Positions 1 through 63,854 of a stretch of 63,854 nt of DNA are shown here, piece after piece. A model generated the notes under the pieces. It worked only from the letters and a program-made list of their open reading frames with translations, did not search any database and was not told where the DNA came from. The DNA is from Sphaerochaeta sp. Its GTDB lineage: Bacteria > Spirochaetota > Spirochaetia > Sphaerochaetales > Sphaerochaetaceae. Numbering within the stretch: position 1 is the stretch's first letter; every line of letters begins with the position of its first letter. The translations under genes were made by a program, and so were the position numbers. The stretch covers positions 1 through 63,854 of the forward strand of contig JAEINL010000012.1 in assembly GCA_016342655.1 (NCBI GenBank), given 5' to 3'.

Positions 1-25
1 CAACCCATTTCGGATATGTTGACAT
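1..25 (-). CDS. 5' end of an unknown gene running off the window
   Basis: A minus-strand ATG at 23-25 is preceded by a strong Shine-Dalgarno sequence (AAGGAGG, minus strand, from bases 30-36), and a good promoter lies further upstream. Only eight codons (MSTYPKWV) are inside the window, so the product cannot be named. The start is supported by the ribosome-binding site rather than by homology. Confidence 0.5.
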
Positions 26-57
26 GGGTGCCTCCTTGTGAATTTGTATGTTATAAT

Positions 58-85
58 ATTATACCATACATACAAGAGACAGCAA
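58..85 (-). promoter_or_regulatory. sigma-70-type promoter for the gene at the left edge
   Basis: On the minus strand a TTGCTG -35 (80-85) and a perfect TATAAT -10 (58-63) are separated by 16 bases, about 33 bases upstream of the ATG at position 25. The direction fits only the truncated leftward gene. Confidence 0.5.
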
Positions 86-130
86 CACTTTTTTCAGTTT
101 CAGAAAAAGCAAAAACAATACCCCTAGCGC

Positions 131-940
131 TCAATTGGTGTTAAGCTGGTTTTTATGCAATTGCCGTGATTCGTCATCGAAACGGTTGACGATATCCAAG
201 AAGGACATTACATGGGGCTTGAGCATGAGATAGGCCATCCTGATGCCACCAATCTCATTGGGGGAGATGGTCTTGTCTGCACCAGCGCGTTTCAGCTTTT
301 CCGCAGAGCCCTTTTCGATGGATCGGGCGACGATGTAGAGCTTGGGGTTCAACCCCCGTGCTGTAAGGATTGCATAGACATTCTGGGCGTCGTTCTCAAG
401 GCAACTCACCATCCCTTTGGCTTGCACTATACCGGCTTGTGTAAGTATGTCCTCGTTGGTCGCATCACCACAAATCACCGGCACTCCCGCCTGCACAAGC
501 TCAGCAGCACGGGTTTCCTGGTGTTCTATTACAAGGAATTGCGTCTTTGTGAGGGTAAATTGCTCGATAACGCTTGAACCGGTCTGACCAGCACCGCAGA
601 CTATGATATGACCAACCATCCTGGCTATCTGTTTCTCCATGGCTTTTCTCCTAACGATCCTCTTCACTCCACCATCGATGAGAAACGAAACCGCTTCCAA
701 CAATGAGTAGGAGACAATTCCTAATCCGCTGAGGATGATGCAGATGGTGAATATCTTACCAACAGGGGATAAATCGGCTACCTCCCGGTATCCCACTGTA
801 GAGATTGTGATAATGGTCATGTAGAGTCCGTCGATCAACGATACGTTGGAGAGGTTCATATACCCCACAGTGCCTATCACTATGAGCGTGGCAACTAGGA
901 TAAGAACAATCCAACCTCTCGCTAGGGGGCTTTTCCGCAT
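131..940 (-). CDS. potassium channel with TrkA-N (RCK) domain
   Basis: Predicted inner-membrane K+ channel, 269 aa. Two transmembrane segments (about residues 10-28 and 62-87) flank a pore loop with the selectivity signature TVGY at 48-51. The next residues are REV instead of the usual GD, which is unusual for the filter mouth. A cytoplasmic RCK/TrkA-N Rossmann domain follows, with GAGQTG at about 116-121 and an acidic residue after the second strand (VIEH) for nucleotide binding. I start at the ATG at 940 because AGGAG lies at the right distance; the longer frame upstream adds a hydrophilic stretch that is not family-like. It appears to be a single-gene unit. Confidence 0.9.
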   Translation of the reverse strand: MRKSPLARGWIVLILVATLIVIGTVGYMNLSNVSLIDGLYMTIITISTVGYREVADLSPVGKIFTICIILSGLGIVSYSLLEAVSFLIDGGVKRIVRRKAMEKQIARMVGHIIVCGAGQTGSSVIEQFTLTKTQFLVIEHQETRAAELVQAGVPVICGDATNEDILTQAGIVQAKGMVSCLENDAQNVYAILTARGLNPKLYIVARSIEKGSAEKLKRAGADKTISPNEIGGIRMAYLMLKPHVMSFLDIVNRFDDESRQLHKNQLNTN

Positions 941-1255
941 TGAATCTCCTACGTTCGCAATTTTCTCAGATTCGGTTCCACCGATACCAAATTGTTGATT
1001 TGTCCACCGCATGCATTCCCTATGATCAGAATCATTGAATTCTTGTACTGCATAGGTACTGTACGTATTCCATCACAGAGCAGGCTACTAATTCTACCAG
1101 ATAGTATCTTAACCATTTGGCAAACCAGGTAGTGTTCCGCCAGACGAAAATCCTTACGATATAATACTAGCATCATTTCCTTTGGAGAACGATAGTATTC
1201 TGCTAAAAATACATGCAATCGTCTCCTGTGCCATACAATGCCAGTCTTTCATTGA

Positions 1256-1687
1256 AGCCTGAGGCTGGTACATTCCTCTGATGAGCTGAAAGAGAAAATC
1301 CTTCTCGCAGATGCCGGTCTCGATGACAAGGCAATCGAACTGTGCAAGATGTACCTGCTGATGAAGATGGAGAGGAAAGCCCATACCCTACTGTATGCAG
1401 ACCACCAGGGATTTGAGGCTCAGATGTTCTTTTCCCTCTTCAACGAGAAGGATGAGATGCAAGAGACCATCCAGTGTTCGGATGGTCTCTATACACAACT
1501 CATGGAGACAGCAAAGGAGTTCTCCCTAAAAAAGGGATACTTCCTTTGCATAGACCAGGCTTGGGCTTTCAACGAAATGAAAGGTATCAATACCCCAGGG
1601 CAAGCCCTGGACCCAGGAGGCGTTGCCTCCTTTTCCGCCCCAAGGGGCGGGGTATCTCACCTTGCTTTCCCAGCACTCGCTCGGTAA
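1256..1687 (+). pseudogene. remnant ORF of unknown family, 3' end inside a repeat
   Basis: An open stretch with coding-like composition (charged, helical, e.g. DELKEKIL, KMERKAHTLL, FNEKDEMQE) begins just after an in-frame stop at 1253. A methionine is available only at 1349. At about 1577 the frame runs into the hairpin repeat and finishes on repeat-derived residues. This suggests the C-terminal part of an older gene whose end was replaced by the repeat. I do not recognise the family. The rest of 941-1576 shows nothing I can support as a gene. Confidence 0.35.
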
Positions 1688-1728
1688 TGGAAGCATGCTT
1701 CCGCTACTCTCGCTTCGTTGGGGAATCA
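1577..1728. repeat. multi-hairpin repeat, copy 1
   Basis: About 152 bp shared with 8486-8644 and 17717-17874. It contains four consecutive hairpins: CCAGGGC/GCCCTGG, GGAGGC/GCCTCC, CCGCCCC/GGGGCGG and GGAAGCAT/ATGCTTCC. It lies between a plus-strand remnant ORF and the minus-strand dehydrogenase. The dehydrogenase stop codon (1726-1728) coincides with the last three bases of the repeat. Confidence 0.85.
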
Positions 1729-2754
1729 AAAACAGCGTTGGTTAGGTTCCTTGGTGCACGTTGCACACTGGTAACAGATCTCATGGGGCATGACCTTTCC
1801 CTCGGCAAAGTCACGAATACTCTGCAGTGTTGTCTCTGCAATATTGTGCAGAGCCTCTTTGGTGAGAAAGGCCTGGTGGCTGGTGACCAGCACATTAGGC
1901 ATTGCAATGAGGAGCATCAGGGTATCATCGTCGAAGAGTGTAGCACTTCTATCTTCATAGAAGAGCTCCCCTTCCTCCTCATAGACATCTAGGGCTGCAG
2001 AGCCTATCTTCCTGCTCTTGATCCCTTCCAGCAGCGTCTGGCTATCAACAAGGCCTCCACGGGAGGTGTTTACCAACACCACCCCCTGCTTCATCAGAGC
2101 AATGCTCTGTTTGTCAATCAGGTGTTCTGACTCGGGGGTAAGCGGACAGTGCAGGCTGATGATATCCGACCTCTTACAGAGTTCTTCAAACGAACAGTAC
2201 TCTATTCCCTCCAAACTCTTATCCGGATAGGGGTCAAAGGCCAGCACTTTCATGCCAAAGCCTTTGCAAAGGTTGATGAACACCTTCCCAATCTTCCCCG
2301 TTCCCACCACACCTACAGTCTTGCCATGCAGATCGAATCCAACCAGCCCATTGAGGCTGAAGTTGAACTCTCGGGTCCTTACGTAGGCATGGGGAATCTG
2401 ACGCACCACACTCAACAACAAGGCCATGGCATGTTCGGCAACAGCATAGGGTGAGTAGGCTGGGACACGTACGACATGAATTTTTCCAAACGCACTCTTG
2501 AAGTCTATGTTGTTGTATCCTGCACATCGCATGGTGATGAGGCGTACCCCATCCTCATAGAGACGCTCGATAACAGCATCAGTTATGCGGTCATTTACGA
2601 AGGCACAGACTACATCGTACCCCTTTGCAAGGGTGGCTGTGTTCTCGTTAAGCTTCGATTCAAAATAGTGTATATGCATATCAGAATCAGCAATCAGCTG
2701 GTCGAAATATGTCTTGTCGTACGACTTGGTGTCAAAAAAAGCTATTCTTGTCAT
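1726..2754 (-). CDS. ldhA: D-lactate dehydrogenase family protein
   Basis: NAD-dependent D-2-hydroxyacid dehydrogenase, 342 aa, cytoplasmic. It most likely reduces pyruvate to D-lactate to regenerate NAD+ during fermentation. The Rossmann glycine motif is GTGKIG at 151-156, followed by the NAD-preferring acidic residue in AFDPYPD. The substrate-binding Arg232 is in TSRGG, the catalytic Glu is near 261 and His293 is in TSHQAF. The ATG at 2754 has an AGGAG site and gives the family's usual N-terminus; the longer frame does not. Other 2-hydroxyacid substrates cannot be excluded. Confidence 0.9.
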   Translation of the reverse strand: MTRIAFFDTKSYDKTYFDQLIADSDMHIHYFESKLNENTATLAKGYDVVCAFVNDRITDAVIERLYEDGVRLITMRCAGYNNIDFKSAFGKIHVVRVPAYSPYAVAEHAMALLLSVVRQIPHAYVRTREFNFSLNGLVGFDLHGKTVGVVGTGKIGKVFINLCKGFGMKVLAFDPYPDKSLEGIEYCSFEELCKRSDIISLHCPLTPESEHLIDKQSIALMKQGVVLVNTSRGGLVDSQTLLEGIKSRKIGSAALDVYEEEGELFYEDRSATLFDDDTLMLLIAMPNVLVTSHQAFLTKEALHNIAETTLQSIRDFAEGKVMPHEICYQCATCTKEPNQRCF

Positions 2755-2885
2755 ACTGAATTCTCCTCTTTGGTATGGCCATGGTAGCACAGACAAGCCA
2801 AAGGTTCTATTTGTAGAGAGGGGTTATGCAAACCTTCACCATGTGGATATATGCATCCACTTCATTTGAGTATAGGAAACCACGC

Positions 2886-3341
2886 TTAATCCTGCTTTGG
2901 CATTGCATTTAGAATCTTTTCTTTTTCCCTTGTGCTTAATGTACGAGAAGCTGATACAGCGGAAAATATCTGAGACATAAAATCATTTCCAGCTTCTCCT
3001 TGCTTAAATATTGATTTATTATGGAGTCCTTCAACAATGAATTTACGAGAGCTTGTCACTAAATTCTTCTTCCCACAATAAACGAACGAGGTTTGTTGCA
3101 GGCTCAGGGAAAAGAGTGATTGCATGTTGGGAGTAAGATCTATTACTGCTTGAGAATCCCTCAATACAAAAAGATCGTGCGTATGTTCTTGCGAAGAAGC
3201 TGGAAACAACCATACGCAATCACCATCAACTAATGCAACAATAGCAACATGTGATGAGCAGTCAAAAGCAAATGGACCCTTAGAGATATCTCCTGTTGAG
3301 ATATTATACTGATTGAGGAGAATATCAATTCCAATATCCAT
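2886..3341 (-). CDS. unknown 151-aa partner of the Panacea-domain gene
   Basis: Starts two bases after the stop codon of the Panacea-domain gene, so the two form one transcription unit. The protein has a beta-rich N-terminal half (strands around FAFDCSSHVAIVALVDG and CVWLFPASS) and a C-terminal helical tail rich in Lys/Glu; no signal peptide or membrane segment is seen. I do not recognise the family and see no catalytic motif. By position it would be the effector (toxin) of a two-gene toxin-antitoxin module, because Panacea antitoxins pair with many unrelated toxins. That role is inference only. Confidence 0.6.
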   Translation of the reverse strand: MDIGIDILLNQYNISTGDISKGPFAFDCSSHVAIVALVDGDCVWLFPASSQEHTHDLFVLRDSQAVIDLTPNMQSLFSLSLQQTSFVYCGKKNLVTSSRKFIVEGLHNKSIFKQGEAGNDFMSQIFSAVSASRTLSTREKEKILNAMPKQD

Positions 3342-3343
3342 TA

Positions 3344-3988
3344 CTATCTGCAGTTGAAGGGAAAATTCGAGGATTCCTCAAAGACACTTTTTGCAAGAGA
3401 TAATTCGGCCTGATCCATTTCAAAGGGATCAGCTTTGAACGAACTTTTCAAAGCCTCATATCCTTCTGTAGAAGGGTTATTAAAAAAGTCTTCATAGCAC
3501 ATATCTCTCTTTTTATTATATTCTGTGCCACTTAATTCTTTCTCAAATTTCTTCCACTCAGGGAATTGATGCGCCAGATGTATTAATTTATCTCTACCAA
3601 ATTGACTGAATGTTGATACAGCAAAATCGAGGGCTTCAACGTCTGCGTCGGAAAGTAAATCTTGCTTTAGGATGTTAGAGATATACACCTTCTCGCCTGT
3701 TCTTTCTACCGTAATACTACGCTCAACCAAAGCCCTTTCTTCACTTGAAAGTTTGGAGAGATAATAATCATCTTTTTTAATAATATTATACGTATTGGAT
3801 GCAACAGGCCCATTATGCATTGCACAAAAATGATCAAATACTATAGGAGACGCATAATACCTTATGCTATATCTTTCTGCAAAATAAAGATATTTCAATA
3901 GCTTGAGATAATTGTTTTCTTTTGCCTTTCTTTGCAGATAAGCTATTGTTTGTAAAGCCTTTTCCACAGAGAATGAACGGGTATGCAT
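3344..3988 (-). CDS. Panacea (SocA/DUF4065-like) domain antitoxin-type protein
   Basis: 214 aa with the hallmarks of the Panacea domain: N-terminal helices with a KLLKYLYFAERYSIR segment, then the conserved FDHFCAMHNGPVASNTYN stretch (G-P-V after an aromatic/His patch). Panacea proteins act as antitoxins for diverse toxins and also occur as protease adaptors (SocA of Caulobacter). The ATG at 3988 has AGGAG five bases upstream and is preferred over the adjacent ATG and the long hydrophobic extension. It is first in a two-gene unit with the 151-aa gene. Low-GC codon use compared with neighbours suggests acquisition by transfer. Confidence 0.85.
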   Translation of the reverse strand: MHTRSFSVEKALQTIAYLQRKAKENNYLKLLKYLYFAERYSIRYYASPIVFDHFCAMHNGPVASNTYNIIKKDDYYLSKLSSEERALVERSITVERTGEKVYISNILKQDLLSDADVEALDFAVSTFSQFGRDKLIHLAHQFPEWKKFEKELSGTEYNKKRDMCYEDFFNNPSTEGYEALKSSFKADPFEMDQAELSLAKSVFEESSNFPFNCR

Positions 3989-4142
3989 CATTTCTCCTTG
4001 TTTGTTCAACAGCCACTGTTTTGAAAAGCTCAAATATTTCAAAACATAAAGAAGGATCAAGAACGATAGAAATCTTTATTGGCTCACCTTAAAAATACCA
4101 TTGTTGTATCGTATAAGCAAGAGATAGAGGCATCCAAATCAA

Positions 4143-4166
4143 GTATGCAGCATACGTACTGTATGC
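4143..4166. promoter_or_regulatory. inverted-repeat cluster upstream of the Panacea pair
   Basis: Three half sites, GTATGC, GCATAC and GTATGC, form two overlapping palindromes about 160 bases upstream of the Panacea gene start. Toxin-antitoxin operons are commonly self-regulated through such sites, but the distance is long and the assignment is tentative. Confidence 0.25.
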
Positions 4167-4182
4167 AAATTAATCATTGAAA

Positions 4183-4204
4183 GAGGGCGGGAAACCCCGT
4201 CCTC
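4183..4204 (-). terminator. possible terminator behind the Fic gene
   Basis: Nine-base-pair GC-rich stem (GAGGGCGGG with CCCCGTCCTC on the plus strand, one G-U pair) and a short AAA loop, just past the Fic stop. The minus-strand T-tract is weak (TTTC). Confidence 0.45.
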
Positions 4205-4216
4205 CACTACATTCTC

Positions 4217-5068
4217 TTACAGAACGACCTCTTCCAACACATCAATGAGCAGTTGGTAGTCTCCATCGATAGCACTGATGTCAGCCTCCAGAAGCCTGTC
4301 AGGATCGACCATAGCCCAATCAATATCATAGCCGGCATGCATGGCCAGCTGGTAGAAGAAAAGGCGGGTGGTACGTCCATTGCCATCACGGAACGGGTGG
4401 AGAGCCTCTACCTCCCCCATGAAGAACGCAAGGTCGTTGATAAATTCCTCACGATCCATACCCTGGAGATAATGCCCCTTGTGCAGTCTTGAGAAAATAT
4501 CCTCAGCAGTGCTTTCAATAAATTCATGACTGCAGAACTCAGTCCGTTTGGCTGCCAAAACAGTGCGGACCTGTCCCCCAGAAGGGTAGATATCTCCAAA
4601 CAGATGGTGATGGATCTTCTTTAGGTAGGCAAAATTAAACTCTTGTAAAACTGTCTCTGCGAGAAGCTCTGCTGTCCTGATGTTGGAGATTTTCATCTCA
4701 ACCTCACGCAGACGAGAACGCACCTTAATGCCAAAATAGTTGACTAGACTTTTTGTACGGGGAAAGTACCCACCTACATCCTTGGGCAACGTATGTGTAG
4801 TGGTGAGGCCTTCCTTATCCAGAACTTCTTTGACCATATCATCGGCAAGAATATCTCCTTCCAACACCTGTCGTAAGGAATCCTCTTCATCAAGGGATAA
4901 TTCAAAACCCTCGGCTTGCTGGTTGAACCTAATATAGTCGATGCAAGCTTGCACTCGGCCTGATTTCATAAAAAAGTATCCATCCTTCTGCCCTAACGGG
5001 ACAAATCTATCCAAAACGCCTGATACCCATGGAGTATCAGGCACACTGTATGAAACCATGATAGCCAT
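4217..5068 (-). CDS. Fic-domain protein (predicted AMP transferase)
   Basis: About 283 aa. The Fic core motif HPFRDGNGR lies around residues 224-232, with catalytic His and the phosphate-binding Asp/Gly/Asn/Arg intact. Upstream is a flap region containing GGQVRT. The family transfers AMP, or more rarely other phosphate groups, from nucleotides to protein hydroxyls. I see no clear (S/T)xxxE(G/N) inhibitory helix in the N- or C-terminal parts, and no small antitoxin gene next to it. Start choice is weak: ATG at 5068 and 5059 are both possible and neither has a good ribosome-binding site. It is separated from the Panacea pair by a hairpin, so it is probably an independent unit. Confidence 0.88.
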   Translation of the reverse strand: MAIMVSYSVPDTPWVSGVLDRFVPLGQKDGYFFMKSGRVQACIDYIRFNQQAEGFELSLDEEDSLRQVLEGDILADDMVKEVLDKEGLTTTHTLPKDVGGYFPRTKSLVNYFGIKVRSRLREVEMKISNIRTAELLAETVLQEFNFAYLKKIHHHLFGDIYPSGGQVRTVLAAKRTEFCSHEFIESTAEDIFSRLHKGHYLQGMDREEFINDLAFFMGEVEALHPFRDGNGRTTRLFFYQLAMHAGYDIDWAMVDPDRLLEADISAIDGDYQLLIDVLEEVVL

Positions 5069-5098
5069 ACCCAACTTGAGAGGTCAAGGTAAAGCGTC

Positions 5099-5121
5099 AA
5101 AAAAGAGCCCATTGCTGGGCC
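5099..5121 (-). terminator. rho-independent terminator of the surface barrel gene
   Basis: On the minus strand, GCCCA-GCAA-TGGGC is followed by TCTTTTTT, about 27 bases after the stop codon of the gene at 5148-6509. Confidence 0.7.
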
Positions 5122-5147
5122 CTTTATTGAAAAATCTATTTTTTATG

Positions 5148-6509
5148 CTAGAACGAGAAGCCCATGAAGACTCCAGCATTAATAAACTGAGGCTTGTTCG
5201 GGAGATCGCTCAGAACTAAGTTGTACTTGACATTGGCACCCATCGAGAACCAGCTATTGATCTGGTAGGCAAGACCCAGCTTGGCGAATGCACCAAACAT
5301 GTAGGTATCGCCCCCTGAGGAATTGAATTTAGGACCGTAGGTCAAGAATGCACCAGCCCCAATATCAGCCTCAATTTTACCAAGTGACACATTCAGCATG
5401 GGAGCGATGGTGACAGTACCAGCCTGGGTGAAATCAGCCCAGTAGACAGTGGGATCGAAGATGTTTTGAGCAACAGTACGCCAACTACCGGAATAATATG
5501 GAGTATAGGAGAGACCGACATCCACACCAAGACCTAGCATCTCGTTGAAGGTCAGCAGGTTCTTAAGCTGCAAGCCAAGATTGGCTTCCAAGTTGTACGT
5601 ATGGAAGGTTGGGGGTGGGGTACTGATAGAATCGAACAACAGGTAGCTTACACTGCCACCAAGGGTAATGGTTTTCGCAAATCGACTCTCCACCTTTGCT
5701 TTCTCTTCTGTAACAGGAGCTTGGGCTACTACGGCAGGTGCAGCATCTGCAACAACAGGTTCGGCTTCAACAGGTGCAATTTCTTCTGCAACTACAACTT
5801 CTTCTGCAACTACAGGCTCAGCTTCGGCAACCACGACTTCTTCGGCTACAGGCTCAGCTTCGGCAACCACGACTTCTTCGGCTACAGGCTCTGCCTCGGC
5901 AACCACGACTTCCTCTGCTACAGGCTCTGCCTCGACAACCACGACTTCTTCGGCTACAAGCTCAGCTTCGACAACCACGACTTCTTCGGCTACAGGCTCA
6001 GCTTCGGCAACCACGACTTCTTCGGCTACAGGCTCTGCCTCGGCAACCACGACTTCCTCTGCAACTACAGGTTCAGCTTCAGCAACCACGACTTCCTCTG
6101 CTACAGGCTCAGCTTCGGCAACCACGATCTCTTCAGCAACAGGTTCTGCTACCACTTCAGCGACTGGCTCCTCTACAAGAGCAGGCTCAACAACTACTGC
6201 AACTACAGGTTCAGCTGGGAAAATTGGTTCTGAAACGGCCTTGGCGCTTCCACTGAAGTTTTCACCATCATATGACTGCTGGAGATAGAGTGTATACGCT
6301 TGTGAGCCATCGAGACCCTTCACTGTATAGCTGGTGACAGAAGAATCAACGACAATCCATTGGTTTGGATCCTCCCCATCAACCTGATAACGGAAAGTAG
6401 TCACATTTGGATCCTCAAGCATCCACTCCCAAGTTACCACTACTGGGGCAGCAAACAATGAGGCTGTTAACAGTACCAAGGCAACCAGTAACAAACTACG
6501 TTTCTTCAT
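5148..6509 (-). CDS. secreted outer-membrane beta-barrel protein with Glu-Pro-Val-Ala repeats
   Basis: 453 aa. A classical signal peptide (MKKRSLLLVALVLL, cleavage near LFAAP) precedes a short beta domain that resembles a fibronectin-III fold (VTWEWM...TSYTVKGLDGSQAYTLYLQQ). A linker of ten 12-13-residue repeats with the core EPVAEEVVVAEA follows. The C-terminal ~180 residues have alternating hydrophobic strands ending in GFSF, the terminal-Phe signature of outer-membrane barrels. The acidic linker probably spans the periplasm or exposes the N-terminal domain. The ATG at 6509 has a TAGGAG site. The exact function is unknown; porin-like or structural roles are both possible. Confidence 0.85.
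   Translation of the reverse strand: MKKRSLLLVALVLLTASLFAAPVVVTWEWMLEDPNVTTFRYQVDGEDPNQWIVVDSSVTSYTVKGLDGSQAYTLYLQQSYDGENFSGSAKAVSEPIFPAEPVVAVVVEPALVEEPVAEVVAEPVAEEIVVAEAEPVAEEVVVAEAEPVVAEEVVVAEAEPVAEEVVVAEAEPVAEEVVVVEAELVAEEVVVVEAEPVAEEVVVAEAEPVAEEVVVAEAEPVAEEVVVAEAEPVVAEEVVVAEEIAPVEAEPVVADAAPAVVAQAPVTEEKAKVESRFAKTITLGGSVSYLLFDSISTPPPTFHTYNLEANLGLQLKNLLTFNEMLGLGVDVGLSYTPYYSGSWRTVAQNIFDPTVYWADFTQAGTVTIAPMLNVSLGKIEADIGAGAFLTYGPKFNSSGGDTYMFGAFAKLGLAYQINSWFSMGANVKYNLVLSDLPNKPQFINAGVFMGFSF
5781..6150 (-). repeat. in-frame 36-39-bp tandem repeats, about ten units
   Basis: The units encode EPVAEEVVVAEA. Two units carry an additional Val codon (EPVVAEE) and two have VVVVEA. The nearly identical DNA sequence of the units indicates recent expansion by slippage or unequal crossing-over. 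Open frames in the other readings across this stretch are artefacts of the repeat. Confidence 0.9.
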
Positions 6510-6936
6510 AATACATACTCCTAATTTGACCATCAATTGATCATAAGTAACAATGCTAATTATATAATACCATACCCTTTTCAAGAGAAAAAAACAAGTT
6601 AAAACGTAAGAGCAGGGACAAATGTATCACTGTACGTTGCTTGTCAGCAATGCCATAAGCATAATCCTACTACCCTGATCCTTGCTCTAGGTATGACAAG
6701 AGACCACCGAGAGGAAAGCCTCGGAATGGAGACGGGGTGTCTGTAATGCGAAAAAAGGAGTCAAAAACCCATGGCTTCTGTCACTCCCTATTTGGAATAC
6801 TTCTAAGGTTTTCCTACACATCTTGTTCTCCCAAGAGCAAGACACCCTCCTTGGGATATCTCTACCAAGAATAGGATCGGGAATAGTTTCGATTCCGCTT
6901 GAAGCAACCCCCTTTATGGCGATACACTCTTGAAGC
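6510..6936. other. intergenic region between divergent genes, no gene seen
   Basis: The left part holds the leader of the barrel gene with a minus-strand TATAAT at 6559-6564 but no well-spaced -35. The remainder has only short unconvincing frames and a small hairpin (CCGAG/CTCGG near 6709-6726). I see no RNA gene or terminator. Confidence 0.4.
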
Positions 6937-7518
6937 ATGAACACTATTAAAACCATCGCCGTCTTTTGTGGTAGCAGCGTAGGGAAAAACCCACTCTATG
7001 AACAAAAAGCCATTGATCTGGGTACGGCCCTATATGCCAATCAGATAGGGCTTGTGTATGGAGGGGGAAACCGTGGTCTCATGGGAGTTATCGCCAAGAC
7101 AGTCTTCAAGCTGGGGGGCTCGGTAACAGGAGTCCTTCCCGAAGCCCTCAACCTTGCAAGCGTACGTCAGGCAGTAGTGGAGACAGAGCTTATTGTCGTA
7201 CCTACCATGCATGAACGAAAGGCCAAGATGTACTCCTTAGCCGATGCCTTCATAGCCCTTCCTGGGGGGATAGGAACCTTTGAGGAGTTTTTGGAGGTAT
7301 TCACCTGGCTACAGCTTGGCTATCACCATAAGCCGGTCGCCCTCTTGAACACCGCAGGGTTCTACAATCCCCTACTGCATTTCTTCCAACAGAGTTCAGA
7401 CGAAGGATTCCTGCATAAGGACCTTCTTGAGGCGTTGGTTGTAGAAGAGGACGAGAATATGCTGCTTAGGCGAATACAAGGCATTAGCCTTACAATCAAG
7501 GACAAACTTGCTCCCTAG
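6937..7518 (+). CDS. LOG-family nucleoside monophosphate phosphoribohydrolase
   Basis: 193 aa, the usual length for the family formerly annotated as lysine decarboxylase-like. LOG enzymes split a nucleoside 5'-monophosphate into base and ribose 5-phosphate (cytokinin activation in plants, purine nucleotide clean-up in bacteria). Visible are an N-terminal Rossmann-type strand (TIAVFCGSS), the glycine-rich YGGGNRGLMG at 41-50, MHERK at 91-95 with the catalytic Arg, and PGGIGTFEE at 109-117 with the catalytic Glu. The ATG lacks a strong ribosome-binding site. The YitT gene follows 38 bases later, probably co-transcribed. Confidence 0.9.
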   Translation: MNTIKTIAVFCGSSVGKNPLYEQKAIDLGTALYANQIGLVYGGGNRGLMGVIAKTVFKLGGSVTGVLPEALNLASVRQAVVETELIVVPTMHERKAKMYSLADAFIALPGGIGTFEEFLEVFTWLQLGYHHKPVALLNTAGFYNPLLHFFQQSSDEGFLHKDLLEALVVEEDENMLLRRIQGISLTIKDKLAP

Positions 7519-7556
7519 CTGTGGAACAAATTCTTGCGTAGCTATATGCTTGGGGC

Positions 7557-8486
7557 ATGACCAAACGACAATACCATCTGGTGGAACTCTTCTACATCAT
7601 CACAGGTTCCTTTCTCACAGCAGTAGGAATAGCCCTATTCACCGCCCCGGCAAAGATAGCCGGAGGAGGAGTCAGTGGTATGGCTATCCTCTTCTACCAC
7701 ACCCTCGGCTTCGACATAGGCCTTACCATCCTTGTCCTTTCCGTACCTCTGTTTGTCTTGGGAGTTGCCATATTCGGCAAAGAGTATGGGATACGGTCCT
7801 TGGCAGGTACAATCTTCCTCTCGCTGTTTACCTTCCTCTTGAACCGGTTCTTCGGCTATGAAGGGCTGCTTTCATATGACCATGAACTTTCGGTGTTGCT
7901 TTCTGCAATATTTGGAGGGGTTATGATGGGTATAGGCGTTGGCCTGGTCATGCGAAGCGGAGCAAATACAGGAGGAACTGACATCCTGGCCCAGATAGTA
8001 GCCAGATTCACCCCTCTGTCCCTGGGATCAGCTCTCTTCTTTGTCGATGCTTTGGTCATTGGAGCAAGCGGATTCATCTTCTCTCTGGAGCAAGCCCTCT
8101 ATGCAACCATCACCATCTACATCATAGCTACAGTCGTAGACCGCGTTGTGCTTTCGGGTGGTACAAGGTCAGCAAAGACGGTGTATATCATAAGTGAAAA
8201 GCTTGAGACAATACAAAAGGAAATCCTGGAACAGCTGGGACATGGTGGAACCATCCTCAGCGGCATAGGCATGTACACCGGCCTGAACAGGCCGGTGATC
8301 ATGACGGTAATATCTAACCATAAGGTTGCACAACTCACCAATATTGTACATGAGACGGACAAACGGGCTTTTATGATAGTCCAAGAAGCCTATAAGGTCC
8401 TAGGTGAAGGATTTTCTCCCATTGAGGAGGCTGCCTGGGCTGGCCAATCGGATGTTACGCAAAGCAAGCCCAAGAAGCGACATTGA
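7557..8486 (+). CDS. YitT/DUF161 membrane protein with C-terminal DUF2179 domain
   Basis: 309 aa. Five to six hydrophobic segments cover residues about 10-190, including the characteristic GSFLTAVGIALF and a glycine-rich loop, GIGVGLVMRSGANTGGTDILAQ. The remaining ~90 residues form a soluble DUF2179-type domain (KTVYIISEKLE...GGTILSGIGMYTG). The family is widespread, its transport substrate is unknown, and the C-terminal domain resembles small-ligand-binding domains. The last base of its TGA stop is also the first base of repeat copy 2. Confidence 0.9.
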   Translation: MTKRQYHLVELFYIITGSFLTAVGIALFTAPAKIAGGGVSGMAILFYHTLGFDIGLTILVLSVPLFVLGVAIFGKEYGIRSLAGTIFLSLFTFLLNRFFGYEGLLSYDHELSVLLSAIFGGVMMGIGVGLVMRSGANTGGTDILAQIVARFTPLSLGSALFFVDALVIGASGFIFSLEQALYATITIYIIATVVDRVVLSGGTRSAKTVYIISEKLETIQKEILEQLGHGGTILSGIGMYTGLNRPVIMTVISNHKVAQLTNIVHETDKRAFMIVQEAYKVLGEGFSPIEEAAWAGQSDVTQSKPKKRH

Positions 8487-8644
8487 TGAAAGGTATCAAT
8501 ACCCCAGGGCAAGCCCTAGAAAGAGGAGGCGTTGCCTCCTTTTCCGAGCCAAGGGGCTCACGTATCTCACCTTGCTTTCCCGGCACTCGCTCGGTAATGG
8601 AAGCATGGTAATGCTTCCTCTACTCTCGCTTCGTTGGGGAATCA
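8486..8644. repeat. multi-hairpin repeat, copy 2
   Basis: Same element as 1577-1728. It fills the whole gap between the converging yitT-like and nucleotidyltransferase genes: its first base is the last base of one stop codon and its last three bases are the other stop codon. The fourth hairpin has the longer GGAAGCAT-GGTA-ATGCTTCC form seen also in copy 3. Confidence 0.9.
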
Positions 8645-9553
8645 GTACTTCCAGAGTTTCTCGGGGTAGTAACCCTTGGCAATCTTGTTGGCAAGCTCGC
8701 CCTTGACAATCTCCCGATCCTCACTGTATGTCATGCCGAACCACTTCTCCTGAGTTGTGTAGAAACGCATCTGCCCTTCATTCTTCGTAACGAGATTGCT
8801 TGCACCATTGGGAAGATAGCTCTCACCCTTCTCTGTCGTGACATTATCCTTGATAAACGCATCCCAATAGGTAGAGAAACTGCCAAAGGCTGTAGGAGCG
8901 AAGCCGAAGAAGTTCATGGATACCCACTCCTTACCGGTAAGCTGGACATCCTTGCCATCGATATGGCTGATGATCTTTTCCCCTACATACCCGATTTTGG
9001 TATTCTCCTGCATGCTTACCAGATGGTCATCCTTGACCGTACAGATAGCACGGGAGACTGTTCCACTGAGGCTCATTGTATTTTCTAGCACATACCCTAC
9101 CATTGCATGTTCTCGGCTGTCATTCTCCAGGCCACCCAGATGGTTTCCTAGGATGGAGAAAGCTTCACGCCCATAGTAGTCGTCTGCATTAATTACTGCA
9201 AAGGGCTCATTCACAGCTTCCCTAGCACAAAGTACTGCATGGATGGTGCCCCAAGGCTTGGTCCGGTCTTTGGAAAGTAGGATCTGCTCTTCTGTCAGCA
9301 ACTTGTCCTTGCTCTGGAACACATAGGTTGCATCCATGTTCTTGGCAATACGGTCGAAAAGGCGTTCCCGGAAATCTTTCTCAATGTCCTTGCGGATGAT
9401 AAAGACAACCTTACCAAAACCACTCTTGTTGGCATCATAGACACCAAAATCAAGCAAGGTCTCGCCATTCATGCCTACAGCATCAATCTGCTTCACTCCA
9501 CCATATCGGCTACCCATTCCTGCCGCCATCACCATCAGTGTCGGTTTTTTCAT
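8642..9553 (-). CDS. sugar-1-phosphate nucleotidyltransferase-like protein
   Basis: 303 aa. The N-terminal signature MVMAAGMGSRYGGVKQ is the nucleotide-binding loop of the NTP-transferase fold (GxGxR with a following Lys). INADDYYG near the middle gives the Mg2+-binding Asp. Such enzymes activate hexose phosphates for polysaccharide or glycan synthesis. The lack of close features of GalU or RmlA means the substrate cannot be assigned. The ATG at 9553 has GAGGAG six bases upstream; the in-frame TTG two codons earlier is less likely. Confidence 0.85.
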   Translation of the reverse strand: MKKPTLMVMAAGMGSRYGGVKQIDAVGMNGETLLDFGVYDANKSGFGKVVFIIRKDIEKDFRERLFDRIAKNMDATYVFQSKDKLLTEEQILLSKDRTKPWGTIHAVLCAREAVNEPFAVINADDYYGREAFSILGNHLGGLENDSREHAMVGYVLENTMSLSGTVSRAICTVKDDHLVSMQENTKIGYVGEKIISHIDGKDVQLTGKEWVSMNFFGFAPTAFGSFSTYWDAFIKDNVTTEKGESYLPNGASNLVTKNEGQMRFYTTQEKWFGMTYSEDREIVKGELANKIAKGYYPEKLWKY

Positions 9554-9685
9554 ATGCAACTCCTCACAAACCTATTCATTATTCACAGTGTAGCTCTTCT
9601 TCAAAGAATAAGTCAAATGATGCTTGTCATTATTCTTGGCATAGGGGCATGCATTGAAGTATGCTGGTCATAAAGGAGTACACAC

Positions 9686-9997
9686 ATGAACAATCTTGAT
9701 TGGTACACAAAGGTAACACTCTTTTGTAAAGCGTATCAGAGCTGTACCGAGTGCCCATTCTTCCTGTTACAAGTCCAAAACAGAGATATTCCCTTCGGTG
9801 ACAAACATTGTTTTTCTTCAAAGCAAGCACTGGAACAACTCTCTTCCTGGTTATCGGAATCGATTCAACAAGACCAGGAAGATATAAGCTGTGGTGACAG
9901 AACAGACAACCAATGGCTAAAAGACCTGCTCAAAGGCCAGTTTGGCGAGGATGAGGAAGACATGGATCCATTCTATCTGGACGATGAGTTGCTCTAG
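9686..9997 (+). CDS. small cysteine-containing protein of unknown function
   Basis: 103 aa with AAGGAG at ideal distance from the ATG. The N-terminal third carries a CxxxxxCxxC arrangement (CKAYQSCTEC) that could bind a metal. The C-terminal end is very acidic (FGEDEEDMDPFYLDDE). I do not recognise a family. Its TAG stop overlaps the converging stop of the next gene by four bases (CTAG). Confidence 0.7.
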   Translation: MNNLDWYTKVTLFCKAYQSCTECPFFLLQVQNRDIPFGDKHCFSSKQALEQLSSWLSESIQQDQEDISCGDRTDNQWLKDLLKGQFGEDEEDMDPFYLDDELL

Positions 9998-10551
9998 ATT
10001 ACTTGAATTTGCAGCTGTATGGCAGCGGAGTACCATCCTGTGGCAAAGATATCTGGATTAAAATCAGGGATTTCTGCAAGGATTTCTCCCAACTCAAAGA
10101 GGATGTCATTGTTAGCTGTATATACACCCCGTACACCCAGGCTCTTGTCCACCTTATCAGCACCAGAAACACTTACCGCCCCGGCTGTACTGCTGGTTAC
10201 CCGTATAATAATGGGGAGTCTGCTCTGCTGCCCAGGTTCTGGGGTATATCCAGGGTCAAGGACAAAGGCGAACTGTTCATCAGTACCATCCTCACCAGGG
10301 TTGATGAAGAGATGGAACTGTGCGGTACTGTCGTTTGAAGTAATCGAATAGGATCCAACTCGAACAGTAGAATTTCTGCTATCGGCCAAATTGAAGTTCA
10401 ACGCTTCATCATTCTGTTCGACCCTAAATATTTCGGTTACAGGCATAAGACCTTGCAATTGCATGGTAGTGAAAGAGAGAGGGAATGCAAAAAGAACGCC
10501 CACCCCAAGCATCAGCAAGAGGGTTGCCATAATCAAGTTCTTTATTTTCAT
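9994..10551 (-). CDS. secreted protein of unknown function
   Basis: 185 aa beginning with a clear signal peptide (KIKNLIMATLLLMLGVGVLFAF). The mature part is rich in Ser/Thr and beta strands. It resembles small secreted spirochaete proteins with a low-complexity beta fold, but no family is recognised. The ATG at 10551 is preceded by GGGAGG. The longer upstream frame would place a second hydrophobic segment before the signal peptide and is rejected. Confidence 0.75.
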   Translation of the reverse strand: MKIKNLIMATLLLMLGVGVLFAFPLSFTTMQLQGLMPVTEIFRVEQNDEALNFNLADSRNSTVRVGSYSITSNDSTAQFHLFINPGEDGTDEQFAFVLDPGYTPEPGQQSRLPIIIRVTSSTAGAVSVSGADKVDKSLGVRGVYTANNDILFELGEILAEIPDFNPDIFATGWYSAAIQLQIQVI

Positions 10552-10738
10552 ATGCACCTCCCTGAATGGAACTAAAATTTCTATATATAGTGTAATCAGC
10601 AACAAAACAAGTGTCAAGAGTAATCGCTTGCGTTTATAATAAAGAAAACAGGAAACTGATAATATACATTTATATTGTTTATATACAACATATTATAAGG
10701 AATATACCTAATGTCATAGGATGGACACACCACTCCAC

Positions 10739-10768
10739 TTGACATCCAACACACCAAACCCTTACGAT
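10739..10768 (+). promoter_or_regulatory. promoter of tRNA-Arg
   Basis: TTGACA at 10739-10744 and TACGAT at 10763-10768 with an 18-base spacer. Transcription would start about seven bases before the mature tRNA. Confidence 0.7.
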
Positions 10769-10781
10769 AAAGCAGTTTTAT

Positions 10782-10855
10782 GGGCCCGTAGCTCAGATGG
10801 ATAGAGCGTCTCCCTCCGGAGGAGAAGGTCGCGCGTTCGAATCGCACCGGGCTCA
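10782..10855 (+). tRNA. tRNA-Arg (anticodon CCG)
   Basis: Cloverleaf with acceptor GGGCCCG/CGGGCTC (one G-U), D arm GCTC/GAGC, anticodon stem CTCCC... with CCG in the loop, and T loop TTCGAAT. One mismatch lies in the T stem (C opposite A). No CCA is encoded. A promoter precedes and a terminator follows, so it is a single-gene unit. Confidence 0.93.
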
Positions 10856-10860
10856 TCAAT

Positions 10861-10890
10861 AGGGGAAGTCTTTACAGGCTTCCCCTTTTT
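10861..10890 (+). terminator. terminator after tRNA-Arg
   Basis: AGGGGAAG/CTTCCCCT stem with a ten-base loop, followed directly by a T run. It ends eight bases before the converging glycosidase stop codon. Confidence 0.85.
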
Positions 10891-10897
10891 CATCCCT

Positions 10898-13063
10898 TCA
10901 GCCTTCCTGCAAATTATCCGAAAACTTCCGTTTGTAAGGTTCGACAACAGTGTGCAAGCGAATATCCCGGCTACTCTCTCCCACCCTGATCTCAAACTGG
11001 CCTGTCCCGACAACAAACTTCCAGGCATCCGGACGGTAATGGCTGAACGCCTCCTCAGAAAGCTCAAATGCAATCTTTGCGGTATCTTTGGGTGCAAGAG
11101 TAACTTTGGTGAACTCCTTCAACTCCTGATCAGGGCCAAAGAAAGAGGGGGCCAACTCATGCACATACAGCTGGACAACTGTCGAGCCTTCTGCCTCCCC
11201 TCTGTTCTGCAAAGAGCAGGAAACCAACACCTTGGCATCATCGGTGTATGCTACCCTAAGATCTTCGTAGGTGAACTCAGTGTAGGAAAGTCCATGACCA
11301 AAAGGATAGAGCACACCCTGCCTTTGTGTATCGAACTGGCGATACCCCACCATGAGGGCTTCACGATACTCAAGATCTTGGACAATCCGTTTCGTCGGAT
11401 CTCCCTGGCCTCCTTTGATCTTTTTCAGAGATGTGCTCTCATAGTCTGAGGGATAGTTCCTCATGGATTGATAGTCAGACAATTCCCTAGCTATGGTAAA
11501 GGGTAGCTTCCCTGAGGGGTTAGACCTACCAAAGATGAGATCGGTAAGTGATCGTGAGGTGCTGGAGCCCAAGAAGAATGCAAACAGAACCGAGGGAATC
11601 GCATCAAGGAAGGGACTTAGGTGCACTGCCCCTCCGCTTTGCACCACTAGGATACAGTGCTTGTTCAGCTTGCTGGCGCTCTTTATTTCAGAGACCTCCG
11701 CCTTGGGTAGTGACCATACCTTGTCGTAGACTTCACTTTCCAGGATATGGTCAAAACCAGTTACCATGATGACAGCATCGGAAGAGGCTACCCTATCGCG
11801 TAAGGCTTTCTTCTTTTGCCAAGAAGATGGCAACAGCACCACTTGTACGCCCTCTTCCTTGAGCATCGCGGCGGCAAAGCTGTCTGTCTTGAGCAGAGGT
11901 ATGATCTGGGAAGACCCGCCTCCTGCTGCAATCTTGTCCGCATTTGAACCGCTGACGCAAATGACCATACCCTTGTGCTTCTTCAGGGGAAGCAGAGCCT
12001 GCTCATTCTTGAGCAGCACAACCGCTTCCTTGGCCACAGAAAGGGCAATCTTGCGGTGTTCGTCACACCCGGCCTGTATTGCAGGATCGACTAGAGGCCG
12101 AGAGAAAAGTCCTGCCTTCTCATACGAGGTGAAAAGATGAAGGAGTTTGGCATCAATACTATCCATAGAGACGGTTTCCTCTGCCAAAGCCCTTCGTACC
12201 TTTACCGGGGCAAACCACTTCGCAGCAGGCATCTCAAGGTCGACACCATCCTTGATGGCCTTCTCCGTGGAATACAGGGAGTCCCAGTCTGATAATACCA
12301 GGCCATCGAACCCCCATTCGTTGCGAAGGATCACATTCAGGAGGTAAGGGTGTTCACTGCAATAGGTCCCGTTGACCTGGTTGTAACTGGTCATGACTGC
12401 AAGGACCCCTGCCTCAACAGAGCGTTTGAAAGCGGGCAGATAGATCTCTCTGAGGCTACGTTCATCAACCACTGAATTGCTCTTGTGCCGGTCATTCTCG
12501 CTGTTGTTGCAGGCATAGTGCTTAACTGTTGCCACTATCCCTTGGGACTGCACCCCTTGGATATAGGCAAAGGCTATCTCCCCTGCAAGAAAGGGATCCT
12601 CACCGCAGTATTCGAAGTTCCGTCCACAGACAGGAACCCTAGCGATGTTCACCCCTGGACCCAACAGCACGCCAACTCCTAGGGCGCGACATTCGCGCCC
12701 TAAGGTCATACCGACTTTGGCAAGCAGTTCCCTATTGAAGGTGGCAGCCATCGCCACCATTGCAGGAAAGTCAGTGACCGGCACCTTCCATCCCCTCAGG
12801 CCCATACTGGCATCACTGGTCCATACGGGTTTCAGCCCAAGTCGTGCAACACCGGGGATGCAGAACCCATTGATACCTGCGAGCAAGGAGAGCTTCTCTT
12901 CCTCGTCCAACTCTTGCAAGATTCTCTTTGCCAATGATTTTTCTTGGGAATACGGTAGGTTGAGCTGCATCGTTGAGCCATCGACAACGGGAGGATCTGG
13001 AGAAAGCCTCTCTTTCATCTTTTTCTGGATGAACCGTTTGAATTTCGATTGAAACCATTTCAT
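10898..13063 (-). CDS. glycoside hydrolase family 3 beta-glycosidase
   Basis: 721 aa, predicted cytoplasmic (no signal peptide). The GH3 N-terminal barrel has KHYACN at 181-186 and the nucleophile region LSDWDS with Asp259. The C-terminal sandwich domain has GGGSSQ and GFD motifs. A final fibronectin-III-like domain (FTYEDLRVAYTDD...VQLYVHEL) completes the three-domain bacterial beta-glucosidase layout. The substrate is probably a beta-linked gluco- or xylo-oligosaccharide; alpha-arabinosidase activity is possible in this family. The ATG at 13063 has GGGGAGGA; the longer frame begins with unrelated residues. Confidence 0.93.
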   Translation of the reverse strand: MKWFQSKFKRFIQKKMKERLSPDPPVVDGSTMQLNLPYSQEKSLAKRILQELDEEEKLSLLAGINGFCIPGVARLGLKPVWTSDASMGLRGWKVPVTDFPAMVAMAATFNRELLAKVGMTLGRECRALGVGVLLGPGVNIARVPVCGRNFEYCGEDPFLAGEIAFAYIQGVQSQGIVATVKHYACNNSENDRHKSNSVVDERSLREIYLPAFKRSVEAGVLAVMTSYNQVNGTYCSEHPYLLNVILRNEWGFDGLVLSDWDSLYSTEKAIKDGVDLEMPAAKWFAPVKVRRALAEETVSMDSIDAKLLHLFTSYEKAGLFSRPLVDPAIQAGCDEHRKIALSVAKEAVVLLKNEQALLPLKKHKGMVICVSGSNADKIAAGGGSSQIIPLLKTDSFAAAMLKEEGVQVVLLPSSWQKKKALRDRVASSDAVIMVTGFDHILESEVYDKVWSLPKAEVSEIKSASKLNKHCILVVQSGGAVHLSPFLDAIPSVLFAFFLGSSTSRSLTDLIFGRSNPSGKLPFTIARELSDYQSMRNYPSDYESTSLKKIKGGQGDPTKRIVQDLEYREALMVGYRQFDTQRQGVLYPFGHGLSYTEFTYEDLRVAYTDDAKVLVSCSLQNRGEAEGSTVVQLYVHELAPSFFGPDQELKEFTKVTLAPKDTAKIAFELSEEAFSHYRPDAWKFVVGTGQFEIRVGESSRDIRLHTVVEPYKRKFSDNLQEG

Positions 13064-13145
13064 AGCGAAGTCCTCCCCTACTATCGGATAATTGTAGCAT
13101 ACCAAGCCTTGCCATTGGATGGAAAAAATCGTTACTCTAGGGAGT

Positions 13146-13949
13146 ATGAGCATACGAGTACTCTTTTTAGGCGAAATTGTGGGAAAACCCGGCATTCAAA
13201 CCATAAAAAGCGCGTTGAAGAACCTTCGCGAAGAAAAACAGATTGATCTTGTCATTGCAAACGGAGAGGGAGCGACAGGGGGCTTTGGCCTTGGACGAGC
13301 CCACTCCATGCAGCTTTTGAAGCTAGGAATTGACGTCCTCACCGGAGGCGAGAAGATCTACTACAAGATGGACATGGTGGAGTTCATAGCAAAAAACCCC
13401 AGCATCCTCAGACCTGCCAACTACCCCCAGCAAAATCCTGGAAGAGGAGTCCGATACCTCTCGGTCAAAGATACCAAGGTCTGTATCATCAACCTGTTGG
13501 GGAATGCAAACTTTCCCCGCACCCATCTTTCAAACCCCTTCACCCTTGCCCAGATGCTTGTCGAAAGGGCAAAGGAGGAGAAGTGCATCACCTTGGTGCA
13601 GTTCCACGCCTCCACCACAGCTGAAGAGCTCACCATGGGCTTCATGCTGGACGGTCAGGTAGCAGCGGTCATCGGCACTCACAACAAGGTGCAAACCTCT
13701 GATGCAAGAGTCCTCAAGAAAGGAACTGCCTACATCACCGACAACGGCAGGTGCGGAAGCCAGACCAGTGTAGGTGGCTTTGATCCGGAAACAGAGATAA
13801 TGAAGCAGATTAGTCAGGTTCCCGTCCGATCGAATGAGTGTTGGGATGACCTTGCCCTGGCAGGGGTTATCGTAGACATCGCTGACGATGGGAAGGCCAG
13901 CAGCATAGAGACCATCAAGGTCCCTGTGCTGCCAAAACAGGAAGCATAG
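13146..13949 (+). CDS. YmdB-type metallophosphoesterase (TIGR00282 family)
   Basis: 267 aa. The N-terminus VLFLGEIVGKPG and NGEGATGGFGL carry the metal-binding Asp/Asn/Glu positions of the family, although the first usual Asp is Glu. Also visible are QFHASTTAEE (usual DFHAEATSEK) and VIGTHNKVQTSDA with the conserved GTH. YmdB of Bacillus hydrolyses cyclic nucleotides and affects biofilm and motility decisions. I start at the ATG at 13146 because the family begins right there; its ribosome-binding site (AGGGAG) is unusually close. The RseC-like gene starts two bases after its stop. Confidence 0.88.
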   Translation: MSIRVLFLGEIVGKPGIQTIKSALKNLREEKQIDLVIANGEGATGGFGLGRAHSMQLLKLGIDVLTGGEKIYYKMDMVEFIAKNPSILRPANYPQQNPGRGVRYLSVKDTKVCIINLLGNANFPRTHLSNPFTLAQMLVERAKEEKCITLVQFHASTTAEELTMGFMLDGQVAAVIGTHNKVQTSDARVLKKGTAYITDNGRCGSQTSVGGFDPETEIMKQISQVPVRSNECWDDLALAGVIVDIADDGKASSIETIKVPVLPKQEA

Positions 13950-13950
13950 C

Positions 13951-14361
13951 ATGTATGAGAGAGTAACCGTCAAACAGATATTCAGCGACAAGAGTATAGA
14001 GGTCTCCTGTGATTCCTCTGCCTGCAACGGATGCAAGGGTGAATCCTTCTGCAACACCAAGGGCAAGGTTTTTGAGGCGGCAAATCCCCACAACCTTCCC
14101 TTAGAGGAAGGCATGGTGGTGGAGCTCTTCCTCAAACCCTCCTCTACAATCTTCAGCACCCTGTTCACCCTCATCTTCCCCCTGGCCCTCTTCCCTCTTG
14201 CCTACTATCTGGCAAAGATGGCAGGCCTTGGGGAAGTGGCGGGCATGTTTGTAGGATTTGGGGGCATCGGTGCAGGGTTCCTTGTTGTATGGGCCTTCTT
14301 CAAGGTGCACAGGCAGCGATATATTCCCCAGATACTCAGGATTGTTACAGAGGGATTATGA
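13951..14361 (+). CDS. RseC/MucC-like (SoxR-reducing system) membrane protein
   Basis: 136 aa. N-terminal soluble segment with a cysteine cluster (CDSSACNGCKGESFC) typical of RseC, followed by two transmembrane helices (about 73-91 and 97-117) and a short basic tail. RseC proteins interact with electron-transfer complexes and modulate envelope or redox signalling. It stands inside the envelope operon and its TGA overlaps the ATG of lptC. Confidence 0.85.
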   Translation: MYERVTVKQIFSDKSIEVSCDSSACNGCKGESFCNTKGKVFEAANPHNLPLEEGMVVELFLKPSSTIFSTLFTLIFPLALFPLAYYLAKMAGLGEVAGMFVGFGGIGAGFLVVWAFFKVHRQRYIPQILRIVTEGL

Positions 14362-14966
14362 TTGGTTTCTTAGGAAATCTACGATTGCCCAAAGGACCAA
14401 GAGCAGGTATACTCAGAACCATGAGCAACAAAGGCTTTCTTGGCATGATTCTTGCGCTATTTGTCCTCTCACTCTCATCCTGTTCGATGGAGAGCCAGAT
14501 GCCCTTGTCCGCAAAAACCTATGAATTTCCAGATATCAGCCTTATTCAAGCTACGTATGTGCTTGGCAGAAGCGGAGAATCCCCACTGACCATCACAGCG
14601 GATGAAATTGCTATCTTTGAGAAAACCAACCAAGCAAAACTCAAAGGCCTCCAGTTCTCCCAGCTGGACCAGGAGGGGGAAGTCCTGCTTTCAGGAAGGG
14701 CTGACTTGGCTACGGTGAATACCAAAACCTATGATGCCCAACTGTTTGGCAACATCCTGGTCACCCAGAAGGAAGAGGACTTCACCATTGAAGCCGAACA
14801 GCTTCTCTGGCTCCATGATGAGCAAATTTTCCAAAGTACAGAGGAAAGCCCTATCCGCATCCTCTTTGATGGGGGACAAACTCTCGAAGGCAGAGGCTTC
14901 AAGGGAAACCTGAAGACTGGCACCTATGAGTTCACCAAACAGACCCAAGGGGTGTTACTCAAATGA
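14358..14966 (+). CDS. lptC: LptC-like LPS-transport component, predicted lipoprotein
   Basis: 202 aa from the ATG overlapping the previous stop (ATGA) with GAGGG upstream. A hydrophobic segment ends in a lipobox (LSLSSCSM), so the protein may be lipid-anchored rather than bitopic as in E. coli. The beta-jellyroll body follows (SPLTITADEIAIFEK...TYDAQLFGNILVTQ). LptC bridges the LptB2FG transporter and LptA in the periplasm. An alternative start at 14421 would shorten the N-region of the signal. Position before lptA and lptB strongly supports the call. Confidence 0.8.
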   Translation: MIGFLGNLRLPKGPRAGILRTMSNKGFLGMILALFVLSLSSCSMESQMPLSAKTYEFPDISLIQATYVLGRSGESPLTITADEIAIFEKTNQAKLKGLQFSQLDQEGEVLLSGRADLATVNTKTYDAQLFGNILVTQKEEDFTIEAEQLLWLHDEQIFQSTEESPIRILFDGGQTLEGRGFKGNLKTGTYEFTKQTQGVLLK

Positions 14967-15589
14967 GAAACCATCTGTACCTAGCCTTGCTCCTATCCAT
15001 AGTTTTACTCCTTCCTCTCTCTGCTCAGGACATATCCTTCAAAGGCGGTTCGACGCGCATGAAGATGCAAGAAGGCTCTGAGACAATACTCCTGCAAGAC
15101 GGAGCAGAAGTGCAGGTCGGATCCCTATTGTTGCGTTCGAATACTATGGAACTGTATGGCAAGGATTTTCGCTTCGTCCGCTGTGAAGGGGAAGTCACCT
15201 TACAGGATGAAGAACGGGGGATTTCATTGGTAACCAGCTCCCTGTTGTTCGATAGAGTTGAAGAGACCCTCCTGATCGACAGCTGGGTGGAGCTTGAGGA
15301 CAGCAACAACCAGGTTGGTGCCTCTGCAGCAAGGATGGAGTTCTTCCTACAGGAAGGCATCGTCCTTTTGCAGGTCCAGGCGAGATTGCTCAAGCACACT
15401 GAAGACGGACCGATGGTCTGCCGCAGTGACTTCATGAAATTTGACCGGGACAAGGAGATGCTGGACCTGAAAGGCAGGGCTAGCATCGTCTGGAAACCCG
15501 ATACCTATGAGGCCCAGACCATAACCGTGAACCTCAAGACAGAAGAAATCAGGATGGAAGGCTCCATCAAGGGGACAATCCATGGATAG
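14963..15589 (+). CDS. lptA: LptA/OstA-like periplasmic LPS-transport protein
   Basis: 208 aa with signal peptide (LALLLSIVLLLPLSAQ) and repeating OstA-type beta strands (GGSTRMKMQEGSETILLQDGAEVQVG, YGKDFRFVRCEGEVTLQDE). LptA monomers form the periplasmic bridge that carries LPS or another glycolipid. It overlaps lptC by four bases and lptB by eight. Sphaerochaeta-type spirochaetes differ in glycolipid content, so the cargo may not be classical LPS. Confidence 0.82.
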   Translation: MRNHLYLALLLSIVLLLPLSAQDISFKGGSTRMKMQEGSETILLQDGAEVQVGSLLLRSNTMELYGKDFRFVRCEGEVTLQDEERGISLVTSSLLFDRVEETLLIDSWVELEDSNNQVGASAARMEFFLQEGIVLLQVQARLLKHTEDGPMVCRSDFMKFDRDKEMLDLKGRASIVWKPDTYEAQTITVNLKTEEIRMEGSIKGTIHG

Positions 15590-16319
15590 AAGCGTACTGG
15601 AGGTGGTGAACCTTGCTAAATCCTATGGCAAAAAAGAGGTCGTAAAGGATATCTCCTTTTCCATGCAGGCAGGGGAGATCATCGGATTGCTAGGTCCCAA
15701 CGGAGCTGGGAAAACCACCACCTTCTATATGATCGTAGGATTCCTCAAGCCAAAATCGGGCACCATCCTCCTTGACGGCAAGGATATAACAGGCTTGCCT
15801 ATGTATGTACGCTCAAAACGCGGGCTCTCCTACCTTCCTCAGGAACCCTCGATCTTCCGCAAGCTCAACGTGGAGGACAATATCCGTCTGGTCGTTCAGA
15901 CCAGGGCAGACTTGGAAAAGTTCGAACAGGAACAGCTTGTCGAAGAGTTGCTTGAAGAGTTCGGTATCGCCGCCTTGAGAAAACAAAAGGGCTACACTCT
16001 CAGTGGAGGGGAACGACGCCGTACCGAGATTGCCCGAGCCTTGGGCTGCAATCCTCGCTTCCTCCTACTTGACGAACCCTTTGCAGGGATCGACCCCAAG
16101 GCAGTCTATGAGATAAAGCAACTTATCAAGAGCCTTGCCGCCAAAGGCATAGGCATACTGCTCACCGACCATAATGTACGGGATACGCTTTCCATAACAT
16201 CCTCCTCCTACATAATCAATGAAGGATCAATACTGGTTTCAGGGGGAAAGCAGGACCTGCTTTCCAACCGAATAGCTAGGGACATCTACTTCGGCGAAGA
16301 CTTTGAGGGGGATCTCTGA
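15582..16319 (+). CDS. lptB: LptB ATPase of the LPS transporter
   Basis: 245 aa ABC ATPase with Walker A GPNGAGKTT, signature LSGGERRRTEIARAL, Walker B FLLLDEPFAGIDP and the H-loop TDHNVRDT. This is the exact pattern of LptB (COG1137). It powers extraction of glycolipid from the inner membrane with LptF/G, which are not in this window. Its TGA overlaps the rpoN start by one base. Confidence 0.95.
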   Translation: MDRSVLEVVNLAKSYGKKEVVKDISFSMQAGEIIGLLGPNGAGKTTTFYMIVGFLKPKSGTILLDGKDITGLPMYVRSKRGLSYLPQEPSIFRKLNVEDNIRLVVQTRADLEKFEQEQLVEELLEEFGIAALRKQKGYTLSGGERRRTEIARALGCNPRFLLLDEPFAGIDPKAVYEIKQLIKSLAAKGIGILLTDHNVRDTLSITSSSYIINEGSILVSGGKQDLLSNRIARDIYFGEDFEGDL

Positions 16320-17698
16320 TGGCTCTTTCCCTCTCCCTTACACAAAAGCAACAACTCAAGCTGAGCCCCCAGATGTTGCAGTCCTTTGAACTGATGGCTC
16401 TACCCCTTGCAGAGCTGCAGCAGAAAATTGCCTCCGAGATAGATACTAACCCTGCTTTGGAGATACCCTCTGGTAGGGAGGCCTCCTTTGAGGCGTTTGC
16501 TGAGAAAAACCAGGACAACGAAAAAAATATCGACACCTACTCTGACTCATCCAGCTATGGAAGTGACCGAGGGGGGTATGACACAGAGGCTTCAGACCGC
16601 CTGCAGAGCTTCATGGAGAATGCCCTGAGCGATGAAGAGACCTTGCAGGAACACCTCATGAGCCAACTTGGCTGTGAGGCTCTGAGTGAGCCCGAGTATG
16701 AGGTGGGGATGATACTCATCACCAACCTCGATGCGAACGGCTTCCACGTCCAGGAGCCGCTCGGACTCTTGAATAAGGAGCAGAAAGCTCTGTTCGAGCC
16801 CATGCTTGACAGGCTGCACCGCTTTGACCCCCCTGGGATTGGAGTACAGACCTGGCGGGAGTCGCTCATACTCCAAGCACAGGTCAAAGGGATGGAGGGT
16901 GAGGAACTGAAAACCTTCTCGCTTCTGGTCCAGGATAACCTAGAACTGATGCGGGCAAACAAACAGGCACAAGCGGCAAAGAATATGGGGATAGAACTTG
17001 AGGAGTTGGATGAGCTCTTCAGCTTCCTCAAGACCCTTACCCCCTACCCTGGACAAGGCTTCTCGAGCGGACCACAACTCTATGTCATCCCAGACATCTC
17101 TATCCGAAAGGTGGAAGGGGAACTTATCCTACGCATGAACAGGTCATCCTTACCGGATCTCATGATAAACAAAGAATTTGAAGCATTTTCCTTGGGGAAG
17201 ATACCCAAGGAGACACAGGCCTACATTCAGGGCCAGCTCAAGAGGGCAAACTCCCTCATGTTCCAGGTCAAGCTTCGCAACCAGACCCTTTACAAAGTGG
17301 GACAGGTGCTTGCTGAAAAACAGAAAGAGTTCTTTCTCTCAGGACCACAGTTCATCCAGCCGCTGACCCAAAAATGCGTTGCCGACCAGATTGGGGTCCA
17401 CGAGACAACGGTCAGCCGAATATCCACTGCCAAATGGATAGACACCGACTGGGGCATTATCCCGATCAAAAGGCTGTTCAGCAGTGCAGTGGGAGATGAA
17501 GGAGAACAGGTTTCCAAGCATGCAGCCAAGGAGATCATTCGCCAAATCCTGGAAGAGCATCAGGGAAAGAAAGCCCTGTCGGATCAGAAAATATCGGACC
17601 TGTTGAAAGAGCGCGGCCTATCAGTAGCGAGAAGGACTGTGGCCAAATATCGCAATGAACTGCACATCGACCCCTCATTCATTAGGGGGACAAACTGA
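16319..17698 (+). CDS. rpoN: RNA polymerase sigma-54 factor
   Basis: 459 aa. The N-terminal Gln/Leu-rich region I (SLTQKQQLKLSPQMLQSFELM) contacts enhancer-dependent activators. A core-binding domain follows, then a helix-turn-helix (VHETTVSRIS), and the RpoN box ARRTVAKYR at 437-445 reads the -24 element. The lptB-rpoN order is common in bacteria. No sigma-54 activator gene is in the window. Confidence 0.97.
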   Translation: MALSLSLTQKQQLKLSPQMLQSFELMALPLAELQQKIASEIDTNPALEIPSGREASFEAFAEKNQDNEKNIDTYSDSSSYGSDRGGYDTEASDRLQSFMENALSDEETLQEHLMSQLGCEALSEPEYEVGMILITNLDANGFHVQEPLGLLNKEQKALFEPMLDRLHRFDPPGIGVQTWRESLILQAQVKGMEGEELKTFSLLVQDNLELMRANKQAQAAKNMGIELEELDELFSFLKTLTPYPGQGFSSGPQLYVIPDISIRKVEGELILRMNRSSLPDLMINKEFEAFSLGKIPKETQAYIQGQLKRANSLMFQVKLRNQTLYKVGQVLAEKQKEFFLSGPQFIQPLTQKCVADQIGVHETTVSRISTAKWIDTDWGIIPIKRLFSSAVGDEGEQVSKHAAKEIIRQILEEHQGKKALSDQKISDLLKERGLSVARRTVAKYRNELHIDPSFIRGTN

Positions 17699-17716
17699 TC
17701 GTAGGGCTCTGATGCA

Positions 17717-17874
17717 ATGAAAGGTATCAATCCCCCAGGGCAAGCCCTGGAAAGAGGAGGCGTTGCCTCCTTTTCCGCCCCAAGGGGCTCACGTATCTCA
17801 CCTTGCTTTCCCGGCACTCGCTCGGTAATGGAAGCATGGTAATGCTTCCGCTACTCTCGCTTCGTTGGGGAATG
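17717..17874. repeat. multi-hairpin repeat, copy 3
   Basis: Third copy of the element at 1577-1728, again between converging genes (rpoN and raiA). The four hairpins are retained; the third has changed on one side (CCGCCCC with GGGGCTC). Confidence 0.9.
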
Positions 17875-17921
17875 AAGGGACGCTTTCGCGTCCCTCCAGA
17901 AGTATTACAATTCCAACGTGA

Positions 17922-18218
17922 TCAATGCTCCTTTATCTTGCCCTTTTCCTTTCTGGCTACAGCTTCAATCTTGTCCACCAGCATCTCGATGCCTTCATAC
18001 AACTCATAACAGTCATAACCAACCATCTTGAACGTACCCCAGGAAAAGTGAATCTTCGCATCCAAGTGAAAACCTTGCCCTTCTGTCTCTCTGGTCATGA
18101 CAATGTCCAGGTCATGAAGGTAATCTTCGGCGAACTGCAACTTCTGCAATTTCTTGTCCAAAAACACTCTGGTCTCGTCACTAGGATTGTAACGGATGCC
18201 TCTTACTGTCAAATTCAT
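17922..18218 (-). CDS. raiA: ribosome hibernation / ribosome-associated inhibitor protein
   Basis: 98 aa, the short HPF/YfiA type. It has the family's N-terminal strand (NLTVRGIRYNPSDETRVFLDKKLQKL), the FHLDAKIHF core and a basic C-terminus. It binds the 30S decoding region and silences ribosomes in stationary phase. AAGGAGGG is in front of the ATG. As in many bacteria it lies next to rpoN, but here it is convergent rather than downstream. Confidence 0.9.
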   Translation of the reverse strand: MNLTVRGIRYNPSDETRVFLDKKLQKLQFAEDYLHDLDIVMTRETEGQGFHLDAKIHFSWGTFKMVGYDCYELYEGIEMLVDKIEAVARKEKGKIKEH

Positions 18219-18455
18219 AAGCCCTCCTTTGACTAAGGTCCTATCTCAAAGATAAGGCTTCCCAAGCGATACGTCAATGGACAAATATTCCCTTAAAGCT
18301 ACATTAGCACTTATCCTTAGGTACATTCCCTTGTTATACATAAGGATACTATGGTAAAAATACCACAAGCAGGGACAAACCAGGGGTTGCAGAACGAAAG
18401 TAACAACTGTATAGTACAAACAACTAGGGAGACTCTCTCCCCCAAGGAGATTATG

Positions 18456-19439
18456 ATGTCGGAATTTACGATTCTTGACCTTCTTGACCTCGACCTGAAG
18501 GAACACAACCATCTCAGCCTGATATGCATTGCAGGTCGGACAGGTCTTTCCAAGAAGATTACCACAAGCAAGATAAGTCGTCCGGGCCTCCCCCTCAGCG
18601 GGTTCTTTGAGGAGTTCAGCAACAACAGCATCCAGGTCTTCGGGCGTGGAGAGCAGGCGTACCTGCAGAAGCTGGAGAATGAACACAACCTTGCAAGCAT
18701 TGAGCGACTATTCAAATATGACATTCCCTGTTGCGTATTCTGTGACGGCGCTGATCCAAGTCCCCGCTTTACAGCCCTTGCCGAAGAGACAGGGACAGCT
18801 ATACTCAAGACTGATCTTCTCTCCTCCGACTTATCCCGTAGGCTTTACCAGACTCTCGATGAGGTATTCGCACCAACGCAGACCATCCATGGGGTACTTG
18901 TAGAGGTCTATGGCATCGGGGTGCTCATCACAGGGGAAAGCGGTGTCGGCAAGAGTGAGACCGCCTTGGAACTTATCGAGCGGGGTCACCGCCTCATCAG
19001 TGATGATACGGTGCGTCTTCGGAACATCAGCGACAACTTCATCATAGGCATGGGGGAAAACCCCCTGCTTGCTCACCATATGGAGATTCGGGGCCTTGGA
19101 ATCCTCAACTTGGCAAACCTCTTTGGCGTCGGAGCCATACGGGACCGTAAGCAGGTCCAGCTCTCGGTCAAGCTTGAGCAGTGGGATGCGAAGAAGAACT
19201 ACGACCGTGTGGGTGAAGGGTCTTTACATGATACCTTCCTCGGGATCGACATCCCGATGGTCCTCATCCCCGTCAAACCCGGACGCAACATCCCTGTCAT
19301 CATAGAAACTGCCGCCAGAAATGAGCGGTTGAAAAAATTAGGATACTATTCTGCAAAAGAGTTCGACCAGAGCGTGCTCAAATGGTTGGAGAGCGAATCT
19401 GCTAGAAACATGTATAACTTCAATGAGGAGACGCGCTGA
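18456..19439 (+). CDS. hprK: HPr kinase/phosphorylase
   Basis: 327 aa. The N-terminal domain is followed by a P-loop GESGVGKS at about 160-167. The HprK signature MEIRGLGILNLANLFG is present, as are the phosphorylase-linked residues near NRGHRLISDDT. It phosphorylates Ser46 of HPr in response to glycolytic state. The ATG at 18456 lies six bases after AAGGAG and is preferred over the adjacent ATG. The HPr gene overlaps its stop by one base. Confidence 0.95.
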   Translation: MSEFTILDLLDLDLKEHNHLSLICIAGRTGLSKKITTSKISRPGLPLSGFFEEFSNNSIQVFGRGEQAYLQKLENEHNLASIERLFKYDIPCCVFCDGADPSPRFTALAEETGTAILKTDLLSSDLSRRLYQTLDEVFAPTQTIHGVLVEVYGIGVLITGESGVGKSETALELIERGHRLISDDTVRLRNISDNFIIGMGENPLLAHHMEIRGLGILNLANLFGVGAIRDRKQVQLSVKLEQWDAKKNYDRVGEGSLHDTFLGIDIPMVLIPVKPGRNIPVIIETAARNERLKKLGYYSAKEFDQSVLKWLESESARNMYNFNEETR

Positions 19440-19702
19440 TGGTCACACGAGAGATTAAGATATGCAACAGGGCAGGAATCCATGCACGCCCTGCTGCGAA
19501 TATCGTGAAAGTCGCAAACAAGTTCAATAGCGAGCTCTTTCTGGAAAAGGGCACTATGAAGATCAACGGGAAATCCATCATGGGAATCATCACCTTGGGT
19601 GCTACCTACCAGAGCGCCCTTACCATGATATGCGAAGGACCTGAAGAAGAGTTGATGGCCGACGCCATCGAGAAATTGTTTCAGAACCGATTCGAGGAGT
19701 AA
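19439..19702 (+). CDS. ptsH: phosphocarrier protein HPr
   Basis: 87 aa. His15 lies in AGIHARPA (PEP-dependent site) and Ser46 in KSIMGI (HprK site). Pairing with hprK shows that the Ser46 regulatory loop is present. No PTS enzyme I or permease gene is visible nearby, so HPr may act mainly in regulation here. Confidence 0.96.
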   Translation: MVTREIKICNRAGIHARPAANIVKVANKFNSELFLEKGTMKINGKSIMGIITLGATYQSALTMICEGPEEELMADAIEKLFQNRFEE

Positions 19703-19705
19703 CAG

Positions 19706-20326
19706 ATGCATAATTTGACCGACAGACAAAAGGATGTAGCTCTCTTCATTAGCCAATATATCCGAAAGAACAACTATGCTCCTTCTGTTCGTGACGTCGC
19801 CGAGAACTTCAAGTTTTCAGTAAAGGCCGCACACGACCACATCAAGGCCCTTGAGGCAAAGAATGTCATCAGAACCACCGATGGAATCTCCCGGTCCATC
19901 GAAATCATCGGGGAGGAGTACATCCCCCGCGAAGAGATGATCAGCATCCCTGTGCTGGGTACCATTGCAGCAGGAGTCCCCCTGATGAGCGAGGAGAATA
20001 CAGAATACCTATTGAATCTGCCCATCTCGATGATCAGCAATACCCACAACACCTATTTTGCCCTCAAGATTCGTGGAGAAAGTATGATTGAGGCAGGAAT
20101 CTTCGACGGTGACATAGCCATCCTCAGAAAGTGTGAGACAGCCAATACCGGCGATATCATAGCCGCCTCCGTAGGAGAGGAAGAACCCGGGATCACACTC
20201 AAGGGTTACTACCCTTCCAATGGGAATATTGAACTGCGTCCTGCTAACTCAGCCCTTGGCTCCATCATCACCCGAGAGTGCCGAATCCATGGCAAGCTAC
20301 ACCTGCTGATAAGGAACTACGCATGA
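19706..20326 (+). CDS. lexA: LexA SOS repressor
   Basis: 206 aa. N-terminal winged helix (TDRQKDVALFISQYI...SVRDVAENFKFS) and a C-terminal autoprotease with cleavage site Ala89-Gly90 and the Ser126 (GESM)/Lys166 (TLKGY) dyad. It starts three bases after ptsH without its own visible promoter, so its transcription appears tied to the hprK operon. Its stop overlaps the holA start (ATGA). Confidence 0.95.
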   Translation: MHNLTDRQKDVALFISQYIRKNNYAPSVRDVAENFKFSVKAAHDHIKALEAKNVIRTTDGISRSIEIIGEEYIPREEMISIPVLGTIAAGVPLMSEENTEYLLNLPISMISNTHNTYFALKIRGESMIEAGIFDGDIAILRKCETANTGDIIAASVGEEEPGITLKGYYPSNGNIELRPANSALGSIITRECRIHGKLHLLIRNYA

Positions 20327-21354
20327 GAGCGCCTGTCCACCTCCTGCTCGGCCCTGAGACCGGCGATAAGGAGCTGTTGCTCAAACAGATCAGAGACGCT
20401 CTCAAGAAAGAGACCGGCAGTGATCTGGAGATGCATCGGTTCTACCCCTTTGAAACCGAGAAAGGGGAGATTTTCATCGCACTGAACAACAACTCCCTAT
20501 TCTCTGAGCACCGGCTGGTCATCCTAAGCCAGGCTGATGGCCTCAATGCCTCCATGGTAGAAGCCCTAGTCGAGTATATCGCACACCCAAGCGAGAGCGC
20601 GACGCTGGTCATCATCTCCAGCGAACTCTACCTGCCAGCCAAGCTGATGAAGGCTGTCCCCAAAGAAAACACCAAGACCTTTTATGAGCTTTTCGATAAT
20701 CAGAAATACGGATGGGTACAGAACTTTTTCCAGAAATATGGACTTACCATTACCCCCGATGCAATAAACCTGTTACTCTCGATGGTCGAGAACAATACCC
20801 AGGAGCTCCGTACCATCTCCAGCCAACTCACCCTCTTCTGGAAAACAGGGAATCAGGGGGGTGCGATAACCGAAGACGACATCCAGACCTACATTCACCA
20901 CAGCAGGCAGGAGGATGCGTTCACCCTCTTTCCCTACATTGCAAAGGGCGACCTCAAATCGAGCATAGCTTCGCTTCATGCAATCCTGGGAAGTGGAGAC
21001 AGCTCCAGTGGTATCCTTCTGGTATCGGGTCTGCTTTGGCAGTTCAGGCGCCTGTTATCCATCCAGGAGCAGATGAAGGATGGCTGTAGTGAGTATGAGG
21101 CCTTCTCCGCGGCAAAGGTTCTGGGAAAGGGTGCTGCCATTCGTAGTCCTAAGGACAAGTCAGTCTATCATGAAGGAAGACAGACCTACTCCAGAGAGGA
21201 GTGCAGGGCTATCATAACCGTCTTATCTGAGGCTGACATTGCAACAAAGGAAGCTGGATCTGATATGCTGCCTATCGTGTTGGAGAGGATGCTCTACCGC
21301 ATCGTCTCCTGCAAGGGAAGGGAACTTTCCCGTGTAGGGTTTGCAACACTCTAG
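20323..21354 (+). CDS. holA: DNA polymerase III delta subunit
   Basis: 343 aa. An N-terminal domain of the clamp-loader fold (PVHLLLGPETGDKELLLKQI) lacks a real Walker A, as expected for delta. The EYIAHPSESATLVIISSE strand and the helical C-terminal collar with SGLLWQFRRLLSIQEQ fit the family. It opens the sliding clamp. The start overlaps lexA; the tail overlaps the converging uvrC stop by four bases. Confidence 0.9.
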   Translation: MRAPVHLLLGPETGDKELLLKQIRDALKKETGSDLEMHRFYPFETEKGEIFIALNNNSLFSEHRLVILSQADGLNASMVEALVEYIAHPSESATLVIISSELYLPAKLMKAVPKENTKTFYELFDNQKYGWVQNFFQKYGLTITPDAINLLLSMVENNTQELRTISSQLTLFWKTGNQGGAITEDDIQTYIHHSRQEDAFTLFPYIAKGDLKSSIASLHAILGSGDSSSGILLVSGLLWQFRRLLSIQEQMKDGCSEYEAFSAAKVLGKGAAIRSPKDKSVYHEGRQTYSREECRAIITVLSEADIATKEAGSDMLPIVLERMLYRIVSCKGRELSRVGFATL

Positions 21355-23204
21355 AGATTGAGCTGCTTGAGCAGGCGTTGGGCAACAGCAAGGGGAAGAC
21401 TTCCCTCTTTTGCAAGATCTTCAGGCTGCTTGCTGAGCATCACGTCCAGACTCCCAAAGGTCTTCATCAAGGCCATGCTCCTCTTCTTCCCAATCCCCTC
21501 TACCGATTGCAACAACTGGAACGAGGCATCACGACTTCTTGCTGCCTGGTTGGCACTGGTTGCAAACCGGTGACATTCATCCCGCACAGCGATGACCAGC
21601 CGCAGGGCCTCACTATACTCAGGCAATACCAGGGGGGGGCGGTCATCATCGAAAATGATGGTCTCGAACTTCTCTGCTATTCCAATGAGGGGGATGTCAA
21701 ACATGCCAAGATCATCAAGTACCTCTCGAACAGCATTCACCTGCCCTTTTCCCCCATCGACTATAAGGAGACCCGGCCTTTCAAGTTTCTCGTTGAGAAT
21801 CTTAGAATACCTTCTGGCAGCGGCCTCACGCATCGACTCATAGTCATCAACCTTTCCCTGCAGGCTCTTGATGTTGTACCTGCGGTAGTTAGGCTTGTCA
21901 GGGTTTCCCTCGCGAAAGGATATGAGGGAGGCAACAGTATACTTTCCCGATAACTGGGCAATATCAAAACCTTCAATGAGCGAGGGGGGTGAACTCAGGT
22001 TCAGAACCTGGGCAAGTTCCCCTAAGGCTTGGGTATTATCCTTGCTCTTCAAGCGCTTTTCCACATCTCTCGACGCATTTTCCCTAGCCATTCTCAGAAT
22101 CCTGAAATGCTTGCCTTCCAGGGGAAGACTCACTTCAAGCCGACCTCCGAGCAGCTCTGCAAAATACTGTCTGATAAGGCTGATGTCAATCTCATGTGAT
22201 ACATAGAGGTACTGGGGAAGTTTCATGCCATCGGCATAATACTGCACCAAAAAGTTAAGCAGGGTCTCTGTCTCCTCGCCTAAGGTCTCCGCACGGTAGA
22301 GGGCTCGCCCGATAAGCCGGCCGTCACGCATCTGCATCAGGGAGATGGTGCACAAGGGCCCTCGCATCTCGATGGCAGCATAGTCGCGGCTCTCCTGGGC
22401 AAAGTCCTGAACCTGCTGTTCGCTACCTGTGGTGGTGATGGCATCTATCTGGTCGCGCCTTATGGCCGCTTCCTCAAAGTTCAGGGCCTTGCTCGCTGAG
22501 AGCATCTCACTTTTCAGTCGCTTGACCAAAGATTCGGTCTTGCCTTCCAATAAATCGATCACAGCTGCTACAGATCTGCCATACTCTTCTTGAGAGACCA
22601 GGGAAGCACAGGGGCCGCTACACAGGCCGATATGATAATACAGGCAGGGCTTGTCGCGTTTGCGCAAGGGAATACCACACCGACGCAGGGGGAAGAGCTT
22701 TTCGATCAGAGTCAGGTAGAGATCGAGCTTTCCCCCGTCAGGGAAGGGCCCGAAATATCTCGATCCGTCATCGATGATCCTTCGGGTCCTGAATACTTTC
22801 GGGAACTTTTCGTTGGTGATGCGGATTATTTGATAGCTTTTGCCATCTTTGAGGGAGATGTTGTAGTGGGGAGAGTATTTCTTGATGAGGTTATTTTCCA
22901 GCACCAGAGCTTCAAACTCGTTGCCGGTGATGATGTACTCTATCTGTACTATCTTCTTCACCAGGGCCTCAGTCTTGGCACTCCGGTTTGCAAGGAAGTA
23001 GCTTACTACACGCTTCTTGAGGTCCTTTGCCTTTCCTACATAGATGATAACCCCTGTCTTGTCCTTCATCAGATAGACACCGCTGGCATGCGGAAGCTCC
23101 CTTGCCTGTTCACTAGGGGGAAGTGCTTCTGCTGCTACGCTGCCGAAGCTCTCTATCTCGGTCAGGGTGCTGTAGGGCTTTTTCTCATCACTCATGGTAG
23201 CCAT
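21351..23204 (-). CDS. uvrC: excinuclease ABC subunit C
   Basis: 617 aa. GIY-YIG nuclease domain at the N-terminus (SGVYLMKDKTGVIIYVGKAKDLKKRV), central UvrB-binding motif (EEAAIRRDQIDAI), RNase H-like nuclease core (IEGFDIAQLSGKYTVAS, LLIVDGGKGQ) and C-terminal helix-hairpin-helix motifs (VEGIGKKRSMALMKTFGSLD). It makes the two incisions in nucleotide excision repair. The start could also be at 23195; neither has a strong ribosome-binding site. Confidence 0.96.
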   Translation of the reverse strand: MATMSDEKKPYSTLTEIESFGSVAAEALPPSEQARELPHASGVYLMKDKTGVIIYVGKAKDLKKRVVSYFLANRSAKTEALVKKIVQIEYIITGNEFEALVLENNLIKKYSPHYNISLKDGKSYQIIRITNEKFPKVFRTRRIIDDGSRYFGPFPDGGKLDLYLTLIEKLFPLRRCGIPLRKRDKPCLYYHIGLCSGPCASLVSQEEYGRSVAAVIDLLEGKTESLVKRLKSEMLSASKALNFEEAAIRRDQIDAITTTGSEQQVQDFAQESRDYAAIEMRGPLCTISLMQMRDGRLIGRALYRAETLGEETETLLNFLVQYYADGMKLPQYLYVSHEIDISLIRQYFAELLGGRLEVSLPLEGKHFRILRMARENASRDVEKRLKSKDNTQALGELAQVLNLSSPPSLIEGFDIAQLSGKYTVASLISFREGNPDKPNYRRYNIKSLQGKVDDYESMREAAARRYSKILNEKLERPGLLIVDGGKGQVNAVREVLDDLGMFDIPLIGIAEKFETIIFDDDRPPLVLPEYSEALRLVIAVRDECHRFATSANQAARSRDASFQLLQSVEGIGKKRSMALMKTFGSLDVMLSKQPEDLAKEGSLPLAVAQRLLKQLNL

Positions 23205-23257
23205 AGGATACTCATTGGAACTTGTTTTGACAATCGGGAACCAGTACAATACCCCAT

Positions 23258-24514
23258 ATGGAACATCCCCTTTTCACCACCCTGCCCCAGAGTGAACAGA
23301 CCTATCTGCAGAGTCTGCAGGCGAAATACTCCTTTAGCTTTCAAGAACAGAGACAGATCGTAGAGACTGCATCGGATCTCCTGCAGTGGAAGATGGGTCC
23401 CATAGAGCGTTGGTTTGATGAAGGGAAAGAGAACAAGGCACAAGGCAAGAAAAGAGGCAAAGCACTTGTTAGCAACCTACTCAAAAGAGTCAACGAGGAG
23501 CGCAGGCGTCCTACAGACTATGAGGACTTCTTCCCAGGCGAACGATTGCCCGACAAAGTCCAGAGTGTCATCGTACATACTGAAAAGATCATGGGACGGT
23601 GTCCCTGCCCAGTAGAAGGGGAGAAAACGCGCTGTTGCAATCTCAAGACCCTCGATGCTGTCCAGCAGTGTTCCTTCGGGTGTTCCTACTGCTCCATCCA
23701 ATCGTTCTACAATAAAGGCGAGATCAAGGTAGTGGGGAACCTGCAGGAACGCTTGGAGAAGATTGAACTAGAGGATAATATCTGGCATATAGGAACAGGG
23801 CAGAGCAGTGATTCGCTCTTGTGGGGAAACGACTTCGGCACCCTAAACGCCCTCTCAAATCTGGCACAGCGCTATCCTCAGACCATCATAGAGCTCAAGA
23901 CAAAGAGCCACCGCACGGACTGGCTTGCGATGGACCTGCCACCCAACATAGTTGCCACCTGGTCGCTCAATGCCCCTACCATCATAGGAAAGGAGGAGCA
24001 TCTAACCGCTACACTCGAGCAGAGACTCTCTGCAGCACGAAAGGCTGCAGACAAGGGCATCCCTGTAGGCTTCCATCTGCACCCCATGGTCTGGTTCAAG
24101 GGGTGGGAAAAAGAATACGAACAGGTTATCAATCTAGTTACTGACACTTTCAAGCCAGAGGAGCTGGTCATGTTTTCCTTCGGGACATTGACCTTTACCA
24201 AGGCTGTGCTACGTACCCTCAGAAGCCAAGGACGTGATAGCCGTATCCTCGATATGGATCTTACAGGCGCAGCCGGCAAGTACTCCTATCCTTTGGAAAC
24301 CAAACGAAGGATGTTTTCCCATGCCTACTCATGCTTCCCACAGCAGTGGAAACAAACAGGACCATTCTTCTATCTCTGCATGGAGGACCCAAGCCTGTGG
24401 GAACCCACCTTTGGCTATAGCTATGCCAATGACAGGTCCTTTGAAGCGGCCATGAAAGAGGCCTACCAACAGAGAGTTGCTCTCCTAGCCAAGAAGAGGC
24501 CCCTGTTCGTATAG
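23258..24514 (+). CDS. spore photoproduct lyase-like radical SAM protein
   Basis: 418 aa. CxxxCxxC (C138, C142, C145) binds the 4Fe-4S/SAM cluster, preceded by a second cysteine group (CPCPVEGEKTRCC). The body resembles the SplB/COG1533 family (VATWSLNAPTIIG, GIPVGFHLHPMVWF). SplB repairs UV-induced spore photoproduct in Bacillus; outside spore formers the substrate is unproven. It is divergent from uvrC with a 53-base gap, suggesting a shared regulatory region and a DNA-repair role. Confidence 0.8.
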   Translation: MEHPLFTTLPQSEQTYLQSLQAKYSFSFQEQRQIVETASDLLQWKMGPIERWFDEGKENKAQGKKRGKALVSNLLKRVNEERRRPTDYEDFFPGERLPDKVQSVIVHTEKIMGRCPCPVEGEKTRCCNLKTLDAVQQCSFGCSYCSIQSFYNKGEIKVVGNLQERLEKIELEDNIWHIGTGQSSDSLLWGNDFGTLNALSNLAQRYPQTIIELKTKSHRTDWLAMDLPPNIVATWSLNAPTIIGKEEHLTATLEQRLSAARKAADKGIPVGFHLHPMVWFKGWEKEYEQVINLVTDTFKPEELVMFSFGTLTFTKAVLRTLRSQGRDSRILDMDLTGAAGKYSYPLETKRRMFSHAYSCFPQQWKQTGPFFYLCMEDPSLWEPTFGYSYANDRSFEAAMKEAYQQRVALLAKKRPLFV

Positions 24515-24556
24515 GAGCATAAAAAAGTATGGCAAAAAAAGAATACCACATTATTC

Positions 24557-24584
24557 TTGTCTTCTGGTATTTGCGTACTATAGA
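24557..24584 (+). promoter_or_regulatory. promoter of the E2-like gene
   Basis: TTGTCT at 24557-24562 and TATAGA at 24579-24584 with a 16-base spacer, about 35 bases before the ATG. Confidence 0.5.
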
Positions 24585-24618
24585 CTGAAAAAGAATATCT
24601 TGCAGGAGCATATAAAAA

Positions 24619-25530
24619 ATGAGCAGACGCAACGATGCAGTTAGAGTGTATGAAATTCCGCCCTACAAACAGATTTTTCCCTTCATCATGCCCAAACGGT
24701 GTGATTCACTCGTATATCAGAATATGGTGTTGGACCTAACCAATGCCGTAGCCTTCATCAAGAAGAACAAGCGTTCTGACGGTTCCAACTATAGGGTCTT
24801 CGAGCTCTTCATCGCCGCCCTGATGAGGACCATAACCCTCAGGCCCGAGCTGAACAGGTTCTTATCAAACTACCAGTATTGGCAACGCAATGAGCTCTCA
24901 GTCAACTTCATAGTCAAAGAGGACTACACCGACGATGCCCCTGAACACAGTATGCCCTTGTACTTCTCAGAAGAGATGACCTTAGATGAAATCTCCAAGA
25001 TCATCGATAATGCGATCATAGCTCAACGTGAACCTGCAAATGAGAACATTACTGATAGGATAATCCTTTTCTTCCTGAAATTCCCGAAGTGGTTCATCAG
25101 GATGGCTGCTGCTTTTTTAAGCATGCTTGACCGCTATGGCAAGGCCCCGAAGGCCTTGAGGGATGCAGATGGTCTGCATACCACCATATTCATCAGCAAT
25201 ATGGGCAGTATTGGCCTCGGGGGGGGAAGCCCCCACCACCATGTCTATGAGTGGGGTACCACCAGCCTGTTTGTAACGATGGGGATACTAAGAAGGGTGC
25301 ATACGGTAGTAGGAAACACGAAAACCCATACGGACACCATGGAGGTTGGCTTTACCGTCGATGAGAGAATCACAGACGGCTTTTACTTCACCAAGTCCAT
25401 CAAACTGTTGCAGGACCTGTTGAACGATCCTGTTGAGTTGACAAGAAAGCCCATCCTGCCTCCTCCCCCTCTGACAAAGAAGGAGTACAAGCAGAAACTC
25501 AAATCAGCGAAAAAACTAGCTAAGCTTTGA
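24619..25530 (+). CDS. stand-alone E2/chloramphenicol-acetyltransferase-fold protein lacking the catalytic His
   Basis: 303 aa with the catalytic-domain features of 2-oxo-acid dehydrogenase acyltransferases: ISNMGSIGLGG, HHHVYEWGTTSLFVTMG and FTVDERITDGFYF. There is no lipoyl or peripheral-subunit-binding domain. The HxxxDG active-site motif reads E249-R-I-T-D253-G, so the catalytic His is replaced by Glu while Asp and Gly remain. The C-terminus is basic. Either another residue serves as base or the protein is a non-catalytic binder. No dehydrogenase genes are nearby. Its end overlaps converging thyX by 15 bases. Confidence 0.75.
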   Translation: MSRRNDAVRVYEIPPYKQIFPFIMPKRCDSLVYQNMVLDLTNAVAFIKKNKRSDGSNYRVFELFIAALMRTITLRPELNRFLSNYQYWQRNELSVNFIVKEDYTDDAPEHSMPLYFSEEMTLDEISKIIDNAIIAQREPANENITDRIILFFLKFPKWFIRMAAAFLSMLDRYGKAPKALRDADGLHTTIFISNMGSIGLGGGSPHHHVYEWGTTSLFVTMGILRRVHTVVGNTKTHTDTMEVGFTVDERITDGFYFTKSIKLLQDLLNDPVELTRKPILPPPPLTKKEYKQKLKSAKKLAKL

Positions 25531-26337
25531 GTCAAAGAGCTCCTTAGCCCTGCCCTTCAGAGGATTCTCCTCACCTTTGAGCACTGACTTGAGGGCTGCG
25601 AGTTCATTGGCACTGAAGGTCTTTGCCCCCCTCTTGTGCTCCTCAAACGCCTCGGTTGCTATGGGACATACCTTGCGGACCATATCAAGGATGGTCTGGG
25701 CATAGATGCGGATTTCATACTGTGCATGCTCGTCCAGACGTAACTGCAAGAAGTGAAAGAGGTTGTGCAGGTCCATCTGCCAATACCATTCGGTATAGAG
25801 GCTGAGGGGAAGGTCAATCCTGGCCAGTTCCCTGGCAATTCCCATATCAAGAAGTTTCTGATAGTTCTCGTAGCTTCTCTTCTGGTCTTCAAGAAGCAGC
25901 TCGAGCACCTCTTGGGCAACAGCAGGGTCAACTGCTTCTGCCTTCCTTCCCTGTTTGTTGTCTTCACTCTGGTAGTTGATGTGCTGGGCATCCGGGCGGT
26001 AACACTCGTCACTCATGACAGTGTACCTCCCGCTGATCTCATTGACGCGTCCTGTGCGGTGACGAATCCACTGCCTAGCGACAAAGATGGGCATGCGCAC
26101 GTGGAAGGTGAAGTTGACCTGCTCAAAGGGAGAGGTATGGTCGTTACGCAACAGGTAGGTTATCAGACCCTTATCCTGGCGGTAGGTCTTTGTGCCACTT
26201 CCATAGGAGACACGAGCGCTCTGTACAATCCGCTCATCACTTCCCAGATAGTCCACAAGACGAACAAAACCATGATCGAGGACAGGAAAAGCCCTGTCCA
26301 GAATCTCTTCAGCAGCAGGTACGATACAGTGGGCCAT
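25516..26337 (-). CDS. thyX: flavin-dependent thymidylate synthase
   Basis: 273 aa. The ThyX motif RHRTGRVNEISGRY (RHRx7S) for dUMP binding is intact, and SPFEQVNFTFHVRMPIFVARQW matches the FAD-binding region. It makes dTMP from dUMP with methylene-tetrahydrofolate and reduced flavin. The ATG at 26337 follows GAGGAG at six bases; the longer frame is rejected. Confidence 0.96.
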   Translation of the reverse strand: MAHCIVPAAEEILDRAFPVLDHGFVRLVDYLGSDERIVQSARVSYGSGTKTYRQDKGLITYLLRNDHTSPFEQVNFTFHVRMPIFVARQWIRHRTGRVNEISGRYTVMSDECYRPDAQHINYQSEDNKQGRKAEAVDPAVAQEVLELLLEDQKRSYENYQKLLDMGIARELARIDLPLSLYTEWYWQMDLHNLFHFLQLRLDEHAQYEIRIYAQTILDMVRKVCPIATEAFEEHKRGAKTFSANELAALKSVLKGEENPLKGRAKELFDSKLS

Positions 26338-26462
26338 GATCAACTCCTCATATGTTCTTCCCAATATACAGGGTATGTATGGGTATAATTTTCGTAAAAT
26401 GCACTAGAAAGTTCTTGGCTTTCCCACCCATTATGCAAATAACAGGCTCAAAGGGCAACCTG

Positions 26463-27179
26463 CTACAGTAGACTCATTCTTCCCAGCAGGACAGCCAAGC
26501 CTGCTGAAGAGGCTGTCTCTGTCCTGAGAATCCGCTTCCCTAGGGAGGCTGGTACGAAGCCGGAGGCAGTAAACAGGGATCTCTCTCGGTCAGTGAAGCC
26601 GCGCTCCCCTCCGATAGCCAGCACAACAGGAATTACAGGGGCAGGAAAGGATGACAGGCTCTTGGCTTCCATCACATTGTCCAGGACAATCCTCGTTCCA
26701 GTAATTTCCAGACCCGAGATAGCATCTTCCACTGTTTTGGCGAACACCACGTCACTGACCCCTGTCTCTCCACTTTGCATCGCACCATCAAGAAGGATCG
26801 ATCGGTACTCCCCGTTCGTATAGAGCTTGGCATCGGCATAGGATTTTTCGGTGGTGTCAGAACCTGTTAGGATAATTCTTGAGACACCAAGGCTTACCGC
26901 TTCCCTGAGGATCCGTCTCATGCAGATGGGCCTTACTTGGGCAACCATAAGATTTATAGGATACAGGGGAGGGGAAGGCTCACCTCCGATGAAACTGAAG
27001 AACAGGTTCTCACTATCTTGTGAAAGGATGGTTGCCAGTCCTTTCACACCGTTAATCTCTCCGGCAAGGAATTGTCCCCCTACGCCTAGTTTTAGGATTT
27101 TCCGTATATGCAAAGCTCGATAATCAGAAAGAGGAAGGCTGTTTTCCGCATGCAAATGGGAAAAAAGGATGATATTCAT
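26463..27179 (-). CDS. rsmE: 16S rRNA m3U1498 methyltransferase
   Basis: 238 aa SPOUT-fold methyltransferase. The C-terminal knot motifs AIGGERGFTDRE and SLGKRILRTETA bind SAM, and the N-terminal PUA-like region contains HIRKILKLGVG. It methylates the decoding-centre uridine of 16S rRNA. The start at 27179 is by similarity; the ribosome-binding site is weak. It is divergent from lplA. Confidence 0.92.
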   Translation of the reverse strand: MNIILFSHLHAENSLPLSDYRALHIRKILKLGVGGQFLAGEINGVKGLATILSQDSENLFFSFIGGEPSPPLYPINLMVAQVRPICMRRILREAVSLGVSRIILTGSDTTEKSYADAKLYTNGEYRSILLDGAMQSGETGVSDVVFAKTVEDAISGLEITGTRIVLDNVMEAKSLSSFPAPVIPVVLAIGGERGFTDRERSLFTASGFVPASLGKRILRTETASSAGLAVLLGRMSLL

Positions 27180-27227
27180 GGTCGGAACTATAGCATGAGG
27201 GCACAAAAGAAAGATAGAGTTAGTAGC

Positions 27228-28193
27228 ATGAACAGAAGAGCCATATACGTTGCAACATCACACGACTGTGCTGCCAACCTGGCAGGAGAGGCGTATCTGA
27301 TCAAGGAAGAGCTTGAGCACATCCTCTATCTGTGGGTGAATGACCCTTGCATTGTCATCGGGCGTTTTCAAAACCCCTACAGCGAATGCAATCTCGAGAG
27401 GATGGATAAGGAAAACGTGCATCTTGTGCGTCGGAAGAGCGGAGGAGGGGCGGTCTATCATGACAGGGGCAACCTTTGCTTCACCCTGATTGGGAAAAAG
27501 GATTCCTCCACCAAGGAGGAGAACTTCGCCCTGATCCTTGATGGCCTGGCAAAACTTGGCATCAAGGCTGAACTTTCCGGCCGCAATGATATCCTCAGTG
27601 AGGGAAAGAAGATTTCAGGCAATGCGTTCCAGACCACTGCAACCAAGTTCTGCCATCATGGGACACTCCTGATCACCAGCGACCTCTCTGTCATGGCCAA
27701 CTACCTTACCCCCAGTTCTACCAAACTGGCATCGAAGGCGGTAAAGTCTGTTGCCTCACGGGTAGGCAACCTCAGCGAAGTCAAGAAAGACATCACTACA
27801 CAAGAGGTCGAAGACGCCCTTATTGAGGCGTTCTGTGACAAGTACGGCCCTACGCATGTTACCCCAATTGACTTCATGGAACTTGCAGAAGCAAAAGAAG
27901 ACTATCAGATGTTTGGTGATAGGAACCTGATCCTGGAGAGGACTCCCCAATTCACGCACTATCTTCATCATCGTTTCAGCTGGGGGGAGTGTTCGCTGCA
28001 CATGGATGTCCATAAGACAAAAATAACCCAAGTGCGTCTGTTTACCGATTCTCTGGACACTTCCCTACCAGAACGGATAGTAAAAAAATTGGAGGGTCTC
28101 TCGTATGCTAAGAGTACCCTCCTGGATGCAGAGCGTGAGTGTCATGAAGAAGATGTGCTGGAGTTGCTCACCTTCCTCACAGAGCAGCTTTAG
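27228..28193 (+). CDS. lplA: lipoate-protein ligase A
   Basis: 321 aa. The motifs RRKSGGGAVYHDRGNLCFTL and GRNDILSEGKKISGNAFQ are the lipoyl-AMP-forming core of LplA, and a C-terminal accessory domain is present. It attaches scavenged lipoate to E2/GcvH proteins. The start at 27228 gives the usual N-terminus but lacks a strong ribosome-binding site. The tail overlaps malQ by four bases. Confidence 0.93.
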   Translation: MNRRAIYVATSHDCAANLAGEAYLIKEELEHILYLWVNDPCIVIGRFQNPYSECNLERMDKENVHLVRRKSGGGAVYHDRGNLCFTLIGKKDSSTKEENFALILDGLAKLGIKAELSGRNDILSEGKKISGNAFQTTATKFCHHGTLLITSDLSVMANYLTPSSTKLASKAVKSVASRVGNLSEVKKDITTQEVEDALIEAFCDKYGPTHVTPIDFMELAEAKEDYQMFGDRNLILERTPQFTHYLHHRFSWGECSLHMDVHKTKITQVRLFTDSLDTSLPERIVKKLEGLSYAKSTLLDAERECHEEDVLELLTFLTEQL

Positions 28194-29716
28194 AGCCCTT
28201 CCCTTCCATATATCTCGATCATGCCACGGAGGCGGTCGATCCGCCATCCCTCTACAGCATCGAGGCTTGCCAAACGCCAGCTCCAGTTGCTCATCCCTAC
28301 AGTCGAGGGAATGTTCATACGTGCTTGGGCATCAAGGTCTAGCAGGTCCTGCATAGGCAGTATTGCATCCTTGGAGGCACAAAGTAGCATGAGCCTGATC
28401 AGCTGCCAGACTATCTGGTCATCAGGGGCTTCAAGATAGCGACGTACCTTGTCCTTGGTCACAGGATCGAGGGCCTCATACCACCCTCTGGAGGTATTGT
28501 TGTCATGGGTTCCCGTATAGATGACACTATTGTACTGGCAGTTGTGAGGGAGGTATGCATTAGTCGTATCCAGTTTCCCCTCCTTCAGACCAAAGGCAAA
28601 CTGCAATATCTTCATACCTGGCAGGTTGTTTGAGTCACGCAGCTCTTCCACGTCGGCTGTAATGACGCCCAAGTCCTCAGCTATGAGGGGGATGTCATCA
28701 CCAAGGGCACCTTTCAATGCGGCAAACAGCTTCTTCCCTGGTGAGGGAACCCACTTGCCGTTCATTGCCGTCTTTTCACCCTTGGAAATCTCCCAGTATG
28801 CTGCAAAGCCTCTGAAGTGGTCGATCCTGATGATGTCACACACATGAAGTGTCTTCTCGATGCGTTTGATCCACCAGGCAAAGCCCTCTTTCTCATGTTC
28901 CTCCCAGTCGTAGACGGGGTTTCCCCAGTGCTGGCCTTCGTCGGAGAACGCATCGGGGGGAACACCGCTGGAGGCAGTCTGCAGGCCCTGCGCATCCATT
29001 TTGAAAAGGTGTCGGTTTGCCCATGCATCGACGCTGTCAGGTGCTACAAATATGGGAATGTCACCAATGATGGAGACCTGGTGCTTGTTGGCATACGCCT
29101 TGAGCTTCGCATACTGTTCAAAGAACAGATACTGCAAGGCCTTGATCCGCTCGATATCCACTGCATAGGAGGCTCGAGCCTCAGATAAGGCTTCGCTCTC
29201 GCGTAAACGCAAGGGTTTTGGCCAGGTTGTGTGCCAGCGAGAGTCGTTGTATACCCCGCACAAAACCTGATAGAGGGCATAGTCGTCAAGCCACCAGCTG
29301 TTCTCTTTGCAGAAAAGAGTGTACTTGTCTACAACCTCGCTCTCTGTGTCTGCAAGGAACGCATCAGAGGCCTTCATGAGGAGTGGCTCCTTGAAAGCCC
29401 TGACCTTGCCATAGTCGATGCGGTCAAGAGGGAATTCACCAGTGGAGAGAACGTCTTCCAAGTCGAGATAGCCGTCATAGGCAAGAGTTTTCAGGTCGAT
29501 GAGCAGTTCATTTCCTGCAAAGGTCGAACGGGCCGCATAGGGTGAGTCCCCATAGCCGGTAGGACCGAGCGGAAGAATCTGCCAAAGCGTTACTTTGGCG
29601 CTCTTGAGCAGGTCGACGAAGGCGAATGCTTCATCACCAAAGCTTCCGATTCCATGTGCCGAAGGCAGTGATGTTGGGTGCATCAGCACACCACATCTTC
29701 TTTGTAGGTGTTCCAT
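28190..29716 (-). CDS. malQ: 4-alpha-glucanotransferase (amylomaltase)
   Basis: 508 aa GH77 enzyme. It has RRCGVLMHPTSLPSAHGIGSFG at the start and the catalytic-region motifs IRIDHFRGF (nucleophile Asp), LIAEDLGV (acid/base Glu) and TGTHDNNT. It transfers maltosyl units between alpha-glucans during glycogen or maltodextrin metabolism. ATG start without a strong ribosome-binding site; no other mal gene is adjacent. Confidence 0.96.
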   Translation of the reverse strand: MEHLQRRCGVLMHPTSLPSAHGIGSFGDEAFAFVDLLKSAKVTLWQILPLGPTGYGDSPYAARSTFAGNELLIDLKTLAYDGYLDLEDVLSTGEFPLDRIDYGKVRAFKEPLLMKASDAFLADTESEVVDKYTLFCKENSWWLDDYALYQVLCGVYNDSRWHTTWPKPLRLRESEALSEARASYAVDIERIKALQYLFFEQYAKLKAYANKHQVSIIGDIPIFVAPDSVDAWANRHLFKMDAQGLQTASSGVPPDAFSDEGQHWGNPVYDWEEHEKEGFAWWIKRIEKTLHVCDIIRIDHFRGFAAYWEISKGEKTAMNGKWVPSPGKKLFAALKGALGDDIPLIAEDLGVITADVEELRDSNNLPGMKILQFAFGLKEGKLDTTNAYLPHNCQYNSVIYTGTHDNNTSRGWYEALDPVTKDKVRRYLEAPDDQIVWQLIRLMLLCASKDAILPMQDLLDLDAQARMNIPSTVGMSNWSWRLASLDAVEGWRIDRLRGMIEIYGREGL

Positions 29717-29799
29717 GAATGTAACTATACTCTATTGTTGGTGTTTTTGCCTATTGGGCCCTCCTGTGCAATTACTCTTTGCTAGGCCTCTTTGCTTGC

Positions 29800-29828
29800 T
29801 TGTTCTAAGTCTAAAAATAGGATATAAT
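29800..29828 (+). promoter_or_regulatory. promoter of carD placing the start site at the ATG
   Basis: Perfect TATAAT at 29823-29828 with TTGTTC at 29800-29805 and a 17-base spacer. Seven bases after the -10 is 29835, the A of the carD start codon. No Shine-Dalgarno sequence is present. Confidence 0.6.
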
Positions 29829-29834
29829 GCCGCT

Positions 29835-30338
29835 ATGAGTTCATTGCAGGGTTTTGTTCAGTTTTCAGTTGGGGATCACGTCGTTTATCCGTTACAAGGG
29901 GTAGGCGTCATCAAGCGCGTAGAAGAGCGCATGTTCAGAGGGTCAGAGACCCTCTACTATGTCATTTATCTGGATATCTCTGACATGACAGTCATGATCC
30001 CAGTAGACAAGTCAGAAGAAATGGGCATCAGGGCAATTGTACCCAAGGCGGAAGCAGATGCTGCTATCGAAACCATAACGAGCAAATATGAGCCCATGCC
30101 AGTCGACTGGAAGGCGCGCTACCAGATGAATGTGGATCTGCTCAGAGAAGGCTCGATTGCCTCCATTGCAAAGGTCGTACAGGCACTCTATCACCGGAGC
30201 AAAATCAAAGAGCTTCCGGTCCAGGAGCGTAAGCTCTATGACAATGCATTGAGGCTTCTCATTGACGAGACTGCCTACTCTTTGAACAAGGACAAGAAAG
30301 AAATTGAAATGCTTGTCTTCTCCCGCTTGGAGAAATAG
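29835..30338 (+). CDS. carD: CarD-like RNA polymerase-binding transcription factor
   Basis: 167 aa. The N-terminal Tudor-like RNAP-interacting domain (FSVGDHVVYPLQGVGVIKRVEE) and C-terminal helical DNA-binding part (KIKELPVQERKLYDNALRLLIDE) match the CarD/CdnL family, which stabilises open promoter complexes. It begins a tight operon with ispD (one base between stop and ATG) and ispF. The transcript may be leaderless because the promoter sits directly before the ATG. Confidence 0.93.
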   Translation: MSSLQGFVQFSVGDHVVYPLQGVGVIKRVEERMFRGSETLYYVIYLDISDMTVMIPVDKSEEMGIRAIVPKAEADAAIETITSKYEPMPVDWKARYQMNVDLLREGSIASIAKVVQALYHRSKIKELPVQERKLYDNALRLLIDETAYSLNKDKKEIEMLVFSRLEK

Positions 30339-30339
30339 C

Positions 30340-31164
30340 ATGGGGTTTCCAGAACATGCGGTCATAGTCACTGCTGCTGGCAGCAGTGACAGGTTTAACA
30401 AGCAGGGGCTCGGAGTCAAGAAAGAGTACCTTACCATTGATGGGCATACAGTGCTCTACCACTCGGTAGAGCCCTTTCTACAGGTACCCAACTTGCGCGC
30501 TATCATAGTGACCCATCCAAAAGATATGGCAGACCAGTGCGCTATAGCCTTGGAAGAGATTTTTGACCAAAATATCATTCCAGTCATCCTAGTTGAGGGT
30601 GGCAAGGACAGACAGGAGTCTGTGTACAATGCACTGAAGTTGCTTAGAACCATGTCATTGCCCATCGACTATGTCGCCATACACGATGGAGCCCGTTGTT
30701 TTGTCACCTCGGATCTGATAATCCGTACCTTAGCCACCGCTACGGTATTTGGAGGGGCTGTACCCGCCCTTCCCCCTACCGATGCTCTGAAGAGCATCGA
30801 CAAGAATGGGGTAATAACCAGTCATATAGAGCGTTCTGAGACAGCTTCTGTCCAAACTCCGCAGATTTTTCATTTCCCGGAAATTCTCACAGCCCATCAG
30901 AGTGCAGATTCCAACGAAAACAGGTATGTGGACGACACCCAGGTGTTTACTGAATTCGGCATGAGTGTAGGCATTTGTGAGGGAGAGAGAGGAAATCGAA
31001 AGATTACGTATCTGGAAGATATTCCAAATGCAGAAGTTCAGATTGACGAGTACCTTAAGAACCTCGAAGAGGGAAAGAGGAAAACTAAGGCTGCAATAGC
31101 ACTAAAACTGGCGATGAGCCAAATTAAAGGCGAACAAGCAAAGCAAGAGCAGGCAAAAACATGA
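30340..31164 (+). CDS. ispD: 2-C-methyl-D-erythritol 4-phosphate cytidylyltransferase
   Basis: 274 aa. It has the N-terminal nucleotide loop VTAAGSSDRF with downstream KKEYLTIDG, the central VAIHDGARCFV, and the QTPQIFHF motif of IspD. It catalyses the third MEP-pathway step, CTP plus MEP to CDP-ME. The C-terminal ~30 residues are a Lys/Gln/Ala-rich extension. Its stop overlaps the ispF start. Confidence 0.94.
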   Translation: MGFPEHAVIVTAAGSSDRFNKQGLGVKKEYLTIDGHTVLYHSVEPFLQVPNLRAIIVTHPKDMADQCAIALEEIFDQNIIPVILVEGGKDRQESVYNALKLLRTMSLPIDYVAIHDGARCFVTSDLIIRTLATATVFGGAVPALPPTDALKSIDKNGVITSHIERSETASVQTPQIFHFPEILTAHQSADSNENRYVDDTQVFTEFGMSVGICEGERGNRKITYLEDIPNAEVQIDEYLKNLEEGKRKTKAAIALKLAMSQIKGEQAKQEQAKT

Positions 31165-31631
31165 GAATAGGCAGTGGTTGGGATATCCACGCGCTGGTAC
31201 CGAACAGGACCCTGATCATTGGAGGAGTCCACATCCCCCATGACAAGGGAGAGGCAGGACACAGTGACGGAGATGTCCTCATCCATGCCATCATCGATGC
31301 AATCCTAGGTGCCCTTGCCAAAGGGGACATTGGTTCCCACTTCCCTGATACCGACCCCACCTACAAGAATGCGGACAGCCAAGAGCTTCTGAAACAGATA
31401 CTTGAGCATGAATTATCACCCTACTCCATAACAAATCTCGATACCACCATCATTCTCCAGAGACCTAAGCTACGAGAACATATTGATGTGATACGGCAGA
31501 ATCTGGCAAAGATAATGCACCTGGACCTTGAGCAGGTCTCGGTTAAGGCTAAGACATCTGAGGGGATGCTCAACGAGGTAGGTAGCGGGAATGCCATCAT
31601 AGCCTATGCTACAGTCTTAATTTCCCCATAA
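31161..31631 (+). CDS. ispF: 2-C-methyl-D-erythritol 2,4-cyclodiphosphate synthase
   Basis: 156 aa. The metal-binding GWDIHAL (Asp, His) and GHSDGDVLIHAIIDA are intact, and SVKAKTSEGM is the conserved C-terminal motif. It forms MEcPP in the MEP isoprenoid pathway, with IspD just upstream. The four-base overlap suggests translational coupling. Confidence 0.96.
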   Translation: MRIGSGWDIHALVPNRTLIIGGVHIPHDKGEAGHSDGDVLIHAIIDAILGALAKGDIGSHFPDTDPTYKNADSQELLKQILEHELSPYSITNLDTTIILQRPKLREHIDVIRQNLAKIMHLDLEQVSVKAKTSEGMLNEVGSGNAIIAYATVLISP

Positions 31632-31637
31632 ACTCTG

Positions 31638-31667
31638 TTGACACTCAATCCAATAATACTTTATAGT
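31638..31667 (+). promoter_or_regulatory. promoter of tRNA-Leu
   Basis: TTGACA at 31638-31643 and TATAGT at 31662-31667 with an 18-base spacer, ending ten bases before the mature tRNA. Confidence 0.7.
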
Positions 31668-31676
31668 TGGCACTGC

Positions 31677-31760
31677 GCCCAGGTGGCGGAACTGGTAGAC
31701 GCGCTAGGTTCAGGTCCTAGTGACCGAAAGGTTGTGAAAGTTCAAATCTTTTCCTGGGTA
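31677..31760 (+). tRNA. tRNA-Leu (anticodon CAG), prophage integration site
   Basis: Class II tRNA: acceptor GCCCAGG with CCTGGGT, Leu-type D arm (GGTAGACGC), anticodon loop with CAG, a variable arm around GTGACCGAAAGGTTGTG, and T loop TTCAAAT. It is directly followed by a terminator and then an integrase gene, the usual arrangement when a phage integrates into the 3' end of a tRNA and restores it. The 3' ~20 bases are the likely attL core. Confidence 0.92.
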
Positions 31761-31765
31761 TTTAC

Positions 31766-31818
31766 GGCAAACCTTTGATATGCAAGAAATTGCTTGGGGT
31801 TTGCCTTTTTTATTTTTT
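31766..31818 (+). terminator. terminator after tRNA-Leu
   Basis: GGCAAACC pairs perfectly with GGTTTGCC across a 24-base loop that has its own small hairpin, followed by TTTTTTATTTTTT. Confidence 0.8.
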
Positions 31819-31898
31819 CATCTAACCAAGCATTTTTTGGAGCTGTTTTAGTCACTGTGCACAGTTGTGTGCACAGTAAGAATCCAAAGGAGCTGGTT

Positions 31899-33041
31899 AT
31901 GAGAGCAAGAGAACCTTTTACACTCACCAAAAGAAAGATCGGGAAAAAAACTGTCTATTATTATATCGCCTATGATGAAACAGGGCGCAGGAAGAAATTC
32001 TCTACAGGTTGTACTACAAAAACCCAGGCGATGGCATACACCATGGAACTATACAGATCCAATTCATTGATTCCTGAAAAGAAGCAGACCCGACAGGTGA
32101 TCACATTCGGGGACTATTCAAACACGTGGTGGACAGATAAATGCGAATACATCAAAGCCGAGTCCCTTCGTGGCAGGGATCTCTCTGATCAGTACATCAA
32201 GACCAATAGACAGCTTCTGGTGAACCATATTCAACCCACTTTCAATGAGTATGTTCTTTCTGATATTAGCTCAACGATGATTGAGAGTTGGCAACGTTCC
32301 TTACTTGAGAAGAAAACCCTTGCTCCCAAGAGTGCCAACAATATCCTTTCAATTCTATCTGTCATAATGGAAGAAGCCAGACGGGCAAAACTCATCCCTA
32401 TAAATCCTGTAAAGGAAGTCAGGACACTGGCAAAGAAAACCAAAGCCAGAGGTATCCTTTCCCTGGAAGAAGCAAGGGATCTTTTGACCAATATTTCATA
32501 TTGGGATAATCCGGTGGCTTATGCTGCGTCTTTATTGGCTGCATGCACTGGGATGAGACTTGGTGAAATCAGGGCACTACGGCCTTCAGATATAAATGAC
32601 GGATATATTCACATCGAACACAGCGTGGACCTTCAAGGGGCTCTCAAGAGTACAAAGACAGGAGATTCAAGGGACCTTCCCCTACCCCCTCGCTTGATGG
32701 ATATCATTACAGAACTGTGTAAGCATGTTGAAAAATGTGATCGTGTCTTTTCTGTAGCAGGAAGCCCAATGAGCTCAAAAGTGATCAGGAATGCTCTTTA
32801 CCAGGCACTGATTGCCAAAGGTATTACCGAAAAGGAACGACAGGAACGAAACATCACTTTCCACTCATGGCGTCACTTTCTAAATTCTCAGTTGCTCTCC
32901 CACGGGGTGAATGCAGAGAAGACTAGGAAAATTACAGGGCATGCTACAGAATCCATGACTGAACATTACTCGCATTTTCTAGTGGAAGATTTTGCCGATG
33001 TACTACAAATTACGGAAAATATTTTAAAGAATGCAAGATAA
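31899..33041 (+). CDS. int: phage integrase (tyrosine recombinase)
   Basis: 380 aa. An N-terminal Arm-binding beta domain (KRKIGKKTVYYYIAYDETGRRKK) and SAM-like core-binding domain precede the catalytic domain with TGMRLGEIRAL (Arg), HSWRH (HxxR) and GHATESMTEHYSHF (His, Tyr nucleophile). It catalyses integration at the adjacent tRNA-Leu. The ATG at 31899 has AAGGAG seven bases upstream. Confidence 0.95.
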   Translation: MRAREPFTLTKRKIGKKTVYYYIAYDETGRRKKFSTGCTTKTQAMAYTMELYRSNSLIPEKKQTRQVITFGDYSNTWWTDKCEYIKAESLRGRDLSDQYIKTNRQLLVNHIQPTFNEYVLSDISSTMIESWQRSLLEKKTLAPKSANNILSILSVIMEEARRAKLIPINPVKEVRTLAKKTKARGILSLEEARDLLTNISYWDNPVAYAASLLAACTGMRLGEIRALRPSDINDGYIHIEHSVDLQGALKSTKTGDSRDLPLPPRLMDIITELCKHVEKCDRVFSVAGSPMSSKVIRNALYQALIAKGITEKERQERNITFHSWRHFLNSQLLSHGVNAEKTRKITGHATESMTEHYSHFLVEDFADVLQITENILKNAR

Positions 33042-33061
33042 GAGGCCCTTCTCAGGGCCTC
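33042..33061 (+). terminator. hairpin after the integrase gene
   Basis: Perfect eight-base-pair GAGGCCCT/AGGGCCTC hairpin with a TCTC loop immediately after the stop; no T tract follows, so it may only protect the mRNA end. Confidence 0.5.
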
Positions 33062-33071
33062 CCGACTTCTT

Positions 33072-33269
33072 CTACAAGAGATTATCGTAGTAACCTTGTT
33101 CTGCCCTATAGGCAGCTTGATACAAGGCTCCACTAGATCTCCATGATTCAGTCTTCGAAACAAACTCAGGCTGCAATTGCTGTGTTGTTTCGTAGGTAAG
33201 GTGTCCGTACTTTTGGATAAAATCTAAAAGTACCCGAATTTCCGAGCTCCGATAACGTGAATAATTCAT
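33072..33269 (-). CDS. small protein of unknown function
   Basis: 65 aa, composition consistent with a real small helical protein (SSEIRVLLDFIQKYGHLTYE). The ribosome-binding site AAGGGA is rather far from the ATG. It lies downstream of the ImmA-like gene on the same strand, separated by a strong hairpin. Family not recognised. Confidence 0.5.
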   Translation of the reverse strand: MNYSRYRSSEIRVLLDFIQKYGHLTYETTQQLQPEFVSKTESWRSSGALYQAAYRAEQGYYDNLL

Positions 33270-33393
33270 AATGAGTTATTCCCTTCTGGCCGGTCTGAAG
33301 CTTGACACCCCTAAACTATCTACACTACACTAATCTTACAAGGGAAAAGTGAGTGAGAATAGCTTCAGGAAACTAATCCGGCATTTCTCAACG

Positions 33394-33423
33394 AAAAGGA
33401 TTGCTTACATAAGCAGTCCTTTT
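33394..33423. terminator. bidirectional hairpin at the end of the ImmA-like gene
   Basis: AAAAGGA-T-TGCTT / AAGCA-G-TCCTTTT stem, interrupted by one mismatch, with an ACAT loop; T runs exist on both strands. The minus-strand stop codon of the ImmA-like gene lies within the stem. Confidence 0.7.
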
Positions 33424-34013
33424 TTCTTTCTCAAAGATTCAATACGCTTTTCTACAGCTGTCCAAGATACCTTGAAAATGCTTGCGAGCTCTTGAATCTC
33501 AAATCCATTCAACATGTCCTGTTCCTGTACAAGATCACAATAAGCAGGCCAAAATGTTTGCTCAGGCATTAACAATACTGCTGCAAATTTGTTGGCCTGC
33601 CATTCGGGAGAAATAAACGGCTTGACTTTTGTTATATCGACAGCTCGTGCCGCGGTAGCTAATTTCTGAAGCCACTGTTCAGTATGCAAAACTACATGAC
33701 CACACTCATGTGCTAGAGTATATCTTGCTCTACCGTCATCCTTTTCAAGTTTGTTATAAGTATCCTCACGAATGTATACTTTTCTTGTTTGAAAATCTGT
33801 CACAGCTTCTATATCATCTGCGAAATACGTGTCAGGTTTGAGTTCCATACAATAGCCATATTCAGATAGAACCAGTTCAACTAACCATTCTACATTCACA
33901 GATTCGGGACGAAAAAGGACAGAGCCTTGATGCTTTCTCAAAATCTTGTTTGCCTCATCCCCAATATCATTCGCTGACATTGGGAGAGCCGTAAAACCTA
34001 TGATTGGAATCAT
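33405..34013 (-). CDS. ImmA/IrrE-family metallopeptidase
   Basis: 202 aa. The zinc site HECGHVVLH (HExxH with a downstream acidic helix) is complete, with the preceding YTLAHE strand typical of COG2856. In phages and integrative elements such proteases cleave the XRE repressor encoded next to them (ImmA/ImmR). Similar XRE-COG2856 pairs are also predicted toxin-antitoxin modules. It lies 20 bases downstream of the XRE gene. Confidence 0.88.
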   Translation of the reverse strand: MIPIIGFTALPMSANDIGDEANKILRKHQGSVLFRPESVNVEWLVELVLSEYGYCMELKPDTYFADDIEAVTDFQTRKVYIREDTYNKLEKDDGRARYTLAHECGHVVLHTEQWLQKLATAARAVDITKVKPFISPEWQANKFAAVLLMPEQTFWPAYCDLVQEQDMLNGFEIQELASIFKVSWTAVEKRIESLRKKKGLLM

Positions 34014-34033
34014 CTACGCCTCCCTTTCGTTTT

Positions 34034-34369
34034 TTAACTATTTAAAATACGCACAATGCTTGATAACATTTCGTTATCAACTGATAGAATGGTTCTAGCT
34101 GCCTGCAATCTTTGATCATCACCTGGATTTTCCTCTAGCTCACGAAAAATCTTCTGTTTAGTGATTAGCGTTTCCAGCTCTTCTTTCTTGACATGATAAA
34201 ACTCCGCAATGTTTTGAAGCTTTTCAGGAGAAGGGAATTTTGCGCCAGACTCCAATTCTGATAAAAACATTGCCGACAATCCAATTTGAGAAGAAGCTTC
34301 CCTTAGAGTCAAATTACGTTCGACACGCATTGCTCGAACCTTGTCTCCAAACGGTCTCTCTGCCTTCAT
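34034..34369 (-). CDS. XRE-family transcriptional regulator
   Basis: 111 aa. A helix-turn-helix covers about residues 8-60 (VRAMRVERNLTLREASSQIGLSAMFLSELESG), and a helical tail (KKEELETLITKQKIFRELEE) probably dimerises. The ATG at 34369 has AGGAGGT. With the ImmA-like protease it forms a two-gene unit; the likely target is its own promoter, which has tandem repeats upstream. Confidence 0.88.
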   Translation of the reverse strand: MKAERPFGDKVRAMRVERNLTLREASSQIGLSAMFLSELESGAKFPSPEKLQNIAEFYHVKKEELETLITKQKIFRELEENPGDDQRLQAARTILSVDNEMLSSIVRILNS

Positions 34370-34470
34370 GGTACACCTCCTATGCTTTGGTATACGTTCC
34401 TTTTTTTGTGGCACTATGGCCATCACATTTGATGCTTGTACTATAACATATTTTTAATCTTTTGTCAAGC

Positions 34471-34521
34471 TATTTCAGCTTACAAAGCTTATTTAGCTTA
34501 CAAAGCTTATTTAGCTTATGC
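34471..34521. repeat. 18-bp tandem repeats upstream of the XRE gene
   Basis: Two full units and a partial third of TATTTAGCTTACAAAGCT; the first unit has an extra C. Each unit contains an AAGCTT palindrome-like core. It lies about 100 bases before the XRE start and could hold operator sites. The rest of 34370-34886 has only the small remnant at 34706. Confidence 0.7.
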
Positions 34522-34705
34522 AATCAATACAAACCGATTTTTACTTTTCCATAGAGTTCGACCTCCAGTCAGTGTAAATCAGTTACTAAATTTCTACGAT
34601 AATAATAGAACAAAACTTGCAAGTCGGACGAATAAATCATGTCCATTCCCATTTGAGAGAGATACATAAAATATTAAGATCCTGAATCCTGACTCCACCT
34701 CGCTA

Positions 34706-34837
34706 ATGAATAAATTGCTAGACTATACAGCAGACTTAATTGTAATTTATGTGCTCGATCCTGAGAAAATTATTGATAAAAAAATCGTCTACGATGCATT
34801 AATTAATAAGATTAAGCATCGCTATACCAAGATTTGA
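34706..34837 (+). pseudogene. 43-codon remnant or very small gene
   Basis: An ATG-initiated frame of 43 codons (begins MNKLLDYTADLIVIYVLDPE, ends Lys-Ile) that stays open nine codons further upstream to an in-frame stop. Composition is protein-like, with no ribosome-binding site, so it may be the C-terminal remnant of a lost gene at the edge of the restriction-modification insertion. Confidence 0.3.
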
Positions 34838-34886
34838 GCTTAGTCATAAGTATTTATGTTAACTCGCAAATAACACAATTCTTTAT

Positions 34887-36371
34887 CTAATCAAAAAAGT
34901 GTTTATAAAATTCTATAGATTTTATATCGTCATTTTTTATATCACTGATAATTTTCTTTAAAAGTTCCTTTGACTTCAACCTAAGTTCATTCAATTCATA
35001 TACCCCAGCATTTTCTAATTTACAAATATCAAATACTAGAGGATCCATTGGCAATGTTTCGCTATAATACAATGGAGTAATCAGATTCATAAATTCTTCT
35101 GTAAAATTCGGAATCTCAAGCCTTTCCCAATACCCTAAGGCAAGACTACCACCTTGTCCACCAACTGACAGTTTATCTAGGTACCCAGTATCTTTACAAT
35201 ATATTAAATATTGACCAAGGAGAATTGATCTCTTAAGAGAGTAACTTGGAGCCTTTTTGGGACTTACAATTATTCCATGAAAGTTTGTTGTAAAACTCAG
35301 GTGTTTATCACATATGATAAATGTTTTGCCTACTGTCCCTTCTGCAGAGAATAAAATATCTCCAACCCCCAAAAACCAGACAGGATTTCGAGCTCCGATA
35401 TACAATGCTTTTAGCAAATACCCATTATCTGAGATATCGCTAGGATAAACGAGTAAATGGTAGTTTTTAATGTATGAATCAGATTTAATAGACCTTCCTA
35501 AGTCACGTTTTGCTAAGTTGGGACCACGTTTTACTAAATAGCCATATGAATCTAGAGAGTTCTTTCCAAATTTGTAATTTTTCACCTTGAACTCAAATTC
35601 TTCTACAGTTCTCGAGTAGTTTCCTGCATCCAAGCGATTTTGATTCTCAATTATTGAGATTGAAGGTCCCTCGTATTGGTATAAATTCTCTCCAATAGAA
35701 GATTGCATTTCTTTGGAAAACATCTGATTAGCCTTTTCCAATCGCTTTTTAGAAAGTATCTCAGAATACGCGATATTCTTTTGCAAAATCTCAAAATAAG
35801 GTAAAAGAGGGGGGATATTTGGGGATATTTCGGGAAGCATACATCTTAAAAAATTCCTTCCCGCGTGCTTAATTGTTGCTCCCCTAGGTGTAAAAGTCTC
35901 CAATTGTTGTTTAAAGTATTCATCGTTCAAAAATGCTAGACAGTAAAACTTCAGTTCATTTGATTTAAACAGGAGCTTTACAATACCAGAGGAAAATGAA
36001 TAACGGATACGTTGCTCAAAAGCTAGGAACATACAACTATCACCAATATTTGCATCCTTACATAGTAAAACATCCTCATTTTCGAGCATACACGGAAAAT
36101 TCAAATTTGGATTAAGATAAATTTCTTTGCTTTGCTGACTAGTTAGGTTGTAACTATCGATACAGCTATTCCTGATAAAATGATGATCAGACTTTTTTAC
36201 ATAGGAAGAATTTCCAGGTTCAATTCCCTTAATATAATAATCACCGGTTAAAAAGGATTCCAAAGGAAGCTGTTTCTGGTTTCTAATAGTCGAAACCGAG
36301 TAATTACTAGGAGAAAAGGAATTAGTATTAGTAATGTCGTTATATGAAATCTGTTCTGGGAGAATCTTCAT
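34887..36371 (-). CDS. specificity subunit of a restriction-modification system (HsdS-like)
   Basis: 494 aa with two target-recognition-like halves. Each has the S-subunit pattern of aromatic/Gly patches and helical spacers (AYSEILSKKRLEKANQMFSKEMQ is the central coiled-coil spacer; GGQGGSLALGYWERLEIPNF is typical of a domain end). It determines the DNA sequence recognised by the methylase-nuclease gene 12 bases upstream. GAGGTG precedes the ATG. AT-rich codon use separates this pair from the host and late phage genes. No separate HsdR gene is present. Confidence 0.8.
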   Translation of the reverse strand: MKILPEQISYNDITNTNSFSPSNYSVSTIRNQKQLPLESFLTGDYYIKGIEPGNSSYVKKSDHHFIRNSCIDSYNLTSQQSKEIYLNPNLNFPCMLENEDVLLCKDANIGDSCMFLAFEQRIRYSFSSGIVKLLFKSNELKFYCLAFLNDEYFKQQLETFTPRGATIKHAGRNFLRCMLPEISPNIPPLLPYFEILQKNIAYSEILSKKRLEKANQMFSKEMQSSIGENLYQYEGPSISIIENQNRLDAGNYSRTVEEFEFKVKNYKFGKNSLDSYGYLVKRGPNLAKRDLGRSIKSDSYIKNYHLLVYPSDISDNGYLLKALYIGARNPVWFLGVGDILFSAEGTVGKTFIICDKHLSFTTNFHGIIVSPKKAPSYSLKRSILLGQYLIYCKDTGYLDKLSVGGQGGSLALGYWERLEIPNFTEEFMNLITPLYYSETLPMDPLVFDICKLENAGVYELNELRLKSKELLKKIISDIKNDDIKSIEFYKHFFD

Positions 36372-36383
36372 TTGTACTACACC

Positions 36384-38513
36384 TCATTTGCCTAAAAACA
36401 AATCTTTAATTTTCTCTTCCTGGAAAAGACACCATTCTTGAAAATCAATAAATGTTTGGGAAAAGTCTTCGTCTGAAATAGACTCACCATTTTCATCAAT
36501 TAGTGTTTCAAAAGTTTGTTCATCCAATTTATATATTTTAGAAAAATAGACATTTCTTTGGGATGTTCGCTTTTCATACCCCACATTTTGTATTTCCTTA
36601 CAAAACACACGATAGTTGGATTCTTTCAACTTAAGCAATTCACTATCTGTGGGTTTATATCCAACAAATATAGTGGTATTAACTCCTGTTTCTGCAAAAA
36701 TATTACTTGGTAAATCAATTATGGCAACAAGTCTGATTTTTGAGAGTACCCATTTTCTTGCAAATTCGTATGATTTCGTTGACGCAATGCTATTGCTCAA
36801 AATGATTGCGAAACGTCCATTTACTTTCAGTGATCTGATTGTATTTTCAAGAAAGACAATCCCCAAATCCAGACCTGATTTTGGGTTTTCCTTTATATAT
36901 AAATCATAGGTTTCATACAATGCAGCAACTTGAACATCAGCACCCTTAGACAAGTCCAGGCTACGCCCCTTCCCAAATGGAGGATTAGTTAGTATTACAT
37001 CATACTTCATCAATCGTGTTTCATCTGCCCATTTATCCCATTTTCCAGAGTTATGGCTTTCATCTAGTTTCTTGATTTCTCCAATACAGTCTAGTTTCTG
37101 ATCAATAGAACCTTTTCCACCCATATACTTTATTGTTGCATTTCCATCACCATTTAGCAGCATATTAAGTTGCGCCAAAATGGTCATATTATAATCATTA
37201 TCAAACCCATATAGGTTATTATCACTAAGCTTACCATCGGAATTAACATAACTAACCGAAAGAAAATCAGCAATCCCACAACATGGATCGCAAATTGTTT
37301 CATTTCTTTTTGGGTTAATAAGCTTAACTATAAAATCAATAATTGGTAATGGTGTAAGGAATTGTGCATTTTCGTCCTTCTTAAATTTGGTGGCAAAATT
37401 ATAAAAAACCAATTGATATAAATCACTTTTACGTGATCGTGAAAATGAATAATTTTGGAAATGCTTCACTATTTCCGATACAACTCTTATATGTCTCGAA
37501 TTTTTCCAATTTATCTTATTTTCATAAAGCAAATTTCTATATCTTGTTTGTGCAGAATTAAAAAGCTGTTTCATTCTTTCAATGAATTTTTGAATCGACT
37601 TTTCGGAAAGTTCCTTGAATTGATACTCAGAATCAATGATATAAAAAGATAAGGAATTTCCATATTGTATCGATTCCTTTTCGTCATGGATTTTCAGAGC
37701 AATCATTTGAATTAGTATTAAGTAACCTTCTTCATTAAATAAACTTAATGAATCTAGAGTCTTCAATATCTGATTGAGTGAATTCTTAACACTCTCATCA
37801 TTCATTCTGTAGATAATATCTAAGTTCTCTACTAATCTATTCTCAATTATTAGTTGGTCTTTGTTTTCATCCAGCTTCTTCAATTGCTCAATCGATGGAA
37901 TTAAAAAATACGGATCAGTAATTTCTAATTGATATTGTTCGAGAATTCTTTGACTAGTAGTGAAATTCTTCGAATTATCAAGCCTAACAATTTTACCCGA
38001 TTCTTTTTTGAACAAAAACAATCGTTCCTTGTCATAATAAACACCAATAGTGACTTTCGCATCAGATTCATTGATAGTAGCTCGTATTTGGGAATTAAAA
38101 ATCTGCTCAATCTTTGAATCATTTCCATCACGCTTAAATTCTATCATCATTACAGCAAGTTTTCTAAGTTCAGAAAGCGCTACCTGATCCTTATTCTCTC
38201 TGTATTTTAAATATAAAGATACCCACTCTGTAGTTTTAAATACAACTGCATCAATCTTTATTGGCGTAGAATCTTTATTACCTTTGGGGAAGTAAATCTC
38301 ACAACCAATATAATCTCTACCAATCAATCCTGAATTTATGAGCGAATATATGAATTGCCATTTATAATATTCTTCATTATGACTATTAGTTCTGTCAACA
38401 AGAGAGATATTATCGATAAACTTCCCATTAACTGTTACGATTGACCTAGATAATACTTTTCTATCTTTGAACTTAGTATCAAAATCTGCTTTTGCCTGAG
38501 AAAAACTTTCCAT
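36384..38513 (-). CDS. fused restriction nuclease / N6-adenine DNA methylase
   Basis: 709 aa. The N-terminal ~170 residues resemble the HsdR N-terminal nuclease fold, with Glu72, Asp88 (KIDAVVF) and E125-F-K127 (MMIEFKRDG) forming a PD-(D/E)xK pattern. A helical connector follows. The HsdM-like methylase then has QFLTPLPI near 385, motif I DPCCGIADFL at 409-418 and motif IV NPPFGKG at 510-516. With the separate specificity subunit this is the BcgI-like (type IIB/IIG) arrangement: cutting and methylation in one chain. It starts a two-gene unit downstream of, and on the same strand as, the phage repressor. Nuclease activity is inferred from motifs only. Confidence 0.8.
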   Translation of the reverse strand: MESFSQAKADFDTKFKDRKVLSRSIVTVNGKFIDNISLVDRTNSHNEEYYKWQFIYSLINSGLIGRDYIGCEIYFPKGNKDSTPIKIDAVVFKTTEWVSLYLKYRENKDQVALSELRKLAVMMIEFKRDGNDSKIEQIFNSQIRATINESDAKVTIGVYYDKERLFLFKKESGKIVRLDNSKNFTTSQRILEQYQLEITDPYFLIPSIEQLKKLDENKDQLIIENRLVENLDIIYRMNDESVKNSLNQILKTLDSLSLFNEEGYLILIQMIALKIHDEKESIQYGNSLSFYIIDSEYQFKELSEKSIQKFIERMKQLFNSAQTRYRNLLYENKINWKNSRHIRVVSEIVKHFQNYSFSRSRKSDLYQLVFYNFATKFKKDENAQFLTPLPIIDFIVKLINPKRNETICDPCCGIADFLSVSYVNSDGKLSDNNLYGFDNDYNMTILAQLNMLLNGDGNATIKYMGGKGSIDQKLDCIGEIKKLDESHNSGKWDKWADETRLMKYDVILTNPPFGKGRSLDLSKGADVQVAALYETYDLYIKENPKSGLDLGIVFLENTIRSLKVNGRFAIILSNSIASTKSYEFARKWVLSKIRLVAIIDLPSNIFAETGVNTTIFVGYKPTDSELLKLKESNYRVFCKEIQNVGYEKRTSQRNVYFSKIYKLDEQTFETLIDENGESISDEDFSQTFIDFQEWCLFQEEKIKDLFLGK

Positions 38514-38566
38514 GAGAAACCTCTTTGATGAACTTCCTAGTATTACACTGAAATTGTTGATTATTT

Positions 38567-38591
38567 AGCACCTCAGCAATCATGAGGTGCT
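38567..38591 (-). terminator. hairpin between repressor and R-M genes
   Basis: Perfect nine-base-pair AGCACCTCA/TGAGGTGCT stem with a seven-base loop, just after the repressor stop. T-tract weak, so read-through into the R-M genes is plausible. Confidence 0.55.
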
Positions 38592-38595
38592 CTAG

Positions 38596-39300
38596 CTAAT
38601 ATGGATGGCAATGTACCCATCCTACCACTTTCCCCATAATGACGAGATTATCGTTGTTCATGGGGATTTCTTCAGTCGAGTACCTGGAGTTCTCGCTGTG
38701 GATGAAGATTCTCTGTTCGCCTGATCTGAATTCCAGGCGCTTTACTTTAAGATCACCATAGAGGGAAATTACATATATACCATTCTCGCTGATGTGGTTC
38801 TGCGCAAAGATGACCATGTCACCTTCGAATATCTGCACCCCGGTCATGGAGTCGCCTTTAACAGATACTGCAATCAATGAAGCAGGATTTATGCCTCTTG
38901 CCATCCTTTCCAGGATGCGTACATAGCCGACATATTCCGAAGTTGGTAGAAATTCCTGGCCATATCCAGCGGAGACTCTCTGGGGAGCAATAGGGACAAG
39001 CAGGGTTGGTTCCTCGTTATCATGGGGGATAAACATCCTTCCATTGGGAGCCCGAATTTGAGTAATTGGCTCTTCTTGTTCCATATCGAACTCTTCTCCA
39101 GAGACAAGATACTCAACACTAGTTCCAATTGCTTTTGCAATTCTGACTGCTTCTTCAGTTTTTGGAATTCTATTATTTGTCGAATAATTTACAAACGTTC
39201 CATAGCTAATCCCAACAAGGGCTGCTACTTCTTTTTTGGTTAACGACAATACCTTTATTTGTGTTTCAAAGCGTTCCCAAAATCCTATCATAGTAATCAT
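38596..39300 (-). CDS. LexA/S24-type phage repressor (CI-like)
   Basis: 234 aa. N-terminal helix-turn-helix (SLTKKEVAALVGISYGTFVNY), cleavage site Ala111-Gly112 (VSAGYG), and a C-terminal S24 protease dyad Ser151 (GDSM) and Lys187 (KVKRL). RecA-stimulated self-cleavage would induce the prophage. The ATG at 39300 follows AGGGAG; the alternative ATG at 39291 is less well placed. It faces the rightward early genes across a palindromic operator region. Confidence 0.93.
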   Translation of the reverse strand: MITMIGFWERFETQIKVLSLTKKEVAALVGISYGTFVNYSTNNRIPKTEEAVRIAKAIGTSVEYLVSGEEFDMEQEEPITQIRAPNGRMFIPHDNEEPTLLVPIAPQRVSAGYGQEFLPTSEYVGYVRILERMARGINPASLIAVSVKGDSMTGVQIFEGDMVIFAQNHISENGIYVISLYGDLKVKRLEFRSGEQRIFIHSENSRYSTEEIPMNNDNLVIMGKVVGWVHCHPY

Positions 39301-39323
39301 AACATACTCCCTATTTTTCATAC

Positions 39324-39341
39324 TATCACTAAATAGTGATA
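39324..39341. promoter_or_regulatory. repressor operator O1
   Basis: Perfect inverted repeat TATCACTA-AA-TAGTGATA in the repressor leader. Confidence 0.8.
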
Positions 39342-39367
39342 TAAAAGATTATTTTTATAATATTCTA

Positions 39368-39396
39368 TTGAATTTGTCACTGTATAGTGTTACATT
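39368..39396 (+). promoter_or_regulatory. rightward early promoter
   Basis: TTGAAT at 39368-39373 and TACATT at 39391-39396 with a 17-base spacer; operator O2 lies inside the spacer, so repressor binding would block it. The predicted start coincides with the ATG at 39403. Confidence 0.5.
39375..39392. promoter_or_regulatory. repressor operator O2
   Basis: TGTCACTG-TA-TAGTGTTA matches O1 at 13 of 16 arm positions, centred 51 bases from O1. A further half site (CAGTGATA) lies at about 39417-39424. Confidence 0.7.
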
Positions 39397-39402
39397 ATGG
39401 TT

Positions 39403-39639
39403 ATGAACACACCAAACAGTGATAGATTTAAAATCGGCGCGTGGATTAGCAAAGATACTAAACGTAGGGCTGATATGTTCCGAGCTCTTTCAGGACATTC
39501 ACTTCAAGAAATATATGAAACTGCATTATGCACTTACCTTGATGCTGAGCTTCCGAAAATTGAAGAAACAAGAATCGAAAATATTATTCATGCTCAAAAC
39601 AACAGCCGACTTAGCTGCCAGCAATCATTAAAAGGATGA
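39403..39639 (+). CDS. small first early protein, possible Cro-like regulator
   Basis: 78 aa. The segment KIGAWISKDTKRRADMFRALSGHSLQEIYETALCTYLD resembles a ribbon-helix-helix-type small DNA-binding protein, which fits its place as the first rightward gene opposite the repressor. No ribosome-binding site is visible and the promoter ends close to the ATG, so translation may be leaderless. Two more codons are possible from 39397. Confidence 0.6.
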   Translation: MNTPNSDRFKIGAWISKDTKRRADMFRALSGHSLQEIYETALCTYLDAELPKIEETRIENIIHAQNNSRLSCQQSLKG

Positions 39640-39643
39640 CAAA

Positions 39644-39829
39644 ATGACTTTTCCAAACCGCTTCATAACAGTTAAAGAAACAGCTGAATTACTTTCAATT
39701 TCAGATCGCAAGGTAAGGGATCTTATTGCCCGCCCTAAATCCAGTCATGACCACCTACCCTCTCATCACATCGGGGGCAAGGTAATACTTGATCCTGAAG
39801 AGATCAAGGAATGGCTTTCACAACGGTAG
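39644..39829 (+). CDS. helix-turn-helix (excisionase/MerR-type) protein
   Basis: 61 aa. The pattern RFITVKETAELLSISDRKVRDLI...IGGKVILDPEEIKEWL is the winged helix-turn-helix of DNA-binding excisionase-family proteins. Ribosome-binding site AAGGA. It could be Xis or an early regulator; the gene is not next to int, so the role is open. Confidence 0.75.
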   Translation: MTFPNRFITVKETAELLSISDRKVRDLIARPKSSHDHLPSHHIGGKVILDPEEIKEWLSQR

Positions 39830-39928
39830 AGTTCCGGCTAAGCCGGTTGATTTTTTTAAATATATAGAGGTTTGCAATATGAGTGGTGCGGGAAACCGCA
39901 CCATCCATTCACAAGAGACGGAGGGTTC

Positions 39929-40120
39929 ATGTTCATAACAACTGTTGAAGCAGCCAAGCGCCTTGGAGTAAATCGAAGGACGGTGCTCCTCTGGATCCAG
40001 ACAAAGGGAATACCTGCCTATAGGTTTTCAGGAATCTGGCGGATTGATGATAACGATCTTGAGAAATGGATTGCCGATAAGAAAATCAATGTCAAAGGAA
40101 CAAGAGGGAGTAACGGATGA
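39929..40120 (+). CDS. second helix-turn-helix (excisionase-family) protein
   Basis: 63 aa. FITTVEAAKRLGVNRRTVLLWIQTKGIPAYRFSGIWRIDDNDLEKWI is a textbook excisionase-family winged helix. GGAGGG lies directly before the ATG at 39929. It is a distant relative of the preceding gene. The stop overlaps the next small gene (ATGA). Confidence 0.8.
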   Translation: MFITTVEAAKRLGVNRRTVLLWIQTKGIPAYRFSGIWRIDDNDLEKWIADKKINVKGTRGSNG

Positions 40121-40254
40121 TTGAAATATTTTTGAAGATTCTCTTGGCAGCCCTTTTACTGTTGGCCATTGTTGCTGTCGCTGGAGTTCAGGGCATGAGC
40201 GATGAAAAAAGAAAGGACTACGGCCACGGGCCGAAAGGACAGGGACGAAGGTGA
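40117..40254 (+). CDS. 45-aa single-pass membrane protein
   Basis: Begins in the ATGA overlap with the preceding gene and ends in a GTGA overlap with the methyltransferase. The N-terminal ~25 residues form one hydrophobic helix (IFLKILLAALLLLAIVAVAG) followed by a basic tail (DEKRKDYGHGPKGQGRR). Both overlaps argue that it is translated. Function unknown. Confidence 0.65.
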   Translation: MIEIFLKILLAALLLLAIVAVAGVQGMSDEKRKDYGHGPKGQGRR

Positions 40255-40994
40255 ATATAGTTCATTTAGGTGATTGCCTGGAATTCATGAAAGCAATTCC
40301 TGACAACCACTATCAGCTGGCCATCGTTGACCCTCCCTATGGAGGCGGAGGAAAGGATACATGGGCAGGGAAAAAACGCGGACGGTTCGGGGGACACTTC
40401 GACCGATACCATATCACTACCGACGATATGAAGGGGACCCCTGGCTATCCTGAAATCAAAGTCCATCGTACTGGTGGAGACTGGGTGAACAAACATAAGG
40501 TCAAAGGAGAACCTGGTACAGATATCAGCAATTGGGATTATGCGCCGAGCTCGGAATACTTTGAAGAGTTATTCAGAATATCCCAAAATCAGATCATATG
40601 GGGAGGAAATTATTTCGGACTCCCTCCTACCCGTTGTTTTGTGGTCTGGAGAAAGCTGAGCATCAGCGAGACCTTCTCGATGGCAATGGCCGAATATGCC
40701 TGGACGAGTTTCAACTCCAACGCAAAGGTATTTGATGCTGCTCCCCAGGGAACAAAGAAAAACCCAAGGATCCATCCCACCCAGAAGCCTGTCTCTTTGT
40801 ACAAATGGCTGCTGGGGAAATACGCAAAGTCCGGAGACGTGATCTTTGATTCTCACGTGGGTAGCGGCTCAAGCAGAATAGCCTGTAATGATCTCGGTTT
40901 TGATTTCGAGGGTTGTGAGATTGACCGAATCTACTGGGAATCCCAAGAGAAACGATTCAGAGCCCATATTGGGCAAGAAATAAAAGCAGCATAG
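40251..40994 (+). CDS. phage DNA methyltransferase (DPPY, beta-class order)
   Basis: 247 aa with a GTG start in a GTGA overlap. The catalytic motif IV VDPPYGGGG is near residue 28 and the SAM-binding region (FDSHVGSGSSRIAC) near residue 200, i.e. motif IV before motif I. DPPY suggests N6-adenine methylation. RIHPTQKPVSL is the conserved motif X region. It lacks a nuclease neighbour and probably protects phage DNA or alters its expression. Confidence 0.9.
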   Translation: MNIVHLGDCLEFMKAIPDNHYQLAIVDPPYGGGGKDTWAGKKRGRFGGHFDRYHITTDDMKGTPGYPEIKVHRTGGDWVNKHKVKGEPGTDISNWDYAPSSEYFEELFRISQNQIIWGGNYFGLPPTRCFVVWRKLSISETFSMAMAEYAWTSFNSNAKVFDAAPQGTKKNPRIHPTQKPVSLYKWLLGKYAKSGDVIFDSHVGSGSSRIACNDLGFDFEGCEIDRIYWESQEKRFRAHIGQEIKAA

Positions 40995-41003
40995 GGGGAA
41001 CAG

Positions 41004-41330
41004 ATGAATTTCAAGGAATCGATAGAGGCCGTCAAGGATAGTCTCAATGAAGCCATCAAGGAAACTGGACTTACCGTCCAGAGTATCAGCTTCCAAGACC
41101 ATTGGAAATCAAGCCTGTCTTTGAGTGTACCCAAGGAGCTGGAGGAGCTTGGGTCCTTGCTGGACAGATCCCTGGAAAATGAAGGGATCACATTAAGAAG
41201 CCTTTCTTTCTCCTGGAATATGAACAGGGGCTGGAATATCGATGGAACCAATGCCCAGGTCTCGATCCAGATCGAACCCCGGACACCAGAAGACAGTGCT
41301 ATTTCTCCATCGGAATTGCCTGGGAACTGA
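41004..41330 (+). CDS. unknown early phage protein
   Basis: 108 aa, mixed alpha/beta (NFKESIEAVKDSLNEAIKE ... RGWNIDGTNAQVSIQIEP). A GGGGG-type ribosome-binding site lies before the ATG. Its last 32 bases overlap the opposite-strand zinc-ribbon gene. No family recognised. Confidence 0.65.
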   Translation: MNFKESIEAVKDSLNEAIKETGLTVQSISFQDHWKSSLSLSVPKELEELGSLLDRSLENEGITLRSLSFSWNMNRGWNIDGTNAQVSIQIEPRTPEDSAISPSELPGN

Positions 41331-41472
41331 TTACCGTCCCGCATGCATTACAAGCAACAGTGATCACTGAATAGTTCTTACCTTCAGCATCCTGCACCGG
41401 GTCATTGAGAATGTGCGGTTCGAAGTATTCCTTGCAATGTGGGCAATTTGGGAAATGTGTTGTCTCATCCAT
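41299..41472 (-). CDS. small zinc-ribbon protein, antisense to its neighbour
   Basis: 57 aa with CPHC and CNAC pairs forming a zinc ribbon. The ATG at 41472 has AAGGAG nine bases upstream. It reads against the early transcripts and its 3' end overlaps the 3' end of the preceding gene. A related gene lies at 42135-42398. Confidence 0.65.
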   Translation of the reverse strand: MDETTHFPNCPHCKEYFEPHILNDPVQDAEGKNYSVITVACNACGTVISSQAIPMEK

Positions 41473-41655
41473 ATTCTTTATCTCCTTTTCGTATTTGACT
41501 GCTTCCTCGTGGTAACACAATTTGTAGCGAAAAGCAAATAAAAAAGAGTATGGGACATGAATAAAGCGACGGGGGGGTACTCCTCCTCCTTGATGACCGG
41601 ACGGCTTCCGGGAGATCGCGAAACAGCCCTGGGCTACACAGTCGAGTAGCAGACC

Positions 41656-41727
41656 GGGTCCGTAAGCAATGGTAGCGCGGGGTGATCCAAAGCACCCCGA
41701 ATGCAGGTTCGAATCCTGTCGGGTCCA
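41656..41727 (+). tRNA. phage tRNA, Trp-like (CCA), with abnormal anticodon loop
   Basis: Acceptor GGGTCCG pairs with CGGGTCC (two G-U). T arm GCAGG-TTCGAAT-CCTGT is good and the D loop AATGGTA is normal, but the D stem is only two to three pairs. The anticodon stem GGGGTG/CACCCC closes an eight-base loop, ATCCAAAG, instead of seven. If T is position 33 the anticodon is CCA (Trp). Total length is 72 bases without CCA end. Tentative, because standard models would score this structure poorly. Confidence 0.5.
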
Positions 41728-41791
41728 ATGGGAAGGGTATATTACCCGGATAAATACACATGGGAAAACCTATGATCAAGGAAGGATTTTA

Positions 41792-42196
41792 ATGATTACT
41801 GTTCAAGCATTGGATAATCTTCAACAAACGGCTCCGGAGACAAAACTCGTTTCTTTACACACGACTTTTAGTGGTTTCTGTTCAATCGGAATAGAACCTC
41901 CGAAAGACATCATCGATTATTTCAGACAGTTTCTATTAAAAGCCAGAGAGTACACGGATGGAAGAGAGTGCTCTGTCGAACTTATTCCCGGAGGCCGACT
42001 AGTCATCAGTTTGGTACTTCCTGATCGAGTTTATCGTATTTCTCCTGATACCACAGCCCAGGATTGCGTTACGGAATCTAAGCCAAAGTTTCAGGAGATT
42101 ATCAACGACGCAGCAGGCCATGAGAAAGTGGTTTTTACTGTTCAGCCGGTTCAACCATCTCAGGAAGGGTGTAAGGAAGTACTCCAATCACCTTGA
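41792..42196 (+). CDS. unknown early phage protein
   Basis: 134 aa, beta-rich with a HTTFSGFCSIGIEPPKDIIDYFRQFL segment. AAGGA precedes the ATG at 41792. Its last 62 bases overlap the opposite-strand zinc-ribbon gene 42135-42398. Family not recognised. Confidence 0.65.
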   Translation: MITVQALDNLQQTAPETKLVSLHTTFSGFCSIGIEPPKDIIDYFRQFLLKAREYTDGRECSVELIPGGRLVISLVLPDRVYRISPDTTAQDCVTESKPKFQEIINDAAGHEKVVFTVQPVQPSQEGCKEVLQSP

Positions 42197-42398
42197 GACA
42201 ATCCCTGCAGACAATAGCTGTGAAGTTGGTGTACCTTCCATCATTTGCCGTTTGGATCTCCCACTCACCAAGTTTGTCTTTTTGCCATTTTGTTATGTGG
42301 TCAGCAGAGTAATTGACTGTCACAGGTTCGAGGAAATTCCCACAGTGGGGACACATCACAGCATCGCAGAAGAAGAGACCTTTAGTTTGTTTTTGCAT
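42135..42398 (-). CDS. zinc-ribbon protein, antisense to its neighbour
   Basis: 87 aa with CPHC near the N-terminus and CRDC about 50 residues later; the CPHC-(x4)-EP spacing and a C-terminal aliphatic-Val-x-C-x-x-C-x-x-Val-Ile segment match the 57-aa protein at 41299-41472, so the two are paralogues. The ATG at 42398 has AAGGA seven bases upstream. Confidence 0.65.
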   Translation of the reverse strand: MQKQTKGLFFCDAVMCPHCGNFLEPVTVNYSADHITKWQKDKLGEWEIQTANDGRYTNFTAIVCRDCLKVIGVLPYTLPEMVEPAEQ

Positions 42399-42517
42399 CA
42401 ATTTTCCTTCGGCCAGTTAGGCCTTGTTACAAGTTACGCAGAGCATACCACAAGTCGAAGGAAGATTTAACGGGTATTTGAAAAAGGGTCTGCTGCCCCT
42501 TGAAGCAGTAGATTACC

Positions 42518-42645
42518 GGGACTGTGGTGGAAGCTAGGGAGGAACTCTAGTTTGGCAGACACAGATACAAATCTCCTTAACCAGCAGGAGCTAACGGTTT
42601 CCGGGTGGACGCACCCATGCAGGGTTCGAATCCCTGCCAGTCCCA
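42518..42645 (+). tRNA. tRNA-Leu-like gene with extra hairpins
   Basis: 128 bases. Acceptor GGGACTG pairs perfectly with CAGTCCC. The T arm GCAGGG-TTCGAAT-CCCTGC is perfect and a variable-arm hairpin GGGTG/CACCC is present. The D stem GTG/CAC and the loop residues GGAA...TTGGCAGA are Leu-type, but an 18-base hairpin (CTAGGG/CTCTAG) is inserted in the D loop. The anticodon domain is also longer than normal (stem CTCCT/AGGAG with an eight-base loop plus extra flanking bases). I cannot assign an anticodon. It could be a tRNA with insertions, a tRNA mimic or a decayed gene. Confidence 0.4.
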
Positions 42646-42672
42646 TAGCCAGAAATGGTACAAGTCGGGAGC

Positions 42673-42707
42673 GTCCGATCCTTAGCCTGAGCGGGGTCGG
42701 ACATTTT
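42673..42707 (+). terminator. hairpin between the phage tRNA genes
   Basis: GTCCGATCC pairs with GGGGTCGGAC (one G-U, one bulge) across an eleven-base loop and is followed by ATTTT, just before tRNA-Ser. It could be a weak terminator or an RNA-processing signal. Confidence 0.4.
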
Positions 42708-42791
42708 GGAGAGTTGGCCGAGTGGTCGAAGGCACCCGTCCTGAAAACGGGAGGGCGAACAGCCCCGAGGGTTCGAATCCCCCACTCTCCG
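42708..42791 (+). tRNA. phage tRNA-Ser (anticodon TGA) with C33
   Basis: Complete class II cloverleaf: acceptor GGAGAGT/ACTCTCC, Ser-type D arm (GCCGAGTGGTCGAAGGC), anticodon stem CCCGT/ACGGG, variable arm GGGC/GCCC, T loop TTCGAAT, discriminator G as in bacterial tRNA-Ser. The loop is CCTGAAA: position 33 is C instead of the nearly invariant T. Confidence 0.88.
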
Positions 42792-42812
42792 TTGATCAAT
42801 AAAGGAGGAGCA

Positions 42813-43253
42813 ATGAAAGACATCAATATCGTATCCATGACAGGGAGGCTAACCCGGGAGATTGAGATCAAGTACACCAAGGGGGGGACGCCAGTAGGGA
42901 AATTCTTCCTGGCAGTCAACAGAAACAAGAAACGGGGTGACAAGTGGGAGGATGAGGCGTCGTTCTTTGAATGCGCATATTTTGGAAAGGCTGCTGAAGG
43001 CCTTGCACAGTACCTTGTAAAGGGAAAGCAAGTCGGCATCTCTGGTGAAATGCGTCAGGAGAGATGGATCCAAGATGAACAAAACCATAGCCGAGTGGTC
43101 GTGATTGTTACCACCCTATCCCTGATGGGTTCCAAGGATGAGAACCAGAACAGGCCGAGCAACAATACCAGCAGGCCGCCACAACAGACACGATCAAACC
43201 CACCCCAGACTACCCAGGGACCGGAGTACTTCGATGATGACATTCCGTTCTAA
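42813..43253 (+). CDS. ssb: single-stranded DNA-binding protein
   Basis: 146 aa. The OB fold is evident (MTGRLTREIEIKYTKGGTPVGKFFLAVNR, FFECAYFGKAAEGLAQYLVKGKQVGISGE), with a Gln/Asn/Pro-rich linker and the acidic DDDIPF tip that recruits replication partners. AAGGAGGAG precedes the ATG. It is the first gene of the replication module. Confidence 0.95.
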   Translation: MKDINIVSMTGRLTREIEIKYTKGGTPVGKFFLAVNRNKKRGDKWEDEASFFECAYFGKAAEGLAQYLVKGKQVGISGEMRQERWIQDEQNHSRVVVIVTTLSLMGSKDENQNRPSNNTSRPPQQTRSNPPQTTQGPEYFDDDIPF

Positions 43254-43701
43254 GGCCAAGCCAAGGGAAAAGGCACTGGCAGCTTTCCAGAAGCTGAGGC
43301 GCTATCAGGAAGCCACCCCGAATGGGTATGTAAAGTGCATATCCTGCGGGAAGCTCATGAACGTAAAGGAAGCCCAGGGAGGTCACCTTGTAAGCAGACG
43401 CGTACGGGCCACCGAACTTGAGCATGACAACGTTTGGCCCCAATGTCCTAGGTGCAACGGTCCCCTATCAGGGAATGTGATTGCCTACAGGGCAAACCTT
43501 GTGAAGCTAATCGGGGTGGAACGGGTACAAAGGATAGAAGACCTTGCCAACGCCTCGGAAGGCGACGAGGAAGCCTACAGCAGGCTCACCGGGGAAGATA
43601 GGCGGGCAACTGTACGGAAACGGACCGAGGCCGAATACGAGGCCCTTGCAGCGGGGTTTCGGTCCCAGACCAGGATACTGCAGAAGGAGAAGGTTTCATG
43701 A
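43234..43701 (+). CDS. NinG/Rap-like recombination protein
   Basis: 155 aa. Zinc-finger core CISCGKLMNV...GGHLVSRR...HDNVWPQCPRCN with a helical C-terminus (LVKLIGVERVQRIEDLA), the pattern of phage NinG/Rap, a Holliday-junction-related endonuclease of lambda-like phages. It overlaps the ssb end by 20 bases; GGAG is seven bases before the chosen ATG. Confidence 0.85.
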   Translation: MMTFRSKAKPREKALAAFQKLRRYQEATPNGYVKCISCGKLMNVKEAQGGHLVSRRVRATELEHDNVWPQCPRCNGPLSGNVIAYRANLVKLIGVERVQRIEDLANASEGDEEAYSRLTGEDRRATVRKRTEAEYEALAAGFRSQTRILQKEKVS

Positions 43702-43955
43702 AGGTATACAGGATAAAGGCATTGGTTTTCCATGGGATTAGTGGACAGCTCGAATGGGCCACACTTCCCCATGACGGGGTAGTGGAGATCAGGAAGAATG
43801 GCGATCAGCTCTGTTGGAAGATATTCATCGGTATAGGAGAACGCATCAACGAATGCATCCTCAAGGGAATGTCCAAGAGTTCGGAACTGGCAAAGGAAGA
43901 GGCTGAAAAAGCATGGCAGGATTACCTCAGAGAATGCCTGGAAACAGCATTGTAA
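43698..43955 (+). CDS. unknown early phage protein
   Basis: 85 aa; beta-rich N-terminal half (YRIKALVFHGISGQLEWATL) and helical tail (SSELAKEEAEKAWQDYLREC). It starts in an ATGA overlap with the NinG-like gene. No family recognised. Confidence 0.7.
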   Translation: MKVYRIKALVFHGISGQLEWATLPHDGVVEIRKNGDQLCWKIFIGIGERINECILKGMSKSSELAKEEAEKAWQDYLRECLETAL

Positions 43956-43967
43956 GGGAGGATGAGC

Positions 43968-44201
43968 ATGACAACTACACAAGCGGTGACGGAAGTCCTC
44001 AAGGAATGGGGTCCGGGAACCGCCCTCTACGGATATGAGATACACAAGATGGTGGTCAGGAAGCTCAGGGCGAGTGGAGAGACCAAGAGGCCCCTTGATG
44101 CCACTGTCCTCAGACGATTGAGGGAAAGGGCCAGCATCTACGGGGTGCGGGTCCTCAAGCCCAGTGACAGCCTGTATTACAGGGAGGAGAAACGGTCATG
44201 A
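43968..44201 (+). CDS. small predicted winged-helix protein
   Basis: 77 aa from the ATG at 43968, six bases after GGAGG. The pattern YEIHKMVVRKLRASGETKRPLDATVLRRLRERASIYGVRVLK looks like a winged helix similar to those that read packaged phage control sites. Its stop overlaps the next gene (ATGA). Confidence 0.65.
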   Translation: MTTTQAVTEVLKEWGPGTALYGYEIHKMVVRKLRASGETKRPLDATVLRRLRERASIYGVRVLKPSDSLYYREEKRS

Positions 44202-44479
44202 GCTATACAATCAATTACACCAAGGAAATCGAAGCGATCAAGGGCCAAACGACAGCTCGGTTGATCCGCATACACCCAACCAACACTTCCGATGATCAGA
44301 AGGGTTTGCCATTGAGGACCAGGCTCTTGGGATCTGATTTCATGCAGTTGATCCTGACTACTGATCAGAGGCGCATAATCCATAAAACGTTGAGGGTCAC
44401 ACCCGAGAGAGTAGATTACTACCTTGCTGCAATCGGACAGACCTTCGAGATCACCATCGGCGGGAGTAAAAGAGTATGA
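44198..44479 (+). CDS. unknown early phage protein
   Basis: 93 aa, alpha/beta, no motif recognised. Overlaps its neighbours by four bases on both sides, so it is part of the replication operon. Confidence 0.7.
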   Translation: MSYTINYTKEIEAIKGQTTARLIRIHPTNTSDDQKGLPLRTRLLGSDFMQLILTTDQRRIIHKTLRVTPERVDYYLAAIGQTFEITIGGSKRV

Positions 44480-45381
44480 AATATACGATATTCGGATTTT
44501 CGCAGAAGAGGTTGCTTGAGCTCGGCCTCAGCGTAGACGATGCGCTGGTGCTCGACTGGTTTGTGACCTTCCAGGGATCAGGGAGAATGCGGACGATGAT
44601 TGTCGACGGTCTCTCCTGGTACTGGGTCAACTATGCAGGTGTTCTTGAGGATATCCCAATCGCTGCAGGTTCAGAGAAGACTATTGCAAGACGCTTTGCA
44701 AAGCTTGAGGCCTCCGGGGTGCTAGAGCACCTGACTGTCCGTGAAGGCGGGACATTCAGCTGCTTCAGACTCAATGAAATGATATACACAACCCTGGTAA
44801 TGGCTCCTCAGGACACCGCTTGCAAGGGTAAGACAAAAGTGTCCGACCCTAGGACAGAAATGTCCGAGGGTATGGATGACGAAACATTGCAGACGGTGGA
44901 TAAAAGTGTCCAAGGGCAGACAGAAATGTCCGAGGGTAAGACAAATTTGGGCGAGGGGGTCGGACAGAATTGGGAGACGGGGTCGGACAAAAATGGGCGA
45001 CCAAAAGACTCTCTTACCAGAAGAACTCACTTACCAGATAAGACTCCTGAAGAACCCCCTACCCCCACCGGGGGAAAATGTCCAGAAACGGCCAAGGCCC
45101 CAAGACAACGGTTCATGAAACCGACGCTCGAGGAGATTGCAGCCTATTGCCAGGAACGGGCAAACGGCATCGATGCCCAGGAGTTCTTCGATTCGAACGA
45201 GGCCAAGGGCTGGCTGGTAGGAACCACCAAGACCCCGATGAAAGACTGGCAGGCTGCAATCCGCACCTGGGAGAGGAACCGCAAGCTGAACCAGAATGGA
45301 AAAGTCAAGGAACGCTATCACAGCGAAGGGCATGCACCAGCCCCACTTTCGGGGTGGAACAAGATCGGAGGTACCAGATGA
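44476..45381 (+). CDS. phage replication initiator-like protein with internal iterons
   Basis: 301 aa. The N-terminal winged-helix domain (LSVDDALVLDWFVTFQ, SEKTIARRFAKLEASGVLEHLTV) resembles phage/plasmid replication initiators. A low-complexity middle (repeated TEMSEG, KVSD/KSVQ) is encoded by iteron DNA. The C-terminal domain (LEEIAAYCQERANGIDAQEFFD...KTPMKDWQAAIRTW) is of the DnaD-like/replisome-organiser type. Layout and neighbours correspond to lambda O. It overlaps the DnaC-like gene by four bases. Confidence 0.85.
   Translation: MKYTIFGFSQKRLLELGLSVDDALVLDWFVTFQGSGRMRTMIVDGLSWYWVNYAGVLEDIPIAAGSEKTIARRFAKLEASGVLEHLTVREGGTFSCFRLNEMIYTTLVMAPQDTACKGKTKVSDPRTEMSEGMDDETLQTVDKSVQGQTEMSEGKTNLGEGVGQNWETGSDKNGRPKDSLTRRTHLPDKTPEEPPTPTGGKCPETAKAPRQRFMKPTLEEIAAYCQERANGIDAQEFFDSNEAKGWLVGTTKTPMKDWQAAIRTWERNRKLNQNGKVKERYHSEGHAPAPLSGWNKIGGTR
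44832..45002 (+). repeat. seven 18-bp iterons, candidate replication origin
   Basis: Imperfect direct repeats with consensus GACARAARTGTCCGAGGG start at 44832, 44853, 44899, 44919, 44940, 44963 and 44986. Most spacings are 20-23 bases (two helical turns), with one 46-base gap. They lie inside the initiator gene, as in lambda-type origins. Confidence 0.8.
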
Positions 45382-46088
45382 GCGGACAAGGACAGGGTTT
45401 CATTCTGAACCTGGAAGCAAGGCGAAGGGAACGGGAGATTGACCAGTATGGCCATGAACTATCAAATGCCGAACGTATTGCCCTGGAAGCTGCTCAGAAC
45501 AGCCAGGCGGAGAATGAGGCAGCAGAGAAGAAGGCCTTCGAGTTCCGAAAATGGAAGACCGACCAGCTCTCCTCCATCCCCCCGAGGTTCATGGCAAAGG
45601 GCTTCGACAACTACCGGGCAACCTCACAGATACAGCGCGATGCAGTGGCCCATCTGAAGACCGGCAAGAGTGCCATCATCTATGGGGGAAACGGGCTGGG
45701 GAAGACCCACCTTGCCTTTGCATCCATCCGCTACCAGGTGGAACACGGGGTGAGCTCACGATATGCCCTGGCCTTTGATTTCTTCTCGGAGATCAAACGC
45801 TCGTTCAGGGACGATTCCACCGGGGCTGTGATGAAACGCTATGCCCAGGCCGGATACCTGGTGATCGATGAGGTTGACAAGGCCTTCGGGAGCCAGACAG
45901 AGTTCGTCTATCTGTATGCCCTGGTCAACGAGAGGTACAACATGATGCTCCCTACCGTATTGATCACCAATGCAAATGAAGACGACCTGGTATCAGTCAT
46001 CGGGACCTCGACACTCTCAAGGGTTGCAGGGGATGGGGCGATCATCGAGCTTTCCGGTGAGGACTACAGACAGAAGGCATTGGCATGA
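45378..46088 (+). CDS. DnaC-like helicase-loading ATPase
   Basis: 236 aa AAA+ protein: Walker A GGNGLGKTH, Walker B YLVIDEVDK, sensor-1 region VLITNANE and a C-terminal arginine finger region (TLSRVAGDG). It would load the host replicative helicase at the phage origin together with the preceding initiator. Ribosome-binding site GGAGG before the overlapping ATG. Confidence 0.93.
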   Translation: MSGQGQGFILNLEARRREREIDQYGHELSNAERIALEAAQNSQAENEAAEKKAFEFRKWKTDQLSSIPPRFMAKGFDNYRATSQIQRDAVAHLKTGKSAIIYGGNGLGKTHLAFASIRYQVEHGVSSRYALAFDFFSEIKRSFRDDSTGAVMKRYAQAGYLVIDEVDKAFGSQTEFVYLYALVNERYNMMLPTVLITNANEDDLVSVIGTSTLSRVAGDGAIIELSGEDYRQKALA

Positions 46089-46384
46089 GTGAAGAGCTGG
46101 AGCTACGAGGTGAGCGGGTGAACTCAAGATGCACCACTCCCATGAGAAAGCCGATTCAGAAGATTGCCAAGGGAATCAACAAGAGCATAGCAGAAAACAT
46201 CCCTTTCTGGCCGGAGGTGATCAGCTATCCGGAACTTGCAGAAAAGGTAGGCCTGTCGGTAACTGCTACCACAGCAAGGATTGCCGGTGTCCAGGAAGAA
46301 TATAAGGTATTCCAACATAAGAAGGGAGTCTCAAGGATACGGCCTGACTTCTCGAACCTCGACATAGGCCTGGTGAAATCATGA
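46085..46384 (+). CDS. small helix-turn-helix-like phage protein
   Basis: 99 aa. ISYPELAEKVGLSVTATTARIAGVQEEY has the spacing of a helix-turn-helix; the N-terminus is basic. Four-base overlaps on both sides. Specific role unknown. Confidence 0.65.
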   Translation: MSEELELRGERVNSRCTTPMRKPIQKIAKGINKSIAENIPFWPEVISYPELAEKVGLSVTATTARIAGVQEEYKVFQHKKGVSRIRPDFSNLDIGLVKS

Positions 46385-46746
46385 CAGAGGCAGCCAGCGA
46401 GAGCGAATGCCTGGAGGGGAAATACTATCGGGCAGACGGGAAAGTCTGGAGGATCTCCACTGTGCTGATCCGACACGATGGGGTGTTTCTGTTTCTTCAG
46501 AGGGACGAAGGCAAAAGGATCATCATGAGGGAGGTTCTTCTGGAAAGGACACGCATCATCAAAGGAGATGTGGATGAAGAAGGTAGTGGTTCCCAGACCG
46601 GGACGAAAGACATCAGCTGCGAAAAAGCAATGTGCAAGGGCACAGCTGATGGAAATATGGAAGACAGGCAAGATGGAGGAACTTCCTCCGCGGGTGAGGT
46701 TGGCAGTAGAGACGTTGGTACCCGAGTTGGGAAAGGTGAGAGATGA
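46381..46746 (+). CDS. unknown phage protein, 3' half overlapped by another frame
   Basis: 121 aa. The first ~60 residues look like a folded beta domain (KYYRADGKVWRISTVLIRHDGVFLFLQRDEG). The rest is low-complexity and Gly/Asp-rich, which suggests it is the shadow of the overlapping gene 46574-46762. The ATGA overlap of its stop with the HNH start nevertheless argues that ribosomes reach this stop. Confidence 0.6.
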   Translation: MTEAASESECLEGKYYRADGKVWRISTVLIRHDGVFLFLQRDEGKRIIMREVLLERTRIIKGDVDEEGSGSQTGTKDISCEKAMCKGTADGNMEDRQDGGTSSAGEVGSRDVGTRVGKGER

Positions 46747-46762
46747 TCAGAAGACGATGTAA
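46574..46762 (+). CDS. small basic phage protein in an overlapping frame
   Basis: 62 aa (MKKVVVPRPGRKTSAAKKQ start). GGAG six bases before the ATG, balanced composition and a helical C-terminus (PRVRLAVETLVPELGKV). It overlaps the previous gene by 173 bases in another frame and the HNH gene by 20 bases. Family unknown. Confidence 0.5.
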   Translation: MKKVVVPRPGRKTSAAKKQCARAQLMEIWKTGKMEELPPRVRLAVETLVPELGKVRDDQKTM

Positions 46763-47237
46763 GACATTCGGGTGTGCGAACCTCCATTACAACAAGAGCG
46801 GCTACTGCGACGACTGTACGCGCAAGCATGCAGTTGACTATACCGACGGCAGGGAATCTTCCAACAGTCGTGGCTACAACTACAAGTGGCGTGAGTTCTC
46901 CAAGAAGTTCCTCTCCACCCATCCGACCTGCGCCATCTGCGGTGCTCCTGCCCAGGTCACAGATCACCGCGACACCCCGGCCGAGATTATGCTCGACCTG
47001 TATGGGAGGTTCGACCTAGACCCGGCAAACTACCAGGCGCTCTGCACCAGCTGCAACACGCGCAAGGCCAAAGAGGACAAGATGAAAGTCGAGCAATACT
47101 TTGCACGCAAAGCAAATGGATACCCCGGGGGGGAGGGTCAAAAAAACGCTTCCGACCCCACGACCGCGCCGGTTAGTCTTGCCAACACACACGGAGGTTT
47201 TTATAAGGGGGTCCCGCTCGATGGCCAAGAAGAATAA
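46743..47237 (+). CDS. HNH endonuclease of the packaging module
   Basis: 164 aa. A CxxC zinc knuckle at the N-terminus, then CAICG...QVTDHRDT...NYQALCTSCNTRK gives the HNH nuclease with its structural zinc. HNH proteins next to terminase genes of cos-type HK97-like phages support DNA cleavage during packaging. Overlaps the terminase small subunit by 17 bases. Confidence 0.9.
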   Translation: MIRRRCKTFGCANLHYNKSGYCDDCTRKHAVDYTDGRESSNSRGYNYKWREFSKKFLSTHPTCAICGAPAQVTDHRDTPAEIMLDLYGRFDLDPANYQALCTSCNTRKAKEDKMKVEQYFARKANGYPGGEGQKNASDPTTAPVSLANTHGGFYKGVPLDGQEE

Positions 47238-47640
47238 GGCGGGTCTGCTGGCCAGAATCCCCCGCGCACCTGAGTATTTCGAGGAAAATGCACGGGCCGA
47301 ATGGACAAGGTTACTCAAGATACTGGTTGAAGATAAGCTGGTCACGACCCTTGACCTCAATGTGATCGAAGGGGCATGCATGAACTATGGCATCTACCGT
47401 GACATGTATGACGCAATCACTGCAAACGGCACCAGAACGATGGCGGAATATATCGACGAACGGGGTGGAAACAGCCAGAAACAGGGCGAATTGACGACCT
47501 TGAACAAGGCTTTCGACCAGTATACGAAGATACTGAGGATGTTCGGGGCCACCCCTGCGGCTCGCCATACCATGAAGCTCTCTTCAAAGGACAGCAACCC
47601 CGATGACGACGATCCCCTTGGCAGGGAGCTCGGCCTTTGA
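47221..47640 (+). CDS. terS: terminase small subunit (P27 family)
   Basis: 139 aa. The N-terminal KKNKAGLLARIPRAPEYFEENARAEWTRLLKIL and central helices (NVIEGACMNYGIYRDMYDAI) match the P27-type small terminase, which recognises phage DNA for packaging. AAGGGGG lies about nine bases before the ATG. Confidence 0.88.
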   Translation: MAKKNKAGLLARIPRAPEYFEENARAEWTRLLKILVEDKLVTTLDLNVIEGACMNYGIYRDMYDAITANGTRTMAEYIDERGGNSQKQGELTTLNKAFDQYTKILRMFGATPAARHTMKLSSKDSNPDDDDPLGRELGL

Positions 47641-49373
47641 GCGGAAAGAGGCTTGCAGTAGCGCTGAGGCAGAAGCTGGAGGCACGGCAGAAGGAGCTGT
47701 TCGAGGGGTATGTCAATGCAGTGGTGTCATGCACCAGGAAGGCAGGACTTCCTGAACGGCAGAAGGTCGAACGACATCTGAAGGACCTGAAAAGGACCGA
47801 CTGGGAATGGACCTTTGACTGGACAACAGCCCACAAGGCCCTCTGCTGGATGCAGGCAAATCTCAAGTTCCCCACAGGGCTCTGTCAGGGAAAGGCCCTG
47901 CTCCTGGAAGGCTGGCAGATATTCGACATCGCCACCCTTTTCGGCTGGGTCTCCATATCTGACAAGAGGCAGCGACGGTTCACCACCGGATATTGGCAGG
48001 TTGCCCGAAAGAACGGGAAGAGCACCATCGGAGGAGGAATTGCCGATTACCTTGCATTCGGTGACGACTATCCCGATGCTCGTGTCTACATCGCAGCATC
48101 CTCGATGGAACAATGTGAGGAATCGTTCGGTGCTGCAAGCAGCATGCTCACCCTGGGCTGGTACCAGGGCAAGGTCACTGTCTCAAATACCAAGAACAAC
48201 AAGCAGGTGGACCTCAACGGGTCCAAGGCATTCGTGAAGGGAATCAGTGCGAACCCGAAGGACGGCAAGCTACCCCACGGCCTGCTCCTTGACGAATACC
48301 ATCAGCATGTCGATAAGCAGCTCTACAACTCCATCGACAGTGGACGCGTGGCTGACCCGACGGCCATGATGCTGGTCATCACTACCGCCGGTGTGGAGCT
48401 GGGAGGGGTATGTCACCAGGAATATGAGAAGTGCAAGCAGATCCTGATGGGATCAGAAACCTCCGATCGGTACTGGATCAGCATCTACGAACCTGATGAG
48501 ACTGACAAGGACGATGATCCCATCTCTTGGGAGAAGGCCAACCCCAACATGGGCGTATCAGTCAATACTGGTATGTTGAAGGATCGCTATGACAAGTGCA
48601 AGCTCACCGAAAGCGACCTGGTTGATTTCCGTATCAAGAACATGGACCGGTGGGTCATGGGTTCGACCAGGTGGGCGAATATGGACATCTGGCTTGAACG
48701 CTGCTGTGACCCTTTCGATGTGGAGGAATTGAAGGGGCGTACTTGCTATGGAGGTTTGGACCTTTCGAGCACCAGCGACTTTACTGCCTTCGTGCTTACC
48801 TTCCCCCCTCAAAGTGAGGGTGAGAAATGGAAGCAGCTCTACATGTTCTGGGTTCCTGGGGACAACGTGGTGGCATTGTCCAGGCAATTGAGAAAACCTC
48901 TTCAGGACTGGGTAGCCAAGGGTCTGATGAGGGCCCCTACCGGTCCTGTCGTTGATTATGTTGATGTGGGCAACTTCATCAGGAATTGCATGAGCATTTA
49001 TGATCTTAGGCTGATAGCCTGCGATGCATGGAAACTGGAACTGTTCGCCAGCAAGGTCGGTGAATGGTTCGAGAACATCGCAGCAAAGTTCAGCCAGGGG
49101 ATGAGGAATATGTTCCTTCCGGTGGACCAGTACAAGGAGGCTTACCTTACAGGATTGATTTCCTGCGGGGGAAACCCTATCCAGACCTGGATGATGGACT
49201 GCGTGGAAAGCTCGACGGACTCGAATGGAAATACAAAACTGGTCAAGCCGAAACTGGAACGGTCCAAGACCAGGATAGACGGGGTGATTGCCTCAATCAT
49301 GAGCTACAATACGGCGGTCGATAATGAGGGACAAGGGAATATCGATGCAAAGGAGGATTTTCTTTTCTTTTAA
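47637..49373 (+). CDS. terL: terminase large subunit
   Basis: 578 aa. ATPase motor with QVARKNGKST (Walker A variant) and LLLDEYHQH (Walker B), followed by an RNase H-like nuclease domain (GGLDLSSTSDFTAFVL with metal-binding Asp). It translocates and cuts DNA at the portal. The start is a TTG inside the overlap with terS (TTGA), unusual but supported by coupling and by the family N-terminus. Confidence 0.95.
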   Translation: MSGKRLAVALRQKLEARQKELFEGYVNAVVSCTRKAGLPERQKVERHLKDLKRTDWEWTFDWTTAHKALCWMQANLKFPTGLCQGKALLLEGWQIFDIATLFGWVSISDKRQRRFTTGYWQVARKNGKSTIGGGIADYLAFGDDYPDARVYIAASSMEQCEESFGAASSMLTLGWYQGKVTVSNTKNNKQVDLNGSKAFVKGISANPKDGKLPHGLLLDEYHQHVDKQLYNSIDSGRVADPTAMMLVITTAGVELGGVCHQEYEKCKQILMGSETSDRYWISIYEPDETDKDDDPISWEKANPNMGVSVNTGMLKDRYDKCKLTESDLVDFRIKNMDRWVMGSTRWANMDIWLERCCDPFDVEELKGRTCYGGLDLSSTSDFTAFVLTFPPQSEGEKWKQLYMFWVPGDNVVALSRQLRKPLQDWVAKGLMRAPTGPVVDYVDVGNFIRNCMSIYDLRLIACDAWKLELFASKVGEWFENIAAKFSQGMRNMFLPVDQYKEAYLTGLISCGGNPIQTWMMDCVESSTDSNGNTKLVKPKLERSKTRIDGVIASIMSYNTAVDNEGQGNIDAKEDFLFF

Positions 49374-49496
49374 GTTTTCCAAGTGGCCGAAAGGTTGTAT
49401 GCTTTATATTAAATAGGATTTAATTATCCCGATGGGGAAAACTCTAGTGATTGATTCAATTTTTCGATGGATTAGAAATTCAAAGGTATCGTAGGA

Positions 49497-50249
49497 ATGG
49501 AAAAAATAAGTAAAACAATAGAAAAAATAAATCTTACTCTTAAGAAATATAAGGAGGTGATTGATCTCCTTTTGACATTAGCAATTATAATATTGACAAT
49601 TTTTATCGGTTCCATAGCAAACAATCTTTCTAACAACACTCTTGAAATACAAAAAATTATTAATTCCCCACTATTTGATATTTCCTTTGAAAAAACAGAT
49701 ATAATTGATAATGGGTTTAACAAAACATATAATACTCAGTACATTGCTGATGATAATGAATCACATATTATTTCAAATATTGGAGGCAATATAAGAGAAG
49801 CAACAATAAGTGATATGCACATTTTAGTTATAGTTATACAAAAAAATCATGAACCATTTAAATCCTTTAACGCAGTTATTGATAAATATTTTGAACGTAT
49901 TTCCCCCCGATCTACTTATCATGGTGAATTAAAAATTTACGAAGGTTTCTACAATTTATATAGACTATATATTTTTGAGAGGGATGCTCAAGAAAGATTT
50001 AAGAATGAATTTGACCTTGAAATATATATGTATCCTCGCCACTTTTATAAAATCAGTTATATAACAACTTGGGGGGATAAAGATATAAAATATTATGAAG
50101 CTTCCGAATCAGAAGGAACCATAGAATTAACCAGTGACGAGGGGAAAACAGTTTTTGTTAATTCGGATTCTTGGTGTCTTGAAAATCATTGTGATTTAAG
50201 TTCAGCTTATAACCCTGAACTATTAAATGAAATCATAGATAAATTATAA
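49497..50249 (+). CDS. membrane-anchored protein of unknown function (AT-rich insertion)
   Basis: 250 aa. An N-terminal helix of charged residues is followed by one strong transmembrane segment (VIDLLLTLAIIILTIFIGSIAN). The rest is soluble, probably external, and rich in beta strands. AT-rich codon use contrasts sharply with the flanking packaging genes. Placement between terminase and portal marks it as a moron gene. Membrane exclusion proteins are one class of such cargo, but no motif proves this role. Confidence 0.7.
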   Translation: MEKISKTIEKINLTLKKYKEVIDLLLTLAIIILTIFIGSIANNLSNNTLEIQKIINSPLFDISFEKTDIIDNGFNKTYNTQYIADDNESHIISNIGGNIREATISDMHILVIVIQKNHEPFKSFNAVIDKYFERISPRSTYHGELKIYEGFYNLYRLYIFERDAQERFKNEFDLEIYMYPRHFYKISYITTWGDKDIKYYEASESEGTIELTSDEGKTVFVNSDSWCLENHCDLSSAYNPELLNEIIDKL

Positions 50250-50665
50250 ATATCCTGTGTACCTCATGTTTCTTTTCCCCGAGAATGAATGCTCAAGCGT
50301 CAGGAATAAACTATGTCGAAGCATATCATATTATATCATATCATTCCAAAAACAACCAATCGAGGTATTCAATAAGCATTGATGTCGAGGCAAACATCAT
50401 AGCGTTTTTCCCAACATGTCATAAAAAAATCTACTTTGGATAAGATAGCGAAAGAAATGAGATGTATCATACATTATTGGAGAAACGGAAAGACCGGCTA
50501 AAGAACTGTAGGATTTTTTCAACAAAATCCGAACCGAAAGGTATCGAGATTTGAACCCCAAATATCTTTCCCAAAAGGCGACTTCTTTTATTTAATTTTT
50601 TAACAAACATATGCTTTCTTTATCAATAAGTTGTAGTTATATTGGAATTAAGGAGGTCTTTTAAT
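50250..50665. other. AT-rich non-coding stretch
   Basis: No frame with coding character. It contains ATATCATATTATATCATATC-type palindromic runs near 50324-50342 and a T-loop-like string on the minus strand without acceptor or anticodon partners. Probably the promoter region of the P-loop gene plus insertion debris. Confidence 0.4.
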
Positions 50666-51127
50666 ATGAATATTAAAAGGATCATAGGTTTGTATGGTAG
50701 CAAGGATAAAGGGAAATCTCGTACTTTGTATTTGTTAGGTAAATTATTAATCGAGAAAGGTGCTGTTATTTTAAGATCAGAAGGTATTTCCGAAGATTTT
50801 TTCAATGATGATCCAATCAAAGAAAATGGGACAGCTTGTGACTTCAAAGCTCTCTTCACTTTGAATGGGAAAACCATTGGGATTACTACCCAAGGGGATA
50901 ATGAGGACGAATTGAATCTTAATATAAACTTTTTAAGTTCTACATGGGATATTGTTTTTTCTGCCACCCGTACAAGTGGTAAAACAAAGGATGTTTTGAT
51001 TAAATTTGCAAAAGACAACCATGCTGAATTACTATGGGTAAAGAAACTCTATTTGAATGATAGTAGTCTTGAAGTACGCGAAATTGGAAATGAAAAACAA
51101 GCTGCTGAATTGTTTTTAGAAATCTAA
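50666..51127 (+). CDS. small P-loop-like protein of unknown function (AT-rich insertion)
   Basis: 153 aa. The N-terminal IIGLYGSKDKGKSRTLYLLGK fits a Walker A-type P-loop (GxxxxGKS/T). Two further strand-loop motifs (GITTQGDNED, WDIVFSATRTSGKT) look like switch or Walker B regions. It is about the size of a small NTPase or kinase. AAGGAGGT precedes the ATG at a slightly long distance. It shares the low-GC composition of the membrane gene upstream and is not a structural gene. Confidence 0.7.
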   Translation: MNIKRIIGLYGSKDKGKSRTLYLLGKLLIEKGAVILRSEGISEDFFNDDPIKENGTACDFKALFTLNGKTIGITTQGDNEDELNLNINFLSSTWDIVFSATRTSGKTKDVLIKFAKDNHAELLWVKKLYLNDSSLEVREIGNEKQAAELFLEI

Positions 51128-51209
51128 TATTACCTAAGTTTGCCTCGATAGATATTTAATTCTTAAAAATACTGTGTTTTCCGTTTAATACCGACACTAC
51201 CTCAAACTG

Positions 51210-51245
51210 CCCCCTGTAATCCATCGCAGAATACAGGGGGTTTTT
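51210..51245 (+). terminator. rho-independent terminator just before the portal gene
   Basis: CCCCCTGTA/TACAGGGGG nine-base-pair stem with a 13-base loop followed by TTTTT. It separates the AT-rich insertion from the portal. Its right arm also contains the only purine-rich ribosome-binding candidate for the portal. Confidence 0.8.
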
Positions 51246-51258
51246 GTATGCTCAAATC

Positions 51259-53223
51259 ATGGGATTGGGCAAGCTGTTTCACAAGATCAAGGACACAGTC
51301 TCCGTTTCGGTTGGCAAGAGCCTGGACTGGACGGACCTCATGTCTTTCAACCGCGACAAGGCGCTGGAGAACAGTGCCTTCTGGATCTGTCTGGTAAACT
51401 TGGCCCGGACTTTCGGGTCCCTTCCGATGCATGCATATACCAGGCTTCCAGACGGGACGCGGTCAACCGACGCCAAGTCAGCCGAGGCCATCCTGCTCAA
51501 GCATCCCTGTCCTCATATGAACCCCTACTCGTTCCGCTTCGCCATGAGCCTGAACTTCGAGCTCTACGGGGTGGCCTATGCCAAGATACACCGATCCACC
51601 ACAGGCAAGCCCATCGCCCTCTATCCCATAGCCTCGACTTTAATACAGCCTACGGTCAGGGACGGGTCGCTCTTCTATCTCTATGCGAACACCGGCGAGT
51701 ACATCAGCCGCAAGGACATGCTGGTGGTGATGAACCTCACCACCAACGGCATCATCCCGCTGGCACCGCTTGATTATATCAGACAGGACCTTGCAGTCGC
51801 TGATGCGGCCAAGACCATGCAGCACAACTGGTTCTCGCGGGGCACCATGCTGGGGGGGATCGTCAAGGTCCCTGCCAATACGAACAAGGAGACCAAAGAC
51901 GAGATCCGCACCTCATTCCAGAACGGGTTCGGGGGAAGCGGCAACAGTTTCAAGACCGCCGTCATCCCTGACAACACGACCTATGAGCCGGTGAAGATTG
52001 ACAGCAAGAGCGCTGAGTTCCAGGAAGCCCAGAAGTGGACAGTGGCCGAGGTTGCAAGGCGTTTCGGTGTACCCGAGGCGTTCGCAGGTGGCTCGATACG
52101 CGAGACCTATGCCAATGCGGAGCAACGCGGCATCGACCTGGTGCAATATTCGCTGCTGCCCCGCTCGGTGGCCTGGCAGGACGCTTTCAACGATGCCCTG
52201 TTCCTCCACAATGACAGCCGCTACGTGAAGCTCAACCTCAACGGTCTGCTCCGCGGGGATGCGGCCACCCGCTCTGCCTACTATCACAATGCCCTGATGG
52301 ACGGGTGGATGAGTGCCAACGATGTACGCAGCCTCGAGGACATGGACCCGATCGATTATGGCGACCTGTACATGGTGCCTATGAACTATGTCCCGCGCAA
52401 GGTCGCGGCGACCACCAATCCCTACACCTACCAGGCGATGACGAGGGAAAGCCGTTGTGAATATGGCCATACTCCGATTCTGGAAGATACCAGGAAACTC
52501 GAGGACCTGGCCTACATGGCCGAGCGCTCGACAGCAGCTGCATCCCAGCGCAAGGCCATCGAGCGTCTTGCCCGCAAGCACCTGAAAACCGAGATTGACG
52601 CCCTGCAGGCCCTGCTTGACTCGAACATCAGCGCATCGGAGCTCCTGGAGAAGTTCAGAGTGGCAACCGAGAAGATAGCGAGGGAGTTCGGGGAGCAGTA
52701 CGTCGCTGCCTTCTCTGCCATCGCATCGAAGATACAGCCCATTGTACAGCGGCAGGTCAGGACGGGCACCCCCGTCGATGCCGATGCCTTCGAGCGGTTT
52801 GTGAAAACCTATGCCTATGCTGCCAGCGACCGCCATGCCGCCTCAAGGAACGGGGCCCTGGAAAAGGCCTTGTCGGGAATCCCCGACGACCAGGTCAGGG
52901 ATACCGTCGATACTACCACCCAGAAGTGGATCGCCACCGTACCCAACCAACAGGCAGCTACCGAGACCAACCGGTCGGCCAACGCAATGACGGTTTTCCT
53001 GTTCGCAGCACTGGGGGTGACCTACATGCATGTGGTGGCTTCAGCGGATGCATGCGAATTCTGCCACAGGCTCGACGGGCGGGTGGTCGAGGTCAACGGC
53101 AACGTACTGAGCAAGGGTGAGGATGTGGACGACGGGTCGGGGAACATCATGCACATCAGCAAGTCGAAGAAGCATCCCCCTTTCCACGACGGGTGCGCCT
53201 GTTCGGTGGCACCGGGGAGATAG
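51259..53223 (+). CDS. portal protein fused to a MuF-type minor head domain
   Basis: 654 aa. Residues 1 to about 400 are an HK97-family portal (WICLVNLARTFGSLPMHAY, GVAYAKIHRSTTGKPIALYPI, ARRFGVPEAFAG), the dodecameric DNA gate. The C-terminal ~200 residues are the Mu gpF-like domain with zinc-binding CEFCHRLDGR...HPPFHDGCACS. Usually these are two genes. The start is uncertain: ATG at 51259 or TTG at 51244; neither has a normally placed ribosome-binding site. Confidence 0.9.
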   Translation: MGLGKLFHKIKDTVSVSVGKSLDWTDLMSFNRDKALENSAFWICLVNLARTFGSLPMHAYTRLPDGTRSTDAKSAEAILLKHPCPHMNPYSFRFAMSLNFELYGVAYAKIHRSTTGKPIALYPIASTLIQPTVRDGSLFYLYANTGEYISRKDMLVVMNLTTNGIIPLAPLDYIRQDLAVADAAKTMQHNWFSRGTMLGGIVKVPANTNKETKDEIRTSFQNGFGGSGNSFKTAVIPDNTTYEPVKIDSKSAEFQEAQKWTVAEVARRFGVPEAFAGGSIRETYANAEQRGIDLVQYSLLPRSVAWQDAFNDALFLHNDSRYVKLNLNGLLRGDAATRSAYYHNALMDGWMSANDVRSLEDMDPIDYGDLYMVPMNYVPRKVAATTNPYTYQAMTRESRCEYGHTPILEDTRKLEDLAYMAERSTAAASQRKAIERLARKHLKTEIDALQALLDSNISASELLEKFRVATEKIAREFGEQYVAAFSAIASKIQPIVQRQVRTGTPVDADAFERFVKTYAYAASDRHAASRNGALEKALSGIPDDQVRDTVDTTTQKWIATVPNQQAATETNRSANAMTVFLFAALGVTYMHVVASADACEFCHRLDGRVVEVNGNVLSKGEDVDDGSGNIMHISKSKKHPPFHDGCACSVAPGR

Positions 53224-53229
53224 GAAACC

Positions 53230-53871
53230 ATGAGAGACAAGAGACTGAAGCTGTTTCGCGAGTACGCAAATGCATCGGCGATCAGACGCCTGGGAGAGGA
53301 GAGGCTGACCGAGCAGTCAGGGTCGGTGAGCGCATGGAGCGCCCCGATCTGGAACATCGGAATGCTCAACCTCAACGGGCGCGTATACACCGAGGAATTG
53401 GCCAAGCGGCTGGCAACCGAGAACAGGGCGACCCTCGCCTACGACTCGCACCGCCACGATTGGGGCGAGGCCTACCTTGCTGCCGTCGCGGTTGTGAAGA
53501 GCCCACGCATCGAGGATGGACAGCTCTGGGTGGACATCTTCTTCGTGGACAAGGCGTACAGCGACAAGCTGTCTGCAATCCACGAGGCCGGGGTGTCCAT
53601 CGGGGTATCGAGTGTGGGTTACGGGGAGACCGACAAGGACGGGGTGGTCAACGCCGCCACCTATGAGCTGGTACGGTACCTGGATTTCGTCACCGACCCT
53701 GCCAACGAGACCTATGCAGAGCCGGAAAAAGAGACGGAGAACGTGAAGAAGGAAGAGAGCGCAGGCAGTCAGGAGCACGACGAGGTGTCGTCGGAACCCA
53801 CCGGGGAGCTGTCCCAGGAAGAGAAGCAGCGGCGCATCGAAATATTGAGACAAGTCGAGGCAATCGACTGA
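53230..53871 (+). CDS. prohead protease/scaffold
   Basis: 213 aa. N-terminal half with NLNGRVYTEEL, YDSHRHDWGEAYLAAVAV and GVSIGVSSVGYGE, resembling prohead core proteases (catalytic His and Ser candidates). The C-terminal third is acidic and helical (EKETENVKKEESAGSQEHDE), fitting a scaffold. Position between portal and capsid supports the role. Confidence 0.8.
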   Translation: MRDKRLKLFREYANASAIRRLGEERLTEQSGSVSAWSAPIWNIGMLNLNGRVYTEELAKRLATENRATLAYDSHRHDWGEAYLAAVAVVKSPRIEDGQLWVDIFFVDKAYSDKLSAIHEAGVSIGVSSVGYGETDKDGVVNAATYELVRYLDFVTDPANETYAEPEKETENVKKEESAGSQEHDEVSSEPTGELSQEEKQRRIEILRQVEAID

Positions 53872-53881
53872 GGAAGGAAAC

Positions 53882-54994
53882 ATGACTGCAAAGGAACTGA
53901 GAGAAAAACTGGCCGCTCTGAGAAAGGAGCGCAAGGGCCTTTTTGCGAAAATGACCGACGGCTACAAGGAAGAGGATGTATCAGCCTACGAGGACAAGGC
54001 GAAGGAGATCCACGACACCGAGTACGCCCTCACCGAGGCCGAGCGCATCGAGCTTGACGACCGGCTGGACGAAAGTGCCCAGAGGGTTCTGGAAGAGGGA
54101 AACCGTGAGACGATCACCGATGCGGAGCAGAGGTTCCTCAAGGCGATCCGTGATGCGGTCTCGGTCGGTTCGACCTACACCGGCCTGATACCCTCCACGA
54201 TATCGAGCGAGATCATCAAGAAGCGGGAGAGCTTCGGAAAGCTGCGCGGAAGATGCAGGCGCATCTCCCTGGGCGGGGACTACACCATCGCCATCGACGG
54301 CGACCAGGTCACCGCCGAGTACGTCGGGGAAGCCGCCCAGATTCCTGAGAAGACTCCGGGCATGGGCAAGGTGAGCTTCACCGCCTACAAGCTGGGAGTC
54401 CTTGTGAAGGTTTCCGAGGAGTTCATGGCCGACGTAGCCGTCGATGCCATCGCCTGGCTGGTCGAGAACATCTCGCGTGCCTTCGCAAAGAAGGAGGACA
54501 CCGAGATCCTCAAGGGTACCGGAAGCGGGGACAGCCACATCACCGGCATCCTCACCTCGGTGACCGGCAATGCGATAACCACCGCTGCAGCCGATGCGGT
54601 CACCCTGGACGAGATCAAGCGCCTGATCGGCTCGATGAAGGACTACTCCACCGGGGCCGTGCTGATCATGAACTCCTCAACCAAGACCGAGATCAGCCTG
54701 CTCAAGGACGAGAACGGGCAGTACTACTTCCCTCCCCAGACCGAGCTGACAAGCATCCAGGGCAAGGAGATAATCACCCTCGACGACGTCGATGCGATGG
54801 GGGCGGGAAAGCGTGCGATCGTCGCTGCAAACCTCTCCTACTACCAGATCGTGGACAGGCAGGGCATGAAGCTGACGGTGCTCAACGAGCTGTATGCGGA
54901 GACCGACGAGAAGGGCATCAAGGCCACCGAGCGTCTTGACGGTAACGTACTGCGGCCTGAGGCCTTCAGGGTCCTTGTCTGCAAGGCGGCATAG
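53882..54994 (+). CDS. major capsid protein (HK97 fold)
   Basis: 370 aa. The N-terminal ~85 residues form a helical, coiled-coil delta/scaffold domain. The body has STISSEIIKKRESFGKLRGRCR, the E-loop region, FMADVAVDAIAWLVENISRAFAKKEDTEILKGTGSG and a C-terminal A-domain. This is the HK97 gp5-type pattern; the delta domain is probably removed by the protease encoded just upstream. Confidence 0.93.
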   Translation: MTAKELREKLAALRKERKGLFAKMTDGYKEEDVSAYEDKAKEIHDTEYALTEAERIELDDRLDESAQRVLEEGNRETITDAEQRFLKAIRDAVSVGSTYTGLIPSTISSEIIKKRESFGKLRGRCRRISLGGDYTIAIDGDQVTAEYVGEAAQIPEKTPGMGKVSFTAYKLGVLVKVSEEFMADVAVDAIAWLVENISRAFAKKEDTEILKGTGSGDSHITGILTSVTGNAITTAAADAVTLDEIKRLIGSMKDYSTGAVLIMNSSTKTEISLLKDENGQYYFPPQTELTSIQGKEIITLDDVDAMGAGKRAIVAANLSYYQIVDRQGMKLTVLNELYAETDEKGIKATERLDGNVLRPEAFRVLVCKAA

Positions 54995-55004
54995 GGGGTG
55001 AGTC

Positions 55005-55574
55005 ATGGCCGACCTGATCACCCTTGACGAGCTGCGGACAATCTACGGCTTCACCATCGCCCCGGGTTCCAAGACCGAGGCGATGTACGGGGCCCTGGTG
55101 CGCTCTGCCTCGCAAGCCTGCATGAACTTCGTCGGCCGCGACCTCAGCCTCAGGGAGTCGGTGGAGTTCCAGGACGGAAACGGCCATGACCGCTTCCTCC
55201 TGGACAACACCCCTGTGATCTCCATCGGATTGCTGTCGGTGGACCCGCTTCACCGGTTCGGGACCTGCCTTCCTGCTGACCGGTACCGCTTCGACCCTGC
55301 CACGGGAATCGTCACCCTGTACGGGATCAGCGTCCCTGCTGTGAAGGACTGCATCCGCATCTCCTACACGGCAGGATACGACCCGATCCCTGACGACGTG
55401 AAGGCCGCGGTTGCCGACACCATCCAGATGATGGCAAGGCGTATTACCGGGGTGGCAGGGGGTGTGACAGCTAGGACTATGGCAGACGGGGGGACCGAGC
55501 AGCTGGAGATGATGGCCCCTACAGACTATGCCAAGTTCCTGCTCAGGGCCTACCGAAGGAATGTGATCCGATGA
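55005..55574 (+). CDS. head-tail connector (gp6-like) protein
   Basis: 189 aa. ITLDELRTIYGFT...ALVRSASQACMNFVGRDL with a C-terminal helical bundle matches adaptor proteins that stack under the portal. It overlaps the next gene by four bases. Confidence 0.8.
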   Translation: MADLITLDELRTIYGFTIAPGSKTEAMYGALVRSASQACMNFVGRDLSLRESVEFQDGNGHDRFLLDNTPVISIGLLSVDPLHRFGTCLPADRYRFDPATGIVTLYGISVPAVKDCIRISYTAGYDPIPDDVKAAVADTIQMMARRITGVAGGVTARTMADGGTEQLEMMAPTDYAKFLLRAYRRNVIR

Positions 55575-55981
55575 GCAGGGCCGCAAATGCGTTGCGCATC
55601 GATATCGACAAGGAGATCGGAAAGAGGATCACCCGGCTCGGCGGGTCGCTCCCTGCGATCATGGACTTCTCGATGGGCGACGTAGCCCAGGACATGGCCG
55701 TGTTCATCAGGAAGAGCTTCCTCAACGGCAAGGCCCTGGAGAAACGCACTGGCGAGACGTTTGCAAGCGTCAGGCACTACAACGCCCGCAAAGGGGTTGC
55801 AGGGCATTATGTCGACTTCGGTGTCGGGGTGAAGGGCCACCTGAACTACCTGCACAAGTGGACAGGGACGGATAGGGCCTTCATGGGACCGGGCAAGGCC
55901 GGGTATGAATCGACCGGCCGGTACATGGACCTGGTTGGGAAGAACCTGGAACGGATGGAACGAAAACTGGAGGTGCTGTGA
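55571..55981 (+). CDS. HK97 gp10-like head-tail joining protein
   Basis: 136 aa. The pattern AQDMAVFIRKSFLNGKALEKRTG...YVDFGVGVKGHLNYLHKWTG is typical of neck/tail-completion proteins of the gp10 family. GTGA overlap with the next gene. Confidence 0.75.
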   Translation: MSRAANALRIDIDKEIGKRITRLGGSLPAIMDFSMGDVAQDMAVFIRKSFLNGKALEKRTGETFASVRHYNARKGVAGHYVDFGVGVKGHLNYLHKWTGTDRAFMGPGKAGYESTGRYMDLVGKNLERMERKLEVL

Positions 55982-56433
55982 CGGGATTGTTCGATACGTA
56001 CGAGGTGCTGCAAAGCATCCTCGAGTATTTCAAGGTGGCGCTGGCCGACAAGCTTGCCGGGCAGGGACTGGCTCCCATCGAGGAATGGGACATCGGGTAC
56101 CGCGACGTGGCCAGCGGTTTGCACGCCCACCCGGCCTTCCTGATCAAGAGCGACCGCGACGGGGAGAGCCCCGACGGGCCGTTCTTTGAGACGATGGAGA
56201 CCGACATCGCATTGGTCTTCCGCTGTGAGGATCCTGAGGAGGGCTACAAAAGGCTCTGCTCATACCAGGCGATCCTTGACTCGATCCTGCGCGACGACCC
56301 CCATTTCGGGGGGAACCTTGCAGAGGTGAGAAAGGCGGCGTTTGCAAAGGCGAGGGACAGCTCACTGACGCTGTTCTTCCTGTTCGTCGATCTGGAGATC
56401 GACATCGATGTGTTGGCATGGAGGAGGCCCTGA
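55978..56433 (+). CDS. tail terminator/completion protein
   Basis: 151 aa with a GTG start in the overlap. The alternating helix-strand pattern (YEVLQSILEYFKVALADKL...ETDIALVFRCEDPEEG) and the position before the tail-tube gene suggest the tail terminator. Assigned mostly from gene order. Confidence 0.65.
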   Translation: MTGLFDTYEVLQSILEYFKVALADKLAGQGLAPIEEWDIGYRDVASGLHAHPAFLIKSDRDGESPDGPFFETMETDIALVFRCEDPEEGYKRLCSYQAILDSILRDDPHFGGNLAEVRKAAFAKARDSSLTLFFLFVDLEIDIDVLAWRRP

Positions 56434-56585
56434 TGGCAATCAGATGCAAGAGCTGCGGGCATAGGATCGAAGGGAGGAGCCTCCCACAGCTTTGCCCCAA
56501 ATGTGGGGCTGTGATGGTTCCCTACGTCATCAAGACTGAGGGAAAAGAGAAGAAGGAAAAGATCCTCGAGAAGCTCGAGGACTGA
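56433..56585 (+). CDS. 50-aa zinc-ribbon protein in the tail module
   Basis: Starts in a TGATG overlap with the preceding gene. CKSCG and CPKCG pairs form a compact zinc ribbon, followed by a Lys/Glu-rich helix (TEGKEKKEKILEKLED). It resembles the Com-like and other small zinc-finger proteins of phages such as Mu that act on translation, but the similarity is limited to the cysteine spacing. Confidence 0.7.
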   Translation: MAIRCKSCGHRIEGRSLPQLCPKCGAVMVPYVIKTEGKEKKEKILEKLED

Positions 56586-56600
56586 TAAAGGAAAGCTGGC

Positions 56601-57005
56601 ATGAATACAAAGGTTTTGACGGGCAAGGACGGCAAGGTGAAGGTCGGGACGGACCAGATAGCCTACTGCGACACCTGGTCTATGGACATGTCCCAGGAAG
56701 CGACCGAGGTGCTCAAGCTGGGGACAAGCTGGGCCAATGCCCAGGGCGGGAAGAAAAGCGCAACCGGCAGTCTGGGCGGAAGCTACTCTGAGACCGACAC
56801 CGCGCTCTCGGCACTGGTAACCACCTGGCTGGGCGAGGATGAGGTGAGGGCGGACATCCACCTGGTGCAGAGCGCGACCAAGGAATATGCGGGGTCCGCA
56901 GTCCTCAGCTCGTTCAACATGAGCACCCCAGCCGCAGGCAAGGTGACCTGGTCTGCAAACTTCACCTTCGACGGTGCGCCCACCGAAGGGGCACCTGCAG
57001 CATGA
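56601..57005 (+). CDS. major tail (tube) protein
   Basis: 134 aa, beta-rich with LGTSWANAQGGKKSATGSLGGSYSETD, the loop-rich pattern of tail tube proteins. AAAGGA precedes the ATG. It lies directly before the G/GT chaperone genes. Confidence 0.8.
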   Translation: MNTKVLTGKDGKVKVGTDQIAYCDTWSMDMSQEATEVLKLGTSWANAQGGKKSATGSLGGSYSETDTALSALVTTWLGEDEVRADIHLVQSATKEYAGSAVLSSFNMSTPAAGKVTWSANFTFDGAPTEGAPAA

Positions 57006-57415
57006 GGCTGAGCATAGCGACGACCGGCCGGTATGAGCCCAAGTGTTTCGACAGCCAAGGCCAGGAGGGTTCCTCCCGGCCCTTCGTCGAGTACAAGTTG
57101 CTCACAGGAGAGCAGGTCGAGGAGGTGCGCAGCCAAGCCCAGGGCGATTCCTGGTCCCGCATATGGAAAAGCCAGGTGACAAGGCTGGGAGATGCGGTGT
57201 TCGAGATCGACGGGGTCGAGAAGGATGTTGCTGCAAGGGACGTGCCCGGGATACCGGGGACCTTCGTGCTGTATTTCGAGGTCGCCCAGCACATCCTGAG
57301 TGAGAGCATACTCTCAGCCGCGGATAAAAAAAAATTGCACTCTCCTACTGTCTCTACGCCGAAGGATACACCTCCTCCTACAGACGGGTCTACGGGGGAA
57401 AAGAGCGCAGTGTAG
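57002..57415 (+). CDS. tail assembly chaperone, short form (G-like)
   Basis: 137 aa in frame 0, overlapping the tube gene by four bases. The run of nine A at 57326-57334 (Asp-Lys-Lys-Lys) is a slippery site. After it the frame-0 tail is Pro/Thr-rich and ends at 57415. In siphoviruses the short and frameshifted products wrap the tape measure during tail assembly. Confidence 0.85.
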   Translation: MRLSIATTGRYEPKCFDSQGQEGSSRPFVEYKLLTGEQVEEVRSQAQGDSWSRIWKSQVTRLGDAVFEIDGVEKDVAARDVPGIPGTFVLYFEVAQHILSESILSAADKKKLHSPTVSTPKDTPPPTDGSTGEKSAV

Positions 57416-57627
57416 TGCTGAGAAGCGGGCTCGATGTGAAGCTTGATGATATCGGGGAGATCCTCTCCGACGAGGGGATCGCCCTGGATGCGATCAGTTT
57501 CTACCGGAGGTACAGGACCATGGGATGGCCCTACCGCGGTGGTTGGGCCGAACAGCCTGCAAGGCTTGAGGAAATCGTGGAGTTGCTGGACCCCCTGGAC
57601 CGGCTCTACCACCCGAGGATGATGTAG
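57334..57627 (+). CDS. -1 frame extension of the tail chaperone (GT-like)
   Basis: A -1 slip on the A run continues as Ile-Ala-Leu-Ser-Tyr and stays open for 97 codons to 57627. The sequence is protein-like (YAEGYTSSYRRVYGG, RSGLDVKLDDIGEILSDE). The fusion would be about 208 aa. The stop is immediately followed by the tape-measure ATG. A separate start (GTG at 57415) exists but has no ribosome-binding site. Confidence 0.85.
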   Translation: MALSYCLYAEGYTSSYRRVYGGKERSVVLRSGLDVKLDDIGEILSDEGIALDAISFYRRYRTMGWPYRGGWAEQPARLEEIVELLDPLDRLYHPRMM

Positions 57628-60180
57628 ATGGCAAAGGACCTGAGGATACGGGTAAGCAGCGACACGGCCCAGGCGGAAGCGGGGCTGAAGAAGGTCGGAT
57701 CTGCAATCGAAGGCATGGGGACAGTGAAGGGCTCCTCCGACGCCGCCATGTTCACTGCGAGCCTGCTCAAGACGGGGCTGGCAGCCGCAGGTGTCTCACT
57801 GTCCCTTGCCAAGATGCTCTCCACCGCCAAGGAGGCGGTCGCCCTCTATGCAGTGCAGGCCAAGGCCGAGACTTCCCTGGCGGCGGCCATCAGGGCCACC
57901 GGGCAGGAATCGGAGTTCTCCATCGGAGTGCTGCGCGAGTACGCATCGTCCTTGCAGGCGGTGACCAACTACGGCGACGAGACTATCCTCACCGTCGAGC
58001 AGATGATGGTCCAGACCAAGAGGATCGGCTCCGACATCATGCCACAGGCCACAGAGGCCGCCCTGGACATGGCGACCGCCCTCGGGACCGGGTTGCCAGA
58101 AAACGCAAAGAAGCTCGCAAGGGCTCTTGCAGACCCCATACAGGGGATATCGATGCTCAAGGAAAGTATGGTCATCCTCACTGACGAGCAGCAGTCCTCG
58201 ATCAAGGGCTTTGTCGAGCAGGGAGACCTTGCAAGCGCCCAGAAGGTCATCCTGGACAAGCTGACCGCCACCTACGGCGGGCTGGCGCGTGCCCAGGGAG
58301 CCCTGGATGTCTCGAAGATAGAGCAGATCAGCAACGTGATGGGAGACATCAAGGAAGGGCTCGGACAGTCCATCATCGAAGGAATAAGCCCGGCGATGAC
58401 CTGGCTGCTGGAAAAGCTGCAGACCGTGAACGACAAGATTGCCAAGGCCAACAGGGAGGCAGGGATCGTATCCCCCTCCTCAATGAGTGACAAGGAACTC
58501 ACCGAGACCTGGGAGGCCCAAAGGGGCAAGGTCGAGCAATACCGCAAGCAGATCGGGCAGGCAATCCAGATCGGTGATTTCTCGACACAGATGATCGCCC
58601 AGGACCTGCTTGACCAGATGCTCCCCGCCTATGAGCCGGTGGTCACTGAGATAAACAGGAGGGCAAAGGAGGCCGGGTACAAGTCTGCCAATGCCTATGG
58701 CGAGGCCTATGCGAAACAGCTTGCCCAGCAGAAGATCACGAACCCGCAATCATCGCAGGACGAGAAAGACTCGATGCGCTCCCTCTCCCCTTCCTCGATG
58801 GTCCCTACATCCACAGGGATAGCAAAGGAAGCCAAGGAGGAAGCCAAGGCCTTTGCATCAGCCCAGGAAGCTGCATACCAGCTGGTGACTGCAACATCGG
58901 GCTACCAGAAGATACTGCTGGAGAATGAGATCAAGCGGCTGGAAGCCCTCAAGGAAAGCAACCTCTCCGCAATGGAGAACAAGAACCTCACAGCCTCGCA
59001 GGTAGCCAACTATGAAAGACTCAATGCCCTCCTCGATGAGCGGCTTAAAACGGACTACCAGGTCAGTGACGGTCAGGACGGCCTCTCTGTCTTTCTGGAG
59101 AAGAATGCAGGCTATGCCAAGGAGACGGCCGAGCAGGAGAAGACCAGGCTGTTGGCCCTCCATGACATTGCCTCAGCCTACCAACGCCAGAGTGACCTCA
59201 CCGAGGAACAGAAGCAGAACATCGCCCAGATCATCACCGGCCTGCAGGTCGCGATCAAGGCCATTCCTACAGAGACAGGGAAAGCGGCGAAGACCGTGCG
59301 CCAGCAACTTGACGAGACCTTCGAGGCCCGATTCCCCACCACCGGCGTGAAGAGCTGGGCCAAGGATGCGCAGTCGGCGATAGGCGACCTGACGGGTTTC
59401 ATGCAGGATAATTTCGGCTCGATCATCGATGTGGGCACCAGTTTCTACAAGACAATCGTAGAGGCCCAGGAAAACGCCTCCAAGGCCCAGATCGCCGTCC
59501 TTGAGAAGCAGATAGCCGCGGAAAAGAAGCTGTACGAGAAGCAGACCAAGGCGATCAACAGCCAGTACGATTCGCGCACCCAGACCCTTGCGGACAAGTA
59601 TGCCTGGGGCCTGATGAGCTATGAGGACTACATAGCCGCCCAGCTTAGGCTTGATGAGGAGAAGTCATCCGGTGAGGAGGCCGCGGCCAGCAGATACAAG
59701 GATCTGGAAAGGCAGAAGCTTGCAGTCCAGAACTCGGTTGCAAAGACAACGTTCGAGAACACGAAGAAGCTGGGCATCGCCCAGGCCCTCATCCTGGGGG
59801 CACAGGCGATATTGCAAGGCTATGCGACATTGGGTCCCATCGGGGGGACCATCGCCGCTGCGGTCATCGCAGGGGTGACAGGGGCGCAGATAGCAACCAT
59901 CTCCAGCCAGCAGTACACCCCGTCGGTGGCCCTTGCAGAAGGGGGGATCGCCTACCGTCCCACCACGGCCCTCATCGGGGAAGGAGGCGAGCCTGAGGCG
60001 GTGGTCCCGCTCTCCAAGGCCGCTGATTTCGGGTTTGGAAGCAGTCCACGTGAGAACCACAGCCAGACGGTCGTGAACATCAACGCCCCTGTATATGACG
60101 GGGAACAGCTTGCAGAATACATAGCGGCCGGGATCGTGCGCGGACAGCGCATCGGTCGCATCCCCCGGTGGGAGGAATAG
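57628..60180 (+). CDS. tape measure protein
   Basis: 850 aa. N-terminal KDLRIRVSSDTAQAEAGLKKVGSAI is typical. Long coiled-coil/helical stretches, hydrophobic patches near 40-60, and a second membrane-like Gly/Ala segment near 740-765 (ILGGTIAAAVIAGVTG-like) follow. The C-terminus has a conserved ALIGEGGEPEAVVPL motif. Its length sets the tail length, and the protein may assist DNA entry. Confidence 0.93.
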   Translation: MAKDLRIRVSSDTAQAEAGLKKVGSAIEGMGTVKGSSDAAMFTASLLKTGLAAAGVSLSLAKMLSTAKEAVALYAVQAKAETSLAAAIRATGQESEFSIGVLREYASSLQAVTNYGDETILTVEQMMVQTKRIGSDIMPQATEAALDMATALGTGLPENAKKLARALADPIQGISMLKESMVILTDEQQSSIKGFVEQGDLASAQKVILDKLTATYGGLARAQGALDVSKIEQISNVMGDIKEGLGQSIIEGISPAMTWLLEKLQTVNDKIAKANREAGIVSPSSMSDKELTETWEAQRGKVEQYRKQIGQAIQIGDFSTQMIAQDLLDQMLPAYEPVVTEINRRAKEAGYKSANAYGEAYAKQLAQQKITNPQSSQDEKDSMRSLSPSSMVPTSTGIAKEAKEEAKAFASAQEAAYQLVTATSGYQKILLENEIKRLEALKESNLSAMENKNLTASQVANYERLNALLDERLKTDYQVSDGQDGLSVFLEKNAGYAKETAEQEKTRLLALHDIASAYQRQSDLTEEQKQNIAQIITGLQVAIKAIPTETGKAAKTVRQQLDETFEARFPTTGVKSWAKDAQSAIGDLTGFMQDNFGSIIDVGTSFYKTIVEAQENASKAQIAVLEKQIAAEKKLYEKQTKAINSQYDSRTQTLADKYAWGLMSYEDYIAAQLRLDEEKSSGEEAAASRYKDLERQKLAVQNSVAKTTFENTKKLGIAQALILGAQAILQGYATLGPIGGTIAAAVIAGVTGAQIATISSQQYTPSVALAEGGIAYRPTTALIGEGGEPEAVVPLSKAADFGFGSSPRENHSQTVVNINAPVYDGEQLAEYIAAGIVRGQRIGRIPRWEE

Positions 60181-61860
60181 ATGGACAGGGCGACCTATAC
60201 CCTCTTCCTGGACTTCGGCTCAGGCTTCGAGGATTTCTCCGACCGGATCATCCTCTCTGAAGGCTACACACCCCGCCTGTGCATCGGGCGCGAGGGAAAG
60301 CATGAGATACAGACTGTCAGGGTGAGGCTGCACCGGTCCGCAGGCCTTGGTGCGCGTCTTGCCACCACCACTGATGACCATATCCCGGCAAGATTCCTGC
60401 GCAACGGCATCCCCGTGATGACAGGCATCGTGCGCCCCTACAACACCTCCAAGGCAGCCCTGAACAGGATGGAGGCCATCACACTCACGATCCTGGACAG
60501 GTCCGCCACCCTGGACCGGTATGTCTTCGAATCAAGGCGATGGACGAACCTCGTCCTCATCAACTGCACAGACCTCTCCCATTCACTGGTGCACCTGCTG
60601 TTCGCAGAAGCCGGGGTGGACCCTTCGGATGTCCTGGTGGGTTTCGACAGGAACGAGGTCATCCCCTGCTATGCACTCTCCAACGGGGACTACATCGGTT
60701 CCAGGATACAGGAGGTCCTCTACGAGTACGGGCTGACCTACCGGGCGACAGCCGACGGGAGATTCCTCATCATTGACATCGCCCAGGATGTGATCATTGC
60801 AGCGACCACCATCAGGACCGAGGACCTGCGCACCGAGTTTTCCATGACCAGGTCGGACAGCTCCCAGAAAGGCTCGATCGTCAGGTGGTATCCGGTCCTT
60901 TCCAAGACTTCCACACCCATCTTCGAATATGAGACGACAGAGGGGGGAGAGACTATCCCCGGAGGCGGGGTTTTCCCACCGCTCTCTGATGTCCAGGGCT
61001 ACCGCCTTCCCTACGACATCTCCGAACTCACCGACGGCAAGCTCTTGGCCATCGCAAACCCGGCCTTGGTGTATGCTCCCGCTTCCCTCCAGGTGACCGC
61101 GGTGACCGATTTCGGATCCGATGACTGCAGCGCCTACATTCGCTCAACGGTAACCTCAGGCCAGACGGTCGCATCCTTTGCCGTCATCGCCGACGTCTGG
61201 TACCAGGGGAGGACCTACAGCCAGCAGATTGTCCCGGGTCCCAAGCCCAAGACATACACGGCGAAGGTGATCTCGGATGCAGGCAGCGCCCAGAGACTTG
61301 CCAGGATACTGTCCCTCAGGCAGACCTGCGGCCAGCAGTCCTACAGCTTCGATTCTGTCGTATCGATGGACCCCGGCCAGATCGTGAGGGTCATCGAGGA
61401 CAAGGTGAGCTTCCTGGATGTGACGCTTCGCATCCTGTCCAGGGAGTTCGACGCCACCACAAGCCTCTACCGCTACACCTCTGAGGGGACCGCCGCCATC
61501 GACCTGACAACCACGGTCGAAGGAATCGAGTCTGCGGAAAACGCCCTGGGAAAACCGCGCAAGGGTGATGCCGGGCCGCGGGGGAAGTCCTACCGGGTGG
61601 AGATCGAGTCCACAGAGGGCCTGCTGTTCCGCCCGGGTTCCCAGTACACGCGCATGATCGCCCATGTATATGACGATACGGGGGAGATCACCGGATCCGT
61701 CTCACCTTCGAACCTGGCCTGGATCCGAAAGAGCCAGAGCGATGCTGGCGATGTGGCCTGGAATACCGCCCATGCCTCTGGCTACAAGGAAATCAATCTC
61801 ACCCCTGCCGATTTTTACGGCAGTACGTCTTTCAAGTGCGAATACAAGGAGGTCTGCTGA
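60181..61860 (+). CDS. tail tip / hub protein
   Basis: 559 aa. The first ~330 residues have the beta-barrel architecture of tail hub proteins (RVRLHRSAGLGARL, GIVRPYNTSKAALNRMEAITLTILDRS). The C-terminal part holds a short collagen-like GDAGPRGKS and a beta domain. The start is immediately after the tape-measure stop. Assignment relies on order and fold pattern. Confidence 0.7.
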   Translation: MDRATYTLFLDFGSGFEDFSDRIILSEGYTPRLCIGREGKHEIQTVRVRLHRSAGLGARLATTTDDHIPARFLRNGIPVMTGIVRPYNTSKAALNRMEAITLTILDRSATLDRYVFESRRWTNLVLINCTDLSHSLVHLLFAEAGVDPSDVLVGFDRNEVIPCYALSNGDYIGSRIQEVLYEYGLTYRATADGRFLIIDIAQDVIIAATTIRTEDLRTEFSMTRSDSSQKGSIVRWYPVLSKTSTPIFEYETTEGGETIPGGGVFPPLSDVQGYRLPYDISELTDGKLLAIANPALVYAPASLQVTAVTDFGSDDCSAYIRSTVTSGQTVASFAVIADVWYQGRTYSQQIVPGPKPKTYTAKVISDAGSAQRLARILSLRQTCGQQSYSFDSVVSMDPGQIVRVIEDKVSFLDVTLRILSREFDATTSLYRYTSEGTAAIDLTTTVEGIESAENALGKPRKGDAGPRGKSYRVEIESTEGLLFRPGSQYTRMIAHVYDDTGEITGSVSPSNLAWIRKSQSDAGDVAWNTAHASGYKEINLTPADFYGSTSFKCEYKEVC

Positions 61861-63239
61861 TGGCAATACTGGCTACCGGACAGATTACGTTCATCGATTA
61901 CAACGATGCCCTCTCACTGACAGGGTTCATCAACTCCACCCATCCCAAGACACAGGTCTACTCCAAGGATGGGGGAGGCAGCTACGCGTCAAACTGGGTG
62001 ACTGCAAACAACCTGCTCACCCCGAACATGTTCCGACAGGCATCAGGGGCAGCCGGAATCGACTTGGTATCCCCCACCGGAGGCAACGGGGTGGGCATCA
62101 CCAATGCGAAGTGGACGCTCAAGCTCTTCACCGATGCTGCGGTGACCATCGCCGCAGGAGCATCCAACGCGTCCTTCGGGTCGGTCTCGGCCTCGGCCCC
62201 CTATACCCTGACACTGAACAAGAACTGCATGACCGAGGCGAAGCCTTCCCTGGAATGCACCTTCTCCTGCATCTACACCGATATATCCACAGCCCTGTCC
62301 ATCGACTTCAGGACCTCTGTGACCTTCTCGCTGATGAAAAGCGGGGGCAAGGCTGTCTTTGTGCAGATATACGAGACCAACGGGCAGTATGTGATCCGTA
62401 ACGGTGCCGTTGCGACCTCGACCCTCGCCCTCAAGTTTGCCGTCTACCGCAACGGGGTGAAGGATGCCGCAGTCACCGGCACCGCCCAGTGGAAGTACCG
62501 CGACCCGGGTGGGAACTGGACCAACGACGGCTCGGCCGTGGCCCTATCAGGTTCCAACCCGGAGACTGCAGCGATCAAGACCATTGCAGCCACCATTGTG
62601 GATGCGATCACCAACTCGAGGACCTACCGCATCGAGTTCACCGACAATGACTCCGAGGCGGATGTGACGGGGACGGTGTATTCGGCCGAAGTATCAATCC
62701 TGGACCTCACCGACCCCTACCAGGTGGCCTTCACTGTTGACGGGGGCACTACCTTCAAGAACGGCGAGGGCACCAAGACCGTCCATTTCCGCCTCTTCCA
62801 GAACGGGACGGAGGTTGACCTGGTCAGCGGAGCATACAAGCTCTACAGGCTCACCCTCCATGACCAGAACGGGAACCTGGACTATTTCAAGTCGGCTTTC
62901 GACCTGGCAACCTCCATCTCGGGATCAATCGCTGCAGGGGCGACCTCGCTTGTGGTGGCCTCGGCCGGGACCGGCTCGAAGGCCATCAAGGCAGGGGACA
63001 GGCTCGTGCTGGAACCCGGGGTGAGCGGGAAAGAGGAGATAGTGCAGGTCGCTGCTTCCTATGTCTCAGGCACCACCATAGCGCTGACAGCCGGGGTGCA
63101 ATTCGCCCATGCCGCCTCCGCCCCCATCAGGTCGGCCAACAAGAAGTGCGGGCTCACCGATACGGCCAAGGTGATCACCGTCACCGGTGACGACATCTTC
63201 AACCTCGGCTCGACCGACATCGAGGTGATCGGGTTATGA
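61860..63239 (+). CDS. tail fibre/baseplate-like protein
   Basis: 459 aa from the ATG in a TGATG overlap. Strand-rich with Ig-like repeats (TYRIEFTDNDSEADVTGTVYSAEV) and a C-terminal module containing AGATSLVVASAGTGSKAIKAGDRL. The N-terminal ILATGQITFIDYNDA recurs at the start of the following gene. Probably a receptor-proximal structural protein. Confidence 0.65.
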   Translation: MAILATGQITFIDYNDALSLTGFINSTHPKTQVYSKDGGGSYASNWVTANNLLTPNMFRQASGAAGIDLVSPTGGNGVGITNAKWTLKLFTDAAVTIAAGASNASFGSVSASAPYTLTLNKNCMTEAKPSLECTFSCIYTDISTALSIDFRTSVTFSLMKSGGKAVFVQIYETNGQYVIRNGAVATSTLALKFAVYRNGVKDAAVTGTAQWKYRDPGGNWTNDGSAVALSGSNPETAAIKTIAATIVDAITNSRTYRIEFTDNDSEADVTGTVYSAEVSILDLTDPYQVAFTVDGGTTFKNGEGTKTVHFRLFQNGTEVDLVSGAYKLYRLTLHDQNGNLDYFKSAFDLATSISGSIAAGATSLVVASAGTGSKAIKAGDRLVLEPGVSGKEEIVQVAASYVSGTTIALTAGVQFAHAASAPIRSANKKCGLTDTAKVITVTGDDIFNLGSTDIEVIGL

Positions 63240-63854
63240 AATTGCTGGCGGCTTCGACCATCACTTTCATAGACCAGAACGACACTTGCCTTGCCATGCT
63301 GACAAGCGAGGTTCTGCTCGTCCCGTGCGACTCCCAGGGGATGCCCAAGCTTCCCCTGGGCTCCTCTCCCCTGACCTCCAGGATGGTGGTGTTCCAGGGT
63401 GGGATCGAGCAGACAGGATGGACCTTCTCCAGGACACAGCAGGGAGTGACTTCGAGCGTCAGTTCCTCCGGGGTTGTCTCGGTGACGGCGATCAGCGCCG
63501 ACAACGGGTATGTTGAGGTGACAGCCTCCAAGGCCGCCCAGGCTTCTCTGACGAAGAAGCTGACAGTGTCAAAGGTCTACCAAGGGGAGACGGGCTCGCT
63601 CGCCTCAGACTTCTCCATCGAACTCTCCCCCAAGGCCTTTCTGGTATCGTCCAGGGGAATGGTGTTGGAAAGCCAGGTGATCACCGCCGTCTGCAGGAAG
63701 ATGAATGTCGTAGGGACTGCTCTGGTCGGTTGGGAAGCCCCGGGGGTTCAACTGTCAGAAACCACAGGAGAGGTCGTGACAATCACCATCCCTTCACAGC
63801 TGATGCTCACCTCCTTCTTGCTTTCCTGCTCTCTTGAAGGGTATGGGACAAAGA
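63236..63854 (+). CDS. tail fibre-like protein, truncated by the window
   Basis: Open from the ATG (ATGA overlap) to the last base; at least 206 residues. It starts LLAASTITFIDQNDT, paralogous to the N-terminus of the preceding protein, then continues as a beta/Ser-Thr-rich domain (SSVSSSGVVSVTAISADNGYVEVTAS). The end and function are outside the window. Confidence 0.7.
   Translation, partial: MKLLAASTITFIDQNDTCLAMLTSEVLLVPCDSQGMPKLPLGSSPLTSRMVVFQGGIEQTGWTFSRTQQGVTSSVSSSGVVSVTAISADNGYVEVTASKAAQASLTKKLTVSKVYQGETGSLASDFSIELSPKAFLVSSRGMVLESQVITAVCRKMNVVGTALVGWEAPGVQLSETTGEVVTITIPSQLMLTSFLLSCSLEGYGTK

What the first reader, a model, noticed from the sequence alone, without database searches (positions are those of the whole stretch)
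41656..42791. Phage tRNA cluster with non-standard anticodon loops
The Trp-like gene has an eight-base loop, tRNA-Ser(TGA) has C33 instead of T33, and the Leu-like gene has an enlarged anticodon domain. All three deviate at the site attacked by anticodon nucleases. Phage tRNAs with altered anticodon loops have been proposed to escape such defences; alternatively they could read shifted or unusual codons.
Basis: partly seen in the sequence, partly recalled or inferred. Interest (0 to 1): 0.75.

Follow-up and report, generated by a model that had tools for sequence, protein, structure and literature searches.

The report
Phage tRNA mimics without usable anticodons
A prophage of a spirochaete carries three tRNA-like genes whose anticodon ends are altered or missing while the end that receives an amino acid is intact, and one of them belongs to a little-noticed and apparently common kind of phage RNA that looks chargeable with leucine but unable to read a codon.

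Summary
The "Trp-like" gene (41656-41727) has an eight-base anticodon loop; tRNA-Ser(TGA) (42708-42791) has C33, against T33 in all 11 genus relatives and all 5 phage relatives that I read; the "Leu-like" element (42518-42645, 128 nt) has no recognisable anticodon arm and is called neither by ARAGORN nor by Rfam's tRNA model. A second prophage in the same assembly keeps its acceptor, D-arm start and T-arm but has an unrelated core. A capped scan of viral contigs gave 87 distinct elements of this kind with perfect acceptors: U48 in 81, A73 in 71, an anticodon arm in 2, and unrelated cores. A15-U48 and A73 are leucyl-tRNA synthetase determinants, and that enzyme does not need the anticodon. By published determinants the window genes look alanine- (3 of 5), leucine- and serine-type, families charged with little or no use of the anticodon. 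Best explanation (inferred): processed, chargeable RNAs that decode poorly or not at all. Nuclease escape remains possible for the Ser gene; frameshift decoding found no support. RNase P/Z processing marks are the main rival: related prophages carry 39-50-nt acceptor/T-arm minihelices. No expression data were available.

The parts
41592..41655 (+). leader directly upstream of the Ala-type ('Trp-like') gene, nearly invariant in three prophages
   Evidence: sequences side by side
41656..41727 (+). Ala-type ('Trp-like') tRNA-like gene, 8-nt anticodon loop 41685-41692, G3-U70, A73
   Evidence: homologues L007:5705-5776 (identical) and L009:1857-1928
42490..42511 (+). leader hairpin 5' of the Leu-type element, conserved with L007
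   Evidence: 60-nt leader: 0 of 300 shuffles score as well; hairpin in both folds
42518..42645 (+). Leu-type tRNA-like RNA, 128 nt: acceptor 42518-42524/42638-42644, A73 42645, U48 42618, T-arm 42619-42637
42533..42550 (+). 18-nt insert in the D-loop, able to form a small hairpin
   Evidence: read from the sequence; not in the minimum-energy fold
42561..42617 (+). replaced anticodon domain (variable core)
   Evidence: no similarity to the L007 core
42708..42791 (+). tRNA-Ser(TGA) with C33 (42741)
42813..43253 (+). ssb, the gene directly downstream of the cluster
   Evidence: PHROG 44
31677..31760 (+). tRNA-Leu(CAG), probable attachment site, beside the integrase 31794-33041
   Evidence: attachment inferred from position

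Best explanation
The cluster holds tRNA-derived RNAs that keep what tRNA-processing enzymes and synthetases see (acceptor stem, T-arm, D-arm, elbow, discriminator base) and have altered or lost what the ribosome sees. The Leu-like element belongs to a widespread phage class: a leucine-type tRNA top half with a replaced, very variable anticodon domain. Shown: top-half conservation with U48 and A73, near-absence of an anticodon arm, unrelated cores, location mostly outside ORFs. Inferred: the elements are transcribed with the operon, cut by host RNase P and 3' enzymes, given CCA, and charged (Leu; Ala and Ser for the other two) by synthetases that need little or nothing of the anticodon. They would then act as chargeable RNAs that decode poorly (Ala- and Ser-type) or not at all (Leu-type): decoys or acceptors for factors that bind the charged top half. 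Which of those is the benefit is open.
For: IMG/VR: 132 pattern places in 128 of 129 loci (L243 fell outside the script's gap range); 107 have 7/7 and 20 have 6/7 acceptor pairs, which the pattern did not ask for; 103 of the 107 are distinct. After removing 16 with a normal GTT anticodon arm, 87 remain: U48 81, A73 71, both 66 of 87. Type I scaffolds have C48 in 68 of 76, so base 48 follows the scaffold; their A73 is 41 of 76. D-stem: GCG/CGC in 67 of 85 read, with other paired combinations such as GTG/CAC, ACG/CGT, CTG/CAG, TCG/CGA in a few. Anticodon arm at the exact place in 2 of 87 against 16 of 16 in the GTT group. Within 33 AGTCAGG elements the ends are 93% and 90% identical while 3 of 400 sampled core pairs look related. 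Inside a same-strand ORF 1 of 56 (those with 1.5-kb flanks) against 129 of 560 random places. The window-type set (window, L007, L008, L010, L025, L028) has U48 and A73 in 6 of 6. PMC9976931 passages: E. coli LeuRS needs A73, A15-U48, G18G19 and A20a, not the anticodon or variable arm, and charges tRNALeu lacking the anticodon arm. In its table bacterial Ala and Leu have no anticodon determinant and Ser only G30-C40, which the window Ser gene has.
Against: No transcript, processing or charging data. A14/A15, G18G19 and A20a were part of the search pattern, and the 87 were chosen for 7/7 acceptors, so U48, A73 and the D-stem are the independent signs. Two of 87 arms is above the shuffled range of 0-1, so a few may be true tRNAs. 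The table in PMC9976931 also lists a large variable region for bacterial Leu, against its text; I could not say which part of the cores would be one. The window element has an insert in the D-loop. The Ala-type gene lacks G4-C69 (it has U4-G69) and G20. The Ser gene is normal but for one base and may simply decode. Three of 22 elements lie in an open frame (Ser gene, L008 C, L028 Met). Ala/Leu/Ser were assigned by me after seeing the sequences, by E. coli rules, not those of the spirochaete enzymes.
Confidence: 0.45

Rival explanations
1. Processing marks: the elements are RNase P / RNase Z cut sites between operon genes; only acceptor and T-arm matter and the rest drifts.
For: Relatives carry covarying acceptor+T-arm minihelices with no D or anticodon arm, between genes on the operon strand: set A 6 of 13 pairs with double changes in 4 sequences, set B 2 of 12 in 5 (there 47 of 500 shuffles did as well). 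Gap from element end to the next called start is 9-64 nt in 14 of 22 elements (recounted); one search missed ssb after the window Ser gene, 21 nt by sequence. PMC11143913 passages: RNase P cuts acceptor+T-arm model substrates, phage M3 and C4 RNAs and some mRNAs.
Against: Does not explain conserved D-arm, U48 and A73 in the Leu-type class; in the viral set gaps to the next start range from 13 to 3740 nt.
Confidence: 0.25
2. Functional decoding tRNAs with loops altered to escape host anticodon nucleases.
For: C33 and the 8-nt loop lie where such enzymes cut; PMC10264068 passages report loop changes in phage tRNAs as predicted escape.
Against: The Leu-like class has almost no anticodon arm (2 of 87), and removing one segment restores an arm in 1 of 90.
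Confidence: 0.1
3. Regulatory RNA: the variable core is the active part, carried and stabilised by a constant tRNA-like scaffold (C4-like antisense RNA or T4 species-1-like stable RNA).
For: Constant ends with unrelated cores; T4 rnaC (139 nt, annotated small stable RNA) has a perfect T-arm.
Against: No antisense match longer than expected in the five elements tested; no clear core motif in the Leu-type set.
Confidence: 0.15
4. Decaying tRNA genes or attachment-site fragments without function.
For: Low or no Rfam score for the window's Ala- and Leu-type elements; T-arm fragments that match the 3' half of host tRNA-Leu(GAG) do occur in related loci (by eye); homology between prophages breaks within 1 nt of the 3' end of the Ala-type gene.
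Against: Own 5' acceptor partners, 107 of 132 perfect; U48/A73 and D-stem kept; compensatory changes. Two relatives score well with Rfam's tRNA model (L010 44.6, L028 41.5 bits).
Confidence: 0.05

Closest known systems
E. coli minimal tRNALeu variants lacking the anticodon arm (laboratory-made; Larkin et al. 2002, seen only through passages of PMC9976931)
   Same: acceptor, D and T arms with A73 and elbow contacts, charged without an anticodon arm
   Different: laboratory truncations; here natural phage genes with long variable cores
Phage T4 species 1 RNA (rnaC)
   Same: oversize stable phage RNA in a tRNA cluster with a perfect T-arm
   Different: its acceptor partner is uncertain and no relation was shown
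tmRNA tRNA-like domain
   Same: charged tRNA top half without an anticodon (general knowledge; the abstract of PMC2481249 in the listing says that tmRNA lacks an anticodon)
   Different: no tag-coding part seen and far shorter; not called as tmRNA
RNase P model substrates (acceptor + T-arm)
   Same: the minihelices of related prophages have exactly these parts
   Different: natural and intergenic; cleavage not tested
Phage tRNAs with anticodon-loop changes (PMC10264068, passages)
   Same: changes at the anticodon loop
   Different: no loss of the anticodon arm is mentioned in the passages I saw

Membership tests
canonical elongator tRNA | 5-bp anticodon stem with 7-nt loop and U33 | tested here: not met
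   8-nt loop, C33, no arm called in the Leu-like
canonical elongator tRNA | acceptor, D and T arms | tested here: met
   the D-stem of the Ala-type gene is only 2 bp and the Leu-type T-stem is 6 bp
LeuRS substrate (Leu-like element) | A73, A15-U48, G18G19, A20a | tested here: met
   letters present, positions 15-20a numbered by eye across a D-loop insert; determinants from PMC9976931
LeuRS substrate (Leu-like element) | large variable region (in the table of PMC9976931, not in its text) | tested here: inconclusive
   a hairpin near 42602-42615 could serve; no alignment settles it
LeuRS substrate (Leu-like element) | charged with leucine | not testable with these tools
   -
AlaRS substrate (Trp-like gene) | A73, G2-C71, G3-U70, G4-C69, G20 | tested here: inconclusive
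   first three met; 4-69 is U-G and position 20 is T by my numbering (set)
bacterial tRNA-Trp (Trp-like gene) | G73, A1-U72, G2-C71, G3-C70, anticodon CCA | tested here: not met
   A73, G1-C72, G3-U70 (set); G2-C71 and the letters CCA are present
SerRS substrate (Ser gene) | G73, C72, G2-C71, R4-Y69, C11-G24, long variable arm, G30-C40 | tested here: met
   all present by sequence and ARAGORN fold; set
intron-containing tRNA | removing one segment restores an anticodon arm | tested here: not met
   1 of 90 Leu-type elements, shuffled mean 0.85; run on the viral set with fixed geometry, not on the window element
RNase P substrate | cleaved at the 5' end of the acceptor stem | not testable with these tools
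   -
known Rfam RNA other than tRNA | gathering-score match | tested here: not met

The most novel reading that the evidence does not exclude
Phages of many kinds encode a previously unrecognised class of leucine-chargeable RNAs that cannot decode: a constant tRNALeu top half carrying a fast-changing payload in place of the anticodon arm, working as an aminoacyl-RNA decoy or donor during infection.
Probability: 0.3. Interest if true: 0.88.

Novelty: new variant of a known kind. Interest (0 to 1): 0.7.

Why it matters
ARAGORN gave no call for 73 of the 87 elements, and gave a tRNA name or an uncertain tRNA to 14, so such genes are easily dropped or mislabelled. If they are made and charged, phage tRNA genes are not all about codon supply or nuclease escape, and the old question of what odd tRNA-like phage RNAs such as T4 species 1 do becomes testable by charging assays and tRNA-seq.

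Tried and rejected
Frameshift decoding by CCAA (UUGG) or UCUA (UAGA): no site (informative for the window only). Antisense cores: no excess in five elements. Intron in Leu-type cores: 1 of 90, as in shuffles (90 = 103 less 13 TCTGGGG). Attachment-site fragments: explain only the T-arms that match the 3' half of host tRNA-Leu(GAG) (L008, L016, L019; against 60, by eye). A motif in Leu-type cores: best 6-mer TAAAAA in 11 of 90 against 7-9 in five shuffles, not followed. The genus pattern was badly designed (wrong T-stem spacing) and its zero says nothing. A class-wide pattern (28 places in 26 of 394 genomes) brought the window, L007, L008/L016, L025 and the new L028 elements; of the rest I scanned 8 loci (none with a paired acceptor) and took the others for ordinary tRNAs from their letters. 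Model R1 had its structure off by one column; the class search with it is used only for the locus it gave (L098). R3 is correct: it recovers L019, which was not in its training set, at 32.9 bits; its many 22.8-bit hits at positions 5-41 I took for host tRNAs without checking. In one search one element (C_L008) was misparsed (5 of 12 pairs); its true value is 12 of 12. The reversed-sequence control gave one minihelix, the 20 mono-shuffles none. The phage BLAST listed chance core matches in its 40 rows, of the 40 rows listed of 874, none had both ends of the scaffold at Leu-type spacing.

Literature searches for earlier description: (one search failed and was not repeated); nothing matching the Leu-type class or the short tRNA inserts was seen in the listings. 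Most subscription papers are not held.

Full report
Setting. The window is contig C99 of a 3.9-Mb genome in 161 contigs, contamination estimate 5.94%. Relatives of its NinG gene lie in Spirochaetales and Sphaerochaetaceae records; one of these, a 102,970-base Sphaerochaetaceae contig, has the length of contig C26 of G041, a genus relative. A prophage begins beside tRNA-Leu(CAG) at 31677 with an integrase at 31794-33041, then a repressor, DNA methyltransferase, ssb, NinG, terminase, portal and capsid genes. The three genes of the finding lie on the + strand, the last one 21 nt before ssb.

Observation. All three deviations are present. The 'Trp-like' gene has an 8-nt loop and folds with a 7-bp stem. 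Ser(TGA) has CCTGAAA; CTTGAAA is found in 11 of 11 genus relatives read and in the 5 phage relatives that I read out of 12 hits. The 27 host tRNAs read, of 43 matches, all have T33, and none of them appears to encode CCA (sequences, by eye). The Leu-like element runs from 42518 to 42645; neither ARAGORN nor Rfam's tRNA model calls it.

Comparison inside the assembly. A second prophage contig (C11, L007; with the contamination estimate it might come from a near relative) has the same 'Trp-like' gene letter for letter. At the Leu-like place, directly before ssb, it has a 93-nt element with the same acceptor and nearly the same T-arm. Leader, 5' acceptor and T-arm align far better than shuffles (0 of 300 each), while the core does not (216 of 300 shuffles as good). 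In a viral contig (L009) the 'Trp-like' gene sits directly before ssb, with loop ATTCTAAG instead of ATCCAAAG: two of its three changes fall in the anticodon loop, one in the D-loop, none in stems. Homology among the three prophages breaks within 1 nt of the 3' end of this gene.

Related elements in spirochaete prophages. Searching T-arms and acceptor-T-arm pairs in 301 kb of related loci gave 29 T-arms (ordinary tRNAs and the near-identical L008 and L016 included), against 0-2 in 20 mono-shuffles and 1 in reversed sequence, and 7 minihelices (6 distinct), against 0 in shuffles and 1 in reversed sequence (rows counted from its output; L001-L006 and L015 left out as duplicates or short pieces). 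Besides oversize elements (L008, L025, L028) there are minihelices of 39-50 nt with only an acceptor and T-arm. Set A shows double changes at 6 of 13 pairs in 4 sequences, set B at 2 of 12 in 5, where 47 of 500 shuffles did as well. Correct models of these find no convincing member in the window itself (best 13.2 bits, in the ordinary tRNA-Leu).

The wider class. Of 132 places in 128 loci, 107 have a perfect 7-bp acceptor and 20 have 6 of 7, which the patterns did not ask for; 103 of the 107 are distinct. Sixteen of these have a normal arm with anticodon GTT and were set aside. Of the other 87, 81 have U48, 71 have A73 and 66 have both; 13 encode CCA. Type I scaffolds, found the same way, have C48 in 68 of 76 and Ser scaffolds in 8 of 8, so base 48 follows the D-arm, as a Levitt pair should. 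An anticodon arm at its exact place is found in 2 of 87 (shuffled mean 0.2, range 0-1) against 16 of 16 in the GTT group; with looser rules the counts lie within the shuffle range. Cores of the 33 AGTCAGG elements are unrelated (3 of 400 sampled pairs score high) while their ends are 93% and 90% identical. Of 20 such loci scanned, 11 hold no ARAGORN tRNA or tmRNA (counted from its table).

Reading. PMC9976931 (passages) states that E. coli leucine identity rests on A73, A15-U48, G18G19 and A20a, not on the anticodon or variable arm, and that tRNALeu variants without the anticodon arm are still charged; its table adds a large variable region for bacterial Leu, and it says that the anticodon arm is needed for LeuRS editing. 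The Leu-like element has the four letters. In that table the bacterial Ala set is A73, G2-C71, G3-U70, G4-C69 and G20, and the 'Trp-like' gene has the first three; it lacks G73 and A1-U72 of the bacterial Trp set. The Ser gene has the whole listed Ser set. The three deviants therefore fall in the three families of the table whose charging needs little or nothing of the anticodon. This assignment was made after seeing the data and rests on E. coli rules.

Mechanism. Shown: conserved top half, variable or missing anticodon domain, position mostly outside ORFs. Inferred: RNase P/Z processing, CCA addition and charging. Open: the benefit. RNase P is known to cut acceptor-T-arm model substrates and phage M3 and C4 RNAs (PMC11143913, passages; PMC4919922 passages, mention phage-induced regulatory RNAs), so a role as processing marks is the strongest rival, above all for the minihelices. 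PMC9897764 (passages) warns of tRNA fragments left by integration; that fits only T-arms that copy the 3' half of host tRNA-Leu(GAG).

Verdict. Observation confirmed; interpretation partly supported. The Leu-like element is the most interesting: one case of a widespread phage RNA form that I could not find described in the papers searched.

Noticed in passing
L250:+, L263:+, L270:-, L289:-, L292:-, L295:+, L320:-, L326:+ and others (viral contigs): Phage tRNAs with a roughly 40-48-nt insert in the 5' strand of the anticodon stem. Removing one segment restores a canonical arm in 23 of 76 type I cores (shuffled mean 0.88; at least L275 and L334 are tandem tRNAs instead). Eleven of the 23 hold CAGCA or CAGCG after a hairpin. 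Possible short tRNA introns of unknown kind.
   Followed up: partly
L269, L278, L280, L282, L283, L291, L297, L300, L304, L308, L315, L318, L327, L346: Fourteen type I tRNA scaffolds share a similar core (about CTCATGGTGAAGGACCAAATGCC...) instead of an anticodon arm.
   Followed up: partly
L124, L128, L148, L156, L173 and others: Sixteen elements with acceptors TCTGGGG, TCTAGGG, TTTGGGG or TTTAGGG, G73, a 5-bp/7-nt arm with GTT and an unusually long variable region.
   Followed up: no
L017:12048-12093:-, L018:3393-3438:+, L019:3192-3239:+, L020:3330-3375:+, L098:1501-1546:-: Covarying 46-48-nt minihelices; in L018, L019 and L020 they lie 8-11 nt after the stop of a frame of 190-215 aa, in L017 9 nt after one of 67 aa.
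   Followed up: yes
L018:9133-9172:+, L020:8234-8274:+, L013:2546-2585:+: 40-41-nt minihelices that begin at the stop codon of the upstream gene and end 61-62 nt before the next start.
   Followed up: yes
L019:7390-7457:+: 68-nt cloverleaf-like element whose anticodon-place hairpin has a 3-nt loop.
   Followed up: no
L054:1409-1547:- (T4 rnaC): T4 species 1 RNA contains a perfect tRNA T-arm; a 7/7 acceptor partner exists inside it, but about 0.16 such matches are expected by chance (my estimate).
   Followed up: partly
window 34887-38513:-: N6-type DNA methylase beside a protein resembling type I specificity subunits, in an AT-rich stretch near the integrase.
   Followed up: no
L065:53-140:+: Odd type II tRNA with anticodon read as GAT and a mismatched acceptor in the host assembly.
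   Followed up: no
G000 assembly: The window Ser query finds no other match in G000, though 14 of 18 genus relatives in that call have one to four: perhaps an assembly gap.
   Followed up: no
window 42552-43253:+: Open frame running from the Leu-like element through the Ser gene into ssb; probably spurious, since the ssb frame listed in L007 starts at 6627.
   Followed up: no
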